A DNA stretch of 64,000 nt from Pelagibius marinus (GTDB lineage: Bacteria; Pseudomonadota; Alphaproteobacteria; Kiloniellales; Kiloniellaceae): the NCBI RefSeq assembly GCF_014925385.1, contig NZ_JACSDK010000015.1, positions 186,001 through 250,000 on the forward strand. Direction: 5' to 3'. The stretch's first letter is position 1; each line of letters begins with the position of its first letter. The translations under genes were made by a program, and so were the position numbers. Below, one piece after another: positions 1 to 64,000 of this stretch. The notes beneath the pieces are model-generated. The model was not told the origin of the DNA and did not search any database. It saw nothing but the letters and a program-made list of their open reading frames with translations.

Positions 1-759
1 GTCGACGACCTGACCGACACGCCCAGCAACAAGAACCAGGAGTGCATCGGCCAGGGCATCGCCAACGGCCTGACCGGCTTCATCGGCGGCATGGCGGGCT
101 GCGCCATGATCGGCCAGTCGATGATCAACGTGAAGTCCGGTGGCCGCGGTCGCCTCTCCACCTTCTGCGCCGGCATCTTCCTGCTGTTCCTCATCGTCGT
201 GCTGGGCGACTGGGTCAGCCGCATTCCCATGGCCGCCCTGGTCGCCATCATGATCATGGTCTCCATCGGCACCTTCAGCTGGTCGTCGATCAAGAACCTG
301 AAGAGCCATCCGCGCAGCTCCTCGCTCGTCATGCTGGCGACGGTGGTCTGCGTCGTCCTGACCCACAACCTGGCCATCGGCGTGCTGGCCGGGGTGCTGC
401 TCTCCGGCATCTTCTTCTCCTGGAAGATCGCCCAGATCTTCCGCGTCACCTCGACCCTTTCCGAAGACGGCCGGGCGCGGACCTATCGGGTCGAGGGCCA
501 GGTCTTCTTCGCCTCGGCCGAGGACTTCACCGCCGCTTTCGACTTCAAGGAAGCCCTGGAGAAGGTCACCATCGACGTCAGCCGCGCGCACATCTGGGAT
601 ATTTCCAGCGTCGCCGCGCTGGATATGATCGTCCTGAAGTTCCGCCGCGAAGGCGCCGAGGTCGAGATCGTCGGCCTCAACCGGGCCAGCGAGACCATCG
701 TCGACCGCCTGGCGATCCACGACAAACCCGGGGCGCTGGAACGCCTCATGGGGCATTAG
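1..759 (+). CDS. SulP-family anion transporter with STAS domain (5' truncated by window edge)
   Basis: The frame is open from base 1, so only the C-terminal 252 residues are present. The opening residues carry a typical SulP transmembrane-core motif (ECIGQG, then NGLTGFIGGM and GCAMIGQSMINVKSGGRGRLS). Several hydrophobic helices follow to about residue 145, then a soluble STAS domain (about 155-245, with an IDVSRAHIWDISSVAALD-type stretch). SulP proteins carry sulfate, bicarbonate or other small anions across the inner membrane, and the STAS domain is regulatory. The substrate cannot be read from sequence. The tandem universal stress protein starts 15 nt after the stop, so the two are probably cotranscribed. 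Confidence 0.9.
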   Translation, partial: VDDLTDTPSNKNQECIGQGIANGLTGFIGGMAGCAMIGQSMINVKSGGRGRLSTFCAGIFLLFLIVVLGDWVSRIPMAALVAIMIMVSIGTFSWSSIKNLKSHPRSSSLVMLATVVCVVLTHNLAIGVLAGVLLSGIFFSWKIAQIFRVTSTLSEDGRARTYRVEGQVFFASAEDFTAAFDFKEALEKVTIDVSRAHIWDISSVAALDMIVLKFRREGAEVEIVGLNRASETIVDRLAIHDKPGALERLMGH

Positions 760-774
760 GGGGAAGCAAGACCG

Positions 775-1629
775 ATGGCAAAACTCATCGCCCTGGTGGA
801 CGGTTCCATCTACTCGGAAAGCGTCTGCGACCACGCGGCCTGGATTGCCGGGCGCGGCGGCGCGGAGATCGAGCTGCTGCATGTGCTGGGCCGGCGGGAA
901 ACCTCAAGCGAGCCCGCCAACCTCAGCGGCAACATCACGCTCGGTGCCCGCACGGCCCTGCTGGAGGAACTGAGCGCACTGGACGAGCAGCGCGCCAAGC
1001 TGGCGCAAAAGCGAGGCCGCGCGATCCTGGAAGATGCCGCGGCGCGTTTGGCCGCCGGCGGCGCCGGCCGCGTGACTTCGAAGCTGCGGATCGGCGATTT
1101 CGTGGAAACCGTCGCAGAGCTGGAGCCCGGGGCCGAGATGATCGTCGTCGGCAAGCGCGGCGAAGCCGCCGACTTCGCCAAGCTGCACCTCGGCTCCAAC
1201 CTGGAACGAGTGGTGCGGGCCAGCCACAAGCCGGTCTTCGTCGCGTCGCGCGCCTTCAAGCCCATCAAGCGCTTCCTCATCGCCTACGACGGCGGCACCA
1301 GCGCCATGAAGGCGATCGACTACATCGCGCGCAGCGACCTCTTCGCCGGCCTGGAGTGCCGCCTGATCTCCGTGGGCGGCGACAGTCCGGAGAATCGCAA
1401 GCGCCTGGACGACGCCAAGGCCCTGCTGGAAGGCGGCGGCTACAGGGTCGAAACCGGCATCCTGGCCGGTCAGCCGGATCGCGCCATCGCCGAGGCCGTC
1501 GAGGCGGAGGGCATCGACCTCCTGGTCATGGGGGCCTACGGCCACTCGCGCATCCGCACCCTCATCATCGGCTCGACGACGACGGAGATGCTCCGTTCCT
1601 GCAAGGTGCCGGTGGTGCTGTTCCGCTGA
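775..1629 (+). CDS. Tandem-domain universal stress protein
   Basis: This 284-residue protein contains two UspA-type alpha/beta domains in tandem (about 1-150 and 158-284). The second domain ends in the ATP-binding pattern G-2x-G-9x-G-S/T (GAYGHSRIRTLIIGSTT). The first has a slightly longer version (GKRGEAADFAKLHLGS). An ATG follows a GGGGGAAGCAAG ribosome-binding stretch, and the gene lies directly behind the SulP transporter. SulP-Usp pairs are common, and the Usp is often thought to modulate or protect the transporter. That role is inference here. The protein is cytoplasmic. Confidence 0.9.
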   Translation: MAKLIALVDGSIYSESVCDHAAWIAGRGGAEIELLHVLGRRETSSEPANLSGNITLGARTALLEELSALDEQRAKLAQKRGRAILEDAAARLAAGGAGRVTSKLRIGDFVETVAELEPGAEMIVVGKRGEAADFAKLHLGSNLERVVRASHKPVFVASRAFKPIKRFLIAYDGGTSAMKAIDYIARSDLFAGLECRLISVGGDSPENRKRLDDAKALLEGGGYRVETGILAGQPDRAIAEAVEAEGIDLLVMGAYGHSRIRTLIIGSTTTEMLRSCKVPVVLFR

Positions 1630-1647
1630 GGCCGGCGGGGCGCCGCT

Positions 1648-2121
1648 TCACTCCACCGCTTCGATGTCGAAGTATTTGACGCCCTGCGGCGTCTGCACCT
1701 CGACGCCGTCTCCGGCGGCCTTGCCCATGAGGGCGCGGGCCACCGGCGAGCCGATGGAGATCTCGCCGCGCGCCATGTCTGCCTCGTCGTAGCCGACGAT
1801 GCGCACCGCGTGACTGCGATCTTCCTCGTCGATGTAGGTGACGCGCGAGCCGAAACGCACCTTGCCGTTCGCCGTCTGATCTTCCGGGCGCACCAGCGTC
1901 GCGTTCTTCAGGCGCCGCGCCAGCCAGCCGCAGCGCTTGTCGATCTGGCGCAGCCGCTGCTTGTTGTAGATGTAGTCGCCGTTCTCGCTGCGGTCGCCGT
2001 TGCCGGCGGCCCAGGAGACAATGGCGCAGACCTCGTGGCGCTCGGCCTGCAATTGCTTCAGTTCCGCCTGGAAACGGGCTAGGCCCTCGGGGGTGATCAG
2101 GGTGCGGATATCCGCTGCCAT
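1648..2121 (-). CDS. greB: Transcription elongation factor GreB
   Basis: The 157-residue product has the Gre layout: an N-terminal antiparallel coiled coil (about 10-80) with the acidic tip motif GDRSEN-DY-YNK, followed by RQIDKR and a C-terminal FKBP-like domain (VTYIDEEDRSHAVRIVGYDEAD, SPVARALMGKAAGDGVEV). The tip sequence and following basic residues fit GreB better than GreA. GreB enters the RNA polymerase secondary channel and stimulates cleavage of backtracked transcripts. The ATG at 2121 (MAADIRTLITPEG) was chosen because Gre proteins start close to ITxEG. An upstream in-frame start at 2193 would add 24 unrelated residues. Confidence 0.9.
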   Translation of the reverse strand: MAADIRTLITPEGLARFQAELKQLQAERHEVCAIVSWAAGNGDRSENGDYIYNKQRLRQIDKRCGWLARRLKNATLVRPEDQTANGKVRFGSRVTYIDEEDRSHAVRIVGYDEADMARGEISIGSPVARALMGKAAGDGVEVQTPQGVKYFDIEAVE

Positions 2122-2164
2122 GGGGGTGCCGGCCACTCCTTGCAGGCTGGGAAAGGTACCGGCA

Positions 2165-2182
2165 CCAAGGTTAACGCCTTGG
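2165..2182. promoter_or_regulatory. Perfect 6-6-6 inverted repeat in the greB/CNB divergent region
   Basis: CCAAGG-TTAACG-CCTTGG lies 44 bp upstream of the greB start and 140 bp upstream of the cyclic-nucleotide-binding gene, within a 200-bp divergent region. It may be an operator for either gene. No regulator can be named. Confidence 0.35.
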
Positions 2183-2321
2183 AGCGGCAACAAAAAGATG
2201 CAAAGACCCCCGATACTCCGGCTGGCCCCGCCGCCACTTTCTGGCTAAGGTTCGCTCAAGCCTGCGGCGAGCCTCGTGCACGCCCGGGTTATCGGGGGGA
2301 CAAAGCTGCCGGGGAAAAACC

Positions 2322-2693
2322 ATGAAACGCCATAGTTTCAAGGACGGTGAGGTCATATTCCGCGAGAACGATCCCAGCGATTCGGCCTATCTCATCATGG
2401 AGGGCCAGGTCGAGATTATCCATGAGCGCAAACGTGACCAAAATACAACCGTCGCCACGCTCGGCCGCGGTGAGTATTTCGGCGAGATGGGCGTGATCGA
2501 CGACAAGCCGCGCTCCGCCACGGCCCGCGCCAAGGGAGAGACATCCTGCATGTCGGTGAGCCAGGAGGAGTTCATGGACATGCTGCTCAATCGCCCCCAG
2601 GAATCCATCGAGCTGCTGAAGGTCCTCTTCGCGCGCCTGCGCAAGGCCAACGACAGGCTGCTGCTGCTGGAAGAGGCCGGAAACCAGGGCTAG
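2322..2693 (+). CDS. Single-domain cyclic-nucleotide-binding protein
   Basis: A 123-residue protein consisting almost entirely of one cNMP-binding beta-barrel. The phosphate-binding cassette is intact: FGEMG (53-57), then RSATARA with Arg64 expected to contact the cyclic phosphate. No helix-turn-helix, kinase or transporter domain follows, only a C-terminal helix (about 95-118). It would therefore act as a stand-alone cAMP/cGMP receptor with an unknown partner. A truncated globin and an adenylate cyclase follow on the same strand (gap to the globin 78 nt), which suggests that it reads cAMP made by that cyclase. This link is inference. The family also includes small Crp-like proteins that bind partner enzymes. 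Confidence 0.88.
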   Translation: MKRHSFKDGEVIFRENDPSDSAYLIMEGQVEIIHERKRDQNTTVATLGRGEYFGEMGVIDDKPRSATARAKGETSCMSVSQEEFMDMLLNRPQESIELLKVLFARLRKANDRLLLLEEAGNQG

Positions 2694-2706
2694 CGCGCCG
2701 CTCTAT

Positions 2707-2737
2707 CGTCTGGGCCGAACAGACGTGCTAGGCTTTT
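2707..2737 (+). terminator. Possible weak terminator or hairpin between the CNB and globin genes
   Basis: CGTCTG-7 nt-CAGACG forms a 6-bp stem at 2707-2725, followed by a short T-containing run (GGCTTTTC). It starts 13 nt after the CNB stop. It may reduce read-through into the globin-cyclase pair. Confidence 0.35.
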
Positions 2738-2771
2738 CACGCTTCAGGAAGAGGGGGCGGGAAATAGGTTA

Positions 2772-3134
2772 ATGAAAGCGACGATGTTCGACCGCTACGG
2801 GGGCTTCGGCACCGTGCATCGCGTTGTCTTGTCCTTCTACGACAAGATGCTCGATTCCGATATCGTCGGACCTTACTTCGACGACGTCGACATGGCGGCC
2901 CTGGTCGATCACCAGACCAAATTCATCTCACAGGTCATGGGCGGCCCGGCATCCTACACCAATGAAGTGTTGGAGCAGGTCCACCGCAATATTGGCGTGA
3001 CCGACGAAGCTTTCGACGAGATGGCGGGCATCCTGCGGCGGACGCTGGAGGAGTTCGAGTTCAGGGACGAGGACGTGCACAGCGTCATCGCCGACATCAA
3101 CAGCCGCCGCTCCTACATCGTTTCCCGCAAATAG
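2772..3134 (+). CDS. Group I truncated haemoglobin
   Basis: The 120-residue product matches trHbI (HbN-like) globins. It has FYDKML, PYFDDVDM and HQTKFISQVMGGP, then the proximal F8 histidine in VHRNIGV (His71). Such globins bind O2, NO or CO at haem and often work as NO dioxygenases or gas sensors. The adenylate cyclase starts 14 nt after this stop, so the two are very likely translated from one transcript. A separate haem protein adjacent to a soluble cyclase suggests a two-chain gas sensor. That role is inference; NO detoxification is the simpler alternative. ATG start is preceded by a GGGGGCGGGAAATAGG stretch. Confidence 0.9.
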   Translation: MKATMFDRYGGFGTVHRVVLSFYDKMLDSDIVGPYFDDVDMAALVDHQTKFISQVMGGPASYTNEVLEQVHRNIGVTDEAFDEMAGILRRTLEEFEFRDEDVHSVIADINSRRSYIVSRK

Positions 3135-3148
3135 GCGGCCTGCCCCTC

Positions 3149-4231
3149 ATGAGTTTCCAACTCGATACCTTCAACAAACTGCTGCTGGAGACCGTAGGCG
3201 TCGGCCTGGTGATCGCCACCTATCCCGATCTGCGGCCGGTCTTCCGCAACCACCTGGTGCTGGAGTGGTTCCCGGGCAGGGAAGAAAGCGGCGCCCAGAG
3301 CCTGGAGGCACAGATCCCCGAGCTCGACGCGCTGGCGCTGCGCGCGGCGCTGGAAGCAGGCAAGACCTACAAGGCGCCCCTGGAGGTCAAGGTGAAACGG
3401 CGTATTCACGCCCTCTCCCTGGCCGCCACACGGGCCGACATGGACGACGGCTCCTGGGTCATCATCGAGCTGCACAACGTCACCAAGGTACAGGAGCTCG
3501 AATCGATGATTTCCTCCTACTCCGGCATGGTCGAGCGGCAGAACCGCATGCTGAAGAAGGAGAAGGAGCGGGCCGAGAAGCTGCTGCTCAACATCATGCC
3601 GGAGTCGGTCTACCAGGAGCTCAAGACCTTCGGCGTGACCACGCCGCAGCGATTCGACGAGGCCTCGATCCTGATGCTCGACTTCGTCGGTTTCACCACC
3701 ATGTCGGTGGAGCACGACCCCACGACCATCGTGTCGGAGCTGAACGACATCTTCACCGCCTTCGACCGCATCGCCGAGCACCAGGGCTGCGAGCGCATCA
3801 AGACCATGGGCGATGCCTATGTGGCGGTCTCCGGACTGCCCGAAGCCAACCCGGATCACGCCCAGGCCATCGCCCGCCTGGCGCTGCTTTGCCTGCGCTA
3901 CCTGAAGCGGCGCAACGAGAGCCAGAAGATCAAGTGGCGCTGCCGGATCGGCCTGGCGCCGGGCCCGGTGATCGGCTCTGTCGTCGGCATCCAGAAGTAC
4001 GTCTATGACATCTTCGGGCCGGGCATCAACCTGGCCGCCCGCCTGGAAGCCCTCGCCGGCCCCATGGAGATCCTGTTCAGCGAGGAAATGCACCCGCGCC
4101 TGCATGCCCAGTTCCAGATCGAGGAACGCGGCGCGGCCGAAGTGCGCGGTTTCGGACCGCGCCGGATCTACAAGCTGCTGGGCGCCGACGACCTCCACCT
4201 GCAAAGCGACCCGACGATCCTCGGCGATTGA
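3149..4231 (+). CDS. Soluble class III adenylate cyclase with N-terminal sensor and signalling helix
   Basis: The 360-residue protein has an N-terminal PAS/HNOBA-like sensory region (about 1-110), a coiled signalling helix with LLLNIMPESVYQEL (about 112-160), and a catalytic domain (170-345). Metal-binding Asp178 (LMLDFVGFT) and Asp222 (KTMGDAY) are present, as are transition-state Asn294 and Arg298 (NLAARLE). The purine-selecting positions are Lys218 and Asp287, the adenylate rather than guanylate pair. No membrane segment is visible. The N-terminus resembles the region that partners haem-NO-binding domains in soluble cyclases, yet the only haem protein nearby is the separate truncated globin just upstream. 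Product cAMP could feed the upstream CNB protein. Confidence 0.9.
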   Translation: MSFQLDTFNKLLLETVGVGLVIATYPDLRPVFRNHLVLEWFPGREESGAQSLEAQIPELDALALRAALEAGKTYKAPLEVKVKRRIHALSLAATRADMDDGSWVIIELHNVTKVQELESMISSYSGMVERQNRMLKKEKERAEKLLLNIMPESVYQELKTFGVTTPQRFDEASILMLDFVGFTTMSVEHDPTTIVSELNDIFTAFDRIAEHQGCERIKTMGDAYVAVSGLPEANPDHAQAIARLALLCLRYLKRRNESQKIKWRCRIGLAPGPVIGSVVGIQKYVYDIFGPGINLAARLEALAGPMEILFSEEMHPRLHAQFQIEERGAAEVRGFGPRRIYKLLGADDLHLQSDPTILGD

Positions 4232-4309
4232 GGCCCTGCCCTTCGCCGATTGCCGCAAGATTGAATCCTGTCCTAGAATTGCTCGCTCGGTTTTGAAAAA
4301 GGGGGGGGC

Positions 4310-5584
4310 ATGGCGGCGGCAAGAGGTGTTCCTGCGGGAAGGCTGCCCCGGATCCTGCGCTGGCAGGCCGCGCTCCTGGCCTTATGCCTGCTGGCCGCCT
4401 GTGCCAGCTTTACCCCGCCCCAAGCGCCCCAGGACATCGGATTCCAGGCCCGCGCGGCGACACGCGCCGAGGACGGCCTGACGATCTCGGCCGCCGCGCT
4501 GGGACCGGAGGAGTCCCGCGCCGCCTTCGGGCTGCCGCTCATCGAACGCGGCATCCAGCCGGTCTGGCTGAAGGTCACCAACAGCCGCGATGCCGCGATC
4601 ACGCTGCTGCCGCTGTTTTTCGACGCCCTCTACTATACCCCCGGCGAGGCCGCCTTCATCAATCACGGCTGGTTCTCCGGCGCCACCAATGCAGAGATCG
4701 ACCGGCTGTTCAACGAGCGGGCCCTGCCCCTGCGTGTCGAGGCTGGGCAGACCGCCGAAGGCTTCATCTTCGGCACGCCCGACCTGGGACAGAAGGCCCT
4801 GAACCTGATCTATGTCGGCGATGGGCGCAGCTTCCGTTCCACCTTCGTGGTGCCGGTGCCCGGCCTGGCCAAGCAGCCGGTCGACCTTGGCAGCCTCTAC
4901 GAGCCGGACGAGGTCCGCAATCTGACCACCGCCGCGGAATTGCGCGCGGCCCTGGAAACCCTGCCCTGCTGCGTCACCGATAAGGCCGGCGAGGTCGAGG
5001 CCGACCCCTTGAATTTCGTGGTCCTCGCCGAAGAAAGTCTCGGCCGCGCTGCCCTCATCGCCGGCGGCTGGGACCCGACGGAGGACGTAACCGGCAGCTC
5101 GGCCCTGAAAACGCTGGGATCCTTTCTCTTCGGCTCGGCCTACCGCTACTCACCGGTCAGCGACCTCTACGTCTTCGGACGCAAGCAGGACGCGGCCTTC
5201 CAGATCGCCCGCGAGGACATCCACGAGCGCAATCACCTGCGCGTCTGGCTGGCGCCGCTCACCTTCCGCGGCACGCCGGTGTGGATCGGCGCCATCAGCC
5301 GCGACATCGGCGTCATCCGCAGCGGCTTCGGCACCACCCACAAGATCGATCCCAATGTGGACGACGAGCGCTGGTACCTGGCGCAGAGCCTGGCGCGGGC
5401 CCAGGCCCTGAAACGCTTCGCCTACGTCGACGGCGGGGCGGTCTCGACGCCGGAGTCCCCGCGCAGTTCCCTGGAAGAGCGCAATGTCTTTTATTCCGAC
5501 GGCCGGCGCATCGTCCTGCAGCTTTCCCCGACACCGGTGCCGCTGGACAAGATCGAGCGCTTCCGCTGGCACACCGCGGAATAG
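4310..5584 (+). CDS. Putative lipoprotein with LssY-like C-terminal domain
   Basis: The 424-residue precursor begins with a basic segment and a hydrophobic core ending in LLAAC, a lipobox with Cys31, so it is probably an outer- or inner-membrane lipoprotein. A mixed beta region follows (about 40-220). The C-terminal part (about 235-420) resembles the LssY_C domain: LNFVVLAEES, AGGWDPT, WIGAISRDIGV and TTHKIDPNVDDERWYL. LssY was named from Legionella type I secretion-linked genes, but its function is not known. A poly-G run acts as or masks the ribosome-binding site. No transporter genes neighbour it. Confidence 0.75.
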   Translation: MAAARGVPAGRLPRILRWQAALLALCLLAACASFTPPQAPQDIGFQARAATRAEDGLTISAAALGPEESRAAFGLPLIERGIQPVWLKVTNSRDAAITLLPLFFDALYYTPGEAAFINHGWFSGATNAEIDRLFNERALPLRVEAGQTAEGFIFGTPDLGQKALNLIYVGDGRSFRSTFVVPVPGLAKQPVDLGSLYEPDEVRNLTTAAELRAALETLPCCVTDKAGEVEADPLNFVVLAEESLGRAALIAGGWDPTEDVTGSSALKTLGSFLFGSAYRYSPVSDLYVFGRKQDAAFQIAREDIHERNHLRVWLAPLTFRGTPVWIGAISRDIGVIRSGFGTTHKIDPNVDDERWYLAQSLARAQALKRFAYVDGGAVSTPESPRSSLEERNVFYSDGRRIVLQLSPTPVPLDKIERFRWHTAE

Positions 5585-5592
5585 GATCAGGC

Positions 5593-6399
5593 TCACCCGC
5601 CGCCGAGCACCAGCACCGTCGGCTGCTTCGGCAGGTTGCGCAGCGAAACCCGGATGGTGGGCTCGCGCGCCACGCGGATGTTGAATTCCTCCGCCATGCC
5701 GGCCAGGAAGATGTTGAGGGAGCCGCTGCCGAAGAAGTGCATGGGGATCACCAGGCTGGCGCGCAGGTCCTTCAGCACCTGGATCATCGAGGGCAGGTCC
5801 AGGGTATTGCCGCCGTCGACCGGGGCGAAGACCACGTCCAGGCGCCCGATCAGGGCGAGGTGCTCCGGCGTCAGCTTGTGATGCAGATGGCCGAGGTGTC
5901 CGATGCAGAGGTCTGCCACCTCGAAGATAAAGATCGAATTGCCCTGCGGCTCCACGCCGCCGCCCCAGGCGCGGATATCCGTCGAGACATTGCGGATGAA
6001 GACGTCGTCGATGGTCAACTTGTGGACCGCGGGCCCGCCTTGCGGGTTCCAGCCGCGCAGCACATGCTCGATCTCGGGATCCGGAAAGGCCGTGAAGTGG
6101 GTCTCGTGGGCGTGGTTCATGGTGACCACCGTCGGCGCCGGGCCGGGCCCGGCATAGCCGGCGTAGTCCGTAGCGATCTCCACGCCTGCGGGGGTGCGCA
6201 GACGGAAAGTCGAGTGGGTGATATAGGTGATCTCGACCGCGCCGCCTGACTGCACCCCGGTGTAGGTCGCCGGAATGACCGAGGGCTGCTGCTCGACGAA
6301 GGCGATGCACTTGCTGGCCCGCGCTGGAGATGCCGGCAAGAGAACGAAGGACGACAGCACGGCGAGGAACATGGTCACGCCGTAAAGGAGCCTGGTCAT
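5593..6399 (-). CDS. Exported metallo-beta-lactamase-fold hydrolase (UlaG-like)
   Basis: The ATG at 6399 is preceded by AGGAGGG at ideal spacing and opens a signal peptide (hydrophobic 4-22, PARASK). The mature part has ITYITHSTFRL and IATDY, then a metal motif NHAHETH (His96, His98, His101; Glu where Asp is usual), a later GHLGHLHH, and PMHFF near the end. This is the UlaG/beta-lactamase-like fold in a periplasmic protein of 268 residues. The substrate is unknown. A longer open frame to 6531 lacks a ribosome-binding site. The gene is convergent with the LssY-type lipoprotein (8-nt gap). Confidence 0.82.
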   Translation of the reverse strand: MTRLLYGVTMFLAVLSSFVLLPASPARASKCIAFVEQQPSVIPATYTGVQSGGAVEITYITHSTFRLRTPAGVEIATDYAGYAGPGPAPTVVTMNHAHETHFTAFPDPEIEHVLRGWNPQGGPAVHKLTIDDVFIRNVSTDIRAWGGGVEPQGNSIFIFEVADLCIGHLGHLHHKLTPEHLALIGRLDVVFAPVDGGNTLDLPSMIQVLKDLRASLVIPMHFFGSGSLNIFLAGMAEEFNIRVAREPTIRVSLRNLPKQPTVLVLGGG

Positions 6400-6570
6400 A
6401 CCATCCCTCCTTGCGGGCCCTTGTTGTGCGGAGAGAGCGTCTTCGTTCGCACGCGGCCGAAGGCCTCCCGCCGTCGCCACTGATTGTGTCAGCACACGGC
6501 AAGCCGCGCCAGGGCCTTTAACGCCCGGCAACCCTTCACGAGAACGGAACCTAGGGACCCGCGCTGCGGC

Positions 6571-7104
6571 TCAGCGCACCGTCAGGCAGGTCACCGGCGC
6601 CAGGTGCGACAATCTCTGCGACGTGCTGCCGAGCATGAGGGCTTGCAGGCCGGACAGACCCCGCGCACCGCTGACGATGAGATCGACCTTTTCATCCCTG
6701 GCAACGGCCAGGATGCAGTCGACCGGCTTGCCGCCCTCCAGGCGCTTCGCCACCTTTTCGGCCCCATGCTCGCGCGCCAGGTCCTCCGCGTGATCGAGGA
6801 TCTGGGCGCCGACACCCCGCAGCAGGCTCTCCGGCGTGCCCGCGGAGGACTCCGAGAAGGTGACATAGGCGGGGAAGCGCCCCGCCGGCACTTCTGCGAG
6901 CGACTCAGTGAGCGGCGCACCGCCCTCGCCGGTCAGATGCTCGATCCGCGCCATGCGCCGAAGGTCGTCCGTCAGTTCGTTGCGCAGCAGCACGTGAACC
7001 AGCAACACCTCGGCCCCGTATTTCGCCGCGATGTCGGCGCCGAGCGCCACGGCCTTGCGTGCATGTTCCGAACCGTCCGTGGCGATGAGAATCTTCTTGA
7101 TCAT
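6571..7104 (-). CDS. Single-domain universal stress protein
   Basis: The 177-residue product starts MIKKILIATDGSEHARKAV, typical of UspA, and ends in the ATP-binding signature GARGLSGLQALMLGS (G-2x-G-9x-GS). The start at 7104 is supported by GGGAGGAAGG six bases upstream; the frame continues to 7161 without a better signal. It lies 134 bp downstream of cobM on the same strand and may have its own promoter. Cytoplasmic, general stress role; the exact function is not visible. Confidence 0.9.
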   Translation of the reverse strand: MIKKILIATDGSEHARKAVALGADIAAKYGAEVLLVHVLLRNELTDDLRRMARIEHLTGEGGAPLTESLAEVPAGRFPAYVTFSESSAGTPESLLRGVGAQILDHAEDLAREHGAEKVAKRLEGGKPVDCILAVARDEKVDLIVSGARGLSGLQALMLGSTSQRLSHLAPVTCLTVR

Positions 7105-7238
7105 TGCCTTCCTCCCTTGCCACCGGATTGCCAGTCTCGGCGCAAGAGCAAGGCCCCGCATTGACCCACCTCAAGCAGCAAGATGCGGCGTTCTACCTGC
7201 AAGCGAGAAGGGCGCGGAAAGCGCCGCAAAGCCTGCGT

Positions 7239-8003
7239 TCAGGCGCTGCGCTTGGGCCGCAGCACGTGGACGTGCTTGGGATCGTAGAGCTTGGAGTCGA
7301 TGAAGTCGGTCTCGCCCAGGACGCGGCCGACCAGGATGAGGGCCGTGCGCGTGATCTTGGCGGCGCGCACCTTCTCGCGGATGTCGCTCAACGTCCCGCG
7401 GATGATCTGCTGGTCGGGCCAGGAGGCGCGGTAGACCACCGCCACGGGGCAGTCGGCGCCGTAGTGGGGCGTCAGCTCCGCCTCGATGTGCTTCAGGTTG
7501 CGGATCGAGAGGTGGATGGCGAGCGTCGCGCCCGACTTGCCCAGCGTCGCCAGGTCCTCGCCTTCCGGCATGGCCGAAGCCTTCATGGTGGTGCGCGTCA
7601 GGATCACCGTCTGGCTCACCTCCGGCAGCGTCAGCTCGCTCTCCAGCGCCGCCGCCGCCGCCGCGTAGGCCGGCACGCCGGGCACGATCTCGAAGGGAAT
7701 GTCGAGCGCGCGCAGGCGACGCATCTGTTCGGCGATAGCGCCGTAGAGCGAGGGATCGCCGGAGTGCACCCGCGCCACGTCCTTGCCCGCTGCGTGAGCT
7801 TTCTCGATCTCGGCGAGGATCTCGTCCAGGGTCATGGGCGCGGTATCCTTCACCGTCGCGCCTTCGGGTGCGAAGGCCACCACCTCTTCCGGCACCAGGG
7901 AGCCGGCGTAGAGCACCACGGGGCAGCGCGCGATGAGATCGCGGCCGCGCAGGGTGATGAGATCGGGCGCGCCGGGGCCGGCGCCGATGAAATAGACGGT
8001 CAT
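7239..8003 (-). CDS. cobM: Precorrin-4 C11-methyltransferase
   Basis: A 254-residue SAM-dependent tetrapyrrole methylase: N-terminal [32 protein letters not shown] and [16 protein letters not shown], followed by [14 protein letters not shown], characteristic of CobM/CbiF. It transfers a methyl group to C11 of precorrin-4 (or the cobalt form), making precorrin-5. It is the last gene of the cobalamin operon, and its start overlaps the stop of the cbiG-cobJ fusion by 4 nt (ATGA). Confidence 0.95.
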
Positions 8004-9838
8004 GCCGCGTCCTCAGAGTTCTTTTGGGCTTTTCCCGCATAGCCCCCCTTATTGGCGTAACCTCGGGGCGTGTAGACCCAGGCACCGCCATCCGACCGCG
8101 CGACGCGCTTCGTCTCGCTGGAGCCGACCAGCACCACGGTCAGCATGTCGACCCTGTCGGGCGTCAGCTCGGCCAGATCCACCACGGTGATCGTCTCGCC
8201 GTCGCGGCCCAGGTTGCGCGCCAGCACCACCGGCGTGTCGTCGGGGCGGTGCGCGCGCAGGATCTCCACCGCCTCGGCCAGTTGCCGCGTGCGGCGCTTG
8301 GAGACGGGATTGTAGAAGGCAATGACGAAGTCGCCCTCGGCCGCGGCCGTGAGGCGGCGCTGGATCGCCTCCCAGGGGGTCAGCAGGTCGGAGAGCGAGA
8401 TGGTGCAGAAGTCGTGGCCGATGGGCGCCCCGGCGCGCGCCGCCGCCGCCTGCAGGGCCGAGACGCCGGGCATGACGGTAACGCCGACACGGGCCCAGTC
8501 GGCGCGCCCGCCGCGCTCCAGCAGTTCGAAGACCAGGGTCGCCATGGCGTAGATGCCGGGATCGCCGGAGCAGACCAGCGCCACGTCGCGCCCCTCGGCG
8601 GCGAGGTCAAGGGCCACGCGCACGCGCTTTTCCTCTTCGCCCAGCTCGTAGCCGTGGCGCGCCTTGCCGGCGGCCAGCGGCCCCAGCAGGTCGAGATAGA
8701 GGCCGTAGCCGACCAGGTCACTGGCGCGCAGCACCGCGGCCTCCGCCTCCGGCGTGCGCCAGACCGCATCGCCGGGGCCGGTGCCGATGACGCTCAAGGT
8801 GCCGCGCCCGCGTCCGAGCTGCTCCGCCTCAACGATCTGCGGCGCCAGAGCGACGGCGCAGGTGGCGCGCTTGGACTTGGTCTTGGCGACCAGCAGCTCG
8901 CCCTGCGGGCCGGCGGCGGCCAGGGCCGCGCCCTCGGCGACGCCGTGGCAGCCGACCTCGCGGAACACCAGGTCGGAGGGATTGGCGAGCCGCGGCGTCT
9001 CCGCCTCCAGGGTCGCGGACTCGAAGAAGCGCGCCGGCACACCCAAGGTCTCGGCCAGGGCCAGCACCGCCGCCTCGTCGGCCTTCACGTCGAGGGAGAA
9101 GACGCCGGCGACGGCCAGCGGCGAGAGGCCGGCTTTCGCCAGGCTGTCGCGCACCAGGGTTTCCAGTTCCTCCGGCGCGGCATGGCGTTCGCAGCCGACG
9201 CCCAGGCAGAGCCGGGCCGGGTGATAAACGAGGCGCTCGGGGGCCGGGCAGCCGGTCTTCTCGGTCACCTCGATCGCCAGCGGCCCGTCTGCCGCCAGGG
9301 GCAGGCCGCTGTCGGACAGCCAGGGTGCCTCGCCCTCCAGGCGCACCGTCTTGCCGCCCAGCAGCGCCGCGGAGAAGCCCTTGTAGTCCGCGGGATTGCC
9401 GAGGCGCCAGCCGGTTGGCGGCGCGTCCAGGGCCACGGCGAAGCGGCGGTCGCCGGCGGTGGTGACGGCCGCCTCGACGCCCAGCACCTCCGCGATGGAC
9501 TTCGCCAGGTCGTTAGCGCCCCGGTGGCCGCCCAGCAGGGGCACCACCGCGCCGCCGTCCTCGGCCACGGCCACCACCGGCGGTTCGGCGCGCTTGTCGG
9601 CGATCAGCGGCGCCAGGGCGCGGATCAGCGTGCCCGCCGCGCAGCAGCCGATGACGGGCCGTCCCTCCAGGAAGGCGGCCTGCACCGCCGAGGTGAAGTC
9701 GTCGAAGAAGACATCGGCCGTCTCGACCCGCCCGCGTTTTGCATGGACCAGGGCCTGGGGCAAGGCGGTCTTGAGGCGCGCGGCCAGGGCCGCGCCGCCC
9801 GGCGTCAGCACGATAATGGCGGGAGAGAGATTCAGCAT
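8000..9838 (-). CDS. cobJ: CbiG-CobJ fusion (CbiG/CobE-like plus precorrin-3B C17-methyltransferase)
   Basis: A 612-residue bifunctional protein. Residues 1 to about 205 resemble the CbiG N-terminal and middle domains ([38 protein letters not shown]). Residues about 208-330 are the CbiG C-terminal/CobE domain ([24 protein letters not shown]). From about 345 on lies a complete CobJ/CbiH methylase ([57 protein letters not shown]). CobJ methylates C17 with ring contraction; CbiG opens the delta-lactone and releases acetaldehyde in the cobalt-early route. Its start overlaps the cobI stop by 7 nt. Confidence 0.92.
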
Positions 9839-10539
9839 GTCCAGGCCTCCCCGCGCCGGTGCACCAGGATCATGGAGAAATAGGGCGCAGACTCCTCGGC
9901 CAGCTCGGCCAGCGGCAGGATACGCTGCTCCTCCAGGGTGGCGCGCTCCACGTAGCGGGCGCGATCCAGTAGGCCCAGAAGGCCCAGAACCTTGCGCACC
10001 TTCTGCAGGTGGCGGCCGACCTTGATGATGGCCGCCGCCTCGGTGTCGCGCAGCAGCCCGGCCAGCACCTGCGGCTCCAGGGTCGCGGGCACCACGTTCA
10101 GCACGTCGTTGCGCGCGGCCAGCGGCGCGCCCAGCACGGCGGCGCAGGCGGTGAGCGACGACACGCCGGGCACCACCTCGACCTTGTGGGTCTCGGCGAC
10201 GCGCCCGAAGAGGTACATGAAGGAGCCGTAGAAGAAAGGATCGCCCTCGCAGAGCGCCACCACGTCGCGGCCTGCGGCCAGATGCCCGCCGATCTCCTCC
10301 GCCGCCCAGTCGTAAACTTCCTGCGCGGGGAAACGCGCCGCCACCATGGGCATGCGGATCGCGATCTCGGTCTGCCCGCCGGGCAGGTGTTGGGCGACGA
10401 TGGCGCGCGCCAGGCTGTCGCCCTCCTCCGGCGCCGGATAGGCCAGCACCGGCGCGGCCCGCAGCAGGCGCAGCGCCTTCAGGGTGATGAGCTCTGGATC
10501 GCCGGGGCCGATGCCGAGGCCGTAGAGGGTGCCGGTCAT
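9832..10539 (-). CDS. cobI: Precorrin-2 C20-methyltransferase
   Basis: The 235-residue protein starts MTGTLYGLGIGPGDPELITLKALRLL and carries LCEGDPFFYGSFMYLF and EVVPGVSSLTACAAVLGAPL, hallmarks of CobI/CbiL. It methylates C20 of precorrin-2, giving precorrin-3A. The ATG at 10539 overlaps the cobL stop in an ATGA arrangement, which fixes the start; a longer open frame upstream is only the shadow of cobL. Translational coupling with cobL and cbiG-cobJ is likely. Confidence 0.95.
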   Translation of the reverse strand: MTGTLYGLGIGPGDPELITLKALRLLRAAPVLAYPAPEEGDSLARAIVAQHLPGGQTEIAIRMPMVAARFPAQEVYDWAAEEIGGHLAAGRDVVALCEGDPFFYGSFMYLFGRVAETHKVEVVPGVSSLTACAAVLGAPLAARNDVLNVVPATLEPQVLAGLLRDTEAAAIIKVGRHLQKVRKVLGLLGLLDRARYVERATLEEQRILPLAELAEESAPYFSMILVHRRGEAWTC

Positions 10540-11753
10540 GTCTTCGTACTCGAATACTGGGTCACCGGCATCATCGGCCGCCAGCCCCGAAAGGGGCCGA
10601 CCGGCTCGGCGCGGGAAACGGCGATCCGCGTGAGGCTGCCGCCGTGCTGCTTCTGCCAGTCCAGCAGCGCCGCCTCCCCCTCCAGGGTCACGGCATTGGC
10701 GACCAGGCGACCGCCGGGTTTCAGCTTGGTCCAGCAGACCTCGATCAGGCCGGGGTTGGAGACGCCGCCGCCGATGAAGACGGCGTCGGGCGCTTCCAGC
10801 CCGTAGAGCGCCTCCGGCGCCTCCCCGGCGACGATCTGCAGCAGGGGCGTGCCCAGGCCCTCGGCGTTCTCGGCGATCATGGCGCGGCGCTCCGCCTTGC
10901 GCTCGACGGCCACGGCGCGGGCGCGCGGCGCGGCGCGCATCCACTCCACCGCGACCGAGCCGCAGCCGGCGCCGACGTCCCACAGCAACTGCCCCGGGAC
11001 GGGCATGAGCGCCGAGAGCGTGGCCGCGCGCACTTCGCGCTTGGTCATCTGGCCGTCGTGTCGGAAGGCGTCGTCGGGCAGACCCGGCGTGCGCGGCAGC
11101 AGAGGCGCGTCCGGAGTAGCGATGCAGTCGACGGCGATGGTGTTGAGATCGGCAAGGTCGTTGGCGCTCCACTGCGCCGCCGTACCGTCGAGTCGCCGTT
11201 CCTTTTCGCCGTCCAAATGCTCGAGCACGGTGACGGGCGAATCTCCGTAGCCGCGTTCGGTCAGCAGGCTAGCGACGGCGGCGGGCGTCGCGGCGTCCTC
11301 GCTGAGGATGAGCAGCTTGGCGTTCGGTTGGATGTAGGGATGCAGCATCGCGAGGGGGCGGCCGTGCAGCGTGAGGCAGTCGACCTCCGCCAGGGGCCAG
11401 CCGATCCGGGCGGCCGACAAAGTGAACGCCGACCGCCCGGGCAGGATGGCAATCTCGCTACGCCGGATTCGTTTAAGCAGCGAGACACCGACCCCATACC
11501 ACAAAGGATCGCCGGATGCCAAAACGCAAACGCGCGTACCGCGACGAGATTCGATTTCGTCGAGCAGCGCGGAGAGGGGTGACGGCCAGACGAGACGCTC
11601 GCGTTCGTCCTGCGGCAGCATCGCCAGGTGACGCTCGCCGCCGACGAGAACCTCCGCATCCTCGACCAGAGCGCGCGCCGGCGCGGTGAGTCCGGCAAGA
11701 CCGTCTTCGCCGATGCCGACGATGGAAAGCCAGGGTTTCGCCTCGTCCAACAT
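10536..11753 (-). CDS. cobL: Precorrin-6Y C5,15-methyltransferase (decarboxylating)
   Basis: A 405-residue two-domain enzyme. The N-terminal CbiE-type methylase (about 8-205) has IVGIGEDGLAGLT, VLASGDPLWYGVG and ILPGRSAFTLSAARIGWP. The C-terminal CbiT-type Rossmann methyltransferase (about 230-400) has LLWDVGAGCGSVAVEWMR. It methylates C5 and C15 and decarboxylates the C12 acetate side chain. It starts 5 nt after the cobH stop, so the genes are cotranscribed. The preferred substrate here (metal-free or cobalt form) cannot be read from sequence. Confidence 0.95.
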   Translation of the reverse strand: MLDEAKPWLSIVGIGEDGLAGLTAPARALVEDAEVLVGGERHLAMLPQDERERLVWPSPLSALLDEIESRRGTRVCVLASGDPLWYGVGVSLLKRIRRSEIAILPGRSAFTLSAARIGWPLAEVDCLTLHGRPLAMLHPYIQPNAKLLILSEDAATPAAVASLLTERGYGDSPVTVLEHLDGEKERRLDGTAAQWSANDLADLNTIAVDCIATPDAPLLPRTPGLPDDAFRHDGQMTKREVRAATLSALMPVPGQLLWDVGAGCGSVAVEWMRAAPRARAVAVERKAERRAMIAENAEGLGTPLLQIVAGEAPEALYGLEAPDAVFIGGGVSNPGLIEVCWTKLKPGGRLVANAVTLEGEAALLDWQKQHGGSLTRIAVSRAEPVGPFRGWRPMMPVTQYSSTKT

Positions 11754-11758
11754 GACGA

Positions 11759-12409
11759 TCAGAGTCCCGCGCGCGCCAGCGCGTTCACCGCCGCCGCCGC
11801 CATGGCGCTGCCGCCGCGCCGGCCGCGCAGCGTGAGGTAGGGCACCTCAAGGTCACCGGCGATCAGCGCGTCTTTGGATTCGGCGGCGCCGACGAAGCCG
11901 ACGGGGAAGGCCAGGATCACCGCCGGGCGCGGCGCACCCTGGGCGAGTGTTTCCATCAGGCGGTAAAGCGCCGTCGGTGCATTGCCGATGGCGACCACCG
12001 CGCCGCGCACCTCATCCGCCCAGAGATCGACGGCGGCGGCCGAACGCGTGGTGCCGAGGCGCTTGGCCAGGTCGGGCGTGCGCGGATCGTTCAAGGTGCA
12101 GAGGACGCGGTTGCCGGCCGGCAGGCGTGCGCGGGTGACCCCGTCGGCCACCATCTCGCAGTCGGCCAGCACGGTCGCGCCCGCCTGGAGCGCCGCCCTT
12201 CCGGCGCCCACCACGTCGCCCGAATAGGCCAGGTCCGGCGTGATCTCCGGCATGCCGCAGGCATGCACCACCCTGAGCGCGATCTCGCCGAGGTCTTCCG
12301 GCAGGGCCGAAAGGTCGGTCTCCGCGCGCACGATCTCGAAGGAGCGCCGGGTGATCTCCCGCGGGTCACGGATGTAGTCCTGACCGTTGTCGTCGAGGGT
12401 GGAGGTCAC
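11759..12409 (-). CDS. cobH: Precorrin-8X methylmutase
   Basis: The 216-residue product shows the CobH/CbiC pattern: YIRDPREITRRSFEIVRAE, then VVHACGMPEI with His49 as the likely catalytic acid, and PVGFVGAAESKDAL and TLRGRRGGSAMAAAAVNAL at the C-terminus. It moves a methyl from C11 to C12 to form hydrogenobyrinate or its cobalt equivalent. Its start overlaps the cbiX stop by 4 nt (ATGA). Confidence 0.95.
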   Translation of the reverse strand: MTSTLDDNGQDYIRDPREITRRSFEIVRAETDLSALPEDLGEIALRVVHACGMPEITPDLAYSGDVVGAGRAALQAGATVLADCEMVADGVTRARLPAGNRVLCTLNDPRTPDLAKRLGTTRSAAAVDLWADEVRGAVVAIGNAPTALYRLMETLAQGAPRPAVILAFPVGFVGAAESKDALIAGDLEVPYLTLRGRRGGSAMAAAAVNALARAGL

Positions 12410-13452
12410 GCCGTCTTCTTCTTCATGCTGACCGGCCCATGGGGATGGTCGGCGTGGGGATAGGGGTGATGGTGGTGATCGTGCGAATGCCCGTGATCAT
12501 GGCGATGATGATGGTCGTGATCATGCGTGTGGCCATGGTCGTGATTGTGGCTGTGCTCCGCCTGTCCGGTGCCGATGCCCTCCACGTGGTGGTGGTGGCT
12601 TTCCTGGGCCAGGCCGACCTCCGCCTCGAAGCCCAGCACCTGCTCGCGGTACTTGCAGAGCTTGCAGTTCATCAGGTTCTCGCCGTCCAGGATCTCCTGC
12701 ACCCGCTCGGCGAAGGCGTCCAGCACCGCCGGGTGGTCGTTCAGGTAGCCAGCCTTGACGAACTCGATCTCCGGATGGCGCGCGGCGACCTGGTCGGTGA
12801 AATCGTAGATGCGCTTCACCAGGATGCCGGTGAAGAGGAAGTAGGGGAAGACGACGATGCGCCTATAGCCGAGGCGCGCCGCATGCTCCAAACCCGGCTC
12901 GACCAGGGGGAAGGTGACCCCGGAATAGCAGGTCTCGCCCCAGCCGAAGCCGAAGCCTTCCCACAGCAGGCGCATGACCTTGGCGACGTTGGAGTTGGCG
13001 TCGGGGTCGGAGGCGCCGCGGCCCACCACCATCAGCAGGGTCTCGTGGCGCGGCACGTCGTCGCCCCCGGAGCGATCGGCCGCCTCAAGAGCCGCTTCGA
13101 TACGCGCGCCGGCGGCCTTGATCAGCTTGGGATCGATGGCCAGCTCGCGACCGTAGTCGATGATCATCTCCGGGTGCTGGGCCTGGTAGGTGTTCAGCAC
13201 CGAGGGGATGTCGTTCTTGGCATGGCCGGCGGCGAAGAGCATGCCCGGCACCGCGAGGCAGCGGGTGACGCCCTTCTCGCGCAGCTTGTCGAGCCCGGTA
13301 CGGATGATTGGCGTGGCGAACTCCAGGAAGCCGCTCTCGACCTCGTACTGGGGCAGGCGTTCGCGGATGCCTCGGGCGACGGCCTCGAACTCGCGCACCG
13401 CGCCCTCGTCGCGGCTGCCGTGCCCGCAGACCATTACGCCGATCTTGCTCAT
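12406..13452 (-). CDS. cbiX: CbiX-type sirohydrochlorin cobaltochelatase with CxxC site and His-rich tail
   Basis: A 348-residue long-form CbiX. Two chelatase half-domains occupy about 1-125 and 135-255, with likely catalytic His11 (VCGHGSRDEGAV) and His77 (AAGHAKNDIP). A short MNCKLCKYRE segment (Cys263, Cys266) resembles the Fe-S/metal site reported in long CbiX proteins. Residues about 285-340 are extraordinarily His- and Asp-rich, a likely cobalt store or chaperone tail. CbiX inserts Co2+ into sirohydrochlorin early in the pathway, yet the operon also encodes CobN of the late-insertion route. A 65-bp gap separates it from cobQ. Confidence 0.92.
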   Translation of the reverse strand: MSKIGVMVCGHGSRDEGAVREFEAVARGIRERLPQYEVESGFLEFATPIIRTGLDKLREKGVTRCLAVPGMLFAAGHAKNDIPSVLNTYQAQHPEMIIDYGRELAIDPKLIKAAGARIEAALEAADRSGGDDVPRHETLLMVVGRGASDPDANSNVAKVMRLLWEGFGFGWGETCYSGVTFPLVEPGLEHAARLGYRRIVVFPYFLFTGILVKRIYDFTDQVAARHPEIEFVKAGYLNDHPAVLDAFAERVQEILDGENLMNCKLCKYREQVLGFEAEVGLAQESHHHHVEGIGTGQAEHSHNHDHGHTHDHDHHHRHDHGHSHDHHHHPYPHADHPHGPVSMKKKTA

Positions 13453-13517
13453 GTGCTTCTCCTCTACGCCTGCCCTCGCCTAGCCTGGAGGGGCTCTTTT
13501 CTTCGTCGCGGCGGACT

Positions 13518-15059
13518 TTACGGGGCCATCCGGGGGCGGGGCAAAGGGAAATCGGCCACCTCCCCTGCTCTCCTGGCCCCCCGCGCGATATCCAAGACCC
13601 GGTCGAGGTCCAGGTGCGCCTCCAGATGCGCCGCGAGCTGGTCCAGCACCGCCTCTACCTGGGTGTCATAGGCGAGGCCCGAGGCCGCGCGGTCCTTCAG
13701 GGCGCCCAGGAAGGCGGCACGGAAGGCGTCGGCGGCGAAGAGGCCGTGCAGGTAGCAGCCGGCCACCTTGCCGTCGGCCGAGACGGCGCCTTCCCGGCGG
13801 CTGCCCCCCGCCTCGTTGGCCAGATCGAGGAAGGGCCGCGTCAGGCCGGCCCCCTGGGTGACCCCGACGTGCATCTCGTAGCCCTGCAGAGCGGCGGCGC
13901 TCTCCAAGTGGATGCCCCGCACTTCCTTGAGAGCCTTGTCGCCAGTGAGCACCGTCTCCACGTCGAGCAGGCCCAGGCCCTCGGCTTCCCGGCCCCTGGG
14001 CCCCTCGATGCCCTCGGGGTCCGCGACCCTGCGGCCCAGCATCTGGTAACCGCCGCAGATCCCGAGCACCCGCCCGCCGCGGCGCAGGTGCGCGGCCAGG
14101 TCGATATCCCAGCCCTGCGCGCGCAGGAAGGCGAGGTCGGCCAGGGTCGCCTTGGAGCCCGGCAGGACGACGAGGTCGGCGTCGCCCGGCAGGGCGCGCC
14201 CCGCCTCGACGAAGTCCACCGCCACGTCGGGCTCGGCGATCAGGGGGTCCAGGTCGTCGAAGTTGGCGATGCGCGCGAGCTGCGGCACCGCCACCTTGAT
14301 GGCGCGGCCTTGCGCCGCTTCCGCGCGCGACAGGGCCACCGCGTCCTCCGCCGGCAGCTTCGATGCTGCCGGGAAGAAAGGCACCACGCCCAGCGACGGC
14401 CAGCCGGTGCGCGCGGTGATGATCGCCAGGCCCTCGTCGAAGAGGCTGACGTCACCGCGGAACTTGTTCACCACGTAGCCGGCGATGCGGGCCGCCTCGG
14501 CCTCGCCCAAGACGACGTGGCTGCCCACCAGGGTGGCGATGACGCCGCCGCGGTCGATGTCGGCGACCAGGATGACCGGCAGGTCCGCGGCCTCGGCGAA
14601 GCCCATGTTGGCGATGTCGCCATTGCGCAGATTCACCTCCGCCGGGCTGCCCGCGCCTTCGACGATCACCAGGTCGGCCTCATCCCCGAGGCGCCGGAAG
14701 CTTTCCAGCACCTTGGGCAGCAGTTCGCCCTTCATCGCCTGATAATCGCGCGCCTTGGCGTTGCCGAGAATCCTGCCCTGCACCACCACCTGGGCGCCGA
14801 CCTCGCTCTGCGGCTTCAGCAACACCGGGTTCATGTCGGTGGTGGCGGGCACCCCGCAGGCGCGCGCCTGCAGCGCCTGGGCGCGGCCGATCTCGCCGCC
14901 GTCCGCCGTCACCGCGGCGTTGTTGGACATGTTCTGCGGCTTGAAGGGCCGCACGCTGAGGCCGCGCTTGGTGAAGGCGCGGCAAAGCCCGGCCACCAGC
15001 AGGGACTTGCCGACATCGGAGCCGGTTCCCTGCACCATGATGGCCGGAGTCTTCTCCAT
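13518..15059 (-). CDS. cobQ: Cobyric acid synthase
   Basis: The 513-residue protein has an N-terminal dethiobiotin-synthase-like ATPase domain ([31 protein letters not shown]) and a C-terminal class I glutamine amidotransferase domain with the nucleophile in [12 protein letters not shown] and HLHGLF-type GCYLHGLFA. It amidates four side chains of adenosylcobyrinate a,c-diamide using glutamine and ATP. The ATG shares one base with the cobO stop (TGATG), fixing the start. Confidence 0.96.
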
Positions 15060-15693
15060 CAGAACTCGATGCCCAGTTGGGCCTTCACACCCTGCTCGCG
15101 GAAGGGATGCTTCACCTGGGTCATCTCGGTCACCAGGTCCGCGGCCTCGATCAGCGGCTCCTTGGCGTTGCGGCCGGTGACGATGACGTGCAGCATCTCC
15201 GGACGGCCCTCCAGGAACTCGACGACCTCCTGCAGCGGCAGGTAGTCGTAGCGCAGCACGATGTTCAGCTCGTCCAGCAGGATCATGTCGTAGGGACGGT
15301 CTTCGCCCCGGCAGGCGTCGATCATTTCCTTGGCCATCTCCCAGGCGCCCTTGGCGGCGGCGATGTCACGGGCGCGGTCCTGGGTGTCCCAGGTGAAGCC
15401 CTCGCCCATGGCCTTGATGGTCACCTGGTCGCCGAACTTCTCCAGAGCGTGACGCTCACCGGTCTCCCACTTGCCCTTCACGAACTGCACGATGCCGACC
15501 TTCATGCCGTTGCCCAGTGCGCGGAACACCAGGCCGAAGGCCGCCGTCGACTTGCCCTTGCCCTTGCCGGTATGGACGATCAGCAGGCCCTTCTCCTTGG
15601 TCTTGTCGGCCAGCATCTTCTCCCGCGCGGCCTTGCGCTTCTTGGCCTTCTCGTTGGCGCGGGCGTTGACTTCCTCTTCGGTGAGCTCTGGCA

Positions 15694-15694
<1 letters not shown>
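15059..15694 (-). CDS. cobO: Cob(I)yrinic acid a,c-diamide adenosyltransferase
   Basis: A 211-residue CobO/CobA/BtuR-type enzyme with the P-loop [15 protein letters not shown], then [19 protein letters not shown] and [15 protein letters not shown]. It attaches the adenosyl group to cobalt. The start is a GTG at 15694 whose first base is the last base of the cobN stop (TAGTG), with GGAGG about ten bases upstream; longer open frames upstream are shadows of cobN. Confidence 0.95.
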
Positions 15695-19464
<3,770 letters not shown>

Positions 19465-19475
19465 GACCCTGCTTC

Positions 19476-20525
19476 CTAGCCGGCGACGGCCGCGCGGATC
19501 GCCGCCTCGTCCAGGCCGGTCTCGCCGATGAAGACGAGGCGCGTGGCGCGGGCCTCCTCGGGGCGCCAGTCACGGTCGTAGTAGTGCTGCAGGCGTTCTC
19601 CCACGCCCTGCACCACCAGGCGCATGGCCTTGCCGGTGACGGCGGCGAAGCCCTTCACCCGCAGCACGCCGTGGGCGGCGATGACCGGGCGCAGGCGCTC
19701 CAGCAGCGCGTCGGGATGCTCCGTCTCGCCCAGTTCGACGGAGAAGGAGGTAAAGTCGTCGTGGTCGTGCTCACCAGCCGCATCGTGGTGCGACCAGCGG
19801 CTGTCCAGGTCGTCCTCCGCCGCCGCGTCGAGGCCCAGCAGCACCGCGACGTCGATGGCGCCGTGGCTGGCGCGCAGGGTCTTCACCGCCGGGCGCAGGT
19901 GGCGGGCGATAGTGGCCTCCACCTCCGCCAGCAGGGCCTCGTCCAGCAGGTCGGCCTTGTTGATGACGACCATGTCGGCGCAGGCGAGCTGCTCCTCGAA
20001 GAGCTCCTCCAGCGGCGTGTCGTGGTCGAGGGTCTCGTCGGCTTCGCGCTGGGCGGCCACGGCCTCGGGATCGCCGGCGAAGAGGCCATCGGCCACGGCG
20101 GGACCGTCGATCACCGTGATCACCCCGTCGACCGTGGTGCGGGTGCGCACCTCCGGCCAGGCGAAGGCTTTGACCAGCGGCTTGGGCAGGGCCAGGCCGG
20201 AGGTCTCGATGACGATGTGGTCGGGCGGCTCCGGGCGGTCCAGCAGGGCCTGGATGGTGGGCAGGAAGTCGTCGGCCACGGTGCAGCAGATGCAGCCGTT
20301 GGCCAGTTCCACGACGTCGTCCTCACCGCAATCCTCGATGCCGCAGCCCTTCAGGATCTCGCCGTCGACCCCTAAGTCCCCGAACTCGTTGATCACCAGG
20401 GCGATACGCCGGCCCTTGGCGTTCTGCAGCAGGTGGCGGATGGCGCTGGTCTTGCCGGCGCCGAGGAAGCCGGTGATCACGGTTGCGGGGATCTTTCCCG
20501 CAGAAACTCTGGGGTTTTCTGACAT
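19476..20525 (-). CDS. cobW: CobW-family metal chaperone GTPase
   Basis: The 349-residue protein is a G3E GTPase with Walker A GFLGAGKT (19-26), INEFGD, the metal-binding GCICC (77-81), IETSGLA and VINKADLLD. A His/Asp-rich patch (SHHDAAGEHDHDD) lies before the CobW C-terminal domain. CobW is thought to deliver cobalt to the biosynthetic enzymes, here most directly CobN, whose gene follows. ATG at 20525 was chosen; the frame extends to 20582, but the N-terminal extension is translated intergenic repeat DNA. It is the first gene of the cobalamin operon. Confidence 0.92.
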   Translation of the reverse strand: MSENPRVSAGKIPATVITGFLGAGKTSAIRHLLQNAKGRRIALVINEFGDLGVDGEILKGCGIEDCGEDDVVELANGCICCTVADDFLPTIQALLDRPEPPDHIVIETSGLALPKPLVKAFAWPEVRTRTTVDGVITVIDGPAVADGLFAGDPEAVAAQREADETLDHDTPLEELFEEQLACADMVVINKADLLDEALLAEVEATIARHLRPAVKTLRASHGAIDVAVLLGLDAAAEDDLDSRWSHHDAAGEHDHDDFTSFSVELGETEHPDALLERLRPVIAAHGVLRVKGFAAVTGKAMRLVVQGVGERLQHYYDRDWRPEEARATRLVFIGETGLDEAAIRAAVAG

Positions 20526-20566
20526 GGCCTGCCTGTTTTCGAGCTTTGCCCGGAGGGTGAACCGGA

Positions 20567-20595
20567 AGCGGCCCCGGATCAAGTCCGGAGCCGCT
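20567..20595. repeat. Palindromic intergenic repeat unit with GATCAAGTC core
   Basis: Arms AGCGGC and GCCGCT enclose a second stem CCGGA/TCCGG with a TCAAG loop and one mismatch. The form (CCCGGATCAAGTCCGG-like) resembles short palindromic intergenic elements common in alphaproteobacterial genomes. It sits 42 bp upstream of cobW, between pntB and the cobalamin operon, and would form a strong hairpin in the leader or end the pnt message. Confidence 0.5.
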
Positions 20596-20688
20596 CCTTC
20601 AGGGTCGATTTTGAGGCTGGAGGCCGCGGCCGGGCTGTCCCGGCAGCGACGGTTTCCGGCTTACAGCCGGATACCCAGTCCTGTTTCC

Positions 20689-22089
20689 CTAGTCCTGTTC
20701 CAGGGCCTTCACGATGTCTTCGCACATCTTCTTGGCGTCGCCGAACAGCATCATGGTGTTGTCGCGGAAGAACAGCTCGTTCTGCACGCCCGCGTAGCCG
20801 CTGGCCATGGAGCGCTTGACGAAGAGCACCTGCCCGGACTTATCGACGTCCAAGATCGGCATGCCGTAGATCGGCGAGGTCGGATCGGTCTTGGCCGCCG
20901 GGTTGGTGATGTCGTTGGCGCCGATGACGAAGGCCACGTCGGTGCCGGCGAAATCACGGTTGATCTCGTCCATCTCGAAGACCTCGTCGTAAGGCACGTT
21001 GGCCTCGGCCAGCAGCACGTTCATGTGCCCCGGCATGCGCCCGGCCACCGGGTGGATGGCGTAGCGCACGTCGACGCCCTTGGCCTTCAAGAGGTCGGCC
21101 ATCTCGCGCAGGGCGTGCTGGGCCTGGGCGACGGCCATGCCGTAGCCCGGGATGATGATCACCTTCTCGGCATTGCCCATCAGGAAGGCCGCGTCGTCGG
21201 CGGCGCCCGACTTCACCTGGCGGTCGTCGTCGCCGGCCCCGGCAGCCGCCCCGGCGGTCTCGCCGCCGAAGCCGCCCAGGATGACATTGAAGATCGAGCG
21301 GTTCATCCCCTTGCACATGATGTAGCTGAGGATGGCGCCCGAGGAACCGACCAGCGCGCCGGTGATGATCAGCAGGTTGTTGTGCAGCGTGAAGCCGATG
21401 CCGCAGGCCGCCCAGCCGGAGTAGGAGTTCAGCATCGACACCACGACCGGCATGTCGGCGCCGCCGATCGGCAGGATCAGCAGGAAGCCGAGCACCAGGG
21501 CCACAATGACGATGAGCCAGAAAACCGCCGGCGACTGGCCGATGCAGAGCCAGACGATGAGCACCACCAGCAGAATACCGAGGCCGGCGTTCAGCGGATG
21601 CTGCAAGGGGAAGACCAGCGGCTTGCCGCTCAGCAGGGCCTGGAGCTTGGCGAAAGCGACCAGCGAGCCGGTGAAGGTGATGGCGCCGATGGCCACGCCG
21701 AGCGACATCTCGATGAGGCTGGCCACCTTGATGTCGCCGGGCACGCCGATGCCGTAGGCCTCCGGCCGGAAGAAGGCCGCCGCCGCCACGAAGACCGCGG
21801 CGAGACCGACCAGGGAGTGGAAGGCCGCCACCAGCTGCGGCAGGGCCGTCATCTGGATCTTCAGGGCGATGACCGTGCCGATGGCGCCGCCGATGAGGAT
21901 GCCGGCGACGATCAGCGAATAGCTGACCACCCCCGGCAGGGCCAGGGTGGTGAGGATGGCAATGGTCATGCCGACCATGCCGTAGATGTTGCCCATGCGG
22001 CTGGTCGTCGGGTGCGACAGGCCGCGCAACGCCAGGATGAAGCAGACAGAGGCGACGAGATACAGCAGCGCTGCGAGATCAGCGTTCAT
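20689..22089 (-). CDS. pntB: NAD(P) transhydrogenase subunit beta
   Basis: A 466-residue protein with about eight or nine transmembrane helices in the first 270 residues, then the soluble NADP(H)-binding domain III: IIIPGYGMAVAQAQHALREM, YAIHPVAGRMPGHMNVLLAEANVPYD split by normal loops, VIGANDITNPAAK and GYAGVQNELFF. It couples hydride transfer between NADH and NADP+ to proton movement across the inner membrane and supplies NADPH. It ends the operon pntAA-pntAB-pntB, 15 nt after pntAB. Confidence 0.96.
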   Translation of the reverse strand: MNADLAALLYLVASVCFILALRGLSHPTTSRMGNIYGMVGMTIAILTTLALPGVVSYSLIVAGILIGGAIGTVIALKIQMTALPQLVAAFHSLVGLAAVFVAAAAFFRPEAYGIGVPGDIKVASLIEMSLGVAIGAITFTGSLVAFAKLQALLSGKPLVFPLQHPLNAGLGILLVVLIVWLCIGQSPAVFWLIVIVALVLGFLLILPIGGADMPVVVSMLNSYSGWAACGIGFTLHNNLLIITGALVGSSGAILSYIMCKGMNRSIFNVILGGFGGETAGAAAGAGDDDRQVKSGAADDAAFLMGNAEKVIIIPGYGMAVAQAQHALREMADLLKAKGVDVRYAIHPVAGRMPGHMNVLLAEANVPYDEVFEMDEINRDFAGTDVAFVIGANDITNPAAKTDPTSPIYGMPILDVDKSGQVLFVKRSMASGYAGVQNELFFRDNTMMLFGDAKKMCEDIVKALEQD

Positions 22090-22104
22090 GATTGTCCAGC
22101 CCCC

Positions 22105-22515
22105 TTATTTCTTCTTCTTGAACATGGACAGCATGCGCTGGGTGACGATGAAGCCGCCGAAGATGTTCACCGAGGCCAGGATCACAGCCAGGAAGCCCAT
22201 GACCTCGCTGAAGCCGAACTCCGCCGGACCGGCGGCGATCAGGGCGCCGACGATGATCACCGAGGAGATGGCGTTGGTCACCGCCATGAGCGGCGAGTGC
22301 AGCGCCGGGGTGACCCGCCAGACCACGTGGTAACCGACGAAGACCGCCAGCACGAAGACGGTCAGGCCCACCACCAGGGTGCCGGAGCCTTGACCGGCGG
22401 TGCTTTCCGCCGTGATGCGGCCGGCCTCGACCGCCAGGGACGCCACCTCGTCGGCAAGGTCGCGCGCCTGGTTGGCAACCTCTGCGGCGTGTTCAGAGAA
22501 GGTTTGGTTGGCCAT
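22105..22515 (-). CDS. pntAB: NAD(P) transhydrogenase subunit alpha, membrane part
   Basis: The 136-residue protein carries three or four transmembrane helices ([41 protein letters not shown] pattern in separate helices, then [23 protein letters not shown]). This is the domain II portion of the alpha subunit, a separate polypeptide in alphaproteobacteria such as Rhodospirillum rubrum. The N-terminal about 45 residues form an amphipathic extension. It lies 5 nt after pntAA. Confidence 0.93.
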
Positions 22516-22520
22516 GGACG

Positions 22521-23738
<1,218 letters not shown>

Positions 23739-24056
23739 ACCTGGATTGTCCCCTTGTGTGCCCCGAAATGTGCCCGATTATACCCAAAATGCCGCCCGAG
23801 AGGCCCTCGGACCGCCAAGAACTAGTACGAAGTCCCCCCTAGTCAAAGCAATCGGTACTTTGATCTAAGGCGGCCCATGTTAATGACGGCCAGAACGGCT
23901 TGATTCAACCTTATTTTGCTTGTGGGCGACCAATCAGACCGGTTAGGCGACCTCTTGACGCAGTGGCGGACTGACGGCCAGACCGGAGCGGCCCGGCGGG
24001 CGGTGGACAACCGGCGGTCCGGCCGATAAGAGGAACAGCGAATAGTCCACCAGAGG
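23739..24056. other. 318-bp divergent intergenic region between pntAA and the sulfotransferase
   Basis: No convincing gene was seen. It holds an inverted repeat TCAAAG-9 nt-CTTTGA (23843-23863) and a near-perfect 15-bp direct repeat, TGACGGCCAGAACGG (23884-23898) and TGACGGCCAGACCGG (23972-23986), 88 bp apart. It must contain the pnt promoter and probably one for the sulfotransferase. An opposite-strand open frame here (23843-24220) looks non-coding. Confidence 0.5.
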
Positions 24057-24977
24057 GTGAGGACCGGCGACGTGAAACTGCTGTCAGGGGCCGAGGAGCT
24101 CCAGAACCTGCTGGAGGGTATCGGCACCTTCATCGTGACGGGGGTCACCAAGTCCGGCACCACCTGGCTGCAGCGCATGCTGGACAGCCACCCGGAAATC
24201 GCCTGCGGCGGCGAGAGCAAGCTGAATGTCTTCCTGACTCAGCTGGGCCCGGCGATGCGCGCCTACAACGAGGCGCTGACCAAGACCAACGCCAAGATCT
24301 ACAAGGAGGAGGCGGTCTACCAACCCCTCACCCAGGCCCAGGCGCGGGCCGTCATGCAGTACCTCTTCCTCGACCGCCTGGGCGCCCTGCGCGCCGCGGC
24401 CGAGGCCGCGGGCAAGCTGGGCGCCCTGAAGTGGATCGGCGACAAGGACCCGGACTACAAGCGCGAGCTGGTCGCCTGGCGGGCCATCCTGCCGGAGATG
24501 CGCATGGTTTCCACCACCCGTGACGGGCGTGACTGCTACGTCTCCCTCTGGTTCCACCTCTACCCGGAGCGCGAGCCCCTGGCCGCGGAGAACCGCGACG
24601 ACTTCCTGGGGCGCATCCAGGGCCACGCCGCTACCTGGCGCGATACCATGGCGAAGTTCCGGAAGGACGCGGCCGACTTCCCGGGCCGCCACTTCGCCGT
24701 GCGCTACGAGAGCCTGCTGGAAGATGCGCAAGGGGAGATGACCCGGCTCTTCGAATGGTTCGGCTGCGACGCTTCCGAAGCCACCGTGGCCGACGTGGTC
24801 GCGCGCAACGCCTTCACCGTCGCCTCCGGCGGGCGCCGGCCCGGCGAGGCCGACCCCAAGAGCTTCCTGCGCAAGGGCATCGCCGGCGACTGGAAGAACC
24901 ACTTCGACGAGGAGTGCAACAGGCTCTACTGCGAGGTCGCGGGCGAGGCCCTCGCCGCCGCCGGCTACGAAGTATGA
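24057..24977 (+). CDS. Sulfotransferase-family protein
   Basis: The protein of up to 306 residues has a PAPS-dependent sulfotransferase fold: the 5'-phosphosulfate loop FIVTGVTKSGTTWLQRML, CGGESKLNVF, and the 3'-phosphate site MVSTTRDGRDCYVSLWFH. A C-terminal RKGIAGDWKNHF completes the family pattern. It would transfer sulfate from PAPS to a hydroxyl or amino acceptor, unknown here. The first start is GTG at 24057; a second GTG at 24072 has better ribosome-binding spacing from GAGG and may be the true start. Its stop overlaps the exonuclease start (ATGA). Confidence 0.85.
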   Translation: MRTGDVKLLSGAEELQNLLEGIGTFIVTGVTKSGTTWLQRMLDSHPEIACGGESKLNVFLTQLGPAMRAYNEALTKTNAKIYKEEAVYQPLTQAQARAVMQYLFLDRLGALRAAAEAAGKLGALKWIGDKDPDYKRELVAWRAILPEMRMVSTTRDGRDCYVSLWFHLYPEREPLAAENRDDFLGRIQGHAATWRDTMAKFRKDAADFPGRHFAVRYESLLEDAQGEMTRLFEWFGCDASEATVADVVARNAFTVASGGRRPGEADPKSFLRKGIAGDWKNHFDEECNRLYCEVAGEALAAAGYEV

Positions 24978-25600
24978 GATATCCGCTGCCCAACCCCGTC
25001 TACGTCGTCACCGACATCGAGGTGAACGGGCCGACGCCGGGCGAGCATTCAATGCTGGCCTTCGCCTCCGTCGCCGTAGATGCGGGTGGCGGCGAGATCG
25101 ACACCTTTGAAGCGGTGCTGGAAACCCTGCCCGACGCGGGGGAGAACGCCACCACGATGGATTGGTTCAAGAGCTTCCCGGAAGCCTGGGCCGCCGCGAC
25201 GACGAACCCCCAGCCGCCGCAGACCGTGATGGAAGACTACGTCGACTGGCTGCGGGGCCTGCCGGGTCAGCCAATCTTCGCCGCCCACCCCCTGGCCTTC
25301 GACGGCGCCTGGATCGACCACTACCTGCGACGCTTCCAGGGGATCCGCATGCTGAAAGGCCCCTGGGAAGGCGAACCGCTGTTCTACACCGCCGGGCTCT
25401 GCCTGCAGGCCTTCGCCGCCGGGCGCAGCGGGCGAGAGTTCAGCGCCTGCTTCACCGGCGGCTATCCGCCGGAATGGCTGGGCCACGTACCGCACAGCCA
25501 CTTCGCCATCGACGACGCTCGCGGCTACGCCAACCTGCTGCGCACCTTGCTGCAGATGAATGCACCGGACGAGACCGTCACGTCATCGAATAGAAGATGA
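24974..25600 (+). CDS. DnaQ-like 3'-5' exonuclease family protein
   Basis: The 208-residue product has a DEDD-type exonuclease layout: VVTDIEVNGPTPGEHSM (Exo I, with Asp and Glu), AAHPLAFDGAWIDHYL (Exo II), and HSHFAIDDARGYANLL (Exo III, a DEDDh-like His-x4-Asp). Such proteins degrade RNA or DNA ends. Its ATG is inside the sulfotransferase stop (ATGA), so the two are translationally coupled although no metabolic link is obvious. Its last 23 bases overlap the convergent small gene. Confidence 0.8.
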   Translation: MRYPLPNPVYVVTDIEVNGPTPGEHSMLAFASVAVDAGGGEIDTFEAVLETLPDAGENATTMDWFKSFPEAWAAATTNPQPPQTVMEDYVDWLRGLPGQPIFAAHPLAFDGAWIDHYLRRFQGIRMLKGPWEGEPLFYTAGLCLQAFAAGRSGREFSACFTGGYPPEWLGHVPHSHFAIDDARGYANLLRTLLQMNAPDETVTSSNRR

Positions 25601-25907
25601 AGCCGCTGGCGACGTCTTCTTCGTCGTCAGCGAGGGGACGCGTTTCTTCGATCGCGAGCGACCCGAGTTCGAGAAAGCATCTGTCGATCTTCTGCGAGAC
25701 CCGCAGTTCGGTCTCGAAGTCGAAGAGGGCCAGCTTCCCGGCAGTCGCCAGGTCATCGGCCACCGAGGTGCGCACGATGTAGAAGCCCACGCGTTCGGGC
25801 TGATCGCCGGCCTCGGGTCCCGGCACCAGAAAGTCGTCACCTCTGAGGATCACGCGGAATCGCCTTGCGGTCCGCGTTTCTCGCTCGATGGGAAAAACCA
25901 GAGACAT
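25578..25907 (-). CDS. Hypothetical protein
   Basis: A 109-residue product not recognised. It begins MSLVFPIERETRTARRFRVILRG split over basic residues, has VGFYIVRTSVADDLA and ALFDFETELRVSQKID, and an acidic C-terminus (ADDEEDVASGF). Composition is that of a small soluble alpha/beta protein. It overlaps the end of the exonuclease gene on the opposite strand by 23 nt. There is no strong ribosome-binding site, and a competing plus-strand frame covers the same bases, so reality as a gene is moderately sure only. Confidence 0.5.
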   Translation of the reverse strand: MSLVFPIERETRTARRFRVILRGDDFLVPGPEAGDQPERVGFYIVRTSVADDLATAGKLALFDFETELRVSQKIDRCFLELGSLAIEETRPLADDEEDVASGFIFYSMT

Positions 25908-26009
25908 CGGGCAGAGTCCGCCGCTTCAATCGCTTGCGATGCGACAGTCTCGCAAACCTGGGTTAAATCTTAGATAACAATACGAGAATTATGGAAAAGC
26001 CGGCTGCGC

Positions 26010-26335
26010 CTAGCTCCGTGATCCCACATAGAGCATTGCCTCGGCGCACGACTTAACCCCCAGTTTCCTGAAGAGGTTGGAGGCGTGGTTGCGCACCGTA
26101 GGTTCGGAGAGGTTCAGTGCAGCGGCGACCTCCCGGTTGGACTTGGCGGCACAGATCATTTCCAGGATCTCCCGCTCGCGCCGGGACAGCGCCGCGAGGT
26201 TGGGCCGGCGCGCGGCCGGTGAAGTCCAGCACCGCCTCCTTGAAGCGCGCCCAGGCTGGTTCCTGCTTCAGGACGATGTGGTTGCGCGGGTCCAGCTCGA
26301 CGAACTCCGCATCCGGCATTTCGCTGGCATTCTCG
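26010..26335 (-). pseudogene. Truncated, frameshifted alpha/beta hydrolase-LuxR regulator remnant
   Basis: Reading the minus strand from about 26335, one frame gives the tail of a hydrolase domain (MPDAEFVELDPRNHIVL, then PAWARFKEAVLDFTGRAPA). Near 26205-26215 the homology moves to another frame, which gives a full LuxR helix-turn-helix: LAALSRREREILEMI, NREVAAALNLSEPTVRNH, ASNLFRKLGV, stop at 26010. Intact relatives are hydrolase-LuxR fusions of several hundred residues. Here the whole N-terminal part is missing and one frameshift separates the surviving domains. No intact start is visible, so expression is unlikely. Confidence 0.75.
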
Positions 26336-26338
26336 CGG

Positions 26339-26466
26339 CCTACCGCTGGCAGTACATCCTCTCCGGCGCACAGCACCGGCCCTTCCTGCGCATCCTCGGC
26401 AATCTCGTCAACGAGCAACAGGCCCAGCGCATCAACCAGGCGCTGCAGCCGCTCATGGCCGCCTGA
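26339..26466 (+). pseudogene. C-terminal fragment of an unrecognised gene
   Basis: The plus strand here reads AYRWQYILSGAQHRPFL and RILGNLVNEQQAQRINQAL, ending PLMAA and a stop at 26466. It looks like a genuine helical protein C-terminus. The homology of the opposite-strand LuxR remnant ends just before it starts, so 26325-26340 looks like a deletion or recombination junction. The parent family was not identified. The upstream continuation of this frame is the shadow of the LuxR remnant. Confidence 0.45.
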
Positions 26467-26561
26467 ACCTCTGCGCAGCCAACGCCGGGCCGCGGTACGT
26501 CAAGCGTGCCGCGGCCTTGGCGCAGCTTGTTTCTTTTGTGCCGCCGCAGCGCCGAAAAACT

Positions 26562-26575
26562 GTTTCAATTGAAAC
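26562..26575. promoter_or_regulatory. 14-bp perfect palindrome upstream of cysK-grx
   Basis: GTTTCAATTGAAAC is a perfect palindrome in an AT-rich spot 91 bp before the cysteine synthase ATG, where a promoter would be expected. It could be the operator of a dimeric regulator controlling cysteine synthesis. No regulator can be assigned from sequence. Confidence 0.45.
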
Positions 26576-26666
26576 CTTGCCAGCCGCCGCGGGACGTCGC
26601 CTGATAGCGCTCTGTCGGCCTGCCGCCGCTGCGGCGCCTCTGACCCGAAGAAGGACCAAGTCGCCA

Positions 26667-28187
26667 ATGAAATACGAAAGCATCCTGGAGACCGTGGGCG
26701 GCACGCCGGCTGTGCGCATCAACAAGCTGGCGCCCGAGGGCGTGAACCTCTACGCCAAGCTGGAAGCCTTCAACCCCATGGGCTCGGTAAAGGACCGCCT
26801 GGCCCTGGGCGTGATCGAGGACGCCGAACGCAGCGGTGCCCTGAAGCCCGGCCAGACGGTGGTCGAGGCGACCAGCGGCAACACCGGCATCGGCCTGGCC
26901 ATGGTCTGCGCCGAGAAGGGCTATCCCCTGGTCATCGTCATGGCCGAGAACTTCAGCGTCGAGCGCCGCAAGCTGATGCGCTTCCTCGGCGCCAAGGTGG
27001 TGCTGACCCCCGCGGCGGAAAAAGGCACCGGCATGCTGAACAAGGCGGTCGAGCTTTCCGAGAAGCACGGCTGGTTCCTCTGCCGCCAGTTCGAGAACGA
27101 GGCCAACGCCGACTTCCACTCGCGCACCACGGCGCGCGAGATCCTTGAGGACTTCGCCGAGACGCCGCTCGACTACTGGGTCACCGGCTCGGGCACCGGC
27201 GGCACCCTGAAGGGCGTCTCGCGCGTGCTGAAGGCGGAGAGCCCGAATACACAGATCATCGTCTGCGAACCGGACAACGTGCCGATCCTGGGCAGCGGCA
27301 TCCCCATGCCGGAAACGCCGGGCGAGAGCCACCCCCTGTTCCGTCCGCACCTCATGCAGGGCTGGACGCCGGACTTCATCCCGCGCCTGACCGGTGACGC
27401 CCTGGCCGAGCACCACGTCGACCGCATCGTCCCGGTCGGCGGCGAGGTCTCGCTGCGCCTGGCGCGCGAGCTGGCGCTGAAGGAAGGCATCCTCTGCGGC
27501 ATCACCGGCGGCGCCACCCTGGCCGGCGCCCTGCAGATCGCCAAGGAAGCGCCGCAAGGCAGCACCATCCTCTGCATGCTGCCGGACACCGGCGAGCGCT
27601 ACCTGAGCACGGTCCTCTTCGAGCACATCTCCGTCGACATGACGGCCGAGGAGATCGAGATCTCCAAGTCGACGCCGACGGCCCGCTTCGACCAGCCCTC
27701 CGCCCCGCCGGCCGCCAAGCCCGAAGAGGCGAAGCCGGCCGCCGCCGCGGCAACGGACGACGCCGAGGCCGAGGCCTACCTGGCCGAGGTCCTGGGCGAC
27801 AAGGACAAGCCGGTGGTCATGTTTGCCCTGGAATGGTGCGAGTTCTGCTGGTCGGTGCGGCGCTTCTTCGCGCGTCTCGGCATCGACTACCGCTCGGTCG
27901 ACCTCGATTCGGTGGCGCTGCAGGAGAACAACATGGGCGGACGCATCCGCGCCGCGGTGAGCGCCCGGACCGGCATCCGCACCATCCCGCAGATCTTCGT
28001 CGGCGGCACCCTGGTCGGCGGCTGCACGGAGGTCTTCGACGCCTACAAGTCAGGCGAACTGCAGAAGCTGCTGGACGAAAGCGGGGCCGCCTACGACAGG
28101 AAGGCCCAGCTCGACCCCTACGGCTTCTTCCCGGCCTGGCTACAGTCCCGCCAGGCCGTGGCGCAGAGCGACGAAGCGGCGGAGTAA
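26667..28187 (+). CDS. Cysteine synthase-glutaredoxin fusion protein
   Basis: A 506-residue fusion. Residues 1 to about 320 form an O-acetylserine sulfhydrylase (CysK-type, PLP-dependent): NPMGSVKDRL with Lys42 as the Schiff-base lysine, TSGNTG (69-74), GSGTGGTLKG, and GITGGATLAGAL. An Ala/Pro/Glu-rich linker (about 335-372) joins a glutaredoxin domain with active site CEFC (Cys391, Cys394) and a TIPQIFVGG cis-Pro loop. The enzyme makes cysteine from O-acetylserine and sulfide; the attached redox domain may regulate it or reduce a sulfur donor. The ATG at 26667 matches the family start; upstream in-frame residues are not conserved-looking. Confidence 0.93.
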   Translation: MKYESILETVGGTPAVRINKLAPEGVNLYAKLEAFNPMGSVKDRLALGVIEDAERSGALKPGQTVVEATSGNTGIGLAMVCAEKGYPLVIVMAENFSVERRKLMRFLGAKVVLTPAAEKGTGMLNKAVELSEKHGWFLCRQFENEANADFHSRTTAREILEDFAETPLDYWVTGSGTGGTLKGVSRVLKAESPNTQIIVCEPDNVPILGSGIPMPETPGESHPLFRPHLMQGWTPDFIPRLTGDALAEHHVDRIVPVGGEVSLRLARELALKEGILCGITGGATLAGALQIAKEAPQGSTILCMLPDTGERYLSTVLFEHISVDMTAEEIEISKSTPTARFDQPSAPPAAKPEEAKPAAAAATDDAEAEAYLAEVLGDKDKPVVMFALEWCEFCWSVRRFFARLGIDYRSVDLDSVALQENNMGGRIRAAVSARTGIRTIPQIFVGGTLVGGCTEVFDAYKSGELQKLLDESGAAYDRKAQLDPYGFFPAWLQSRQAVAQSDEAAE

Positions 28188-28265
28188 GCGCCACGCCCGC
28201 GCAGGCTGGCCAGCGACGCAATTTGAGGTATCATCTCCCGGCTGCAATTCAATCGGGTGAGAACC

Positions 28266-28796
28266 ATGCTCCGTATACTTCTGCTTGCCTGCTTTATGGC
28301 TCTTCACCCCCTGGGCGCGCGGGCCGAGTCCGCAAGCGATTGCCACGGGGAGGCCTGGCGGAAGATCGAAGCGGGAATGAGAGAAGATAGTGATCTCAAT
28401 CAGACAGTCGGCTTCCTAAGAGGCAAAGGCCTAAGCTTCGACTCCGTTGAACTCGTGGATCACGCCTACGAGCCGCGCGTGAAGGCGTACATAGCGGATG
28501 GCATCGATCCGGGATGTGCAATTTACGTCTCTGAGTGGCTGCCTTTGAAGGAAAGCGAGATAAAGTGCTTTCCCTTTGCGACAAGGACTCATGAGTTCAT
28601 TTCGATCGACTTCGACGCCAACAACGATTTCATAGGCCTTACGTGCTCGAGTGCGATCGTGAAGATGTCCTGCAAAGACGCAAAAGCGCTGGGCGAACCA
28701 GGTAGCCGTTGGCCACCTGAGCCCTCGGATAAGCATAAAGGCCCCTTCGGATTGCCGCCCCACACCGAATGCGCTGCCCTTCAGATCACGAACTAG
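28266..28796 (+). CDS. Hypothetical exported protein
   Basis: The 176-residue product has a clear signal peptide (LRILLLACFMALHPLGARA) and a mature part with several cysteines (DCHGEAW, GCAIYV, KCFPF, LTCSSA, MSCKDA, TECAAL), suggesting disulfides in the periplasm. No family was recognised. The stretch is visibly lower in GC and uses more A/T-ending codons than its neighbours, hinting at recent acquisition. The ATG at 28266 was chosen because GGGTGAGA precedes it; a GTG at 28257 is also possible. Confidence 0.7.
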   Translation: MLRILLLACFMALHPLGARAESASDCHGEAWRKIEAGMREDSDLNQTVGFLRGKGLSFDSVELVDHAYEPRVKAYIADGIDPGCAIYVSEWLPLKESEIKCFPFATRTHEFISIDFDANNDFIGLTCSSAIVKMSCKDAKALGEPGSRWPPEPSDKHKGPFGLPPHTECAALQITN

Positions 28797-28806
28797 AAAG
28801 CGCCTG

Positions 28807-30240
28807 CTAACTCGGCAGCGGCAGGTCGCGGGCTTTCAGCACCTTCTTCTGGCGCTTTTCCAGCTGCTTGACGTCGAAGTCGCGGATCAGGTCGTGGAAC
28901 ATCTGGTGCCAGTTGATCTCGGCGTCCAGGTGCATGAAGACCGAGCCGAGGCCGACAGCGGCGCGGTCCATGAGCACGAACTCGCGCGGCGGCTTCACGC
29001 CGCCCAGGCGGCGCAGTTCCCTGTGCACCTCGCCGGCTACCTTGGCGCCGTAGAGGCTGCCCTGCTCGCCCATGATCTTCTGCGGCTTGTCCTCCAGCAG
29101 CGGGGCGTAGAGAAACGCCGCCCAGAGATTGAGCGCCGCCAGCAGGTCCTTTGACAGGTCGGTGAAGCCCCAGGTGCGGTAGGCCTCCACCGCAAGCTCC
29201 GGGTCGTCGCGCTCCAGCGCGAAGTAAAGGTCGATGACGCCCTTGACGAACTTCGGCGGGAAGACGCGGATGCAGCCGAAGTCCAGCAGGTTCACCGTGC
29301 CGTCCTCGCGGATGGTGTAGTTGCCCAGGTGCGGGTCGCCGTGGATGATGCCGAAGAAATAGAACGGCACGTACCAGCAGCGGAACATGTTCATGGCGAC
29401 GGCGTTGCGCTGCTCCACCGAGACCTCGCCCTTCACGAAGTCGAGCAGCGGGCGGCCTTCCAGCCAGGTCATGGTCAGCAGGCGCTTGGTCGAGAGCTCC
29501 GGCAGCAGGTCGGCCACGTGCACGCCCTTCTCGTCGCGCAGCATGTCCTGGTAGAGCTGCATGTGGCGGCCTTCGCGCTCGTAGTCCAGCTCCTCGCGCA
29601 GGCGCTCCGACAGCTCGTGGTAGATGTTCGAGGGGTCGATGGCGCGGTCATAGCGCCGGTAGATGCCGAAGAGGATCTTCAGCTGCTGCAGGTCGGCCTC
29701 CACGGCCGAGAGCATGTCCGGGTACTGCAGCTTGCAGGCCAGGAGACGGCCGTCCAGGGCGACGGCGCGGTGCACCTGCCCCAGGGAGGCCGCGGCCGCG
29801 GCCTCGCGCTCGAAAGACGTGAACTTCTTCTCCCAGTCCGCGCCCAGCTCGCTGCGCATGCGCCGCTTGACGAAGGGCCAGCCCATGGAGGGCGCGTTGG
29901 ACTGCAACTGGCGCAGCTCCTCGGCGTATTCGCGCGGCAGGGCGTCGGGGATGGTGGCGAGAATCTGCGCCGCCTTCATCAGCGGTCCCTTGAGGCCGCC
30001 CAGCGCCGCCTTCAGCTCCGAGGAATGCTTGCCGCGGTCGAGACCCATCCCGAGATAGCGGGCGCCCACCACCTGGGCGGCGAGGCCGCCGACGGAGCTG
30101 CCGACCTTGGCGTAGCGACGCACCCGGCCGGAAAGGCGCGAGTCCTCCGCGCCGAAGTCCTCGCCGGCCTCACCGTCCGTCTCGGGGCTGTCGGCCTCGG
30201 TTTCTTCGATGTCCTGCTCTTGGCTTTCGTGCTTGGGCAT
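28807..30240 (-). CDS. ABC1/UbiB-family atypical kinase
   Basis: The 477-residue protein has an acidic N-terminus, an ABC1-type N-lobe (LGGLKGPLMKAAQILATIPD), an Ala-rich nucleotide loop (AAAAASLGQVHRA, 147-159), the ATP lysine Lys170 (LLACKLQYP), HGDPHLGN (300-307) and DFG (320-322). Family members support ubiquinone biosynthesis or other isoprenoid lipid handling. The family's KxGQ motif reads KAAQ here (89-92), with Ala in place of Gly. It is convergent with the upstream orphan (10-nt gap), and follows phaC by 50 nt on the same strand. Confidence 0.88.
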   Translation of the reverse strand: MPKHESQEQDIEETEADSPETDGEAGEDFGAEDSRLSGRVRRYAKVGSSVGGLAAQVVGARYLGMGLDRGKHSSELKAALGGLKGPLMKAAQILATIPDALPREYAEELRQLQSNAPSMGWPFVKRRMRSELGADWEKKFTSFEREAAAAASLGQVHRAVALDGRLLACKLQYPDMLSAVEADLQQLKILFGIYRRYDRAIDPSNIYHELSERLREELDYEREGRHMQLYQDMLRDEKGVHVADLLPELSTKRLLTMTWLEGRPLLDFVKGEVSVEQRNAVAMNMFRCWYVPFYFFGIIHGDPHLGNYTIREDGTVNLLDFGCIRVFPPKFVKGVIDLYFALERDDPELAVEAYRTWGFTDLSKDLLAALNLWAAFLYAPLLEDKPQKIMGEQGSLYGAKVAGEVHRELRRLGGVKPPREFVLMDRAAVGLGSVFMHLDAEINWHQMFHDLIRDFDVKQLEKRQKKVLKARDLPLPS

Positions 30241-30290
30241 GCCCTAGAAGGTGGGCGCGCCGGCCCCGGAAGTCCAGGGCCCTCAGCGTG

Positions 30291-32180
30291 TCAGGGCTGC
30301 AGCACGTAGCGGCCGGGGGCGGCCTCCAGCGCCGGATAGCCGGCCTCGGCCTTGCCCATCTGCGGCGGATCGACCGGCGCTCCCGAGTTTTTCGCCAGCC
30401 AGGCCTGCCACTCCGGCCACCAGGAGCCCTTGTGCACCGGCGCCGACTCGCGCCAGCGGTCGGGGTCGATGTAGCCCTCGTGGTCGCGCAGCCGGGCGGT
30501 CTGGTAGATGCGGCGCGGATGGCCCGGCGGGGTCACGATGCCGGCGTTGTGGCCGCCGCTGGTCAGCAGGAAGGTCACCTCGGTGTCGGTCAGCAGCACG
30601 ATCTTGTAGACCGAGCGCCAGGGGGCGACGTGATCCTTGGCGGTGCCGACCGCGAAGATCGGCTGGCGGATATCTGTCAGAGCCACCGGCCGCCCTTCCA
30701 CCTCGAAGCGGCCCTCGGCCAGATCGTTGTTGAGGAAGAGGCGGCGCAGGTATTCCGAATGCATCCGGTAGGGCATGCGCGTTGCATCGGCGTTCCAGGC
30801 CATGAGGTCGGTCTGGTTGCTGCGCCGGCCCAGGTAATAGTCGTGGATCAGGCGCGACCAGATGAGGTCGTTGGAGCGCAAGAGCTGGAAGGCGCCGGCC
30901 ATCTGCGTGGTGTCCAGATAGCCCTGCGACCACATGATGTCTTCCAGGTAGGTGAGCTGGCTCTCGTCGATGAAGAGCATCAGCTCGCCGGCCTCGGTGA
31001 AGTCGGTCTGCGCGGCCAGCAGGGTCACTGTCTTCAGGCGGTCGTCCTTGTCGCGCGCCATGGCCGCCGCGGCGATGGACAGCAGCGTGCCGCCCAGGCA
31101 GTAGCCCGCGGCGTGGACCTTGTGGTCGGGCACGATGGCGCCAACCGCGTCGAGCGCCGCCATGACGCCCAGGCGCCGGTAGTCGTCCATGTCCAGGTCG
31201 CGGTCCTCGGCGCCGGGGTTCTTCCAGGAGATCGCGAAGACCGTGTGGCCCTGGGAGACCAGGAAGCGGATCAGCGAATTCTCCGGCGAGAGATCGAGGA
31301 TGTAGTATTTCATGATCCAGGCCGGGACAATCAGCACCGGCTCCGGATGCACCTGCCCGCTCTGCGGACTGTACTGAATCAGCTCGATCAGCTCGTTGCG
31401 GTAGACGACCCGCCCCGGCGTCACCGCCAGCTCCTTGCCAGGACGGAAGTTCTCCGTGCCCGCCGGGCCGCGCCCGGTGAGGCGCCGTTCCATGTCCTCC
31501 AGGGCGTTCAGCCAGCCCTGGTAGAGGTTGGCGCCGCCCTGCTCCAGGGTCTCGCGCAGCAGCAGCGGGTTGGTCGGCACATAGTTGGAGGGCGAGAAGA
31601 CGTCCAGCAGCTGGCGCGTGGCGAAGGACACCACCGCCTCGTGGTGCTTGGAGACGCCGCGCACGCCGGTGGTGGCCTGCTGCCACCACTTCTGGGTCAG
31701 CAGGAAGCCCTGGGCGATCATGTCGAAGGGCGGCTGGCACCAGGCTTCGTCCTGGAAGCGCTTGTCGCCGTGCTCCGGCTGGATGCAGGGCTCGCAGGCC
31801 TGGCCGCTGGCCGTCCGCGCCGCGCTCAGGGCCAGACGCACCATTTCGGACCAGGCCTCCTGCATGAGCTGCGCCTGCTTGCCGGGCGCCCCGGCCAAGT
31901 GCATCCACCAGTCGGTGTAGGCCAGGCCGAGGGCCGCCGGCGAGATCCCCGCCGTCATCCGGGCCAGGCCCGCGTGCAGCATGCGGTCCAGGGCGTCGCC
32001 GCCCAGCACGCCGGGCAGCGGCGGCGGGCTGGGCGCCACCTCGACGCCGGTCTGGTGCCCGGCCACGTCCGGCAGGCGCGCGAGATCCGGCGCTTCGGTC
32101 GGCGTATCCGGCACACAAGGCCCCGGCAGGGCCTTGCCGCCCTCGGCGGCCAGTTTCAGGGAAGGTTTCTTCGCCGCCAT
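30291..32180 (-). CDS. phaC: Class I poly(3-hydroxyalkanoate) synthase
   Basis: A 629-residue PhaC with the lipase-like box GYCLGG (catalytic Cys361), Asp516 in DHVAPW and His544 in GGHNAGIV. The N-terminal half includes PPFDMIAQGFLLTQKWW and SPSNYVPTNPLLL, and the core has PAWIMKYYILDLSPENSL and NSLIRF, all typical of class I. It polymerises (R)-3-hydroxyacyl-CoA into storage granules. No phaA, phaB, phasin or phaR gene is in the window. A GGAGG-like signal precedes the ATG. Confidence 0.95.
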   Translation of the reverse strand: MAAKKPSLKLAAEGGKALPGPCVPDTPTEAPDLARLPDVAGHQTGVEVAPSPPPLPGVLGGDALDRMLHAGLARMTAGISPAALGLAYTDWWMHLAGAPGKQAQLMQEAWSEMVRLALSAARTASGQACEPCIQPEHGDKRFQDEAWCQPPFDMIAQGFLLTQKWWQQATTGVRGVSKHHEAVVSFATRQLLDVFSPSNYVPTNPLLLRETLEQGGANLYQGWLNALEDMERRLTGRGPAGTENFRPGKELAVTPGRVVYRNELIELIQYSPQSGQVHPEPVLIVPAWIMKYYILDLSPENSLIRFLVSQGHTVFAISWKNPGAEDRDLDMDDYRRLGVMAALDAVGAIVPDHKVHAAGYCLGGTLLSIAAAAMARDKDDRLKTVTLLAAQTDFTEAGELMLFIDESQLTYLEDIMWSQGYLDTTQMAGAFQLLRSNDLIWSRLIHDYYLGRRSNQTDLMAWNADATRMPYRMHSEYLRRLFLNNDLAEGRFEVEGRPVALTDIRQPIFAVGTAKDHVAPWRSVYKIVLLTDTEVTFLLTSGGHNAGIVTPPGHPRRIYQTARLRDHEGYIDPDRWRESAPVHKGSWWPEWQAWLAKNSGAPVDPPQMGKAEAGYPALEAAPGRYVLQP

Positions 32181-32303
32181 GGCGGCCTCCTAAGCACAGA
32201 AAGCAGGATGCCCGATAGTCGGCTCCGGGCCTAGTTTAGGGACAGTAGATGGCAATACTGCGACCGGCTCCTTGAGCCAGATCACTTCAACCGAGCACCG
32301 GCT

Positions 32304-32321
32304 CCGTTCGCACACGAACGG
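32304..32321 (-). terminator. Possible terminator hairpin after the oligoendopeptidase gene
   Basis: CCGTTCG-CACA-CGAACGG is a perfect 7-bp stem with a 4-nt loop, beginning 10 nt past the stop of the minus-strand peptidase gene. There is no clear U-run, so it is at best a weak or factor-assisted terminator, or an mRNA 3'-end stabiliser. Confidence 0.4.
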
Positions 32322-32330
32322 GTCGCCGGC

Positions 32331-34121
32331 CTAGTCCATCGCTTCCAGTTCGCCGATGAAGCGCTCGACGAGCTGCAGGCCCCGCGCCCAGAAGGCCGGA
32401 TCGGAAGCATCGAGCCCGAAGGGGGCCAGCAGTTCCTTGTGGCGCTTGCTGCCGCCGGCGCGCAGCATGTCCAGGTACTTCTCCGCGAAGCCCGCCGCAG
32501 CGCCCTCGTAGACCGCATAGAGCGAGTTCACCAGGCAGTCGCCGAAGGCATAGGCGTAGACGTAGAACGGCACGTGGATGAAGTGCGGGATGTAGGCCCA
32601 GTAGTTGCGATAGTCGTCGTCGAAGGCGATGGCCGGGCCGAGGCTCGACTTCTGTGTCTCCAGCCAGATCTCCCCCAGGCGCTCGGGCAGCAGTTCGCCG
32701 GAGCGGCGCTCGTCGTGCACCCGGGTTTCGAACTCGTGCATGGCGATCTGCCGCACCACGGTGTTGAGCATGTCCTCCACCTTGGAGGCCAGCATGACCT
32801 TGCGCAGCTTGGGGTCGGTCTCGGCCCTCAGCATGGACTGGAAGGTCAGCATCTCGCCGAAGACCGAGGCGGTCTCGGCCAGGGTCAGCGGCGTGTCCGC
32901 CATCAGGTGACCCTGCGGGCCGGCCAGCACCTGGTGGACGCCGTGGCCCAGCTCGTGGGCCAGGGTCATGACGTCGCGCGCGCGGCCCTGGTAGTTCAGC
33001 AGCAGATAGGGATGCGCCGAGGGCACCGTGGGGTGGGCGAAGGCGCCCGGCGCCTTGCCCGGGCGCACGGGGGCGTCGATCCACGACTTCTCGAAGAACT
33101 GCTTGCCGATGGCCGCCAGGGCCGGCGAGAAGTCGTTGTAGGCGTCCAGCACCAGGCGCTGCGCATCCTGCCAGGGGATGATCCGGTCGTCGTCGTCGGG
33201 CAGCGGCGCGTTGCGGTCCCAGTAGGGCAGCGTGTCGCCGCCGAACCACTTGGCCTTCAGCGCGTAGTAGCGGTGCGAGAGCCGCGGATAGGCCTCGTGG
33301 ACCGAGCCGACCAGGGCGTCGACCACTTCGTCCTCGACGAAGTTCGCCAGGTTGCGCGAGGACACCGGGCGCGGGAATTTGCGCCACTTGTCCTCGATCT
33401 CCTTGTCCTTGGACAGGGTGTTGGTGATCAGCGCGAAGACGCGGGCGTTGTCGCCGAGCACCTTGCCCAGGGACTTCGCCGCTTCGCGCCGCGCCGCCGG
33501 CTCGCGTTCGGTCAGCCGGTTGAGGATCTCGGCGGAGGTGAGCTGCTCGTCCTGAAAGGGAAAGCGCAGGCCAGCCATGGTCTCGTCGAAGAGACGCGTC
33601 CAAGCGGCGCGCCCGGCCACGTACTTCTCGTGCAGCAGGCGCTCCATCTCGTCGGAGAGTTGGTGCGGGCGCATGGCGCGCAGGTCGCGCAGCCAGGGCG
33701 CATAGCGGCCCAGTTCCGGCGACCTCAACTTCTCCTTCAGCTCCGCCTCGTCGATGCGGTTCAGTTCCAGGGTGAAGAAAACCAGCTCGGTGGATACCGC
33801 CGTGCAGCGCTCCTGCATCGACTGGAAGAATCGCCCGATCTTGGGATCGCTCATGTCGCCGGAGTAGACCAGCTGCGCGAAGCTCATGACCCGGCCCAGG
33901 GTTTCCTGGATCGCCTCGTAGTCGGCAATGGCTGCGCCCAGCGCGGCCCCGTCCAGACCGGCCAGCTTGCCGGCGTGGCGCGCGTGGAAAGCCTTGGCCT
34001 GCTCGGCGGCGTTCTCCAGATCGGCCTGAAGCGCCGGGGAGTCGAGGTCGGCGTAGAGGTCCGCCAGGTTCCAGGCGGGCAACTCGCCCAGGTTTTCGTC
34101 GGTCACGGATTTCAGGTTCAA
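32331..34121 (-). CDS. pepF: M3-family oligoendopeptidase F
   Basis: A 596-residue zinc metallopeptidase with the thimet-type motif HELGH (389-393) in TLAHELGHGVHQVLAG and a downstream glutamate ligand region (LAETASVFGEML). No signal peptide, so cytoplasmic. It cleaves short peptides, likely in peptide recycling. The start MNLKSVTDENLG is at the normal distance for the family. The gene is divergent from the acyl-CoA synthetase with a 233-bp shared region. Confidence 0.93.
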   Translation of the reverse strand: MNLKSVTDENLGELPAWNLADLYADLDSPALQADLENAAEQAKAFHARHAGKLAGLDGAALGAAIADYEAIQETLGRVMSFAQLVYSGDMSDPKIGRFFQSMQERCTAVSTELVFFTLELNRIDEAELKEKLRSPELGRYAPWLRDLRAMRPHQLSDEMERLLHEKYVAGRAAWTRLFDETMAGLRFPFQDEQLTSAEILNRLTEREPAARREAAKSLGKVLGDNARVFALITNTLSKDKEIEDKWRKFPRPVSSRNLANFVEDEVVDALVGSVHEAYPRLSHRYYALKAKWFGGDTLPYWDRNAPLPDDDDRIIPWQDAQRLVLDAYNDFSPALAAIGKQFFEKSWIDAPVRPGKAPGAFAHPTVPSAHPYLLLNYQGRARDVMTLAHELGHGVHQVLAGPQGHLMADTPLTLAETASVFGEMLTFQSMLRAETDPKLRKVMLASKVEDMLNTVVRQIAMHEFETRVHDERRSGELLPERLGEIWLETQKSSLGPAIAFDDDYRNYWAYIPHFIHVPFYVYAYAFGDCLVNSLYAVYEGAAAGFAEKYLDMLRAGGSKRHKELLAPFGLDASDPAFWARGLQLVERFIGELEAMD

Positions 34122-34301
34122 GAACGCACCTTCAGGTCTGCTCGCTGGGCTGTCGGCCGGTCCAACATTCGCAGGAAAAGGTTAAGATGCGGGCCAGACC
34201 GTCTTGACCCTCTGCGATATAGGCCGCAAATACTGGATCGCCAAGAGCAAAGCCGCGCCGCCCGGGGCATATCGCCGCGACATCGAGACGCAGTAATCGG
34301 C

Positions 34302-34339
34302 GGTTCCGGACCAGAATCCCGCTCAGGGAATCCGGAACC
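34302..34339 (+). promoter_or_regulatory. Long inverted repeat in the acyl-CoA synthetase leader
   Basis: GGTTCCGG (34302-34309) and CCGGAACC (34332-34339) are perfect 8-bp arms. A nested TCCC/GGGA stem with loop GCTCA lies inside. The element ends 15 nt before the ATG, and the ribosome-binding sequence AGGGGAGAAG follows directly. It could be an operator or an mRNA hairpin that gates translation. Confidence 0.5.
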
Positions 34340-34354
34340 ACAAGGGGAGAAGTT

Positions 34355-36139
34355 ATGGATTTTGAGGCCTGCCGTTCGCTGACCACGGTGTTTTTCGACC
34401 AGGCAGCGAAGCGGCGTGACGCGCCTTTTCTCTGGCACAAAGAAGACGGCCGCTTCCGCCCGCAGAGCTGGGGCGAGATCGCCGAGCAGGTGGGCGCCCT
34501 GTCGCGCGGCCTGCGCGCGCTGGGCCTGCAGCCGGGCGACCGGGTGGTCCTGGTGGCCGAGAACCGCCCGGAATGGCTGATCGCCGACCTGGCCATCATG
34601 GCCGCCGGCGCGATCACGGTGCCGGCCTATACCACCTCCCTGGCGAGCGACCACCGCCACGTGCTGACCGACAGCGGCGCCGTCGGCGCCATCGTCTCGA
34701 CCCGCGCGCTGGCCGAGCGGCTGCTGCCCGCGGTACTGGACGCGGCGAACTGCAAGTGGGTGGTGGGCATGGAAGACCTGCGCCGCGCCCAGGCCGGGGC
34801 CGTGCCGCTGCACCTCTGGGAAGAACTGCTGGCCCAGGGCCGCGAGCAGCCCGACGACGTGGCCGAGGTGGCCGGGCGCGCCGAGCGCGGCGACACCGCC
34901 TGCATCATCTACACCTCCGGCACCGGCGGGGTGCCGCGCGGCGTGATGCTCAGCCACGGCGCCATCCTCTGCAATTGCATGGGGGCCTACAAGGTGCTGG
35001 AGCGCCTGGGCCTGGGGCGCGAAGTCTTCCTGTCGTTCCTGCCGCTGTCGCACTCCTACGAGCACACCGCCGGACAGTTCTTCCCCATCACCATCGGCGC
35101 CGAGATCTACTACGCCGAGGGCATCGAGCATCTGCAGAAGAACCTGGCCGAAGCACGGCCCACCATCATGACCGCCGTGCCGCGCCTCTACGAGACGATG
35201 CATCTGCGCATGCGCCGTCGGATCGACAAGGAAGGCGGCCTCAGCGCCAAGCTGTTCTACAAGGCTGTCGAGCTGGGCCAGAAACGCTATCTCGACCCCA
35301 AGAGCCTGACCCTGTGGGAACGCCTGCAGGACCTGGCGCTGGAGCGCCTGGTGCGCGACAAGGTCCGCAAGCGCTTCGGCGGGCGCATCAAGGCCATCGT
35401 CTCCGGCGGCGCCGCCTTGAACTACGACATCGGCCTGTTCTTCACCGCCCTCGGCCTGCCGATCCTGCAGGGCTACGGGCAGACCGAGACAGCGCCGGTG
35501 GTCTCCGTCAATACGCCCTGGAACGTGAAGCTGGAGACCGTCGGCCCGCCCTTCGAGGGCGTTGAGGTGAGGATCGCCGAGGACGGCGAGATCCTGGTGC
35601 GCGGCGAGCTGGTGATGACCGGCTACTGGAACGACGAGGATGCCACCTATCAGGCGCTGCAGGACGGCTGGCTGCACACGGGCGACATCGGCGAGTTCGA
35701 CGAGGACGGCTACCTGAAGATCACCGACCGCAAGAAGGACATCATCGTCTTTTCCGGCGGCGACAACGTCTCGCCGGCCCGGGTCGAGGGATTCCTCACC
35801 CTGCAGCGCGAGATCCAGCAGGCCATGGTCTTCGGGGACAAGCACCCCCACCTGGTGGCGCTGCTGGTGCCCGACGAGGAGTTCACGGCCCAGTGGTGCC
35901 GCAGCAACGGCAAGAAGCGGGACCCCCACGCCCTGCGGGAGGACCCGGACTTCCGCGCCGCCCTATCGGAAGTGGTAGACCGGGTGAACGCCTCCCTCTC
36001 CTCCCTGGAAAAGGTGCGCCGATTCGCGGTGCTCGCCGAGCCCTTCTCGGTGGAGAACGGCATGATGACGCCGACCATGAAAATCCGCCGCCACAAGATC
36101 AACGACGCCTATGGCGAGGTGTTGGAGAGCCTGTATTAG
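34355..36139 (+). CDS. Long-chain fatty-acid/AMP-dependent acyl-CoA synthetase
   Basis: The 594-residue protein is a member of the ANL superfamily. It has the P-loop IIYTSGTGGVPRGVMLSH, SFLPLSHSYEH, LQGYGQTETAPV, GELVMTGYWND, DGWLHTGDIG and ITDRKKDIIVFSGGDNVSP, with the expected C-terminal domain. It activates fatty acids to acyl-CoA through acyl-AMP, at the membrane inner face. The length and LSHSYEH pattern resemble the FAA1/FadD15 branch rather than E. coli FadD. The strong ribosome-binding site fixes the start. Confidence 0.93.
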   Translation: MDFEACRSLTTVFFDQAAKRRDAPFLWHKEDGRFRPQSWGEIAEQVGALSRGLRALGLQPGDRVVLVAENRPEWLIADLAIMAAGAITVPAYTTSLASDHRHVLTDSGAVGAIVSTRALAERLLPAVLDAANCKWVVGMEDLRRAQAGAVPLHLWEELLAQGREQPDDVAEVAGRAERGDTACIIYTSGTGGVPRGVMLSHGAILCNCMGAYKVLERLGLGREVFLSFLPLSHSYEHTAGQFFPITIGAEIYYAEGIEHLQKNLAEARPTIMTAVPRLYETMHLRMRRRIDKEGGLSAKLFYKAVELGQKRYLDPKSLTLWERLQDLALERLVRDKVRKRFGGRIKAIVSGGAALNYDIGLFFTALGLPILQGYGQTETAPVVSVNTPWNVKLETVGPPFEGVEVRIAEDGEILVRGELVMTGYWNDEDATYQALQDGWLHTGDIGEFDEDGYLKITDRKKDIIVFSGGDNVSPARVEGFLTLQREIQQAMVFGDKHPHLVALLVPDEEFTAQWCRSNGKKRDPHALREDPDFRAALSEVVDRVNASLSSLEKVRRFAVLAEPFSVENGMMTPTMKIRRHKINDAYGEVLESLY

Positions 36140-36215
36140 CGCCTGGTAAATAGCGCGCTGCGCGGACGAGCCCCGGCATAGGCCCGCCAAAGTTGCCGCC
36201 GTCACCGATGTGAAC

Positions 36216-36235
36216 CTTGCCCTCAAGGGCGTTTT
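36216..36235 (+). terminator. Weak terminator-like hairpin after the acyl-CoA synthetase gene
   Basis: GCCC-TCAA-GGGC followed by GTTTT lies about 80 nt past the stop codon. The stem is short, so support is weak. Confidence 0.3.
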
Positions 36236-36286
36236 CGGCGAGAATCGCGCGAGTTTAGGTCATTTCTGGTTCGGGGGAATCCTAAG

Positions 36287-36808
36287 GTGATGAAACGCTT
36301 GGCGCTCTTGAGTGCGCTGCTTTGCGCTGTTCTGTTGACCACCAGTGAACGCGCGGCGGCACAGGTCGCCCTCAACGAGACGCCCGCAGTGATCAGCGGC
36401 GGCGTCGGCTGGTACGACATCGTCCAGCAGGACGACCAGGCGGTGGATTTCCGCCTGGAGTACCGCCACGGCGAGGATTTCCTCTGGCTGAAGCCCTGGG
36501 GCGGCATCGAAGCGACATCGGACGGCAGCGTCTGGGGCGGCATCGGCGTGCTGATGGACATCACCTTCTTCGACACCGTGGTGCTGACCGGCAGCATCGC
36601 GCCCGGCCTCTACGAGGACGGCGACGGCAAGGACCTGGGCAGCGTCTTCGAGATCCGCAGCCAGGTGGAGCTCGGCTACCAGTTCGAGAACCAGTCACGC
36701 CTCGCCGTCTCCTTCAGCCACACCTCCAACGCCAGCGTCGCCGACGACAACCCGGGCGTCGAGGTGCTGAACCTCTACTACCACCTGCCGCTGGACGTGC
36801 TGTTCTAG
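36287..36808 (+). CDS. PagL-like lipid A 3-O-deacylase (acyloxyacyl hydrolase)
   Basis: The 173-residue precursor starts with a signal peptide (LALLSALLCAVLLTT, ERAAAQ) and continues as an outer-membrane beta-barrel with alternating aromatic strands. A PagL-type catalytic set is visible: His145 and Ser147 in FSHTSNA, then NPGVEVL with Glu159. The His-x-Ser pair and the 12-residue Ser-to-Glu spacing match the PagL triad. It would remove the 3-O acyl chain from lipid A, altering outer-membrane permeability and immune recognition. The C-terminal residue is Phe, usual for barrel proteins. Confidence 0.82.
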   Translation: MMKRLALLSALLCAVLLTTSERAAAQVALNETPAVISGGVGWYDIVQQDDQAVDFRLEYRHGEDFLWLKPWGGIEATSDGSVWGGIGVLMDITFFDTVVLTGSIAPGLYEDGDGKDLGSVFEIRSQVELGYQFENQSRLAVSFSHTSNASVADDNPGVEVLNLYYHLPLDVLF

Positions 36809-36956
36809 ACTCCTTGAAGTCGCCCGCCGGGGCGATTACCTGGAACCCGCAGAAAAGGCGGTTTCGAGCAGCCAAATCCGGCTGAATCCGTGGGACCTGC
36901 GGTTGTGTGGCCCTTCACACCCTGGGAGTCCCCCCGGCCCGCCGGGAGATCGATAG

Positions 36957-37181
36957 ATGTTCAAAGTCTTGATTCTGGTGTGTTCCACAGCCCTGGCGCC
37001 GTCCGAGTGCCAGGTCGACAGCGCCGTCAGCGTCATCAACGGCCCTGAAGCCCCGGACGCACGGCTCTGTGGCCTCAACGGCCAGGCCTATCTCGCCGGC
37101 ACCGCCCTCGCCGCCAGGCACGAAGACGAGTACGTCAAGGTCAAGTGCTCCCGCACGGCGATCGGCAAGACCGTCGGCTGA
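36957..37181 (+). CDS. Small conserved hypothetical protein
   Basis: A 74-residue protein beginning MFKVLILVCSTALAPSECQ. Pairs of cysteines (Cys9, Cys18, and CGLNGQAYL, KVKCSRT) and the pattern VINGPE resemble a small protein family seen in alphaproteobacteria whose function is not known to me. The first residues are hydrophobic, but no standard signal-peptide cleavage site is obvious. No operon partner: flanked by 148 bp upstream and 85 bp downstream gaps. Confidence 0.6.
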   Translation: MFKVLILVCSTALAPSECQVDSAVSVINGPEAPDARLCGLNGQAYLAGTALAARHEDEYVKVKCSRTAIGKTVG

Positions 37182-37266
37182 CCGGCGCCGCCCTGCTGCC
37201 TCCAAGCAAAATCAGCCTCTTTCTTGGCCCTGGGACGCTGCGCGACCGCGGCCCGGATAAGCGGCC

Positions 37267-37866
37267 ATGACGGAAGAGCGCTTCTTTCCGGCGACCGCCA
37301 TGCCGGACCGCGACTGGTGGCAGGCCCTTTGGCCCGATCCGGAAGGCGTGCTGCGCCGCCTCGGCATCCAGGCGGGCCTGACGGTTGCCGACCTCTGCTG
37401 CGGCGACGGCTATTTCACCGCCCCTCTCGCCCGCCTGGTCGAAGGCCGGGTCTACGCCGTGGATCTCGACCCCGCGATGCTGGCGCGGGCCCGCACCGAA
37501 GTCGAGCGCGCCGGCGCCTCGGTACTGGGCTGCATCGCCGCCGACGCCCGCGCAATCGCGGCGGTGCTGCCGGAAACGGTCGACTTCGTGCTGATGGCCA
37601 ACACCTTTCACGGCGTGCCGGAGCAGACCGTCCTGGCCCGCGCCGTCGCGGCGGCGATGAAGCCGGGCGGACGCTTCGCCGTGGTCAACTGGCACGCCCG
37701 GCCGCGCGAGGAGACGGCGGTCCTGGGCCAGCCGCGCGGCCCGAGGACCGAGCTGCGGATGTCGCCGGAAGACCTCCGCGCCGTGGTCGAGCCGGCCGGC
37801 TTCGTTCTGGAGAGGCTGGTCGAGCTGCCGCCCTATCACTACGGCGCGGTCTTCGGGCGGGCTTAG
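37267..37866 (+). CDS. Class I SAM-dependent methyltransferase
   Basis: A 199-residue Rossmann-fold methyltransferase with motif I VADLCCGDGYFTAPLA, VYAVDLDPAMLARA (acidic ribose-binding end of strand 2), and MANTFHGVPEQ, then FAVVNWHARPREET. The pattern fits the UbiE/type 11 group, but the substrate is unclear. The gene starts MTEERFFPATAMPDRDWWQALWPDP in pieces typical of small-molecule methylases. It stands alone. Confidence 0.85.
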   Translation: MTEERFFPATAMPDRDWWQALWPDPEGVLRRLGIQAGLTVADLCCGDGYFTAPLARLVEGRVYAVDLDPAMLARARTEVERAGASVLGCIAADARAIAAVLPETVDFVLMANTFHGVPEQTVLARAVAAAMKPGGRFAVVNWHARPREETAVLGQPRGPRTELRMSPEDLRAVVEPAGFVLERLVELPPYHYGAVFGRA

Positions 37867-38137
37867 GCCGCGCCCGCCTCTTCCTTCGGGGCCAAGTGGC
37901 AGCACGCAATCCGCCGCTTGCCGCCGAAAACGGCCACCAACAGAGAGAATTCATTCTTATGCCTGCTTGAGGCAGGTCAATGCCGCCGCCGGGTTGTTTG
38001 CAGACAGTAATGGTGGTTGGTTGGAGAATCTGCACCGCGGGAGGGCGGGTTCGGCCCCGGCAACACATCTGCCCCGTTGATCACTGCCCTCTTGAAAATG
38101 ACGCCCAGGGCGGGCGTCAAACGAAAGGGGAGTCCCC
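37867..38137. other. 271-bp region upstream of the cytochrome gene
   Basis: No gene was seen. It holds an FNR-type palindrome (37967-37980) and near the end a good ribosome-binding site (AAAGGGGAG) for the cytochrome. Confidence 0.5.
37967..37980 (+). promoter_or_regulatory. FNR/Dnr-type binding site
   Basis: TTGAGGCAGGTCAA fits the TTGA-N6-TCAA consensus of Crp/Fnr-family oxygen or NO regulators (FnrL, Dnr, NnrR). It lies 157 bp upstream of the c-type cytochrome start. The same bases also make a small CCTGC-TTGAG-GCAGG hairpin, so chance or another role is possible. Confidence 0.45.
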
Positions 38138-38698
38138 ATGAAACTCGTCCTTTGGATCTCGACAGCCGCGCTGGCTCTTGGCGCAGGCGGATATGGTGCC
38201 TTGGCCGATGCCGGCCATTCCCACGACGAGCAGTACAAAATGCTCCAGGAAATGCAGGAAATGCACAGCGGGCATGAACATGCCCACAACTTCGAGGCCA
38301 TGGAGGATGTCTCCCCCGAGGATATGCACCGGACCCTGGACCTGCTGACGGATCTCGGCCTGGCTCTGCCGCCGATGGACAGCGAGCATGGCCGGGAGGT
38401 GTTCCTGGAGAAAGGCTGCATCGTCTGCCATTCCGTAAACGGCGTCGGCGGCGAGATCGGCCCCTCGCTCAATGCCCGCGACATGCCCGATCCGATGAAC
38501 GCCTTCGAGTTCGCTGCGCGCATGTGGCGGGGCGCCCCGGTGATGGCGGAAATGCAGCAGGACCTGCTGGGCGCGATGATCGACCTCAACGGGCAGGACC
38601 TAGCCGACATCATCGCCTTCACCCACGACGAGGCGGAACAGCAGGAAGTTTCGATCACTCAGGTACCTGAAAAGTACAGGGACATGATCGACCACTAG
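38138..38698 (+). CDS. Exported c-type cytochrome with Met/His-rich N-terminus
   Basis: The 186-residue precursor has a signal peptide (LVLWISTAALALGAGGYGALA) and then a Met/His/Glu-rich segment (about 26-65: GHSHDEQYKML, EMQEMHSGHEHAHNF) that could bind copper or other metals. The haem-binding CIVCH is at 94-98, followed by GEIGPSL and a possible axial Met in APVMAEM (Met136). One haem, periplasmic electron carrier or sensor. A DUF5676 membrane protein follows 58 nt later. An FNR-like site upstream suggests oxygen- or NO-dependent expression. Confidence 0.85.
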   Translation: MKLVLWISTAALALGAGGYGALADAGHSHDEQYKMLQEMQEMHSGHEHAHNFEAMEDVSPEDMHRTLDLLTDLGLALPPMDSEHGREVFLEKGCIVCHSVNGVGGEIGPSLNARDMPDPMNAFEFAARMWRGAPVMAEMQQDLLGAMIDLNGQDLADIIAFTHDEAEQQEVSITQVPEKYRDMIDH

Positions 38699-38756
38699 GG
38701 AGACCGTTCGCCAGCGACAGTCTTCAGAGGCCTCCGGTCTCCGGATGGAGGAGGCT

Positions 38757-39014
38757 ATGAAACTCGATGCCTACAAGCTCGGCCTAGCAACCGCGGTCAT
38801 CTTAGCGGCTGTCTGGATCATCTGCAGTCTGCTGGTGCTCGCCCTCCCTGACTTGATGATGCAGATGGGTGGGCACATGCTGCACGCCGACCTCGGCGCT
38901 GCGCAATGGACGCTGCACTGGCCCGGATTCATCGTCGGCTTGATCCTGTGGAGCCTGCTGGGCGGGCTTCTGGTCTGGGCGGTCGCCGCGGTCTATAACC
39001 GCCTGATCGTCTAG
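38757..39014 (+). CDS. DUF5676-like small membrane protein
   Basis: An 85-residue protein with two transmembrane helices (LGLATAVILAAVWIICSLLV and FIVGLILWSLLGGLLVWAV), joined by a segment with Met and His (MMQMGGHMLHADLG), and ending in the family-like VYNRLIV. The ATG at 38757 sits five bases after GGAGGAGG; an upstream ATG at 38745 is inside that ribosome-binding site and was rejected. Function unknown; DUF5676 proteins often occur beside heavy-metal or redox genes. Confidence 0.75.
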   Translation: MKLDAYKLGLATAVILAAVWIICSLLVLALPDLMMQMGGHMLHADLGAAQWTLHWPGFIVGLILWSLLGGLLVWAVAAVYNRLIV

Positions 39015-39123
39015 CACCACAGCCGGCTTCACAGGTCAATGTCGAAAGTAGCCGCAGCTAGGCCACGCCGACCTCCTGCTTCCATGGCAAGGGCGGCGGC
39101 AGGGAGCCGCCGGACGGAACAGG

Positions 39124-39483
39124 CTATTGCCCGACCACCTGCCCCTTCATACTGAAGAAGATATAGAGCACTTCTTCTTTTTCGCGCTGCCCGACTTTGT
39201 TTGCCTCCATTGCCGACATGGCGTCGTCAAGCACGGCCATGAACTCGTCGTTGTTGATGTTCAGGCCGCGGTGAACCGAGACCATGTCCTTGCCCTCATA
39301 GAGATTCGGGCCGCCCGTTCCCGAGATGAAGAACTTGGCAGCCACCTCTTTCAGGCTTTCCCGGTCGCAGTCGGCAAACCGCCGGCCGATCTGTGGGTTT
39401 TCAAAGTGACGATCGATCAGATCGCCGGCAATCCGCTGAATTCCATCTGAACTGCCAAGCCGCTCATACAATGTACCGGTCAT
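39124..39483 (-). CDS. Group I truncated haemoglobin (second copy)
   Basis: A 119-residue trHbI: TLYERLGSSDGIQRIAGDLI, RFADCD, FFISGTGGPNLYEGKDM, and the proximal His71 in VHRGLNI. It differs clearly from the other truncated globin near 2.8 kb, so the two are not a recent duplication. AGAGGA precedes the ATG. It is divergent from an HxlR regulator and convergent with the DUF5676 gene. Likely roles are NO detoxification or O2/NO sensing. Confidence 0.92.
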   Translation of the reverse strand: MTGTLYERLGSSDGIQRIAGDLIDRHFENPQIGRRFADCDRESLKEVAAKFFISGTGGPNLYEGKDMVSVHRGLNINNDEFMAVLDDAMSAMEANKVGQREKEEVLYIFFSMKGQVVGQ

Positions 39484-39657
39484 GCTCTATCCTCTTTGTG
39501 TTATCCTGGACGCAGTCGGGGATGCGGGTTCCTGTCTATCCTTTCGCCGAACGGGGGGATAGTTCAGAAAGTGAACCCCTCTCCTGCGAATTCTGATCCA
39601 ACCGCAGCGCGGAATCCTTCGCACTCGGACAACCCCGACAGATGGGCGCCCCCGCCG

Positions 39658-40350
39658 ATGCAAGCCAGCTATAGCCAGTTCTGCCCCGTTGCCATGGCCG
39701 CGGAGGTGCTCTGCACGAGGTGGACGATCCTGCTGCTGCGAGAGCTCGTTGCCGGGTCGACCCGCTTTAACGACCTGCGCCGCGGTGTGCCGCGCATGTC
39801 TTCGGCCTTGCTGTCGCGGCGGCTCAAGGAGCTTCAGGCGGCCGGGATCGTCGAGCGCATCGGGTCATCGCGCGATGGCGGCGCCCATGAATATCACCTC
39901 ACCGAGGCCGGCAGGGACCTGCGTTCCGTAATCGAGACGATCGGGATCTGGGGACAGCGCTGGGTCGAGGCAGAGGTTTCGCTCGAAAACCTGGATCCGG
40001 CGCTTCTCATGTGGGACATGCGGCGCAGTCTCGACACCACGCCCCTGCCACAGCGGCGCAGCGTGATCGAATTCCTCTACACCGACCTTCCGGAATCGCG
40101 AAGGCACTGGTGGCTCATCGTCGAGAGGTCCGGGGCAACCGACCTGTGCTCGGCCGATCCCGGCTTCGAGGTGGACCTCTACGTGACGACGGAGTTGAAG
40201 CCGATGACGTCGATCTGGCTGGGCCTGTCGACAGTAAAAGACGAGCAGGAGAAGCAAACCCTCGCCTTGGACGGCGACAGAATGCTGGCGAGGGAAATGC
40301 AGACCTGGCTCGGGCTGAGTCCCTTCGCCACCGAACGAAAGCGGGTCTAG
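39658..40350 (+). CDS. HxlR-family winged-helix transcriptional regulator
   Basis: The 230-residue protein has an N-terminal HxlR winged helix: SQFCPVAMAAEVLCTRWTILLLRELVAGSTRFNDLRRGVP in pieces, then SALLSRRLKELQAAGIVER and HEYHLTEAGRDL. The C-terminal half (about 105-230) is an SCP2-like ligand or dimer domain. Cys near the start (FCPVA, VLCTRW) could make it redox- or electrophile-responsive, as in related HxlR proteins. The start at 39658 (MQASYSQFCP) matches family length; a GTG at 39569 would add 30 residues. It likely controls the divergent globin gene. Confidence 0.85.
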   Translation: MQASYSQFCPVAMAAEVLCTRWTILLLRELVAGSTRFNDLRRGVPRMSSALLSRRLKELQAAGIVERIGSSRDGGAHEYHLTEAGRDLRSVIETIGIWGQRWVEAEVSLENLDPALLMWDMRRSLDTTPLPQRRSVIEFLYTDLPESRRHWWLIVERSGATDLCSADPGFEVDLYVTTELKPMTSIWLGLSTVKDEQEKQTLALDGDRMLAREMQTWLGLSPFATERKRV

Positions 40351-40389
40351 GCCAGCCCGCAGCAAGGGTCGGCCGCCCAACCTCCGTCA

Positions 40390-42855
40390 TCAGCTATCGG
40401 ACAGCCGGGCCAGGGCCCGCTGGAGAATCTCGGCCGCCTGCCGGCGCTGCTCCGGCGACATGGAATCGAAATCTATATCGAGCTTGAAGCTGCCCGCCTC
40501 CTCGCGCATGACCTTCCGCTCCGCCCCGATGTGTTCATAGCTGTCGACGACACGGTAGGTGGCGACGGGGTAGGCCAGTCCCTTTACCGAGATCTGGCCG
40601 CGCTCCTCGCAGAGGATCTCGTCCTGGACCTGCGAAAAGGTCTCGTAGGAAATGAGGATTTCCCCGGGTTCCGAATTGGTTTCCAGCCGCGAAGCCAGGT
40701 TCACGCCGCCGCCGATGATGGTGTAGTCCATCCGGTCCTCGCTGCCGAAGTTGCCGACGGTGCAATAGCCTGTGTTGATGCCGATGCGGCACTTCAGCGG
40801 GTTCTCGATGCCCGAGGCGCGCCAGGTCTTGGCCAGCTCGTGCATCCGCTCGCGCATTTCGATCGCCATCCTCACGCAGGCCAGGGCGTCCTGCTTGACG
40901 CCCCGGGTTTCGGGGTCGCCGAAGAAGATGACGATGGCATCGCCCACGTACTTGTCGATGGTGGCGCCGTGGCGCAGGGCGATCTGCGCCATCTCCGTCA
41001 GATAGTGGTTCAGCAGCTGCGTGAGGTCCTCGGATTCCAGCTTGTCCGCCGTTTCGGTGAAGCCGGCGATGTCCGAGAAGAAGATTGTCAGCTTTTTGCG
41101 CTTCGAGGAGAGCTCCACGCTCTGCTTGCCGCTGAAGATCGAGGAATAGACCTGTGGCGAGAGGTATTTGGACAGCTTGGTCGATACGGACTCGAGCATC
41201 TGGTTCTTCCTGACGACCAGTTCGCTGGCCTCCTCCGCGCGCCGCCGCGCCTCCTGAGCCAAGGCATAGAGCCGGGCGTTGTCGAGGGAGATCGAGGCGA
41301 GTTCGGCGAAGCGGGTCAGCAGCGCCTCCTCCTCTCTGCCGAAGACCCGCAGCGAAGTGGCGTCGTAGGCCATGCCCAGCACCCCGATCACCTGCGCTCT
41401 CGACTTCAGCGGCACACCGATCAAGGCGCGTATATAGCCGTCGTATTTCGGATTGGGGACACGCCCCTCCCAGGTATCATAGCTGTTGACCACGAAGGGT
41501 TCACCCGACTGCCATACACGCCCGGCCACACCTTCGCCCGCGTGCAGCTGGTAGCCGACGGACTGCTCGTAGACCCCGACGCCGACCTTGCGGCGAATCT
41601 CGCTTTCGTTCTCATCAGCCAGATAGATGAAGCCATGCGGTGCATCCAGCAACTGCCCCGCGCGCGTGATTACGGCCTGCAGCAGCTCGTCGAGTTCGAG
41701 ACGACTGATGATGCCGAGCGTTGTTTCATTGAGGGCAGCCAGATATTCCGCCTGCCGGCGCAGCTTTTCCTGGGCCAGCACGCGCTCGGTGACGTCGGTC
41801 GCAACCCCGATCACGCCTGCCGCAGCGTTCGATTGGTCGACCAGAGGCGCGCACCATATCTCGAAGATCTGGTCGTCCAGCTTGGCGACGGAGTTCACGG
41901 TTTCGCCCTGCAGCGCCGACTCCGCGGCGGCCAGGATCTCCGGCGAACGCCCGAAAAGGGCGGAGAGCGGCTGACCGATCACTGCATCGCTGTCGGCACC
42001 CAGCGTGTCGAGACCCTTGCCCTCCAGCAGCGTAAGAGCCCCGTTCTGGTCGAGCGAGAAAAGGATGATCGGGGTATGCGACACGACGGTCGTCAGGCGT
42101 TCTTCCAGCCGGCCGTAGAGAACGCGTAGCTGTTGCGTCATCTCGTTGAACGAGCGCGAGAGAATTCCGATCTCATCCCTGGTCCGGATGGCAATGGTCG
42201 TATCGAGCTCACCCCGGCCGACACGCTCGGCCCCCCGTACCAGTTCGGCGAGCGGTGCCGTCACGCGCCGGGTCAGCGCCATGAGAACCACGGCAATCAG
42301 GAGCGAGCCGCCGGCGCCCAGAGCGAGAACGTAGGTTCCCAGCCGGTTCACGGCGCCGTAGACCTCGCTTTCCGGGTCTGTGGCAACGATGTACCAGCGC
42401 CACGGCTCGAAGTAGTGATAGCTGGCCAGATGCGGCTCGCCCTGGAAGCGGTAGCTGATCTGGCCTTGCTGCGCCTTGACCATCTCGTCAAACCAGGCCT
42501 CACCGCTGACGTCGAAACCCACAAGCGACGGGTCCGGCGCCTGGACAAGCCGCCCGCCGGCATCGACGGCGAAGACAAATCCCTGCTTTCCGATGTCGAT
42601 CCCGGACATCACGGCGCCCGCATCGCCTTGCGCCTGCGCCACGCTGGCCTCGACCGTGTTGAGCCCATAGGCCTCGAGAAACTCGGCCTGGTCCCGGGCC
42701 GCGCTCAACGCCTCGAGGCTCCGGGTCTGGAGCCACTGCTCCGCGATATCCTGCAGCGCCGACCGTGACAGGTAGAAGGTTATGCCGCTGGCCAGGGCAA
42801 AGGCGATCAGCAGCAGGGGTAAGGTCGCCAGCAGGATCTTGCCGTAGATCTTCAT
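40390..42855 (-). CDS. Membrane adenylate cyclase with Cache, HAMP, PAS and GAF domains
   Basis: An 821-residue receptor cyclase. TM1 about 8-29; periplasmic Cache domain about 30-170; TM2 about 172-194; HAMP to about 248; PAS about 252-362; GAF about 385-532; coiled linker; class III catalytic domain about 585-770. Metal Asp595 and Asp639, Lys635 with Thr712 as the purine-selecting pair (adenylate-type), Asn719 and Arg723 are present. It should convert an external ligand signal plus cytoplasmic PAS/GAF input into cAMP. It starts 40 nt after a solute-binding protein gene, which probably supplies its ligand. Confidence 0.92.
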   Translation of the reverse strand: MKIYGKILLATLPLLLIAFALASGITFYLSRSALQDIAEQWLQTRSLEALSAARDQAEFLEAYGLNTVEASVAQAQGDAGAVMSGIDIGKQGFVFAVDAGGRLVQAPDPSLVGFDVSGEAWFDEMVKAQQGQISYRFQGEPHLASYHYFEPWRWYIVATDPESEVYGAVNRLGTYVLALGAGGSLLIAVVLMALTRRVTAPLAELVRGAERVGRGELDTTIAIRTRDEIGILSRSFNEMTQQLRVLYGRLEERLTTVVSHTPIILFSLDQNGALTLLEGKGLDTLGADSDAVIGQPLSALFGRSPEILAAAESALQGETVNSVAKLDDQIFEIWCAPLVDQSNAAAGVIGVATDVTERVLAQEKLRRQAEYLAALNETTLGIISRLELDELLQAVITRAGQLLDAPHGFIYLADENESEIRRKVGVGVYEQSVGYQLHAGEGVAGRVWQSGEPFVVNSYDTWEGRVPNPKYDGYIRALIGVPLKSRAQVIGVLGMAYDATSLRVFGREEEALLTRFAELASISLDNARLYALAQEARRRAEEASELVVRKNQMLESVSTKLSKYLSPQVYSSIFSGKQSVELSSKRKKLTIFFSDIAGFTETADKLESEDLTQLLNHYLTEMAQIALRHGATIDKYVGDAIVIFFGDPETRGVKQDALACVRMAIEMRERMHELAKTWRASGIENPLKCRIGINTGYCTVGNFGSEDRMDYTIIGGGVNLASRLETNSEPGEILISYETFSQVQDEILCEERGQISVKGLAYPVATYRVVDSYEHIGAERKVMREEAGSFKLDIDFDSMSPEQRRQAAEILQRALARLSDS

Positions 42856-42895
42856 GTTTCAATTACCGGAGCCGGCGGCGGCTCCTGTTTGACCG

Positions 42896-44536
42896 TTAGT
42901 TCTCAAGCCGCGTCTTCTCGTTGAACTGTGGATAGAGCGCCATGGCCGCCTTCAAGGCATGGCCGTAGTCGACATGGCTCCCGCGGGCATAGACCAGGTT
43001 CACGTAGTGCAAGGGGTAGGCGACCGCGTCATCGAGCAGCTTGATCTGCGCCTGCTTCCAGATGCGCACCTGCCGCGCCGGCTCCCTTGTGCTACGGGCC
43101 GCCTCGATCAGCGAGTCGATCTGATCGTAGTGCGAAAAGTTCGTGTCCGGGCTCGCGCCCGTGACCACCGTCGAGGCCGAGTGGAAGAAGCGGGTCAGAA
43201 AGACGTCCGCATTGGGCCGCCAGGCGACATAGATGACGATCGCGTTCTCGTCCTGGCGAATGCGCTCATGCATGATGCGATGCTCAACGACCTCCAGCTC
43301 CACCTCGATGTTGAACGGCGCCAGCTGATCGCGCAGGCTTTCATAGTTGGCCCGGTAGTGGTGGCGCTGCGACGTGACCAGCTTCAGATGAAAGCCGTTG
43401 TGGTATCCGGCCTCGGCCAGAAGGGCTCTGGCCTTGGCCTTGTCGTGGGCGTAGTCCAGGCCGAGACGGGCCACCTCGTCATGCGTCAGCCCCCCCGGCA
43501 GAAAGGCCGCCGGCACCGGCGAATAGGCGTTTTCCACGACGCCTTCGGCAAAGTGAGAGCGGAAGACGTCCCGGTCCAGGGCATAGGCGAGGGCCCAGCG
43601 GACACGCTTGTCGTCAAGAGGCGGCTTGCCGGTGTTGAAGTGGATTGTAATGACCTGGCCGACACCGAAGACATCGACATGGACGGACTCCTCGTCCGCG
43701 ATCGCCTCGAACCAGTCGGCCTCCTCCGAGCCGAAGATCACGTCGAGATCGCCCTTTCTGAGCGCCGCATCGCGTTCCTCGAAATCCGGAACATAGACCA
43801 CTTCCACGCCCTCCAGCAGGGGACGGCCGCGGAAATAGTCTTTGTTGGCCCTGAGCCGGACCCGTTCACCCGGCTGGCGGCTGTCGAACCTGAAGGGCCC
43901 CGTCCCCACCGGATGATCCGCGAAACCCTCGCCGCCGGCGGCCTCGACGGCCTGGCGGCAGACAATGAACCCGCCCGCATAGTCGGCCACCTTGGGAAAG
44001 AAGAGGATCGAGGAGATCGGCGTATCCAGCACAACATCGACGGTGAAGTCGTCCACGCGTTCGACGGTCATGCCCTGATAGTCACCAGCGTAGGCGGACC
44101 GCTGCGGGTCGGCCGCGCGCCGCAGGGAATAGACCACGTCGTCGGCGGTCATCCGGTAGGCCGGAGTCTGCGGCCCCGGCTGACACATGACATCCCGGCG
44201 GAGGTGGAAGGTCCAGACCTGCTTGCCCTCGACGATGCGCGGACGCGGAATTTCAGCGGCCAGATCCGGCTCGATCAAGGGCGCCTCGCCGGGCTTGTAG
44301 CGCAGCAGCCCGTTGAAGATCATGTCGACCACGGCCCGGTCATTGCGTGCGGCCGCCCGGTGCGGGTCGCCGGTACCGAGGTCCGCGGCATCGATGCCGA
44401 GCCGGAGGGTATTGGATCCGGCAGCCGAGCCCGGCGACATCAGCCCCGGGCCGACGATAAGCACGACAGCGGCAGCGAAGAGTGCGGATCGCCGGGCACT
44501 GCGGCGACAAGACGGCCGCCCTTCGTGGCTCGGCAT
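42896..44536 (-). CDS. Periplasmic solute-binding protein, family 5 (peptide/nickel type)
   Basis: A 546-residue precursor with a twin-Arg-like basic N-region (CRRSARRSALFAAAVVLIVG) and signal cleavage near PGSAAG. The mature protein follows SBP_bac_5: IFNGLLRYKPG, WTFHLRRDVM, MTADDVVYSLRRAADP, GTGPFRFDSR, and VRWALAYALDRD. No ABC permease or ATPase gene lies nearby; the next gene is a Cache-domain adenylate cyclase. This suggests a sensing rather than uptake role. GGGAGGGAG precedes the ATG. Confidence 0.9.
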   Translation of the reverse strand: MPSHEGRPSCRRSARRSALFAAAVVLIVGPGLMSPGSAAGSNTLRLGIDAADLGTGDPHRAAARNDRAVVDMIFNGLLRYKPGEAPLIEPDLAAEIPRPRIVEGKQVWTFHLRRDVMCQPGPQTPAYRMTADDVVYSLRRAADPQRSAYAGDYQGMTVERVDDFTVDVVLDTPISSILFFPKVADYAGGFIVCRQAVEAAGGEGFADHPVGTGPFRFDSRQPGERVRLRANKDYFRGRPLLEGVEVVYVPDFEERDAALRKGDLDVIFGSEEADWFEAIADEESVHVDVFGVGQVITIHFNTGKPPLDDKRVRWALAYALDRDVFRSHFAEGVVENAYSPVPAAFLPGGLTHDEVARLGLDYAHDKAKARALLAEAGYHNGFHLKLVTSQRHHYRANYESLRDQLAPFNIEVELEVVEHRIMHERIRQDENAIVIYVAWRPNADVFLTRFFHSASTVVTGASPDTNFSHYDQIDSLIEAARSTREPARQVRIWKQAQIKLLDDAVAYPLHYVNLVYARGSHVDYGHALKAAMALYPQFNEKTRLEN

Positions 44537-44560
44537 TTCTCCCTCCCCCTTTACGTCGCC

Positions 44561-44578
44561 CGCTCATTCCTGTGAGCG
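44561..44578. promoter_or_regulatory. Perfect 6-6-6 inverted repeat upstream of the solute-binding protein gene
   Basis: CGCTCA-TTCCTG-TGAGCG lies 24 bp upstream of the start codon on the minus strand, next to the ribosome-binding site. It may be an operator or leader hairpin for the binding protein-cyclase pair. Confidence 0.35.
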
Positions 44579-44791
44579 GCTTATTCTTGACCCCGCCTCC
44601 TCTCCCGATGGCACGCCGGAGAGGACAATCGAATCAAGCCAGATTTGGATGTGCCGCGCCACTCCGATGGGCCCGGCTGACGCGTTCAGCACAGGAATGC
44701 AGCATCCAGGGGTAGCCGGAGGGGTCGCAAATCGCGCCAAAGAGGAAACATTGCCGGTACCGCAACGCGTGATGCGGCGTGGCGAATACCG

Positions 44792-45595
44792 TCAGGCCGC
44801 CCCCGCCTCTTCCTTCGGCGGGAAGGTCGGCGGCAGGGAGCCGAGGCGCTTGGCCTCGTCCATCACCGGCACCAGGTCGCTGGAGACCAGGTCGTAGAGC
44901 TGCCGGGCGGAGTCGATGACGTAGTAGACGGTCTGGAAGATGTCGATGCGGTAGGGCGTGCGGAACACGGTCAGCGCATCGAAGGGCCGGCGCTCCGGCT
45001 TGTCGCTTTCCACCGCGTAGGGCGTCTCGCCGGCCGAAGAGGCGATGCCGGCGCCGTAGATGCGGGTGCCCTCCTCCGTCTCGATGAGGCCGAACTCCAC
45101 CGTGAACCAGAACAGCCGCTGCATCATCCAGAGATAGGACTTGTCCAGGGTCAGCGCCGTCTCGCCGTACTTCTGCAGGAAGTCGGCGTAGGTCGGCAGG
45201 GTCAGCATGGGGCAGTGGCCGAAGATCTCGTGGAAGACGTCGGGTTCCTGCAGGTAGTCGAAGTCCTCGCGCCGCCGGATGAAGGTGGCGGCGGGAAACT
45301 TGCGCTCGGCCAGCAGGGTGAAGAAGCGCTTGGGCGAGATCAACGCCGGCACCGGCTCGACGCCGAAGCCGCTGATCTCCTGCAGGCGCGCATTGACTTC
45401 CTTCAGCTGCGGCACGCGGTCGGCGGGCAGCTCCAGCGCCTCAATGCCGTTCAGGAAAGCGTTGCAGACGCGCCCCGGCAGCAGGGCCTTCTGGCGCGCA
45501 TAGAGGTCGCACCAGACGGCGTTCTCGTCCTCGGAATAGCGGATGATCCCCTTTGCGTCGGGGATCTTCGACTCGTAGGTGCTCGTCTTGCCCAT
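44792..45595 (-). CDS. phhA: Phenylalanine 4-monooxygenase
   Basis: A 267-residue bacterial phenylalanine hydroxylase with the iron site HEIFGHCPML (His122, His127) and Glu167 in FTVEFGLIE, plus RTPYRIDIFQTVYYVIDS. It converts phenylalanine to tyrosine with tetrahydropterin and O2. ATG at 45595 is supported by GGGAGAG just upstream; the frame continues to 45661 without support. It lies 140 bp downstream of hppD on the same strand. No pterin dehydratase gene (phhB) is seen nearby. Confidence 0.95.
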   Translation of the reverse strand: MGKTSTYESKIPDAKGIIRYSEDENAVWCDLYARQKALLPGRVCNAFLNGIEALELPADRVPQLKEVNARLQEISGFGVEPVPALISPKRFFTLLAERKFPAATFIRRREDFDYLQEPDVFHEIFGHCPMLTLPTYADFLQKYGETALTLDKSYLWMMQRLFWFTVEFGLIETEEGTRIYGAGIASSAGETPYAVESDKPERRPFDALTVFRTPYRIDIFQTVYYVIDSARQLYDLVSSDLVPVMDEAKRLGSLPPTFPPKEEAGAA

Positions 45596-45735
45596 GATCA
45601 CTCTCCCTTCCCACCCCTTAGCGTTTCCTGGGCGAAAAGCGTCGATCAAACTCCGCGGCACCGACCTCAGGACCCGAGCATGCGCGCCCGGCCCTTACCG
45701 AACCTTTAATTCTCCCCTCTTCTGCCCTAGGAAGA

Positions 45736-46854
45736 TCAGCCTTCCGCCTTCAGCACGCCGCGGCGGATCTGGTCCTCCTCGATGGAATCGAACAGCGCCT
45801 GGAAGTTGCCTTCGCCGAAGCCCTCGTCGCCCTTGCGCTGGATGAGCTCGAAGAAGACCGGGCCGATGACGTTCTTGGTGAAGATCTGCAGGAGGCGCCC
45901 GCCGTCCTCGGTCGGTGCGCCGTCGATGAGGATCTTGTTGGCGGCCAGGCGCTTCAGGTCCTCGCCGTGGCCGGGCAGGCGGTCGTCGACCTGCTCGTAG
46001 TAGGTGTCGGGCACGCCTTCCTGGAACTCGACGCCCCCGGCCTTCAGGGTCTCCACCGAGGCGTAGATGTCGTCGGTGCCCAGCGCGATGTGCTGGATGC
46101 CCTCGCCCTTGTACTCTTCCAGGTACTCGGCGATCTGCGACTTGTCGTCGGAACTCTCGTTGATCGGGATGCGGATCTTGCCGCAGGGGCTGGTCATAGC
46201 CTTGGACTTCAGGCCGGTCAGCTTGCCCTCGATATCGAAGTAGCGGATCTCACGGAAATTGAAGAGGCGCTCATAGAAATCCGCCCATTCCTTCATGCGG
46301 CCGCGATAGACGTTGTGGGTCAGGTGGTCGATGTAGGTCAGCCCTGCACCCTTGGGGTGCTGGTCGACGCCGGGCAGCGGCTTGAAGTCCACGTCGTAGA
46401 TCGAGCCGTTGTCGCCGTAGCGATCGACCAGGTAGATCAGCGAGTCGCCGATGCCCTTGAGGGCCGGGATGTTCAGCTCCATCGGCCCGGCGGTCGACTC
46501 GACCACCCAGCCGCCCAGCTCCCTGGCCCGCTTGCAGGCCGCCGCCGCGTCCTTCACCCGGAAGGCGATGGCGCAGACCGAGGGGCCGTGCAGCATGGTG
46601 AAGGCCTTGGGGAAGCCGTCGCGCTCGGCATTGAGGATGAAGTTCACATCGCCCTGGCGGTAGAGCGTCACGTCCTTGGAGCGGTGCCTGGCGATGGCGG
46701 TGAAGCCCAGGGTCTCGAACAGCCGTCCCAGGGCTTCCGGGTCCGGCGCGGCGAACTCGATAAACTCGAAGCCGTCGGTCTGCATGGGATTTTCCCAAAG
46801 ACCGTCGGCGCTATTTCCGGTGCTTTCACCTAGCGACTTGGCAGCCTGCGACAT
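45736..46854 (-). CDS. hppD: 4-hydroxyphenylpyruvate dioxygenase
   Basis: A 372-residue enzyme of two VOC-type domains. Iron ligands appear as His177 (YIDHLTHNV), His255 (IQHIALGTDDI) and Glu336 (PVFFELIQRKGDEGFGEGN in the conserved C-terminal segment). It oxidises 4-hydroxyphenylpyruvate to homogentisate in tyrosine breakdown. GAGGG precedes the ATG, and a perfect palindrome abuts it. Divergent from the indolepyruvate oxidoreductase gene. hmgA and later steps are not in the window. Confidence 0.96.
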   Translation of the reverse strand: MSQAAKSLGESTGNSADGLWENPMQTDGFEFIEFAAPDPEALGRLFETLGFTAIARHRSKDVTLYRQGDVNFILNAERDGFPKAFTMLHGPSVCAIAFRVKDAAAACKRARELGGWVVESTAGPMELNIPALKGIGDSLIYLVDRYGDNGSIYDVDFKPLPGVDQHPKGAGLTYIDHLTHNVYRGRMKEWADFYERLFNFREIRYFDIEGKLTGLKSKAMTSPCGKIRIPINESSDDKSQIAEYLEEYKGEGIQHIALGTDDIYASVETLKAGGVEFQEGVPDTYYEQVDDRLPGHGEDLKRLAANKILIDGAPTEDGGRLLQIFTKNVIGPVFFELIQRKGDEGFGEGNFQALFDSIEEDQIRRGVLKAEG

Positions 46855-47265
46855 GTTTCACACCCTCGTTACGTTGCCACAACGTAAAGCCTCCCTTACC
46901 GCGCCGGGTTGTAACCATCAACTGGCTCTCCCGGCATCTATTCCAAGGCCCGGCGTGAACTGCCGTTCGATGTTCATGGTAAGGCGCTTTCTCCCCCGCC
47001 CGCAATGCCCGCATGCCGTGTTGCGGCGCAGCAGAGCCAGAGTCGGCGACCCCGTGCAGCTTAATCTTTCGTGGCCGCGCGGCTTGGCCTTACGATATGA
47101 TTCAAGCCGTCCGGGAATCCGACCGTTCCTTGCTTTCTGCACCGCTAATCGCTTTGTGAAATTGAGAAATAGGTCAGCATAAATTACCTTTTTATTTACC
47201 GTGTTGGGCTCAACCTTTCCTTGAGGCCTGATGACGGCGCGCCGTAACAGCAAGCAGGAATGTGG
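46855..47265. other. 411-bp divergent control region between hppD and the indolepyruvate oxidoreductase
   Basis: No gene was seen; a very long minus-strand open frame that crosses it (46918-50871) is the shadow of the oxidoreductase. Besides the palindrome at 46869-46887, the last about 100 bases are AT-rich (47157-47215) and likely carry the oxidoreductase promoter. Confidence 0.5.
46869..46887. promoter_or_regulatory. Perfect 8-3-8 palindrome at the hppD leader (probable operator)
   Basis: TTACGTTG-CCA-CAACGTAA lies 14 bp before the hppD ATG, next to its ribosome-binding site. The length and symmetry fit a MarR-, GntR- or AsnC-like dimer site. A repressor bound here would block the hppD transcript. 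The regulator gene is not in the window. Confidence 0.6.
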
Positions 47266-50200
47266 ATGATGGCTTTGCAGGCGGTTTCCCTGGACGACAA
47301 ATACGCGCTGGAGCGCGGCCGCGTCTTTCTCACCGGCACCCAGGCGCTGGTGCGCCTGCCGATGATGCAGCGCCAGCGCGACCTGGCCGCCGGCCTCAAC
47401 ACCGCCGCCTTCATCACCGGCTATCGCGGCTCGCCCCTGGGCGGCGTCGACCAGCAGATGGAGCGCGCCGGCGCCTTCCTGAAGAAGCACCACATCCATT
47501 TCCAGGCCGGGGTCAACGAGGACCTGGCCGCCACCGCCGTCTGGGGCACCCAGCAGAACGACCTCTTCGGCGACTGCAACTACGACGGCGTCTTCTCCAT
47601 GTGGTACGCCAAGGGCCCGGGTGTCGACCGCTCCGGCGACGTGCTGCGCCACGGCAACATGGCCGGCGCCTCCCAGCACGGCGGCGTGCTGCTGCTGGCC
47701 GGCGACGACCACACCGCCAAGTCCTCCACCACCGCGCACCAGTGCGAACTGACCTTCATGGATCTCATGATCCCGGTGCTCAACCCGGCCGGGGTGCAGG
47801 AGTTCCTGGACATGGGCCTCTACGGCTGGGCCATGAGCCGCTTTTCCGGCTGCTGGGTGGGCTTCAAGACCATCGGCGAGACGGTGGACTCGTCCGCCAG
47901 CGTCGATGTCGATCCGGCGCGCACCCAGATCATCCTGCCGGAGGACTTCGAGATGCCGCCGGACGGCCTGCACATCCGCTGGCCGGACACCCCGCTGGAG
48001 CAGGAAGAGCGCCTGCACCGCCACAAGATCTACGCCGCCCTGGCCTTCGCCCGCGCCAACAAGCTGGACCGCCAGGTGATCGGCAACGGCAAGCGCCGCT
48101 TCGGCATCATCACCGCCGGCAAGGCCTATCTCGACGTGCGCCAGGCGCTCGACGACCTGGGCATCGACCAGCAGCGCGCCGAGGAGATCGGCATTTCGGT
48201 CTACAAGGTCGGCATGTCCTGGCCCCTGGAGCGGGAAGGGATCAGGCGCTTCGCCGAGGGCCTGGAAGAGATCCTGGTGGTCGAGGAAAAGCGCGCCATC
48301 ATCGAAAACCAGGTGAAGGAGCAGCTCTACAACTGGCGCGCCGACGTGCGCCCGCGCATCGTCGGCAAGTTCGACGAGGAAGGCGACTGGGTGCTGCCCT
48401 CGATCGGCGAGCTGACCCCGGCGCGCATTGCCCGCACCATCGCCAAGCGCATCGCCCGCTTCCACAGCAGCGAAGACATCGAGCAGCGCCTGCGCTTCCT
48501 GGCCGAGAAGGAAAAGGCCATGGAGGCCGGCAAGGCGCCGCTGGCCCGGGTGCCCTACTTCTGCTCCGGCTGCCCCCACAACACCTCCACCAAGGTGCCG
48601 GAGGGCAGCCGCGCCTTGGCCGGCATCGGCTGCCACTACATGGTGCAGTGGATGGACCGCAACACCGAGACCTTCACCCAGATGGGCGGCGAGGGCGTGA
48701 CCTGGATCGGCCAGGCGCCCTTCTCCAAGACCAAGCACGTTTTCGTCAACCTGGGCGACGGCACCTACTTCCACTCCGGCATCCTGGCGATCCGCGCGGC
48801 CGTCGGCGCCGGCGTCAACATCACCTACAAGATCCTCTACAACGACGCCGTGGCCATGACCGGCGGCCAGTCCGTGGACGGCCCGCTGGACCCGGCAATG
48901 ATCACGCGCCAGTGCGCCGCCGAGGGCGTGCAGCGCATCGTCGTGGTGACCGACGAGCCGGACAAGTACCCCCTGGGCGTCAACTGGGCGCCGGGCGTGG
49001 AGATCGAGCACCGCGACCACCTGGACCGGGTGCAGAAGGAGCTGCGCGAGACCGAGGGCGTCACCGTGCTGGTCTACGACCAGACCTGCGCCGCCGAGAA
49101 GCGCCGCCGCCGCAAGCGCGGCCGCTACCCCGACCCGCCCAAGCGCGCCTTCATCAACGAGCAGGTCTGCGAGGGCTGCGGCGACTGCTCGGTGCAGTCC
49201 AACTGCGTCTCCGTGGTGCCGGTGGAAACCGAGTTCGGGCGCAAGCGCGCCATCGACCAGTCGTCCTGCAACAAGGATTTTTCCTGCCTGAAGGGTTTCT
49301 GCCCCAGCTTCGTCACCGTGCACGGCGGCAAGATCCGCAAGCAGCAGCAGGACGGCGCCGGCAGAGGCGAGGCCTCCGGTCCCTGGGAGGCCCTGCCCGA
49401 ACCGCAGATCCCGGCCCTCGACGCGCCCTTCGGCATAGTCGTCACCGGCGTCGGCGGCACCGGCGTGGTGACCATCGGCGCGCTGCTGGGCATGGCCGCG
49501 CACCTGGAAGGCCGCGGCTGCTCGGTGCTGGACATGGCCGGCCTGGCGCAGAAGGGCGGCGCGGTGGTCAGCCACGTGCGCCTGGCGCCCAGCCCGCAGG
49601 ACATCCACGCCGTGCGCATCTCCGCCGGCAGCGCCCGCCTGGTGCTGGGCTGCGACCTGGTGGTGGCCTCCGGCTACGAGGCGCTGTCGAAGATGGCGGC
49701 GGGGCGCACCCGCGCGGTCATCAACAGCCACCAGGTCATGACCGGCGACTTCACCCGCAACCCCGACCTGGCCTTCCCCGGCGGCGAGATGGAGCGTCTC
49801 ATCGCCGAAGCCGCCGGGCCCGGCGGCGCCGACTTCCTGGACGCCACGCGCATCGCCACGGCGTTGCTCGGCGACTCCATCGCCACCAATCTCTTCATGC
49901 TGGGCTACGCCTGGCAGAAGGGCCTGGTGCCGCTCTCCGGCGAGGCCATCGACAAGGCGATCGAGCTGAACGCGGTGGCGGTGGAGGCCAACAAGGCCGC
50001 CTTCCTCTGGGGCCGCCGCGCCGCCCACGACCTGGCCGCGGTGGAGAGGATCGCGACGCCGCGCAGCGAACCGCGCAGCCACCACCTCTCCCAGAGCCTG
50101 GAAGAGGTTATCTCGCGCCGCGCGGACTTCCTGACCGCCTACCAGAACGCCGCCTATGCTGAGCGCTACAAGGCCCTGGTCGAGAAGGCGCGCCAGGCCG

Positions 50201-50757
50201 AGTCGGCCAAGGCGCCGGGCGCCGCCGGGCTCACCGAAGCCGTGGCGCGCTATTACTTCAAGCTGCTGGCGGTGAAGGACGAGTACGAGGTGGCGCGGCT
50301 CTACAGCGCACCGGAATTCCGCCGGAGCCTCAGCGAGCAGTTCGCCGGCGACTACAAGCTCTCCTTCCACCTGGCCCCGCCGCTCTTCGCCCAGCGCGAC
50401 CCCGACACGGGCCACCTGGTGAAGCAGGAGTTCGGCGCCTGGCTGCTGCCGGCCCTGAAGGGTCTGGCGAAGCTCAAGGGACTGCGGGGCACGCCGCTGG
50501 ACATCTTCGGCTACAGCGCCGAGCGCAAGATGGAGCGCAGGCTCATCGCCGACTACGAAGCGCTGCTGGACGAGGTGCTGACGGGGCTTTCGCCCGACAA
50601 TCACGCCCTGGCGGTGGAACTGGCTTCGATCCCGGAGAAGATCCGCGGCTTCGGCCACGTGAAGGAAGGCCATGTGAGGGCCGCCAAGGCCTGCGAAGCC
50701 GACCTGCTCGCCGCCTTTCGCGACCCGACCCTGCGCCACAAGAGCGCTGCGGAATAA
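47266..50757 (+). CDS. Fused indolepyruvate ferredoxin oxidoreductase
   Basis: An about 1163-residue single-chain 2-oxoacid ferredoxin oxidoreductase. The N-terminal part is IorA-like (ITGYRGSPLGGVDQQM, GVNEDLAATAVWGTQQ); the TPP domain has IGCHYMVQWMDR and NLGDGTYFHSG; a cysteine cluster VCEGCGDCSVQSNC with CSGCPHN upstream suggests an Fe-S cluster; an IorB-like gamma domain follows (VVTGVGGTGVVTIGALLGMAAHLEG in pieces). It decarboxylates arylpyruvates from aromatic amino-acid transamination to aryl-acetyl-CoA. Of three close ATGs, 47266 has the best spacing from AGGA. Confidence 0.93.
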   Translation: MMALQAVSLDDKYALERGRVFLTGTQALVRLPMMQRQRDLAAGLNTAAFITGYRGSPLGGVDQQMERAGAFLKKHHIHFQAGVNEDLAATAVWGTQQNDLFGDCNYDGVFSMWYAKGPGVDRSGDVLRHGNMAGASQHGGVLLLAGDDHTAKSSTTAHQCELTFMDLMIPVLNPAGVQEFLDMGLYGWAMSRFSGCWVGFKTIGETVDSSASVDVDPARTQIILPEDFEMPPDGLHIRWPDTPLEQEERLHRHKIYAALAFARANKLDRQVIGNGKRRFGIITAGKAYLDVRQALDDLGIDQQRAEEIGISVYKVGMSWPLEREGIRRFAEGLEEILVVEEKRAIIENQVKEQLYNWRADVRPRIVGKFDEEGDWVLPSIGELTPARIARTIAKRIARFHSSEDIEQRLRFLAEKEKAMEAGKAPLARVPYFCSGCPHNTSTKVPEGSRALAGIGCHYMVQWMDRNTETFTQMGGEGVTWIGQAPFSKTKHVFVNLGDGTYFHSGILAIRAAVGAGVNITYKILYNDAVAMTGGQSVDGPLDPAMITRQCAAEGVQRIVVVTDEPDKYPLGVNWAPGVEIEHRDHLDRVQKELRETEGVTVLVYDQTCAAEKRRRRKRGRYPDPPKRAFINEQVCEGCGDCSVQSNCVSVVPVETEFGRKRAIDQSSCNKDFSCLKGFCPSFVTVHGGKIRKQQQDGAGRGEASGPWEALPEPQIPALDAPFGIVVTGVGGTGVVTIGALLGMAAHLEGRGCSVLDMAGLAQKGGAVVSHVRLAPSPQDIHAVRISAGSARLVLGCDLVVASGYEALSKMAAGRTRAVINSHQVMTGDFTRNPDLAFPGGEMERLIAEAAGPGGADFLDATRIATALLGDSIATNLFMLGYAWQKGLVPLSGEAIDKAIELNAVAVEANKAAFLWGRRAAHDLAAVERIATPRSEPRSHHLSQSLEEVISRRADFLTAYQNAAYAERYKALVEKARQAESAKAPGAAGLTEAVARYYFKLLAVKDEYEVARLYSAPEFRRSLSEQFAGDYKLSFHLAPPLFAQRDPDTGHLVKQEFGAWLLPALKGLAKLKGLRGTPLDIFGYSAERKMERRLIADYEALLDEVLTGLSPDNHALAVELASIPEKIRGFGHVKEGHVRAAKACEADLLAAFRDPTLRHKSAAE

Positions 50758-50905
50758 GGCGCAAGGTTTTTCCGCGCCGGGCGCGAAGCTTCCACACAGA
50801 TTACCTGTTGTATCGTTTCCCCCATCGCGCATAAACTTTTGCGAGAGGGGGGGGTGGGGAAGCTCACTCAATTCCGTTATGCATGCTATTCAGGCTCGGG
50901 GGGCC

Positions 50906-51538
50906 ATGATGCAACGGTTCTTGACCGCGATTCTTACATTCCTTGGGCTGTTGCTCGCCGTGAGCTCGGCGGCCAACGCACAGATCTACGCCGGCCTCCA
51001 CGGCGGCGGCAATTTCCTGCAGGACAGCGATGTCGACGGAAGTGGAATCAATGGTAAGGGCGAGACGGACGCCGGCTTCGTGGCCGGCGGCGTCCTTGGC
51101 TACCGCTTCGGCGTGACGGACAACCTTTCCGTCGATGTCGAGGGCGAGTTTTCCTACCGCTACAATGACGTTGACCAGTTCTCGGCCTCAGGCTTTTCGG
51201 CAAACAGCGGTGGCTATGTGCAGTCCTTCATCTGGATGGCCAATGGCTGGCTGAACTGGCAGATCGGCGACAGCGGCTTCATGCCCTATGCCGGTGGCGG
51301 CTTCGGCGGCGTTCACATCGACATCAAGGATGCGGCGATCGCCGGGGTCCGCTTCGGCAACGACAGCGATTTTGTCATCGGTGGCCAGCTCGGCGGCGGA
51401 CTGGGCTACCAGATCGACGAGCATTTCGCCGTCTCTCTGGACTACCGCTTCCTGATCACCGACGACGCGAACTTCCAGGGCCTGGACGTCGAATACCAGA
51501 GCCACTCGGTCATGGCCGGCATCAAGTATCTCTTCTGA
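50906..51538 (+). CDS. Outer-membrane beta-barrel protein
   Basis: A 210-residue precursor with signal peptide (LTAILTFLGLLLAVSSAANA) and eight-stranded OmpA/OmpW-like barrel pattern: IYAGLHGGGNFL, AGFVAGGVLGYRFG, VDVEGEFSYRYNDVD, FMPYAGGGFGGVH, VIGGQLGGGLGYQI, VSLDYRFLITDD, and C-terminal MAGIKYLF with final Phe. Likely a porin-like or surface protein of unknown function. A G-rich stretch precedes the paired ATGs (50906, 50909). Confidence 0.85.
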   Translation: MMQRFLTAILTFLGLLLAVSSAANAQIYAGLHGGGNFLQDSDVDGSGINGKGETDAGFVAGGVLGYRFGVTDNLSVDVEGEFSYRYNDVDQFSASGFSANSGGYVQSFIWMANGWLNWQIGDSGFMPYAGGGFGGVHIDIKDAAIAGVRFGNDSDFVIGGQLGGGLGYQIDEHFAVSLDYRFLITDDANFQGLDVEYQSHSVMAGIKYLF

Positions 51539-51574
51539 TCTGAGGCCCGTGGCAGGGGGAAGGTGGCCGGCGAC

Positions 51575-52381
51575 CTAGCGCTGCGCCGTCGCTTCGTCGC
51601 CCATGCCTTCCAGGATCCGGTCGGCGCGGCGGGTCGCCGCCTCGAACTGCTCCTCGAAGCCCTTCATCTTCGCCTTGGGCTCCTGGTAGTAGGCGGTCAT
51701 CTTCAGGCCCTGGATGAAAATCCAGTTCAGCACCCGGCCCCAGAAACGCATGGGCCGCACGAAGTCGAAGAGCAGCACCACGCGCTGCTGCGGCGTGTCG
51801 TTCCTCACCTCGTGGTCATAGGTGTCATCGAAGACGATCAGCTTGCCCTGCTCCCAGGGGCACTTCTGATCCTCGACCCGCATATAACAGTTCTCGCGGT
51901 CGTCCGGCACGACGAGGCCCAGGTGGGCGCGCAGGATTCCCTTGGTAACGCCCTTGTGGGCGGTGATGTGATAGCCGGGCTCCAGGATGGAGAACCAAGC
52001 GGTCTGCAGTGTCGGCACCTGCTCCAGCAGCTTCGTAGTGAGCGGCGCGTGGGCGCAGTTCTTCTGCAGCTTGGCACCGAAGCCGTAGAGGATGAAGGTA
52101 CGCCACTGCTGGCCCTTGGCGATGCGCTTCTGGTCGGAGGAAACCTCCTCGAAGGCCGGCACGCTCTCCTTGTACTCCAGGATCTTCATCAACTCGCCGT
52201 GGATTTCCTGCCAGTGCTCCTCGAAGGGCTTCAGGAAGGGGAAATCCGCGGAGTCGAGCACGGGATCGTTGCTGACCAGCGACTGGCTGGCCAGGAAGCC
52301 ACGCAGGCGCCGGATCAGGCGCTTGCCGAACTTCTTGACCTTCTTGCGGCGCGTGGCACGGAAATTATCGGCAAGTTGCAT
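51575..52381 (-). CDS. Aspartyl/asparaginyl beta-hydroxylase family dioxygenase
   Basis: A 268-residue Fe(II)/2-oxoglutarate-dependent oxygenase with the double-stranded helix pattern PGYHITAHKGVTKGILRAHLGLVVP (His ligand in RAHLGL), then IVFDDTYDHEVRNDT (second His) and the 2-oxoglutarate Arg in QQRVVLLFDFVRP. The C-terminal WGRVLNWIFIQGLKMTAYY is hydrophobic and could anchor it. Family members hydroxylate Asp/Asn or lipid A acyl chains (LpxO). It follows a DegT aminotransferase by 14 nt, so the pair probably acts together. The ATG at 52381 (MQLADNFRATRRKK) was chosen; longer frames are shadows. Confidence 0.85.
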   Translation of the reverse strand: MQLADNFRATRRKKVKKFGKRLIRRLRGFLASQSLVSNDPVLDSADFPFLKPFEEHWQEIHGELMKILEYKESVPAFEEVSSDQKRIAKGQQWRTFILYGFGAKLQKNCAHAPLTTKLLEQVPTLQTAWFSILEPGYHITAHKGVTKGILRAHLGLVVPDDRENCYMRVEDQKCPWEQGKLIVFDDTYDHEVRNDTPQQRVVLLFDFVRPMRFWGRVLNWIFIQGLKMTAYYQEPKAKMKGFEEQFEAATRRADRILEGMGDEATAQR

Positions 52382-52395
52382 CTTTGCCTGTCTCC

Positions 52396-53625
52396 CTATT
52401 CGGCGGCACGGGCGGGCATCGCTGCCGCCGGCGGCAGCAGCCGGCGCACCAGCTGGGCCATGCGCTGCAGCTCGCCGTCCGGCATGTCGTCGTAGCACGG
52501 CAGGATAATCAGCTTGCTCAGCAGCTCGGCGGCCACCTGGGGCTCCAGCTCCGGGCGGTCCTCCGGCGCGGCAACGGCCTGGTTGCGCGGCAGGTTGGCG
52601 GCGTCGAAGCCCTGGCGGCGCATCTCGGCGATGAAGGGCAGCGGCGCCTCGATCACGGCCGGGAAAGCCCAGTAATCGTGATGGGCGTTACCCTGGCCCG
52701 GCAGCGTCAGGCAACCGTCCAGCAGATCCCGCAGGCGCCTGCCCTTGGCGGCGCGGCGCTCCAGATCCGCCGGGTCGAAGCGCTCCAGGCGGCGGCACAG
52801 CAGGGCGGTCAGCGCCGCCGAGGGGCGGATGCGCAGGCTCTTGGCCTTCTTGTACTTGGCGACGTTGCGCACCTTCTCCGATACCTGGTCCTCGAAGTCC
52901 TTGCCCTGCAGCGCATAGAACTGCTGCAAGAGGCCGAATACCAGCGGCAGAGACAGGAGTTTGAGGCCGGCGAACTGGAACACCCGCCTGGCCTGGCGCT
53001 TGGTCGGCTGGATCGGATAGCCCGACTGGATGGCGCGCATCTTCTCCAGAAGGCCCGGCTTGCGCACGTTCACCAGGCCGCCGCCCAGGGCCGTGGCGTT
53101 TTTCAGCGGGCCGAAGGAGAACATGGTGAGGTCGGCCTTGGGGTTGCCCGGATAGTCGAGGCCGTTGAACACCTGGGCACAATCCTCGACGACGATGAGG
53201 CCGGCCTCGTGGGCGGCGTCGCAGAGGTGGTCGAACTGCAGGCGGCAGCCGAAGAGGTGGGCGACGATCAGCACCTTGGAGCGCGGGGTGATCGCCCGCT
53301 TCAGGGATTCCGCCGTCGGCGTCAGGCTGTCCAGGTCGAAGTCGATGGGCACCGGCTGGTAGCCCTCGCGCTTCACGATGTTGACCATGCCGTTGATATT
53401 CATGGCCGAGAAGATCACCTCGTCGCCCGGATCGAGTTCCAGGGCCTGCAGCAGCAGGTCGAAGCCGCTGCGCACGGAGAAGGTCAGCAGGGTGTCCTCC
53501 CCGGGCCAGTAGGACTCGGCGCGGGCGGTCAGATCCTCCCGGCGGCCGGCGGTCACGCAGGCCCAGGCCCCGGCCAGGAGATCACTCCAGCCGATCTGCA
53601 GCTTCATCCGCGGCCATAGCCTCAT
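52396..53625 (-). CDS. DegT/DnrJ/EryC1/StrS-family aminotransferase
   Basis: A 409-residue PLP enzyme. The DegT pattern includes GDEVIFSAMNINGMVNIVKREGYQPVPID in separate strands, Asp148 in VVEDCAQ (pyridine N), and catalytic Lys175 in MFSFGPLKNATALGGG. Typical substrates are nucleotide-linked keto sugars, but the family is also seen in lipid and amine pathways. The C-terminal part is less typical of sugar aminotransferases. Together with the adjacent hydroxylase it may modify an envelope lipid or peptide; that is inference. No sugar-nucleotide genes lie nearby. Confidence 0.85.
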   Translation of the reverse strand: MRLWPRMKLQIGWSDLLAGAWACVTAGRREDLTARAESYWPGEDTLLTFSVRSGFDLLLQALELDPGDEVIFSAMNINGMVNIVKREGYQPVPIDFDLDSLTPTAESLKRAITPRSKVLIVAHLFGCRLQFDHLCDAAHEAGLIVVEDCAQVFNGLDYPGNPKADLTMFSFGPLKNATALGGGLVNVRKPGLLEKMRAIQSGYPIQPTKRQARRVFQFAGLKLLSLPLVFGLLQQFYALQGKDFEDQVSEKVRNVAKYKKAKSLRIRPSAALTALLCRRLERFDPADLERRAAKGRRLRDLLDGCLTLPGQGNAHHDYWAFPAVIEAPLPFIAEMRRQGFDAANLPRNQAVAAPEDRPELEPQVAAELLSKLIILPCYDDMPDGELQRMAQLVRRLLPPAAAMPARAAE

Positions 53626-53795
53626 AAAAAAGCGCCCTCCGGCGATCCTCTGCGACCACGGCGCGAGGCCGGCAGGCCGCCCGGCCTCACATTTCCGTGA
53701 TGCCGCGAAGGTACACCCCGGACCCGCAAAACACTAGAGATTCGGCTGCGACAGATTCGCCGGGCCGCCCGCCCGGCCGGCCCCCCCGCCGCCGC

Positions 53796-54857
53796 CTACT
53801 GGAGGCGCCAGTAGTCCCCGAAGTCGTTCTTGCGGCGCTGCTTTTCGGTGACGAAGTCCTCGTCCAGCTTGCCCTGCAGCACCTGGACGATGTCCTGACG
53901 CACCCGCGCGTTGTTGCGGTAGTACTGGTGTCCGGTGGGGTCGGCGGACCAGGCGTTGGCGCCCTTGGCCTCCCAGGTCACCTTGGGAGCCACATTGACC
54001 ACCGAGACCTTGCCCGGCAGTCCGGCATCGCCGCGCGGGCCGCTGCGCCCCAGGCGGTCCGGGTTGCCCATGGCGTAGTCGCTGGCCTTCAGGGCCAGGT
54101 CCTGATGGTTGTAGTAGACCGTCAGGCGCCGGCTGCCGCGCAGCAGCGGCGCGATTTTGTGGCCCGCCTGCAGGGTGTCGTCGTCCTCGTCGGCGGCGGC
54201 CAGGATGACCTCGTCGAACAGCGGCGGAATGTTGTTGCCGACGAAGGTGCGCATGGCCTGCACCGCGCCGCGCAGGGCCCAGTTGCCCATGGAATGGCAC
54301 ATCAGGTGGATGCGCCCGTCGCAGCGCTCGCTGCGCGGGGTGTTGCGGATGAAGTCCGTGGCCTTGAGGATCGCCCGGCCCAGGGCCAGGCCCGAGGTCT
54401 CGGCCCGCTTGCGGTCGTCGTGGTAGGTGCGCACCCCCACCCCGGCGCCGGCGGAGGGCCAGGTGAAGAGCAGCAGGGTCATGTCCTTGCCGCCGGCGGC
54501 CAGCCACTGCTGCAGTTGCACCGCGCGCCCGGCCGCCTCGCGAAAGGTGTGGTCGTAGCCGTGCACGAAGATCAGGGCGTCGCCCTTCTTCAGCATCTCG
54601 GCGCGCACCTCGTCGAAGATCGCCCTGCTGCCCAGCTTCGACTTGTCGGCGTCCGCCTTGTCCAGGCGCTCCGGCGCCAGGGCGATCTTGCCGCTGTTGA
54701 TGAAGCTGTCGAGGTCCTTCTTGTAGAGGTCCTTGCCGGCGAAGCTGACCTTGCCGAAGCGCAGCTCGTCCAGGTTGGGGTGGAAGTCCTCGCCGATCTC
54801 CGGGTTGGCCCCGCCGGAAATTTTCCGGTTGGTGCCGAAATAAATGTTCGTTGCCAT
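53796..54857 (-). CDS. DUF900-type alpha/beta hydrolase
   Basis: A 353-residue protein starting MATNIYFGTNRKISGGANPE, with ALIFVHGYDHTFREAAGRA (oxyanion region), LLFTWPSAG and the nucleophile elbow CHSMGNWAL with Ser189, typical of the DUF900 esterase/lipase-like group. A later DEDDDT segment and NHQDLALKASDYAMGNPDRLG probably supply the acid and loop. No signal peptide. The substrate is unknown. The ATG is preceded by a GGGGAAGACGG signal. Confidence 0.85.
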   Translation of the reverse strand: MATNIYFGTNRKISGGANPEIGEDFHPNLDELRFGKVSFAGKDLYKKDLDSFINSGKIALAPERLDKADADKSKLGSRAIFDEVRAEMLKKGDALIFVHGYDHTFREAAGRAVQLQQWLAAGGKDMTLLLFTWPSAGAGVGVRTYHDDRKRAETSGLALGRAILKATDFIRNTPRSERCDGRIHLMCHSMGNWALRGAVQAMRTFVGNNIPPLFDEVILAAADEDDDTLQAGHKIAPLLRGSRRLTVYYNHQDLALKASDYAMGNPDRLGRSGPRGDAGLPGKVSVVNVAPKVTWEAKGANAWSADPTGHQYYRNNARVRQDIVQVLQGKLDEDFVTEKQRRKNDFGDYWRLQ

Positions 54858-55015
54858 GGCCGTCTTCCCCTTTTCTGGCCGCTTGTCCGACCCCCGCCCG
54901 GCCCTCGCTCACAGGTCGCTGAACCCGGCGCCGGGCGAGCTTACCAGCCTTCCATTCGGCGCGGCAGGGACAGAAAGGGGGTAACGCGGGGGGAGTAGGT
55001 CCCGCCGACGCGGCC

Positions 55016-55654
55016 TCAGCCCCCGCCGCCTTTGCCCGCGGCCCGCGCGCCCGGCCCCCGGCGCACCTCGGCGCGCAGCGCCTTGAGCTCTGCGCGGAAA
55101 CCCTCCGCATCGCCGTAGTCGATGAAGCGGCGGTAGCGCGGGTGCGGCATGCGCACCCGCAGGGCGTGCTTGATCGGGCACCAGTACTGCTCCGAGCGGC
55201 TGGCCGCCTCGCGGGCGTAGGCGATGACCCCGTTGGCGTAGCCGCAGTAGGCGCAGTTCAGCTTTTCGATGCCGTTCAGGTAGGCCAGGCGGTGGCGGTC
55301 GACGATGACATAGTCGGCACGCCGCACCCGCTCCATGCGCCAGGCGGGAAAGCAGATCCAGAGATAGACGGTCACGCTCAAATCCATGAGGACCAGCGGC
55401 ACGATGAGGCCGTAGACCGCCGGCGCCACGATCAGGGCCGCCAGGGGCGACCTGCGAAGAAAGGTCAGGATGCCGGTGCGGATCTTGCGGTGCTGGCGCA
55501 GCACCTCCTCCTCGAAGACCGCCCGCTGCTTCTCCATGCGGTACCGGAACCTGGAGCGCTGCGCCTCCAGCTTACGCTCCAGCTCGTCCTCCAGGCTGAC
55601 CAGACGGTGGACCAGATCGTCGATTTCGCTTTCTCCAGGCTTGGCGGGGGGCAT
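55016..55654 (-). CDS. Conserved membrane protein with Cys motif
   Basis: A 212-residue protein: N-terminal coiled coil (about 8-55, rich in Glu/Arg), two transmembrane helices (SPLAALIVAPAVYGLIVPLVL and LSVTVYLWICFPA), then a cytoplasmic part with LNGIEKLNCAYCGYANGVIAYAREAASRSEQYWCPIKHA in pieces. The three cysteines with nearby His may bind metal. This resembles a widespread uncharacterised proteobacterial family. ATG at 55654 with GAGAGGA upstream is preferred to a TTG at 55672. Confidence 0.78.
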   Translation of the reverse strand: MPPAKPGESEIDDLVHRLVSLEDELERKLEAQRSRFRYRMEKQRAVFEEEVLRQHRKIRTGILTFLRRSPLAALIVAPAVYGLIVPLVLMDLSVTVYLWICFPAWRMERVRRADYVIVDRHRLAYLNGIEKLNCAYCGYANGVIAYAREAASRSEQYWCPIKHALRVRMPHPRYRRFIDYGDAEGFRAELKALRAEVRRGPGARAAGKGGGG

Positions 55655-55959
55655 GGGCGGGGGTCCTCTCAAGCGGCTGCTCCGACGGCGAAGCCCCCAT
55701 TCTAGGCCTAGCCTGATACCCTATGCAGGTCCAAATAGGTCAGGCTCCGCAATGCCTTGCAGGGATCACCTTGCAAGCGGCGCGGAAAGCGCCTATGTAT
55801 ATCTCGACGATATTGGCCGACTGACTGGGCCGCTACGCCACGTCACTGACGGGCGCGCACGTTTCAGACTATCTCTCCAAAATCGACGACCCGGGACTGC
55901 GGCGACGAATTCTCGTGCGCCCGCGCCCACGTGCAACCCGTTAGTGAAAGGCAAATACC
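55655..55959. other. 305-bp divergent region with the cold-shock gene leader
   Basis: No gene was seen. It should hold the cspA promoter and a long 5' leader, usual for cold-shock genes. An inverted repeat CTTGCA-10 nt-TGCAAG lies at 55756-55777. Confidence 0.45.
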
Positions 55960-56169
55960 ATGATTACGGGCACAGTGAAGTTCTACAACGACCAGCGCGG
56001 CTACGGCTTCATCCAGCCGGAAGACGGCCAGAAGGACGTTTTCGTCCACGCCACCGCCCTGGAGCGCGCCGGCATCCACAGCCTGCGTGAAGGCCAGAAG
56101 GTGAAGTTCGACACCGAGATCGATCAGCGCAGCGGCAAGACTGCCGTCAGCACGATCGAGGCAGAGTAG
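55960..56169 (+). CDS. cspA: Cold-shock protein
   Basis: A 69-residue CspA-type OB-fold nucleic-acid-binding protein with RNP1 RGYGFIQPEDGQKDVFVH region (RNP1 YGFI, RNP2 VFVHATAL). It melts RNA secondary structure and supports translation in the cold or stationary phase. AAAGG precedes the ATG. It has a long upstream leader and a strong terminator, so it is monocistronic. Confidence 0.96.
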   Translation: MITGTVKFYNDQRGYGFIQPEDGQKDVFVHATALERAGIHSLREGQKVKFDTEIDQRSGKTAVSTIEAE

Positions 56170-56206
56170 CGCGGCAGCGGCCTGCCAAGGCCGCTATCTG
56201 CGCTCG

Positions 56207-56246
56207 GGAGCCGCCACCTGGAGACAGGGGCGGCTCCTTTTCTTTC
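56207..56246 (+). terminator. Rho-independent terminator of cspA
   Basis: GGAGCCGCC and GGCGGCTCC form a perfect 9-bp GC-rich stem with a 13-nt loop, followed by TTTTCTTT, 38 nt after the cspA stop. It is the clearest intrinsic terminator in the window. Confidence 0.85.
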
Positions 56247-56299
56247 CGGCTGAGGCTTATCGGTATCTTCACCTCGATGCCGCAAGCTCTCCGGAAAAC

Positions 56300-57400
56300 A
56301 TGGCGGCGCCCAACGCCGCCCGCGAAAACTGCAACGAAGCTAGAGACTTGACCCGACAGCAGCAGCACAGCGCGGCGCCGCCCGCGGCCACCTCATCAGA
56401 GCCGCGGAACTGGACCCGCACCCTGGCGCCCTACCGGGAACCGAGCCACACCCGCAGCGTTCTCGAGATCGCCATCACCTTCCTGCCCTTCGCGGGGCTC
56501 TGGACCCTGGCCTGGACGGCCATTCACCTGGGCTACTGGCAGGTCTCGCTGCTGCCCTCGCTGATCGCCGCCGGCCTGCTGGTGCGGCTCTTCATGATCC
56601 AGCACGACTGCGGCCACGGCGCCTTCTTCCGCCACCGCCTCGCCAACGACTGGGTCGGCCGGGCCCTCGGCGTGCTGACGCTGACGCCCTACGACGCCTG
56701 GCGCCGGGCCCACGCCATCCACCACGCCGGCGCCGGCAACCTTGATCGCCGCGGCATCGGCGACATCGACACCCTGACGCTCAACGAGTACCGCGCTTTG
56801 ACGTCCTGGGGCCGCCTGCGCTACCGCCTGTACCGCAATCCCCTGGTGATGTTCGGCATCGGGCCGGTCTACCTCTTCCTGCTGCGCCACCGTTTTCCCG
56901 TCGGCCAGGGCCGCAACCGGCGCCAGGCCTGGATCAGCGCCATGGCCACCAACCTGGCGACGGCCGCCCTGGTCGGCGGCCTTATCTGGCTGGTCGGCAG
57001 CGGCCCCTTCCTGCTGGTGCAGCTGCCGATCACGCTCTGCGCCGCCGCGCTGGGCGTCTGGCTGTTCTACGTGCAGCACCAGTTCGAGGAAACCTACTGG
57101 GCCGAGGAAGACGAGTGGAGCCTCAACGAGGCGGCGCTGCGCGGCAGCTCCCACTACGACCTGCCGGGCGTCCTGCGCTGGTTCACCGCCAACATCGGCA
57201 TGCACCACATCCATCATCTCTCCAGCCGCATCCCCTTCTACCGCCTGTCGCGGGTCCTGCGCGACTATCCGGAGCTGAAGGGCGTCAGCCGCCTGACCCT
57301 GCGGCAGAGCCTCGGCTGCGTGCGCCTCGCCCTCTGGGACGAGACGCAGCGCCGCCTGGTTTCCTTCCGTGAGGCGCGGAAGACGCAGAAGACCCCCTAG
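56300..57400 (+). CDS. Membrane fatty-acid desaturase
   Basis: A 366-residue integral membrane di-iron desaturase with the three His boxes HDCGH (102-106), HAIHH (138-142) and HHIHH (302-306) and FYVQHQFEETYW between. Four or more transmembrane helices are visible. The pattern resembles acyl-lipid desaturases (DesA/omega-6-like), which insert double bases to keep membranes fluid, fitting the adjacent cold-shock gene. The first about 45 residues are low-complexity and variable, so the true start could be a few codons later. Its end overlaps the convergent SDR gene by 4 nt. Confidence 0.88.
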   Translation: MAAPNAARENCNEARDLTRQQQHSAAPPAATSSEPRNWTRTLAPYREPSHTRSVLEIAITFLPFAGLWTLAWTAIHLGYWQVSLLPSLIAAGLLVRLFMIQHDCGHGAFFRHRLANDWVGRALGVLTLTPYDAWRRAHAIHHAGAGNLDRRGIGDIDTLTLNEYRALTSWGRLRYRLYRNPLVMFGIGPVYLFLLRHRFPVGQGRNRRQAWISAMATNLATAALVGGLIWLVGSGPFLLVQLPITLCAAALGVWLFYVQHQFEETYWAEEDEWSLNEAALRGSSHYDLPGVLRWFTANIGMHHIHHLSSRIPFYRLSRVLRDYPELKGVSRLTLRQSLGCVRLALWDETQRRLVSFREARKTQKTP

Positions 57401-58161
57401 GTCCGGCAGATCGAGACGCCGCCGTCGACCAGCATGGCGGCGCCGGTCATGAAGCTGGACGCCTCCGAGGCCAGGTAGAGCACCGCGCGGGCGATCTCCT
57501 CCGGCGCCGCGATGCGCTTCAGGGCGTGCAGCCCTTCCACGAAAGCCTGGATCTCCGGCGTGCTGGCCACCGCGCGGCCCATCGGCGTGTCGGTGCCGCC
57601 GGGCAGGATCGCGTTGACGCGCAGGCCCTGCGCCCCGTGCTCCGCCGCCAGCACCTGGGTCAGCCCCACCAACCCGGCCTTGCTGGCCGCATAGGCCGCC
57701 ATGCCGGGCATCCCGGCGCTATGGCCGACGAAGGTCGAGGTGAAGATCAGCGCGCCGCCGCCGCGCTCCAGCATCGCGGGGATCTGGTATTTCGCACCCA
57801 GGAAGGCGCTGGTGAGGTTGGTCTCCAGGGTGTCGAGCCAGCCCTCCAGCGAGACCTCCGCGACCGAACCCATCTCGCCCAGGGTGCCGGCGTTGTTGAA
57901 GGCGACATCGAGCCCCCCGAACTGTTCCCTGGCCGTCGCGACCAGTTCTTCGGCGTGCGCGGCATCCTTCACGTCGCCCGCCACGGCGACCGCCCGGCCG
58001 CCGGCCGCGACGATCTCCGCCACCAGGGCGTCCAGCTCCTGCTTGCGCCGCGCCGCGGCCACCACCTTGGCCCCCTCGGCCGCGAACAGCCGCGCCGTTG
58101 CCCGCCCGATCCCCGAACTGGCGCCGGTGACGATGGCGACCTTGCCGTCCAATGCTTTCAT
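57397..58161 (-). CDS. Short-chain dehydrogenase/reductase
   Basis: A 254-residue classical SDR: TGASSGIG (12-19), NNAG (89-92), catalytic Ser142, Tyr157 and Lys161 (YAASK). The residues after strand 2 (ARRKQEL) suggest NADP(H) preference. Substrate unknown; the insert VGHSAGMPGMAAYAASK and the C-terminus are like those of 3-oxoacyl reductases and glucose dehydrogenase relatives. Divergent from the GST gene. Confidence 0.9.
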   Translation of the reverse strand: MKALDGKVAIVTGASSGIGRATARLFAAEGAKVVAAARRKQELDALVAEIVAAGGRAVAVAGDVKDAAHAEELVATAREQFGGLDVAFNNAGTLGEMGSVAEVSLEGWLDTLETNLTSAFLGAKYQIPAMLERGGGALIFTSTFVGHSAGMPGMAAYAASKAGLVGLTQVLAAEHGAQGLRVNAILPGGTDTPMGRAVASTPEIQAFVEGLHALKRIAAPEEIARAVLYLASEASSFMTGAAMLVDGGVSICRT

Positions 58162-58371
58162 GATCTGCTCCTACCCATGTTTTCCCGTGCCCCATCGCAC
58201 GGGCGGGTCGAACAAGAACAGCAAGCGGGAGTCCCCCTCTATCCGGAGCTTGTGTCCGAAACTTGCGCTGCTGACGGCCCCCGTCAGGGGGCAGGAGCTT
58301 GTCAGGATGACGCGCCGCGCGCTTGCCGCTAGGCTCGCGCTCTCCCCACAGCAAGAAGCCGGAGACCCCCG

Positions 58372-58998
58372 ATGGCCCAGGACGTGATTCTCTACACCAA
58401 CCCCATGTCGCGCGGCCGCATCGCGCGCTGGATGCTGGAGGAAATCGGCTGTCCCTACAAGGCGGAGATCGTCGACTACGGCTCGGCCATGCGGACGCCC
58501 GAATACCTGGCGGTCAATCCCCTGGGCAAGGTGCCGGCGATCCGCCACGGCGAGCAGATCGTCAGCGAGTGCGCCGCCATCTGCGCCTACCTGGCCGACG
58601 CCTTTCCCGAGGCCGGGCTGGCGCCGCCGTCCGCTGAGCGCGGCAGCTACTACCGCGCCCTCTTCTTCGCCGCCGGCCCCATCGAGGCGGCGACCACCAA
58701 CCACCACTTCGGCTTCGAGCCGGAGGGCGAGCAGAACCAGGGCATGTCCGGCTACGGCAGCTTCACGCGCATGCTGGACGCTTTGGAGAAGATCGTCCCG
58801 GCCGAGGGCTACGTCGCCGGCGAACGATTCTCCGCCGCCGACCTCTACCTGGGCGCCCACATCGGCTGGGGCCTGCAATACGGCTCCCTGGAAGAACGCC
58901 CGGGCTTCGCCGCCTACGCCGCCCGCGTCAGGGACCGCGACGCCTACCGCCGGGCCCAGGCCCTGGACGAGGCGCTGCTGCCGAAAGAAGCGGGGTAA
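58372..58998 (+). CDS. Glutathione S-transferase family protein
   Basis: A 208-residue GST: an N-terminal thioredoxin-like domain (VILYTNPMSRGRIARWMLEEIG, NPLGKVPAIR, and the glutathione gamma-Glu site ECAAICAYL) and a helical C-terminal domain (FSAADLYLGAHIGWGL). The catalytic Ser/Cys position near MSRGR is Ser. Likely detoxification or stress role; acceptor unknown. The GGAGAC sequence precedes the ATG. Confidence 0.9.
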   Translation: MAQDVILYTNPMSRGRIARWMLEEIGCPYKAEIVDYGSAMRTPEYLAVNPLGKVPAIRHGEQIVSECAAICAYLADAFPEAGLAPPSAERGSYYRALFFAAGPIEAATTNHHFGFEPEGEQNQGMSGYGSFTRMLDALEKIVPAEGYVAGERFSAADLYLGAHIGWGLQYGSLEERPGFAAYAARVRDRDAYRRAQALDEALLPKEAG

Positions 58999-59007
58999 GG
59001 CGGGCGC

Positions 59008-59787
59008 TCAGCCCGTCAGCCCCGCAAGCCAGTCACTCAGGTCGGCGATCGTCTCGATCCGCCCGGTCGGCGTGATGCTCGGATGCGCGTCGTCCTGCGG
59101 GCGGTACTTGCCGGTCTTGACCTGAACGGCGGCGAGGCCGGCGGCCAGCGCGCCGCCGATGTCGGCCTCGATGTCGTCGCCGACCATGAGCACTTCTCGC
59201 GGCGCCAGGCCGAGACTCCCTAAAGCCAGGTCGAAGAAGTCCTTGGCGGGCTTGCCGACGACGCGGGCCTCCACCCCGGCGGCGTATTCCAGCGCGGCGA
59301 CGAAGGGGCCGAGGTCGAGGGAGATGCCCGCCTCGCGCCGGGACACGCGGTTCTTGTGCAGGGCGACGAGGACCGCCCCCGCCGCCAGCCGCTGGAACAG
59401 GCCGTTCAGGCGGTCCCAGGTGAAGTCCTTGTAAAGGTCGCCCACAACGACCGCATCGACCTCGTCTTCCCCGACGATTTCGAAGTCCGCGAGGTCCTCG
59501 GCCAGCTCCGGCGCGGCGGCCAGGTGGATGCGTTTCGCGCCCAGGTCCGCGAGCAGCCGCGCGGCGGCGGCCGGCGGCGAGAAGACCTCATCGGCCTCGA
59601 TCACAAAGCTCAGGGCCTGCAGGCGCGCGGCGATGGCGCGGCGCGGGCGCGTCGTGGTGTTGGTGAGGTAGCGGATGGCGAGGCCCGCGGCCTGCAGTTC
59701 CCGCAGCGCCGCGGCGGCGCCGGGGATCGGCTCATCGCCCTGGTGGAGCACGCCTTCCAGGTCCAGCAGAAGTCCTTTGAAAGCCAT
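59008..59787 (-). CDS. HAD-IIA superfamily phosphatase-like hydrolase
   Basis: A 259-residue HAD-IIA protein: motif I LLLDLEGVLHQGD (Asp9 nucleophile; the usual +2 Asp is Glu11), motif II YLTNTTTRPR, and motif III/IV region VGKPAKDFF and MVGDDIEADIGGALAAGL. Resembles the HDHD2/LHPP or NagD branch. Substrate unknown. It starts 6 nt past the nitrile hydratase alpha stop, so it belongs to that operon. Confidence 0.88.
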   Translation of the reverse strand: MAFKGLLLDLEGVLHQGDEPIPGAAAALRELQAAGLAIRYLTNTTTRPRRAIAARLQALSFVIEADEVFSPPAAAARLLADLGAKRIHLAAAPELAEDLADFEIVGEDEVDAVVVGDLYKDFTWDRLNGLFQRLAAGAVLVALHKNRVSRREAGISLDLGPFVAALEYAAGVEARVVGKPAKDFFDLALGSLGLAPREVLMVGDDIEADIGGALAAGLAAVQVKTGKYRPQDDAHPSITPTGRIETIADLSDWLAGLTG

Positions 59788-59793
59788 AGTGGC

Positions 59794-60450
59794 TCAGGCG
59801 TTGGGGCTCTTCGGCAGGGTCACGCCGATCATGCAGTCGCGGGTGACCAGCTCGGCCAGCGCCTCCTCGTCCCAGCCTTCGGTCCCCGCCGGGCGCGCCG
59901 GCAGCACCATGTAGCGCAGGTCGGCGGTGGAATCGTGCACGCGCACTTCTACGTCGTCGGGCAGGGTGGTGCCGAACTCGGCCAGCACCTGGCGCGGCTC
60001 GCGCACCGTGCGGCTGCGGTAGCTGCGCGACTTGTACCAGTCCGGCGGCAGGCCGATGAGCAGGCGCGGGTAGCAGGAACAGAGCGTGCAGACGATGACG
60101 TTGTGCACGCCTTCTGTGTTCTCCACCGCGCGGATCGGGATGCCGCCGGCGTCGATGTCCAGTTCCTCGGCCGCCTTGTTCACGTCTTCCAGCATGCGCG
60201 CCTTGAAGGCCGGATCGGCCCAGGCATGCGCCACCATGCGCGCGCCGGCCGCCTGGCTCTTGGCGTCGATGGCCTCCACCATGGCACGCAGCTCCTCGGC
60301 GCTGAAGACGCCCTTCTCGACCAGCAGGTCGCCCACCGCCTGGGTCATGACCTGGTAGTGGGTCAGCGGCGTCTCCTCCAGGTCGGGCTGGAAGGGGTGC
60401 GGCTGGTGGGAATGGTCGTGCCCGTGCTCGTGGTCGTGATCGTGGGCCAT
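59794..60450 (-). CDS. nthA: Nitrile hydratase alpha subunit (cobalt type)
   Basis: A 218-residue alpha subunit with the metal-binding claw CTLCSC (Cys121, Cys124, Cys126), the cobalt-type form (Thr rather than Ser in second place). Other matches: PPDWYKSRSYRSRTVREPRQVLAEFG in short pieces and EVRVHDSTADLRYMVLP. The extra N-terminus is His/Asp-rich (MAHDHDHEHGHDHSH), perhaps for cobalt capture. It hydrates nitriles to amides, or thiocyanate if it is a thiocyanate hydrolase relative. The start shares a base with the beta C-terminal gene's stop. Confidence 0.93.
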   Translation of the reverse strand: MAHDHDHEHGHDHSHQPHPFQPDLEETPLTHYQVMTQAVGDLLVEKGVFSAEELRAMVEAIDAKSQAAGARMVAHAWADPAFKARMLEDVNKAAEELDIDAGGIPIRAVENTEGVHNVIVCTLCSCYPRLLIGLPPDWYKSRSYRSRTVREPRQVLAEFGTTLPDDVEVRVHDSTADLRYMVLPARPAGTEGWDEEALAELVTRDCMIGVTLPKSPNA

Positions 60451-60734
60451 CAGGGCGCCTCCAGCCAGTTCTCGTAGATGTCGACCACCGTGGTGTCCTT
60501 TGGCGCGCCCCGGTAGTCGTCCCAGAGCTCCGCCGTCTCGAAAATCACCCGGTACAGCGGCAGGGCCGGCTCGCCGTCGCGTCCATAGGCCAGTTCCTCC
60601 GGGTTGCGGTAGGGGCCGAGCACCTCGGTCACCCGCCCGGTCTTGCCACGCACGAAGAAGGGCGTGCGCACGTGGCCCGGCGGAAAGGCGGCGCGCACCT
60701 TCACGCTCTCGCCGACGGCAAAGCGCGCGCTCAC
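60450..60734 (-). CDS. Nitrile hydratase beta subunit, C-terminal SH3-like part
   Basis: A 94-residue protein equal to the C-terminal domain of a normal beta subunit: FAVGESVKVRAAFPPGHVRTPFFVRGKTG, LYRVIFE and DDTTVVDIYENWLE-type end (KDTTVVDIYENWLE). The start is a GTG at 60734 in a GTGA overlap with the upstream N-terminal part, with GGAGAGGAAG as ribosome-binding site. The separate chain recalls the split beta-like chains of thiocyanate hydrolase and toyocamycin nitrile hydratase. Confidence 0.85.
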   Translation of the reverse strand: MSARFAVGESVKVRAAFPPGHVRTPFFVRGKTGRVTEVLGPYRNPEELAYGRDGEPALPLYRVIFETAELWDDYRGAPKDTTVVDIYENWLEAP

Positions 60735-61090
60735 GGCTTCCTCTCCTCGACCCCGGCGGGCCAGGCCGCGCTGATCTCCGCCATGCGGCGGCCCAGCTCG
60801 TCCACGGTGATGACGCCCTTTTCCAGCAGGTTGTTGGTGATCGAGGCGATCCAGCGCTCGTAGTAGCTCATCTCGTCGTAGGCGCCGGGACCGAGCTCCT
60901 CGATGCCGCGGCGCAGCTCGTCGGTGGTGATGATGCGGCGCTTGGGGTCGCCCAGCAGGCGCAGGATGGCGTCGACCCGCTTCTCCCAGGGGGCGTAGTC
61001 GTGCTCGCCCTGCTCGACCGGGCCGGCGGGCAGGCCGCCCATGTCGTGATGACGGCGCAGGACCGTCTCGTCGTTGCGTTGCTTGCTCAT
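60731..61090 (-). CDS. Nitrile hydratase beta subunit, N-terminal part
   Basis: A 119-residue protein that matches the N-terminal helical domain of NHase beta: HHDMGGLPAGPV, HDYAPWEKRVDAILRLLGDPKRRI, ITTDELRRGIEEL, YYERWIASITNNLLEKGVI. It is followed by a stop and a GTGA coupled gene that carries the C-terminal domain, so this is a natural split, not a frameshift within one gene. It leads the three-gene operon. No NHase activator (P47K/CobW-like) gene is adjacent. Confidence 0.85.
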   Translation of the reverse strand: MSKQRNDETVLRRHHDMGGLPAGPVEQGEHDYAPWEKRVDAILRLLGDPKRRIITTDELRRGIEELGPGAYDEMSYYERWIASITNNLLEKGVITVDELGRRMAEISAAWPAGVEERKP

Positions 61091-61146
61091 GGGGGGAGTA
61101 TCGGCGCGAGCGGCCAAAACCGTCAATGGCGCCGACACCTTTTGCT

Positions 61147-61169
61147 CCCGGCAGGCAGGTTTTGCCGGG
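61147..61169. promoter_or_regulatory. 7-9-7 inverted repeat upstream of the nitrile hydratase operon
   Basis: CCCGGCA and TGCCGGG with a 9-nt spacer lie 56 bp upstream of the first nitrile hydratase gene and 178 bp from the plus-strand hypothetical gene. Possible operator or leader hairpin. Confidence 0.35.
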
Positions 61170-61347
61170 CAGAACGGTTCCGGACGTCCCCCCCGGACCG
61201 GCCGCCGGAAGGTGCGGCGGCGGCGGCGGCTCAGGCGAATCGCCGCCGGCCAGGGTAAACGCCCGGACTGCCGCGACTTGGCGCGATTGTTGCGTCTTGA
61301 CCTTCCGTCGAAGTTGCAACCCCTATGACGAAGCTGGGAACCAGACG

Positions 61348-61869
61348 ATGACCTCGGTATCCAATGGCCCCGCCGCCGCCTACGACGGCCTGCGGCTGTT
61401 CGACAGCAGCCGGGTGAAGCCACAGAAACTCTCCACTGACGATATCCAGGAAGCGCTGACCGGGTTGGAGGCGCAGAAGGCCGCCCAGGACAGGCCGGCC
61501 GCAGCCGCAAGCCCGCCGGTGGAGATCGCGAACCTTCAGACCCAGTTGCAGAAGGCCAGCCAGGCGGAGACCGAGTTCCGTAGCCAGCAGATCGCCCAGG
61601 AAGGCGATGCCGTGGTGTCGGCCGGCGAAGACGACGAAGAGGAATCGGAGGCCGTGAAGACCTTCCTGGCTTACATGTCGAAAACGCCGGAGGAGCGCTT
61701 CTTCGAGTCTTTCCTGAAGTCCAAGGGCATGACCAAGGAAGAGTTCGAGGCCCTGCCGCCCGAGGACAAACAGGCCTTGCTCAAGGAGTTTCAGGAGATG
61801 GTGAGGGAACGCACCGAGGCGGAGAGCGCCAAGAAACTCGCCCGCACGGCCGCGCGCGAACTGCTTTAG
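61348..61869 (+). CDS. Hypothetical protein, mostly helical
   Basis: A 173-residue protein with low-complexity Ala/Pro and Gln/Glu segments (LQTQLQKASQAETEF), an acidic patch (EDDEEESEAV), then a charged C-terminal half (AYMSKTPEERFFESFLKSKGMTKEEFEALPPEDKQALLKEFQEMV in segments). No signal peptide or transmembrane helix. The TPEERF...KGMTKEEF pattern looks like a helical domain conserved in other alphaproteobacteria; function unknown. ATG at 61348 was chosen because upstream in-frame residues translate the intergenic repeat-rich DNA. Confidence 0.65.
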   Translation: MTSVSNGPAAAYDGLRLFDSSRVKPQKLSTDDIQEALTGLEAQKAAQDRPAAAASPPVEIANLQTQLQKASQAETEFRSQQIAQEGDAVVSAGEDDEEESEAVKTFLAYMSKTPEERFFESFLKSKGMTKEEFEALPPEDKQALLKEFQEMVRERTEAESAKKLARTAARELL

Positions 61870-61885
61870 GGGCCCTAGCCCGGCA

Positions 61886-62134
61886 TCACCCCAGCATGCC
61901 CAGGGCCTGCTTGTAGAGGTCGAGGATGGCTTCTTGCTCCTGGCGGTCGCCGGAGTCCATCTTGCGCAGGCGGATGACCTGGCGCATCACCTTGGTGTCG
62001 AAGCCCTCGCCCTTGGCCTCCGAAAAGACCTCACGGATATCGGCGGTCAGCGCCGCCTTTTCCTCTTCCAGGCGCTCGATGCGCTCGATGAAAGACCGCA
62101 GCCGGTCCGCCCCAATGCCGCCAGCATCAGCCAT
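61886..62134 (-). CDS. gapR: GapR-type nucleoid-associated protein (DUF2312)
   Basis: An 82-residue DUF2312 protein: LRSFIERIERLEEEKAALTADIREVFSEAKGEGFDTKVMRQVIRLRKMD in segments, ending YKQALGMLG. In Caulobacter GapR binds overtwisted, AT-rich DNA ahead of polymerases and stimulates type II topoisomerases; it is nearly universal in alphaproteobacteria, supporting the taxonomic call. Convergent with the preceding plus-strand gene (16-nt gap). Confidence 0.93.
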   Translation of the reverse strand: MADAGGIGADRLRSFIERIERLEEEKAALTADIREVFSEAKGEGFDTKVMRQVIRLRKMDSGDRQEQEAILDLYKQALGMLG

Positions 62135-62247
62135 GCATAAACTCCTAATTCCTGCGGGAAATGACCCTATCGAAGGGCGCCGAGACTAGCCGCCGGGCCC
62201 GGCTCTGACAACGCTGATAGAGGGTGCAAAACGGGGATAACCCGCCT

Positions 62248-62547
62248 TCAGCCGTGGTCCTTGTGGCTTTCGGCGAAGGCGGCCTTCTGCTCGGCCGTGG
62301 CCTCGGTCTGGTACTTTTCCTTCCACTCCTCGTAGGGCATGCCGTAGATCAGCTCGCGGGCGGCGGCATAGTCCATTTCCAGGCCCTTGTCCTCGGCGGC
62401 CGCCAGGTACCACTTGCTGAGGCAGTTGCGGCAGAAACCGGCGAGATTCATCAGGTCGATGTTCTGCACGTCTGTGCGCTGGCGCAGGTGCTCGACCAGG
62501 GTGCGGAAGGCCGCGGCCTCCAGTTCTGTGCGGGTCTTGTCGTCCAT
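62248..62547 (-). CDS. DUF1244-family protein
   Basis: A 99-residue protein with the family-like FRTLVEHLRQRTDVQNIDLMNLAGFCRNCLSKWY in segments, then YGMPYEEWKEKYQ. The FCRNCLSKWY cysteines may bind a metal. Function unknown; the family is common in alpha- and gammaproteobacteria. It lies 113 bp upstream of gapR on the same strand. Confidence 0.9.
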   Translation of the reverse strand: MDDKTRTELEAAAFRTLVEHLRQRTDVQNIDLMNLAGFCRNCLSKWYLAAAEDKGLEMDYAAARELIYGMPYEEWKEKYQTEATAEQKAAFAESHKDHG

Positions 62548-62650
62548 CGGGTCCGTCTCTCCTTCTTGGCCGGGCGCTCCGACTCCTTTCAGGGAATCTG
62601 GGGCGCCGGCGGCGAATTTTCCAGGGCCACGCCGAGGGGCCGCCGGGGGG

Positions 62651-63793
62651 CTAGGCCACGGTCTGCTCGATGAGGAAATCCACCACCTGCTTCAGCGCCT
62701 CGTGCTTGTCGGCGCCCTCGTAGCAGGCCTCGTTGAAGATCGCGAGCTGGCGGTGGGCCGAGGTGCCGCGGCGCAGGATCTCGCGCGCGTGCTCCAGCTC
62801 CTTCAGGCAGTCCAGCGCGGCGGCGTGCTCCGAGGTCAATTCGATGATCTCCTCCAGAAGATCCCCATAGGGCACGATCTCACCGCGTCCGAAGTCCACC
62901 AGGCCCTCGTCGATGCCGTAGCGCTGCGCGCGCCAGCGGTTTTCCTCGATCAGCATGTTGGAGTACTTGCGCCAACGCTGGTTGTTGCGCTTCAGCACGT
63001 AGAGCATGCGCATCAGGCTGACATAGACGGCGGCGATGGTGGCGCCGTCGGCCACGTCGGTGCAGATGTCGGCGATGCGCATTTCCAGGGTCGGAAAGCG
63101 CGCCGAGGGCCTGAGGTCCCACCAGATCTTGGTGCCGTCCTCCAGCAGGCCGGCGTGCACCATGACGTCCAGGTGGCGCTGGTACTCGCCGAAGCTGTCG
63201 AAGGTCTCGGGCAGGCCGGTGCGCGGCAGCTCGTGGAACACCGAGAGGCGGTAGCACTTGAGGCCCGTCACCTCGCCGCGCCAGAAGGGCGAGGAAGTGG
63301 ACAGCGCCAGCAGGTGCGGCAGGAAATAGCTGGCCTGCTGCATCAGGTCGATGCGCAGCTCGTCGTCGTCCAGGCCGACGTGCACGTGCATGCCGCAGAT
63401 GAGCAGGCGCCGCACCACCGCCTGCATGTCGCGGGCCAGGCCGTCGTAACGCTCCTTGCGGGTGTGCTTCTGCGCGTCCCACTGGGCGAAGGGATGGGTC
63501 GAGGCGGCGATGGGCGCCAGGCCGTAGTCCCCGGCCACCTTGGCGATGATGCGGCGCATCTGCGCCAGCTCCTCGGCCGCCTGGCCGACGGTCTCGCACT
63601 TGCTGGTGCCGACCTCGATCTGCGACTGCAGGAACTCCGGGCTGACGTGCTCGCCCAGCTCCTGCTCGCAGCGGGTCATCAGGCTGTCGGGCGCCTCGAC
63701 CACCAGATCGCGGGTCACCCGGTCGACCAGGAGGTATTCCTCCTCCATGCCGACGGTGAAGGACGGCTCCGGCCGCAGGACGCTGCCGGTCAT
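62651..63793 (-). CDS. Carboxylate-amine ligase, glutamate-cysteine ligase type 2 family
   Basis: A 380-residue GCS2/YbdK-type enzyme: TVGMEEEYLLVDRVTRDLV, ASTHPFAQWDAQKHTRKERYD in pieces, CGMHVHVGLDD, ALSTSSPFWRGEVTGLKCYR, and PSARFPTLEMRIADICTDV. It would form an amide bond between a carboxylate (glutamate-like) and an amine (for example cysteine) with ATP. It precedes an N-formylglutamate amidohydrolase-like gene (upstream on the minus strand; 51-nt gap), suggesting a shared role with glutamate derivatives. Confidence 0.9.
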   Translation of the reverse strand: MTGSVLRPEPSFTVGMEEEYLLVDRVTRDLVVEAPDSLMTRCEQELGEHVSPEFLQSQIEVGTSKCETVGQAAEELAQMRRIIAKVAGDYGLAPIAASTHPFAQWDAQKHTRKERYDGLARDMQAVVRRLLICGMHVHVGLDDDELRIDLMQQASYFLPHLLALSTSSPFWRGEVTGLKCYRLSVFHELPRTGLPETFDSFGEYQRHLDVMVHAGLLEDGTKIWWDLRPSARFPTLEMRIADICTDVADGATIAAVYVSLMRMLYVLKRNNQRWRKYSNMLIEENRWRAQRYGIDEGLVDFGRGEIVPYGDLLEEIIELTSEHAAALDCLKELEHAREILRRGTSAHRQLAIFNEACYEGADKHEALKQVVDFLIEQTVA

Positions 63794-63844
63794 GTCCGCT
63801 TTTCCCCAGACCGCTGTATCATAGGCGCTCCCCTTTAGCCGCCG

Positions 63845-64000
63845 CTCAATGGTGTTCGACGCGGTACAGCGCCGGGTCGCCCAGCACCGCTTCCAGGGCG
63901 GCGGCCAGGCGCTCGGCCCACTCGGCGGCGCCCTGCTGGGTGTCGACGAGGTCCTGGCGCACCTCGATCAGCACGTTGGCGAGGCCGCGCCGATCGCCGT
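63845..64000 (-). CDS. N-formylglutamate amidohydrolase family protein (5' part outside window)
   Basis: Only the last 51 residues are present: GLANVLIEVRQDLVDTQQ and GAAEWAERLAAALEAVL, ending RVEHH before the stop at 63845. This C-terminal pattern (NVLIEVRQDL...WAERLA) is typical of the N-formylglutamate amidohydrolase (FGase/HutG-like) family. It probably forms an operon with the downstream carboxylate-amine ligase. Confidence 0.75.

Follow-up and report, generated by a model that had tools for sequence, protein, structure and literature searches.

Organization of the globin-cyclase locus

The window, a 64,000-nucleotide stretch of the Pelagibius marinus genome, carries near its start three genes in a row on the plus strand, in the order CNB, globin and cyclase and with the coordinates and spacing that an earlier, sequence-only reading had given. 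The first gene (2322-2693) codes for a single-domain cNMP-binding (CNB) protein of 123 amino acids (PF00027, 87.5 bits). The second (2772-3134) codes for a group-I truncated haemoglobin of 120 amino acids, the proposed gas-sensing subunit, whose PF01152 score of 60.1 bits, against a gathering score of 21, places it in this family. The third (3149-4231) codes for a soluble PAS-helix-class III adenylate cyclase of 360 amino acids (PF00211, 150.8 bits; structure model pLDDT 87.2). The globin stop and the cyclase start are 14 nt apart (3135-3148), and the 78-nt gap upstream of the globin (2694-2771, plus strand) is, judging by the spacing, a candidate site for a promoter of the globin-cyclase pair. 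The class III cyclase domain was matched at 32 places in the window genome (G000). A further cyclase ORF lies inside the window (40390-42855), as does a second truncated globin (39124-39483, minus strand), which is unlinked, is without the DHQ stretch discussed below and adjoins a divergent regulator-like ORF.

Conservation of the adjacency in relatives

The sequence-only reading had named a lack of conserved globin-cyclase adjacency in relatives as an outcome that would speak against it. The adjacency was conserved in every testable case, i.e., in 27/27 genomes and 78/78 named loci. The 27 distinct genomes, in each of which an unbroken contig carries a full cyclase orthologue and, just upstream on the same strand, the globin, came from a survey of 58 relatives, 385 genomes of the class and 398 of the phylum. 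In the set of 58 relatives, 12 genomes contain the full cyclase (E < 1e-100), and these are the very genomes that contain the close globin family (E up to 1e-29); three more showed cyclase matches of about 1e-42 to 1e-45 that covered residues 133-348 only (helix and catalytic domain). All 11 relatives with unbroken contigs have the globin first and on the same strand, with gaps of -11 to +19 nt, lengths that depend on the start codons as chosen in the analysis; in the twelfth (G011) globin and cyclase each lie at a contig end. The class survey, which scored the best five candidates per genome, detected the cyclase (E < 1e-60) in 17/385 genomes, with the globin immediately upstream in 17/17. 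The phylum survey detected it in 3/398 genomes, and the sole new one, G673, also has the globin upstream.

A second sample was fetched with the globin only, using one genome per species across 84,980 species, which gave 242 confirmed relatives. The best 80 were kept as named loci, selected with a pair of peptide patterns that includes the DHQTKF stretch. The cyclase is the next gene on the same strand in 78 of these 80, and in the other two only 17 and 60 nt of contig remain after the globin. Named loci and numbered genomes partly overlap, so that their counts are not additive. The named loci come from Alphaproteobacteria (Leisingera, Ruegeria, Roseibium, Stappia, Sneathiella and Denitrobaculum), from cultured Gammaproteobacteria (Marinobacterium and Motiliproteus), and from metagenome bins labelled Chloroflexota, Gemmatimonadota, Acidimicrobiia and Nitriliruptoraceae, labels that may be wrong. 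Overlapping frames occur in 37 of 76 globin-cyclase pairs, with a 4-nt overlap in 20 (the frame-split cyclases of L099 and L132 were dropped from this set). The adjacency is more than chance, because the order recurs in every testable genome despite the 32 cyclase-domain places in G000 and despite differing flanks.

Globin relatives without the cyclase

Two of 18 full-length globin orthologues in the class survey (E < 1e-30) occur without the cyclase, one in G095 and one in G364. The G095 orthologue (L155, G095:C1) reads DHQAQF and adjoins an ORF that by eye resembles a Rieske-type oxygenase. The G364 orthologue (L156) is directly followed by an ORF of 146 amino acids (3935-4376, reverse strand); by eye it resembles a PAS domain, its tail is charged and an output domain is missing. 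The possibility that this ORF is the PAS domain of the linked cyclases minus the cyclase was not upheld, given negative scores with HMMs A8, A3 and A1 and a probability of 1.6% in hhalign.

A tblastn search with the globin returned seven plasmid records, one from Novosphingobium pentaromativorans and six haloarchaeal. Plasmid pLA3 of N. pentaromativorans (L169) carries the pair, followed by genes annotated as an ATP-binding protein and a response regulator; the few-nt gaps or overlap between these genes suggest a longer signalling operon. The six haloarchaeal globins are 37-41% identical, reach 93-103 bits against the globin model and have no linked-type cyclase within 2 kb. Linkage is thus a property of one globin subfamily and not of its nearest archaeal relatives.

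Flanking genes and co-inheritance of the pair

The genes that flank the pair vary among the 11 intact relatives. For a wider comparison, crude ORF calling around 54 representatives gave 193 ORFs, of which 84 neighbours were hand-picked, mostly as the nearest gene per side, with the next-out gene, or none, taken at some loci where the nearest was short. No recurrent third gene was found among these neighbours in the first 25 of 95 families; the commonest flanking family, a methyltransferase, accounts for 7/84 neighbours within those 25.

The 54 representatives (< 85% identity), together with the window and four relatives, make up the 59 rows used below. Trees of these 59 pairs contain 29 supported splits for the globin and 37 for the cyclase, 15 of them in common; 22 of the 29 globin splits show no conflict with the cyclase splits and seven conflict. 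The varied flanks and the largely agreeing trees indicate that globin and cyclase are passed on together. Globin distances correlate with those of the PAS domain (0.54), the linker (0.59) and the catalytic domain (0.56), and 0/2000 permutations reached the PAS or the catalytic value, a result that speaks for joint inheritance and not for contact. A particular cyclase region that tracks the globin was sought this way, but the three values are about equal and do not discriminate. One locus from the window's own family (L045, genus g4) joins two records labelled Rhizobiaceae in the globin tree as well as in the cyclase tree, away from the window, as would be expected if the pair had been transferred sideways as a unit.

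Haem pocket and E-helix motif of the globin

The 2/2 fold of the window globin is closest to HbN/GlbN structures; HbN and cyanoglobins stand at the top of its solved relatives, with Mycobacterium tuberculosis HbN among the nearest. In the alignment to HbN, Tyr23 (codon 2838-2840) lies opposite TyrB10 and Gln48 opposite GlnE11, and His47 is therefore E10. These two E-helix residues belong to the stretch D46-H47-Q48-T49-K50-F51 (2907-2924, plus strand). The cyanoglobin row of the alignment likewise has His at E10. His71 (F8, codon 2982-2984), which had been named as the proximal ligand from the window alone, has a His at the matching position in all 59 linked globins. Tyr23 and Gln48 are equally invariant (59/59), and the three are the predicted haem- and gas-binding residues. 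The 59/59 invariance of DHQTKF is partly built in, because this stretch is one of the two locus-picking patterns.

Linked and unlinked globins were compared over loci that came from HMM, protein or tblastn searches. Counted among the 25 linked rows are the window, G011, whose pair falls on separate contigs, and plasmid locus L169, but not L017-L019 or the damaged G084; the 31 unlinked rows represent 29 loci. A DHQ[TS] motif is present in 25/25 linked globins versus 0/31 unlinked rows and 0/6 haloarchaeal unlinked globins (0/37), and Lys50 in 24/25 linked versus 2/31 unlinked rows. Among the 31, DHQ itself occurs once, in the cyclase-less orthologue L155, and His47 occurs in six. In all six haloarchaeal globins the stretch is AHQ[AV]Q, with His47 and Gln48 kept but no Asp46, Thr49 or Lys50. 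His47 was rejected as a marker of linked globins, being present in 6/31 and 6/6 unlinked rows. As far as the alignments go, the predicted haem-side His-Gln also occurs outside the linked set, and it is the Asp and Thr/Ser on either side that mark the cyclase-linked globins. From helix geometry, these two flanking positions presumably face outward.

Many truncated haemoglobins have no settled function. Residue E10 serves as a sixth haem ligand in the Synechocystis globin, where it is His. In Chlamydomonas THB1, THB2 and THB4 the sixth ligand is LysE10 (PMC7082302).

Architecture and catalytic residues of the cyclase

The cyclase consists of an N-terminal PAS domain (residues 5-110, 3161-3478), a long helix (residues 111-149, 3479-3595, by DSSP on the model) that joins it to the rest, and a class III catalytic domain (residues 166-343, 3644-4177), all on the plus strand. 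The Lys218/Asp287 pair and the remaining catalytic residues reported by the sequence-only reading are all there: the metal Asp pair, the Lys/Asp substrate pair and the Asn/Arg pair. We take these residues to have their usual class III roles and the Lys/Asp pair to be of the adenylate type, and the window protein is a predicted class III adenylate cyclase. Across the 59 family rows Asp287 is invariant, position 218 has Lys (49 rows) or Arg (10 rows), and the full catalytic set is present in 47. Five of the 59 cyclases (L091, L100, L119, L131 and L143) miss at least one catalytic residue (metal, Asn or Arg) and could be inactive or regulatory copies. In-frame stops were found in the cyclase of 3 of the 27 paired genomes, one stop each in G263 and G673, and in G084, where globin and cyclase both appear damaged. 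Some cyclase copies may hence be inactive.

Soluble guanylate cyclase (sGC) has the domain order H-NOX, PAS (HNOBA), coiled coil and catalytic domain. The model predicts for the window cyclase a PAS domain, a 39-residue helix and a catalytic domain, which is the sGC order minus H-NOX, and in VIA-align 2 sGC chains align across model residues 3-348 (rmsd 13-18). The N-terminus had been called HNOBA-like, a description that holds in part: the Pfam HNOBA model reached the window protein with no more than the model's own last 39 positions (14.5 bits, cut-off 23.4), and the predicted arrangement is a PAS domain plus the 39-residue helix. HNOBA was matched at E <= 0.01 in 45/59 rows (best 8.4e-6), and H-NOX is absent from the Pfam matches of the window cyclase up to E 1. 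The likeness to sGC, PAS-helix-class III catalytic order, is accompanied by differences: the haem domain there is H-NOX, and the predicted haem protein here is a truncated globin encoded as a separate chain; the substrate residues here are Lys/Asp, of the adenylate type; and HNOBA stays below cut-off. A PAS family search of the 385 class genomes gave 16 matches below E 1e-19, every one within these linked cyclases. Three weaker matches were in G223, G416 and G342, the first two of which look like histidine kinases; the PAS domain of G220 was not recovered in this search.

Proposed mechanism and alternatives

The partnership in trans of the globin with a soluble PAS-helix-cyclase, as put forward in the sequence-only reading, is supported by the conserved adjacency. 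We consider it probable that the truncated globin is an in-trans gas-sensing subunit of the adenylate cyclase, the two forming a two-gene, two-chain haem sensor. The globin would hold haem via His71, and TyrB10 and GlnE11 would take part in binding O2, NO or CO on the distal face. The globin would dock in trans onto the PAS domain or the long helix of a putative cyclase dimer. Gas binding or loss would then shift the E helix, a movement that could be relayed by the marker positions of the linked globins, Asp46, Thr49 and Lys50. The helix pair that couples the PAS to the catalytic domains would be altered as a result, so that cAMP output might follow the gas.

His47 (E10) could additionally act as an internal sixth ligand that is displaced by the gas. 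The more specific proposal built on this, in which the free truncated haemoglobin is a constant, detachable sensing subunit that switches the cyclase by swapping His(E10) for O2, NO or CO, is tentative and falls short of an even prospect. It would make the pair a new class of two-chain gas receptor, a bacterial counterpart of sGC assembled from unrelated haem parts. The proposal is less likely because the unlinked haloarchaeal globins keep the same His; all six of them do, and a His(E10) ligand would thus not be special to a sensor.

Under a different explanation, which we regard as unlikely, the globin is an HbN-like NO dioxygenase or peroxidase that clears NO or O2 near the co-made cyclase, and the PAS domain senses some other signal; PAS domains often bind a ligand of their own. 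The TyrB10/GlnE11 pair shared with M. tuberculosis HbN, a near solved relative, and the existence of globin relatives without the cyclase would fit such an enzyme. However, a general detoxifier needs no constant link to a single cyclase family, and the Asp46 and Thr/Ser49 that flank His-Gln in the linked globins are missing as a pair from the unlinked ones.

Alternatively, globin and cyclase could share a promoter and answer one condition, e.g., low oxygen, without touching each other. The short spacing and frequent frame overlap suggest shared transcription, and a tandem globin-PAS model (pLDDT 90.0, pTM 0.55) has no confident interface. This pTM value supports no relative placement of globin and PAS, and the model is weak evidence either way because it is a monomer with a 5-residue bridge. 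Mere co-regulation should split the pair or add members across this range of genomes, but the order is constant in all testable loci while the flanks change, and we judge this explanation to be quite improbable.

A three-part circuit with the CNB protein as a dedicated cAMP receptor, as the sequence-only reading proposed, is scarcely credible: the CNB gene ends 78 nt before the globin in the window and its orthologue adjoins the pair in G004, but these are the only two of 11 intact relatives (G000 and G004) with this arrangement, the orthologue is not beside the pair in the other nine, and 79/80 named loci have no CNB match in up to 5 kb on each side. The one match, at L078, falls in a different, long open frame (1070 amino acids) that precedes the globin in the same orientation. 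The best further CNB orthologue is in G049 (69% complete), and in that genome the survey did not recover the pair. Since the adjacency is confined to the window and one close relative, the CNB gene lies outside the conserved module and was rejected as a member of it; the protein may read cAMP locally in the window lineage.

Relation to known haem sensors

If the truncated globin does act as the sensing subunit, it would be a haem sensor working in trans on a class III cyclase and a useful comparison for the mechanism of sGC. One truncated-globin subfamily is tied to a single cAMP-making enzyme in cultured Roseibium, Ruegeria, Leisingera, Marinobacterium and Novosphingobium, and this tie in named cultured bacteria makes a signalling role directly testable. 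Known group-I truncated haemoglobins have been described as free enzymes or carriers. The window globin resembles HbN/GlbN in family, fold, TyrB10, GlnE11 and HisF8, and differs in its DHQ[TS] E-helix stretch and its constant cyclase neighbour.

The haem domain of HemAC-Lm of Leishmania is a globin. This protein, a haem O2-binding domain with an adenylate cyclase, has been called an O2 receptor (PMC12755159); it resembles our pair in combining haem domain and adenylate cyclase, and differs as a one-component eukaryotic protein. In globin-coupled sensors such as PccGCS and BpeGReg, a globin governs a signalling output, second-messenger synthesis among them, from within the same chain (PMC12805357); AfGcHK is a further example. 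These sensors share with the pair the proposed control of output by a globin, but their globin is of the S-family with a 3/3 fold (PMC4648194). The window globin, in contrast, is a separate 2/2 group-I truncated globin, and its proposed output is a class III cyclase; in the window and in the 78 named loci, the cyclase start lies beyond the globin stop codon or overlaps with it.

Haem-gated cyclases and globin sensors are already known. No description of a free truncated globin tied by gene order to a class III cyclase was found among the open-access papers that literature searches listed (most subscription journals lie outside these), and passages of PMC1592074, PMC3820574, PMC4720485, PMC4256840, PMC12755159, PMC7082302 and PMC12805357 do not describe the pair.

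No single-chain globin-cyclase fusion was found among the 80 named loci. None of the long globin-containing frames considered as candidate fusions was one, most reading by eye as CheA and one as a chemoreceptor. Truncated-globin domains appear, by eye, inside CheA-type histidine kinases at L145-L150 and L153 (G147, G251, G360, G282, G179, G115 and G137), placed past an N-terminal HPt-like part and numbering two per protein in G115 and G137. The L152 protein (G341:C127) looks by eye like a chemoreceptor with PAS-like repeats and has a truncated globin as its N-terminus.
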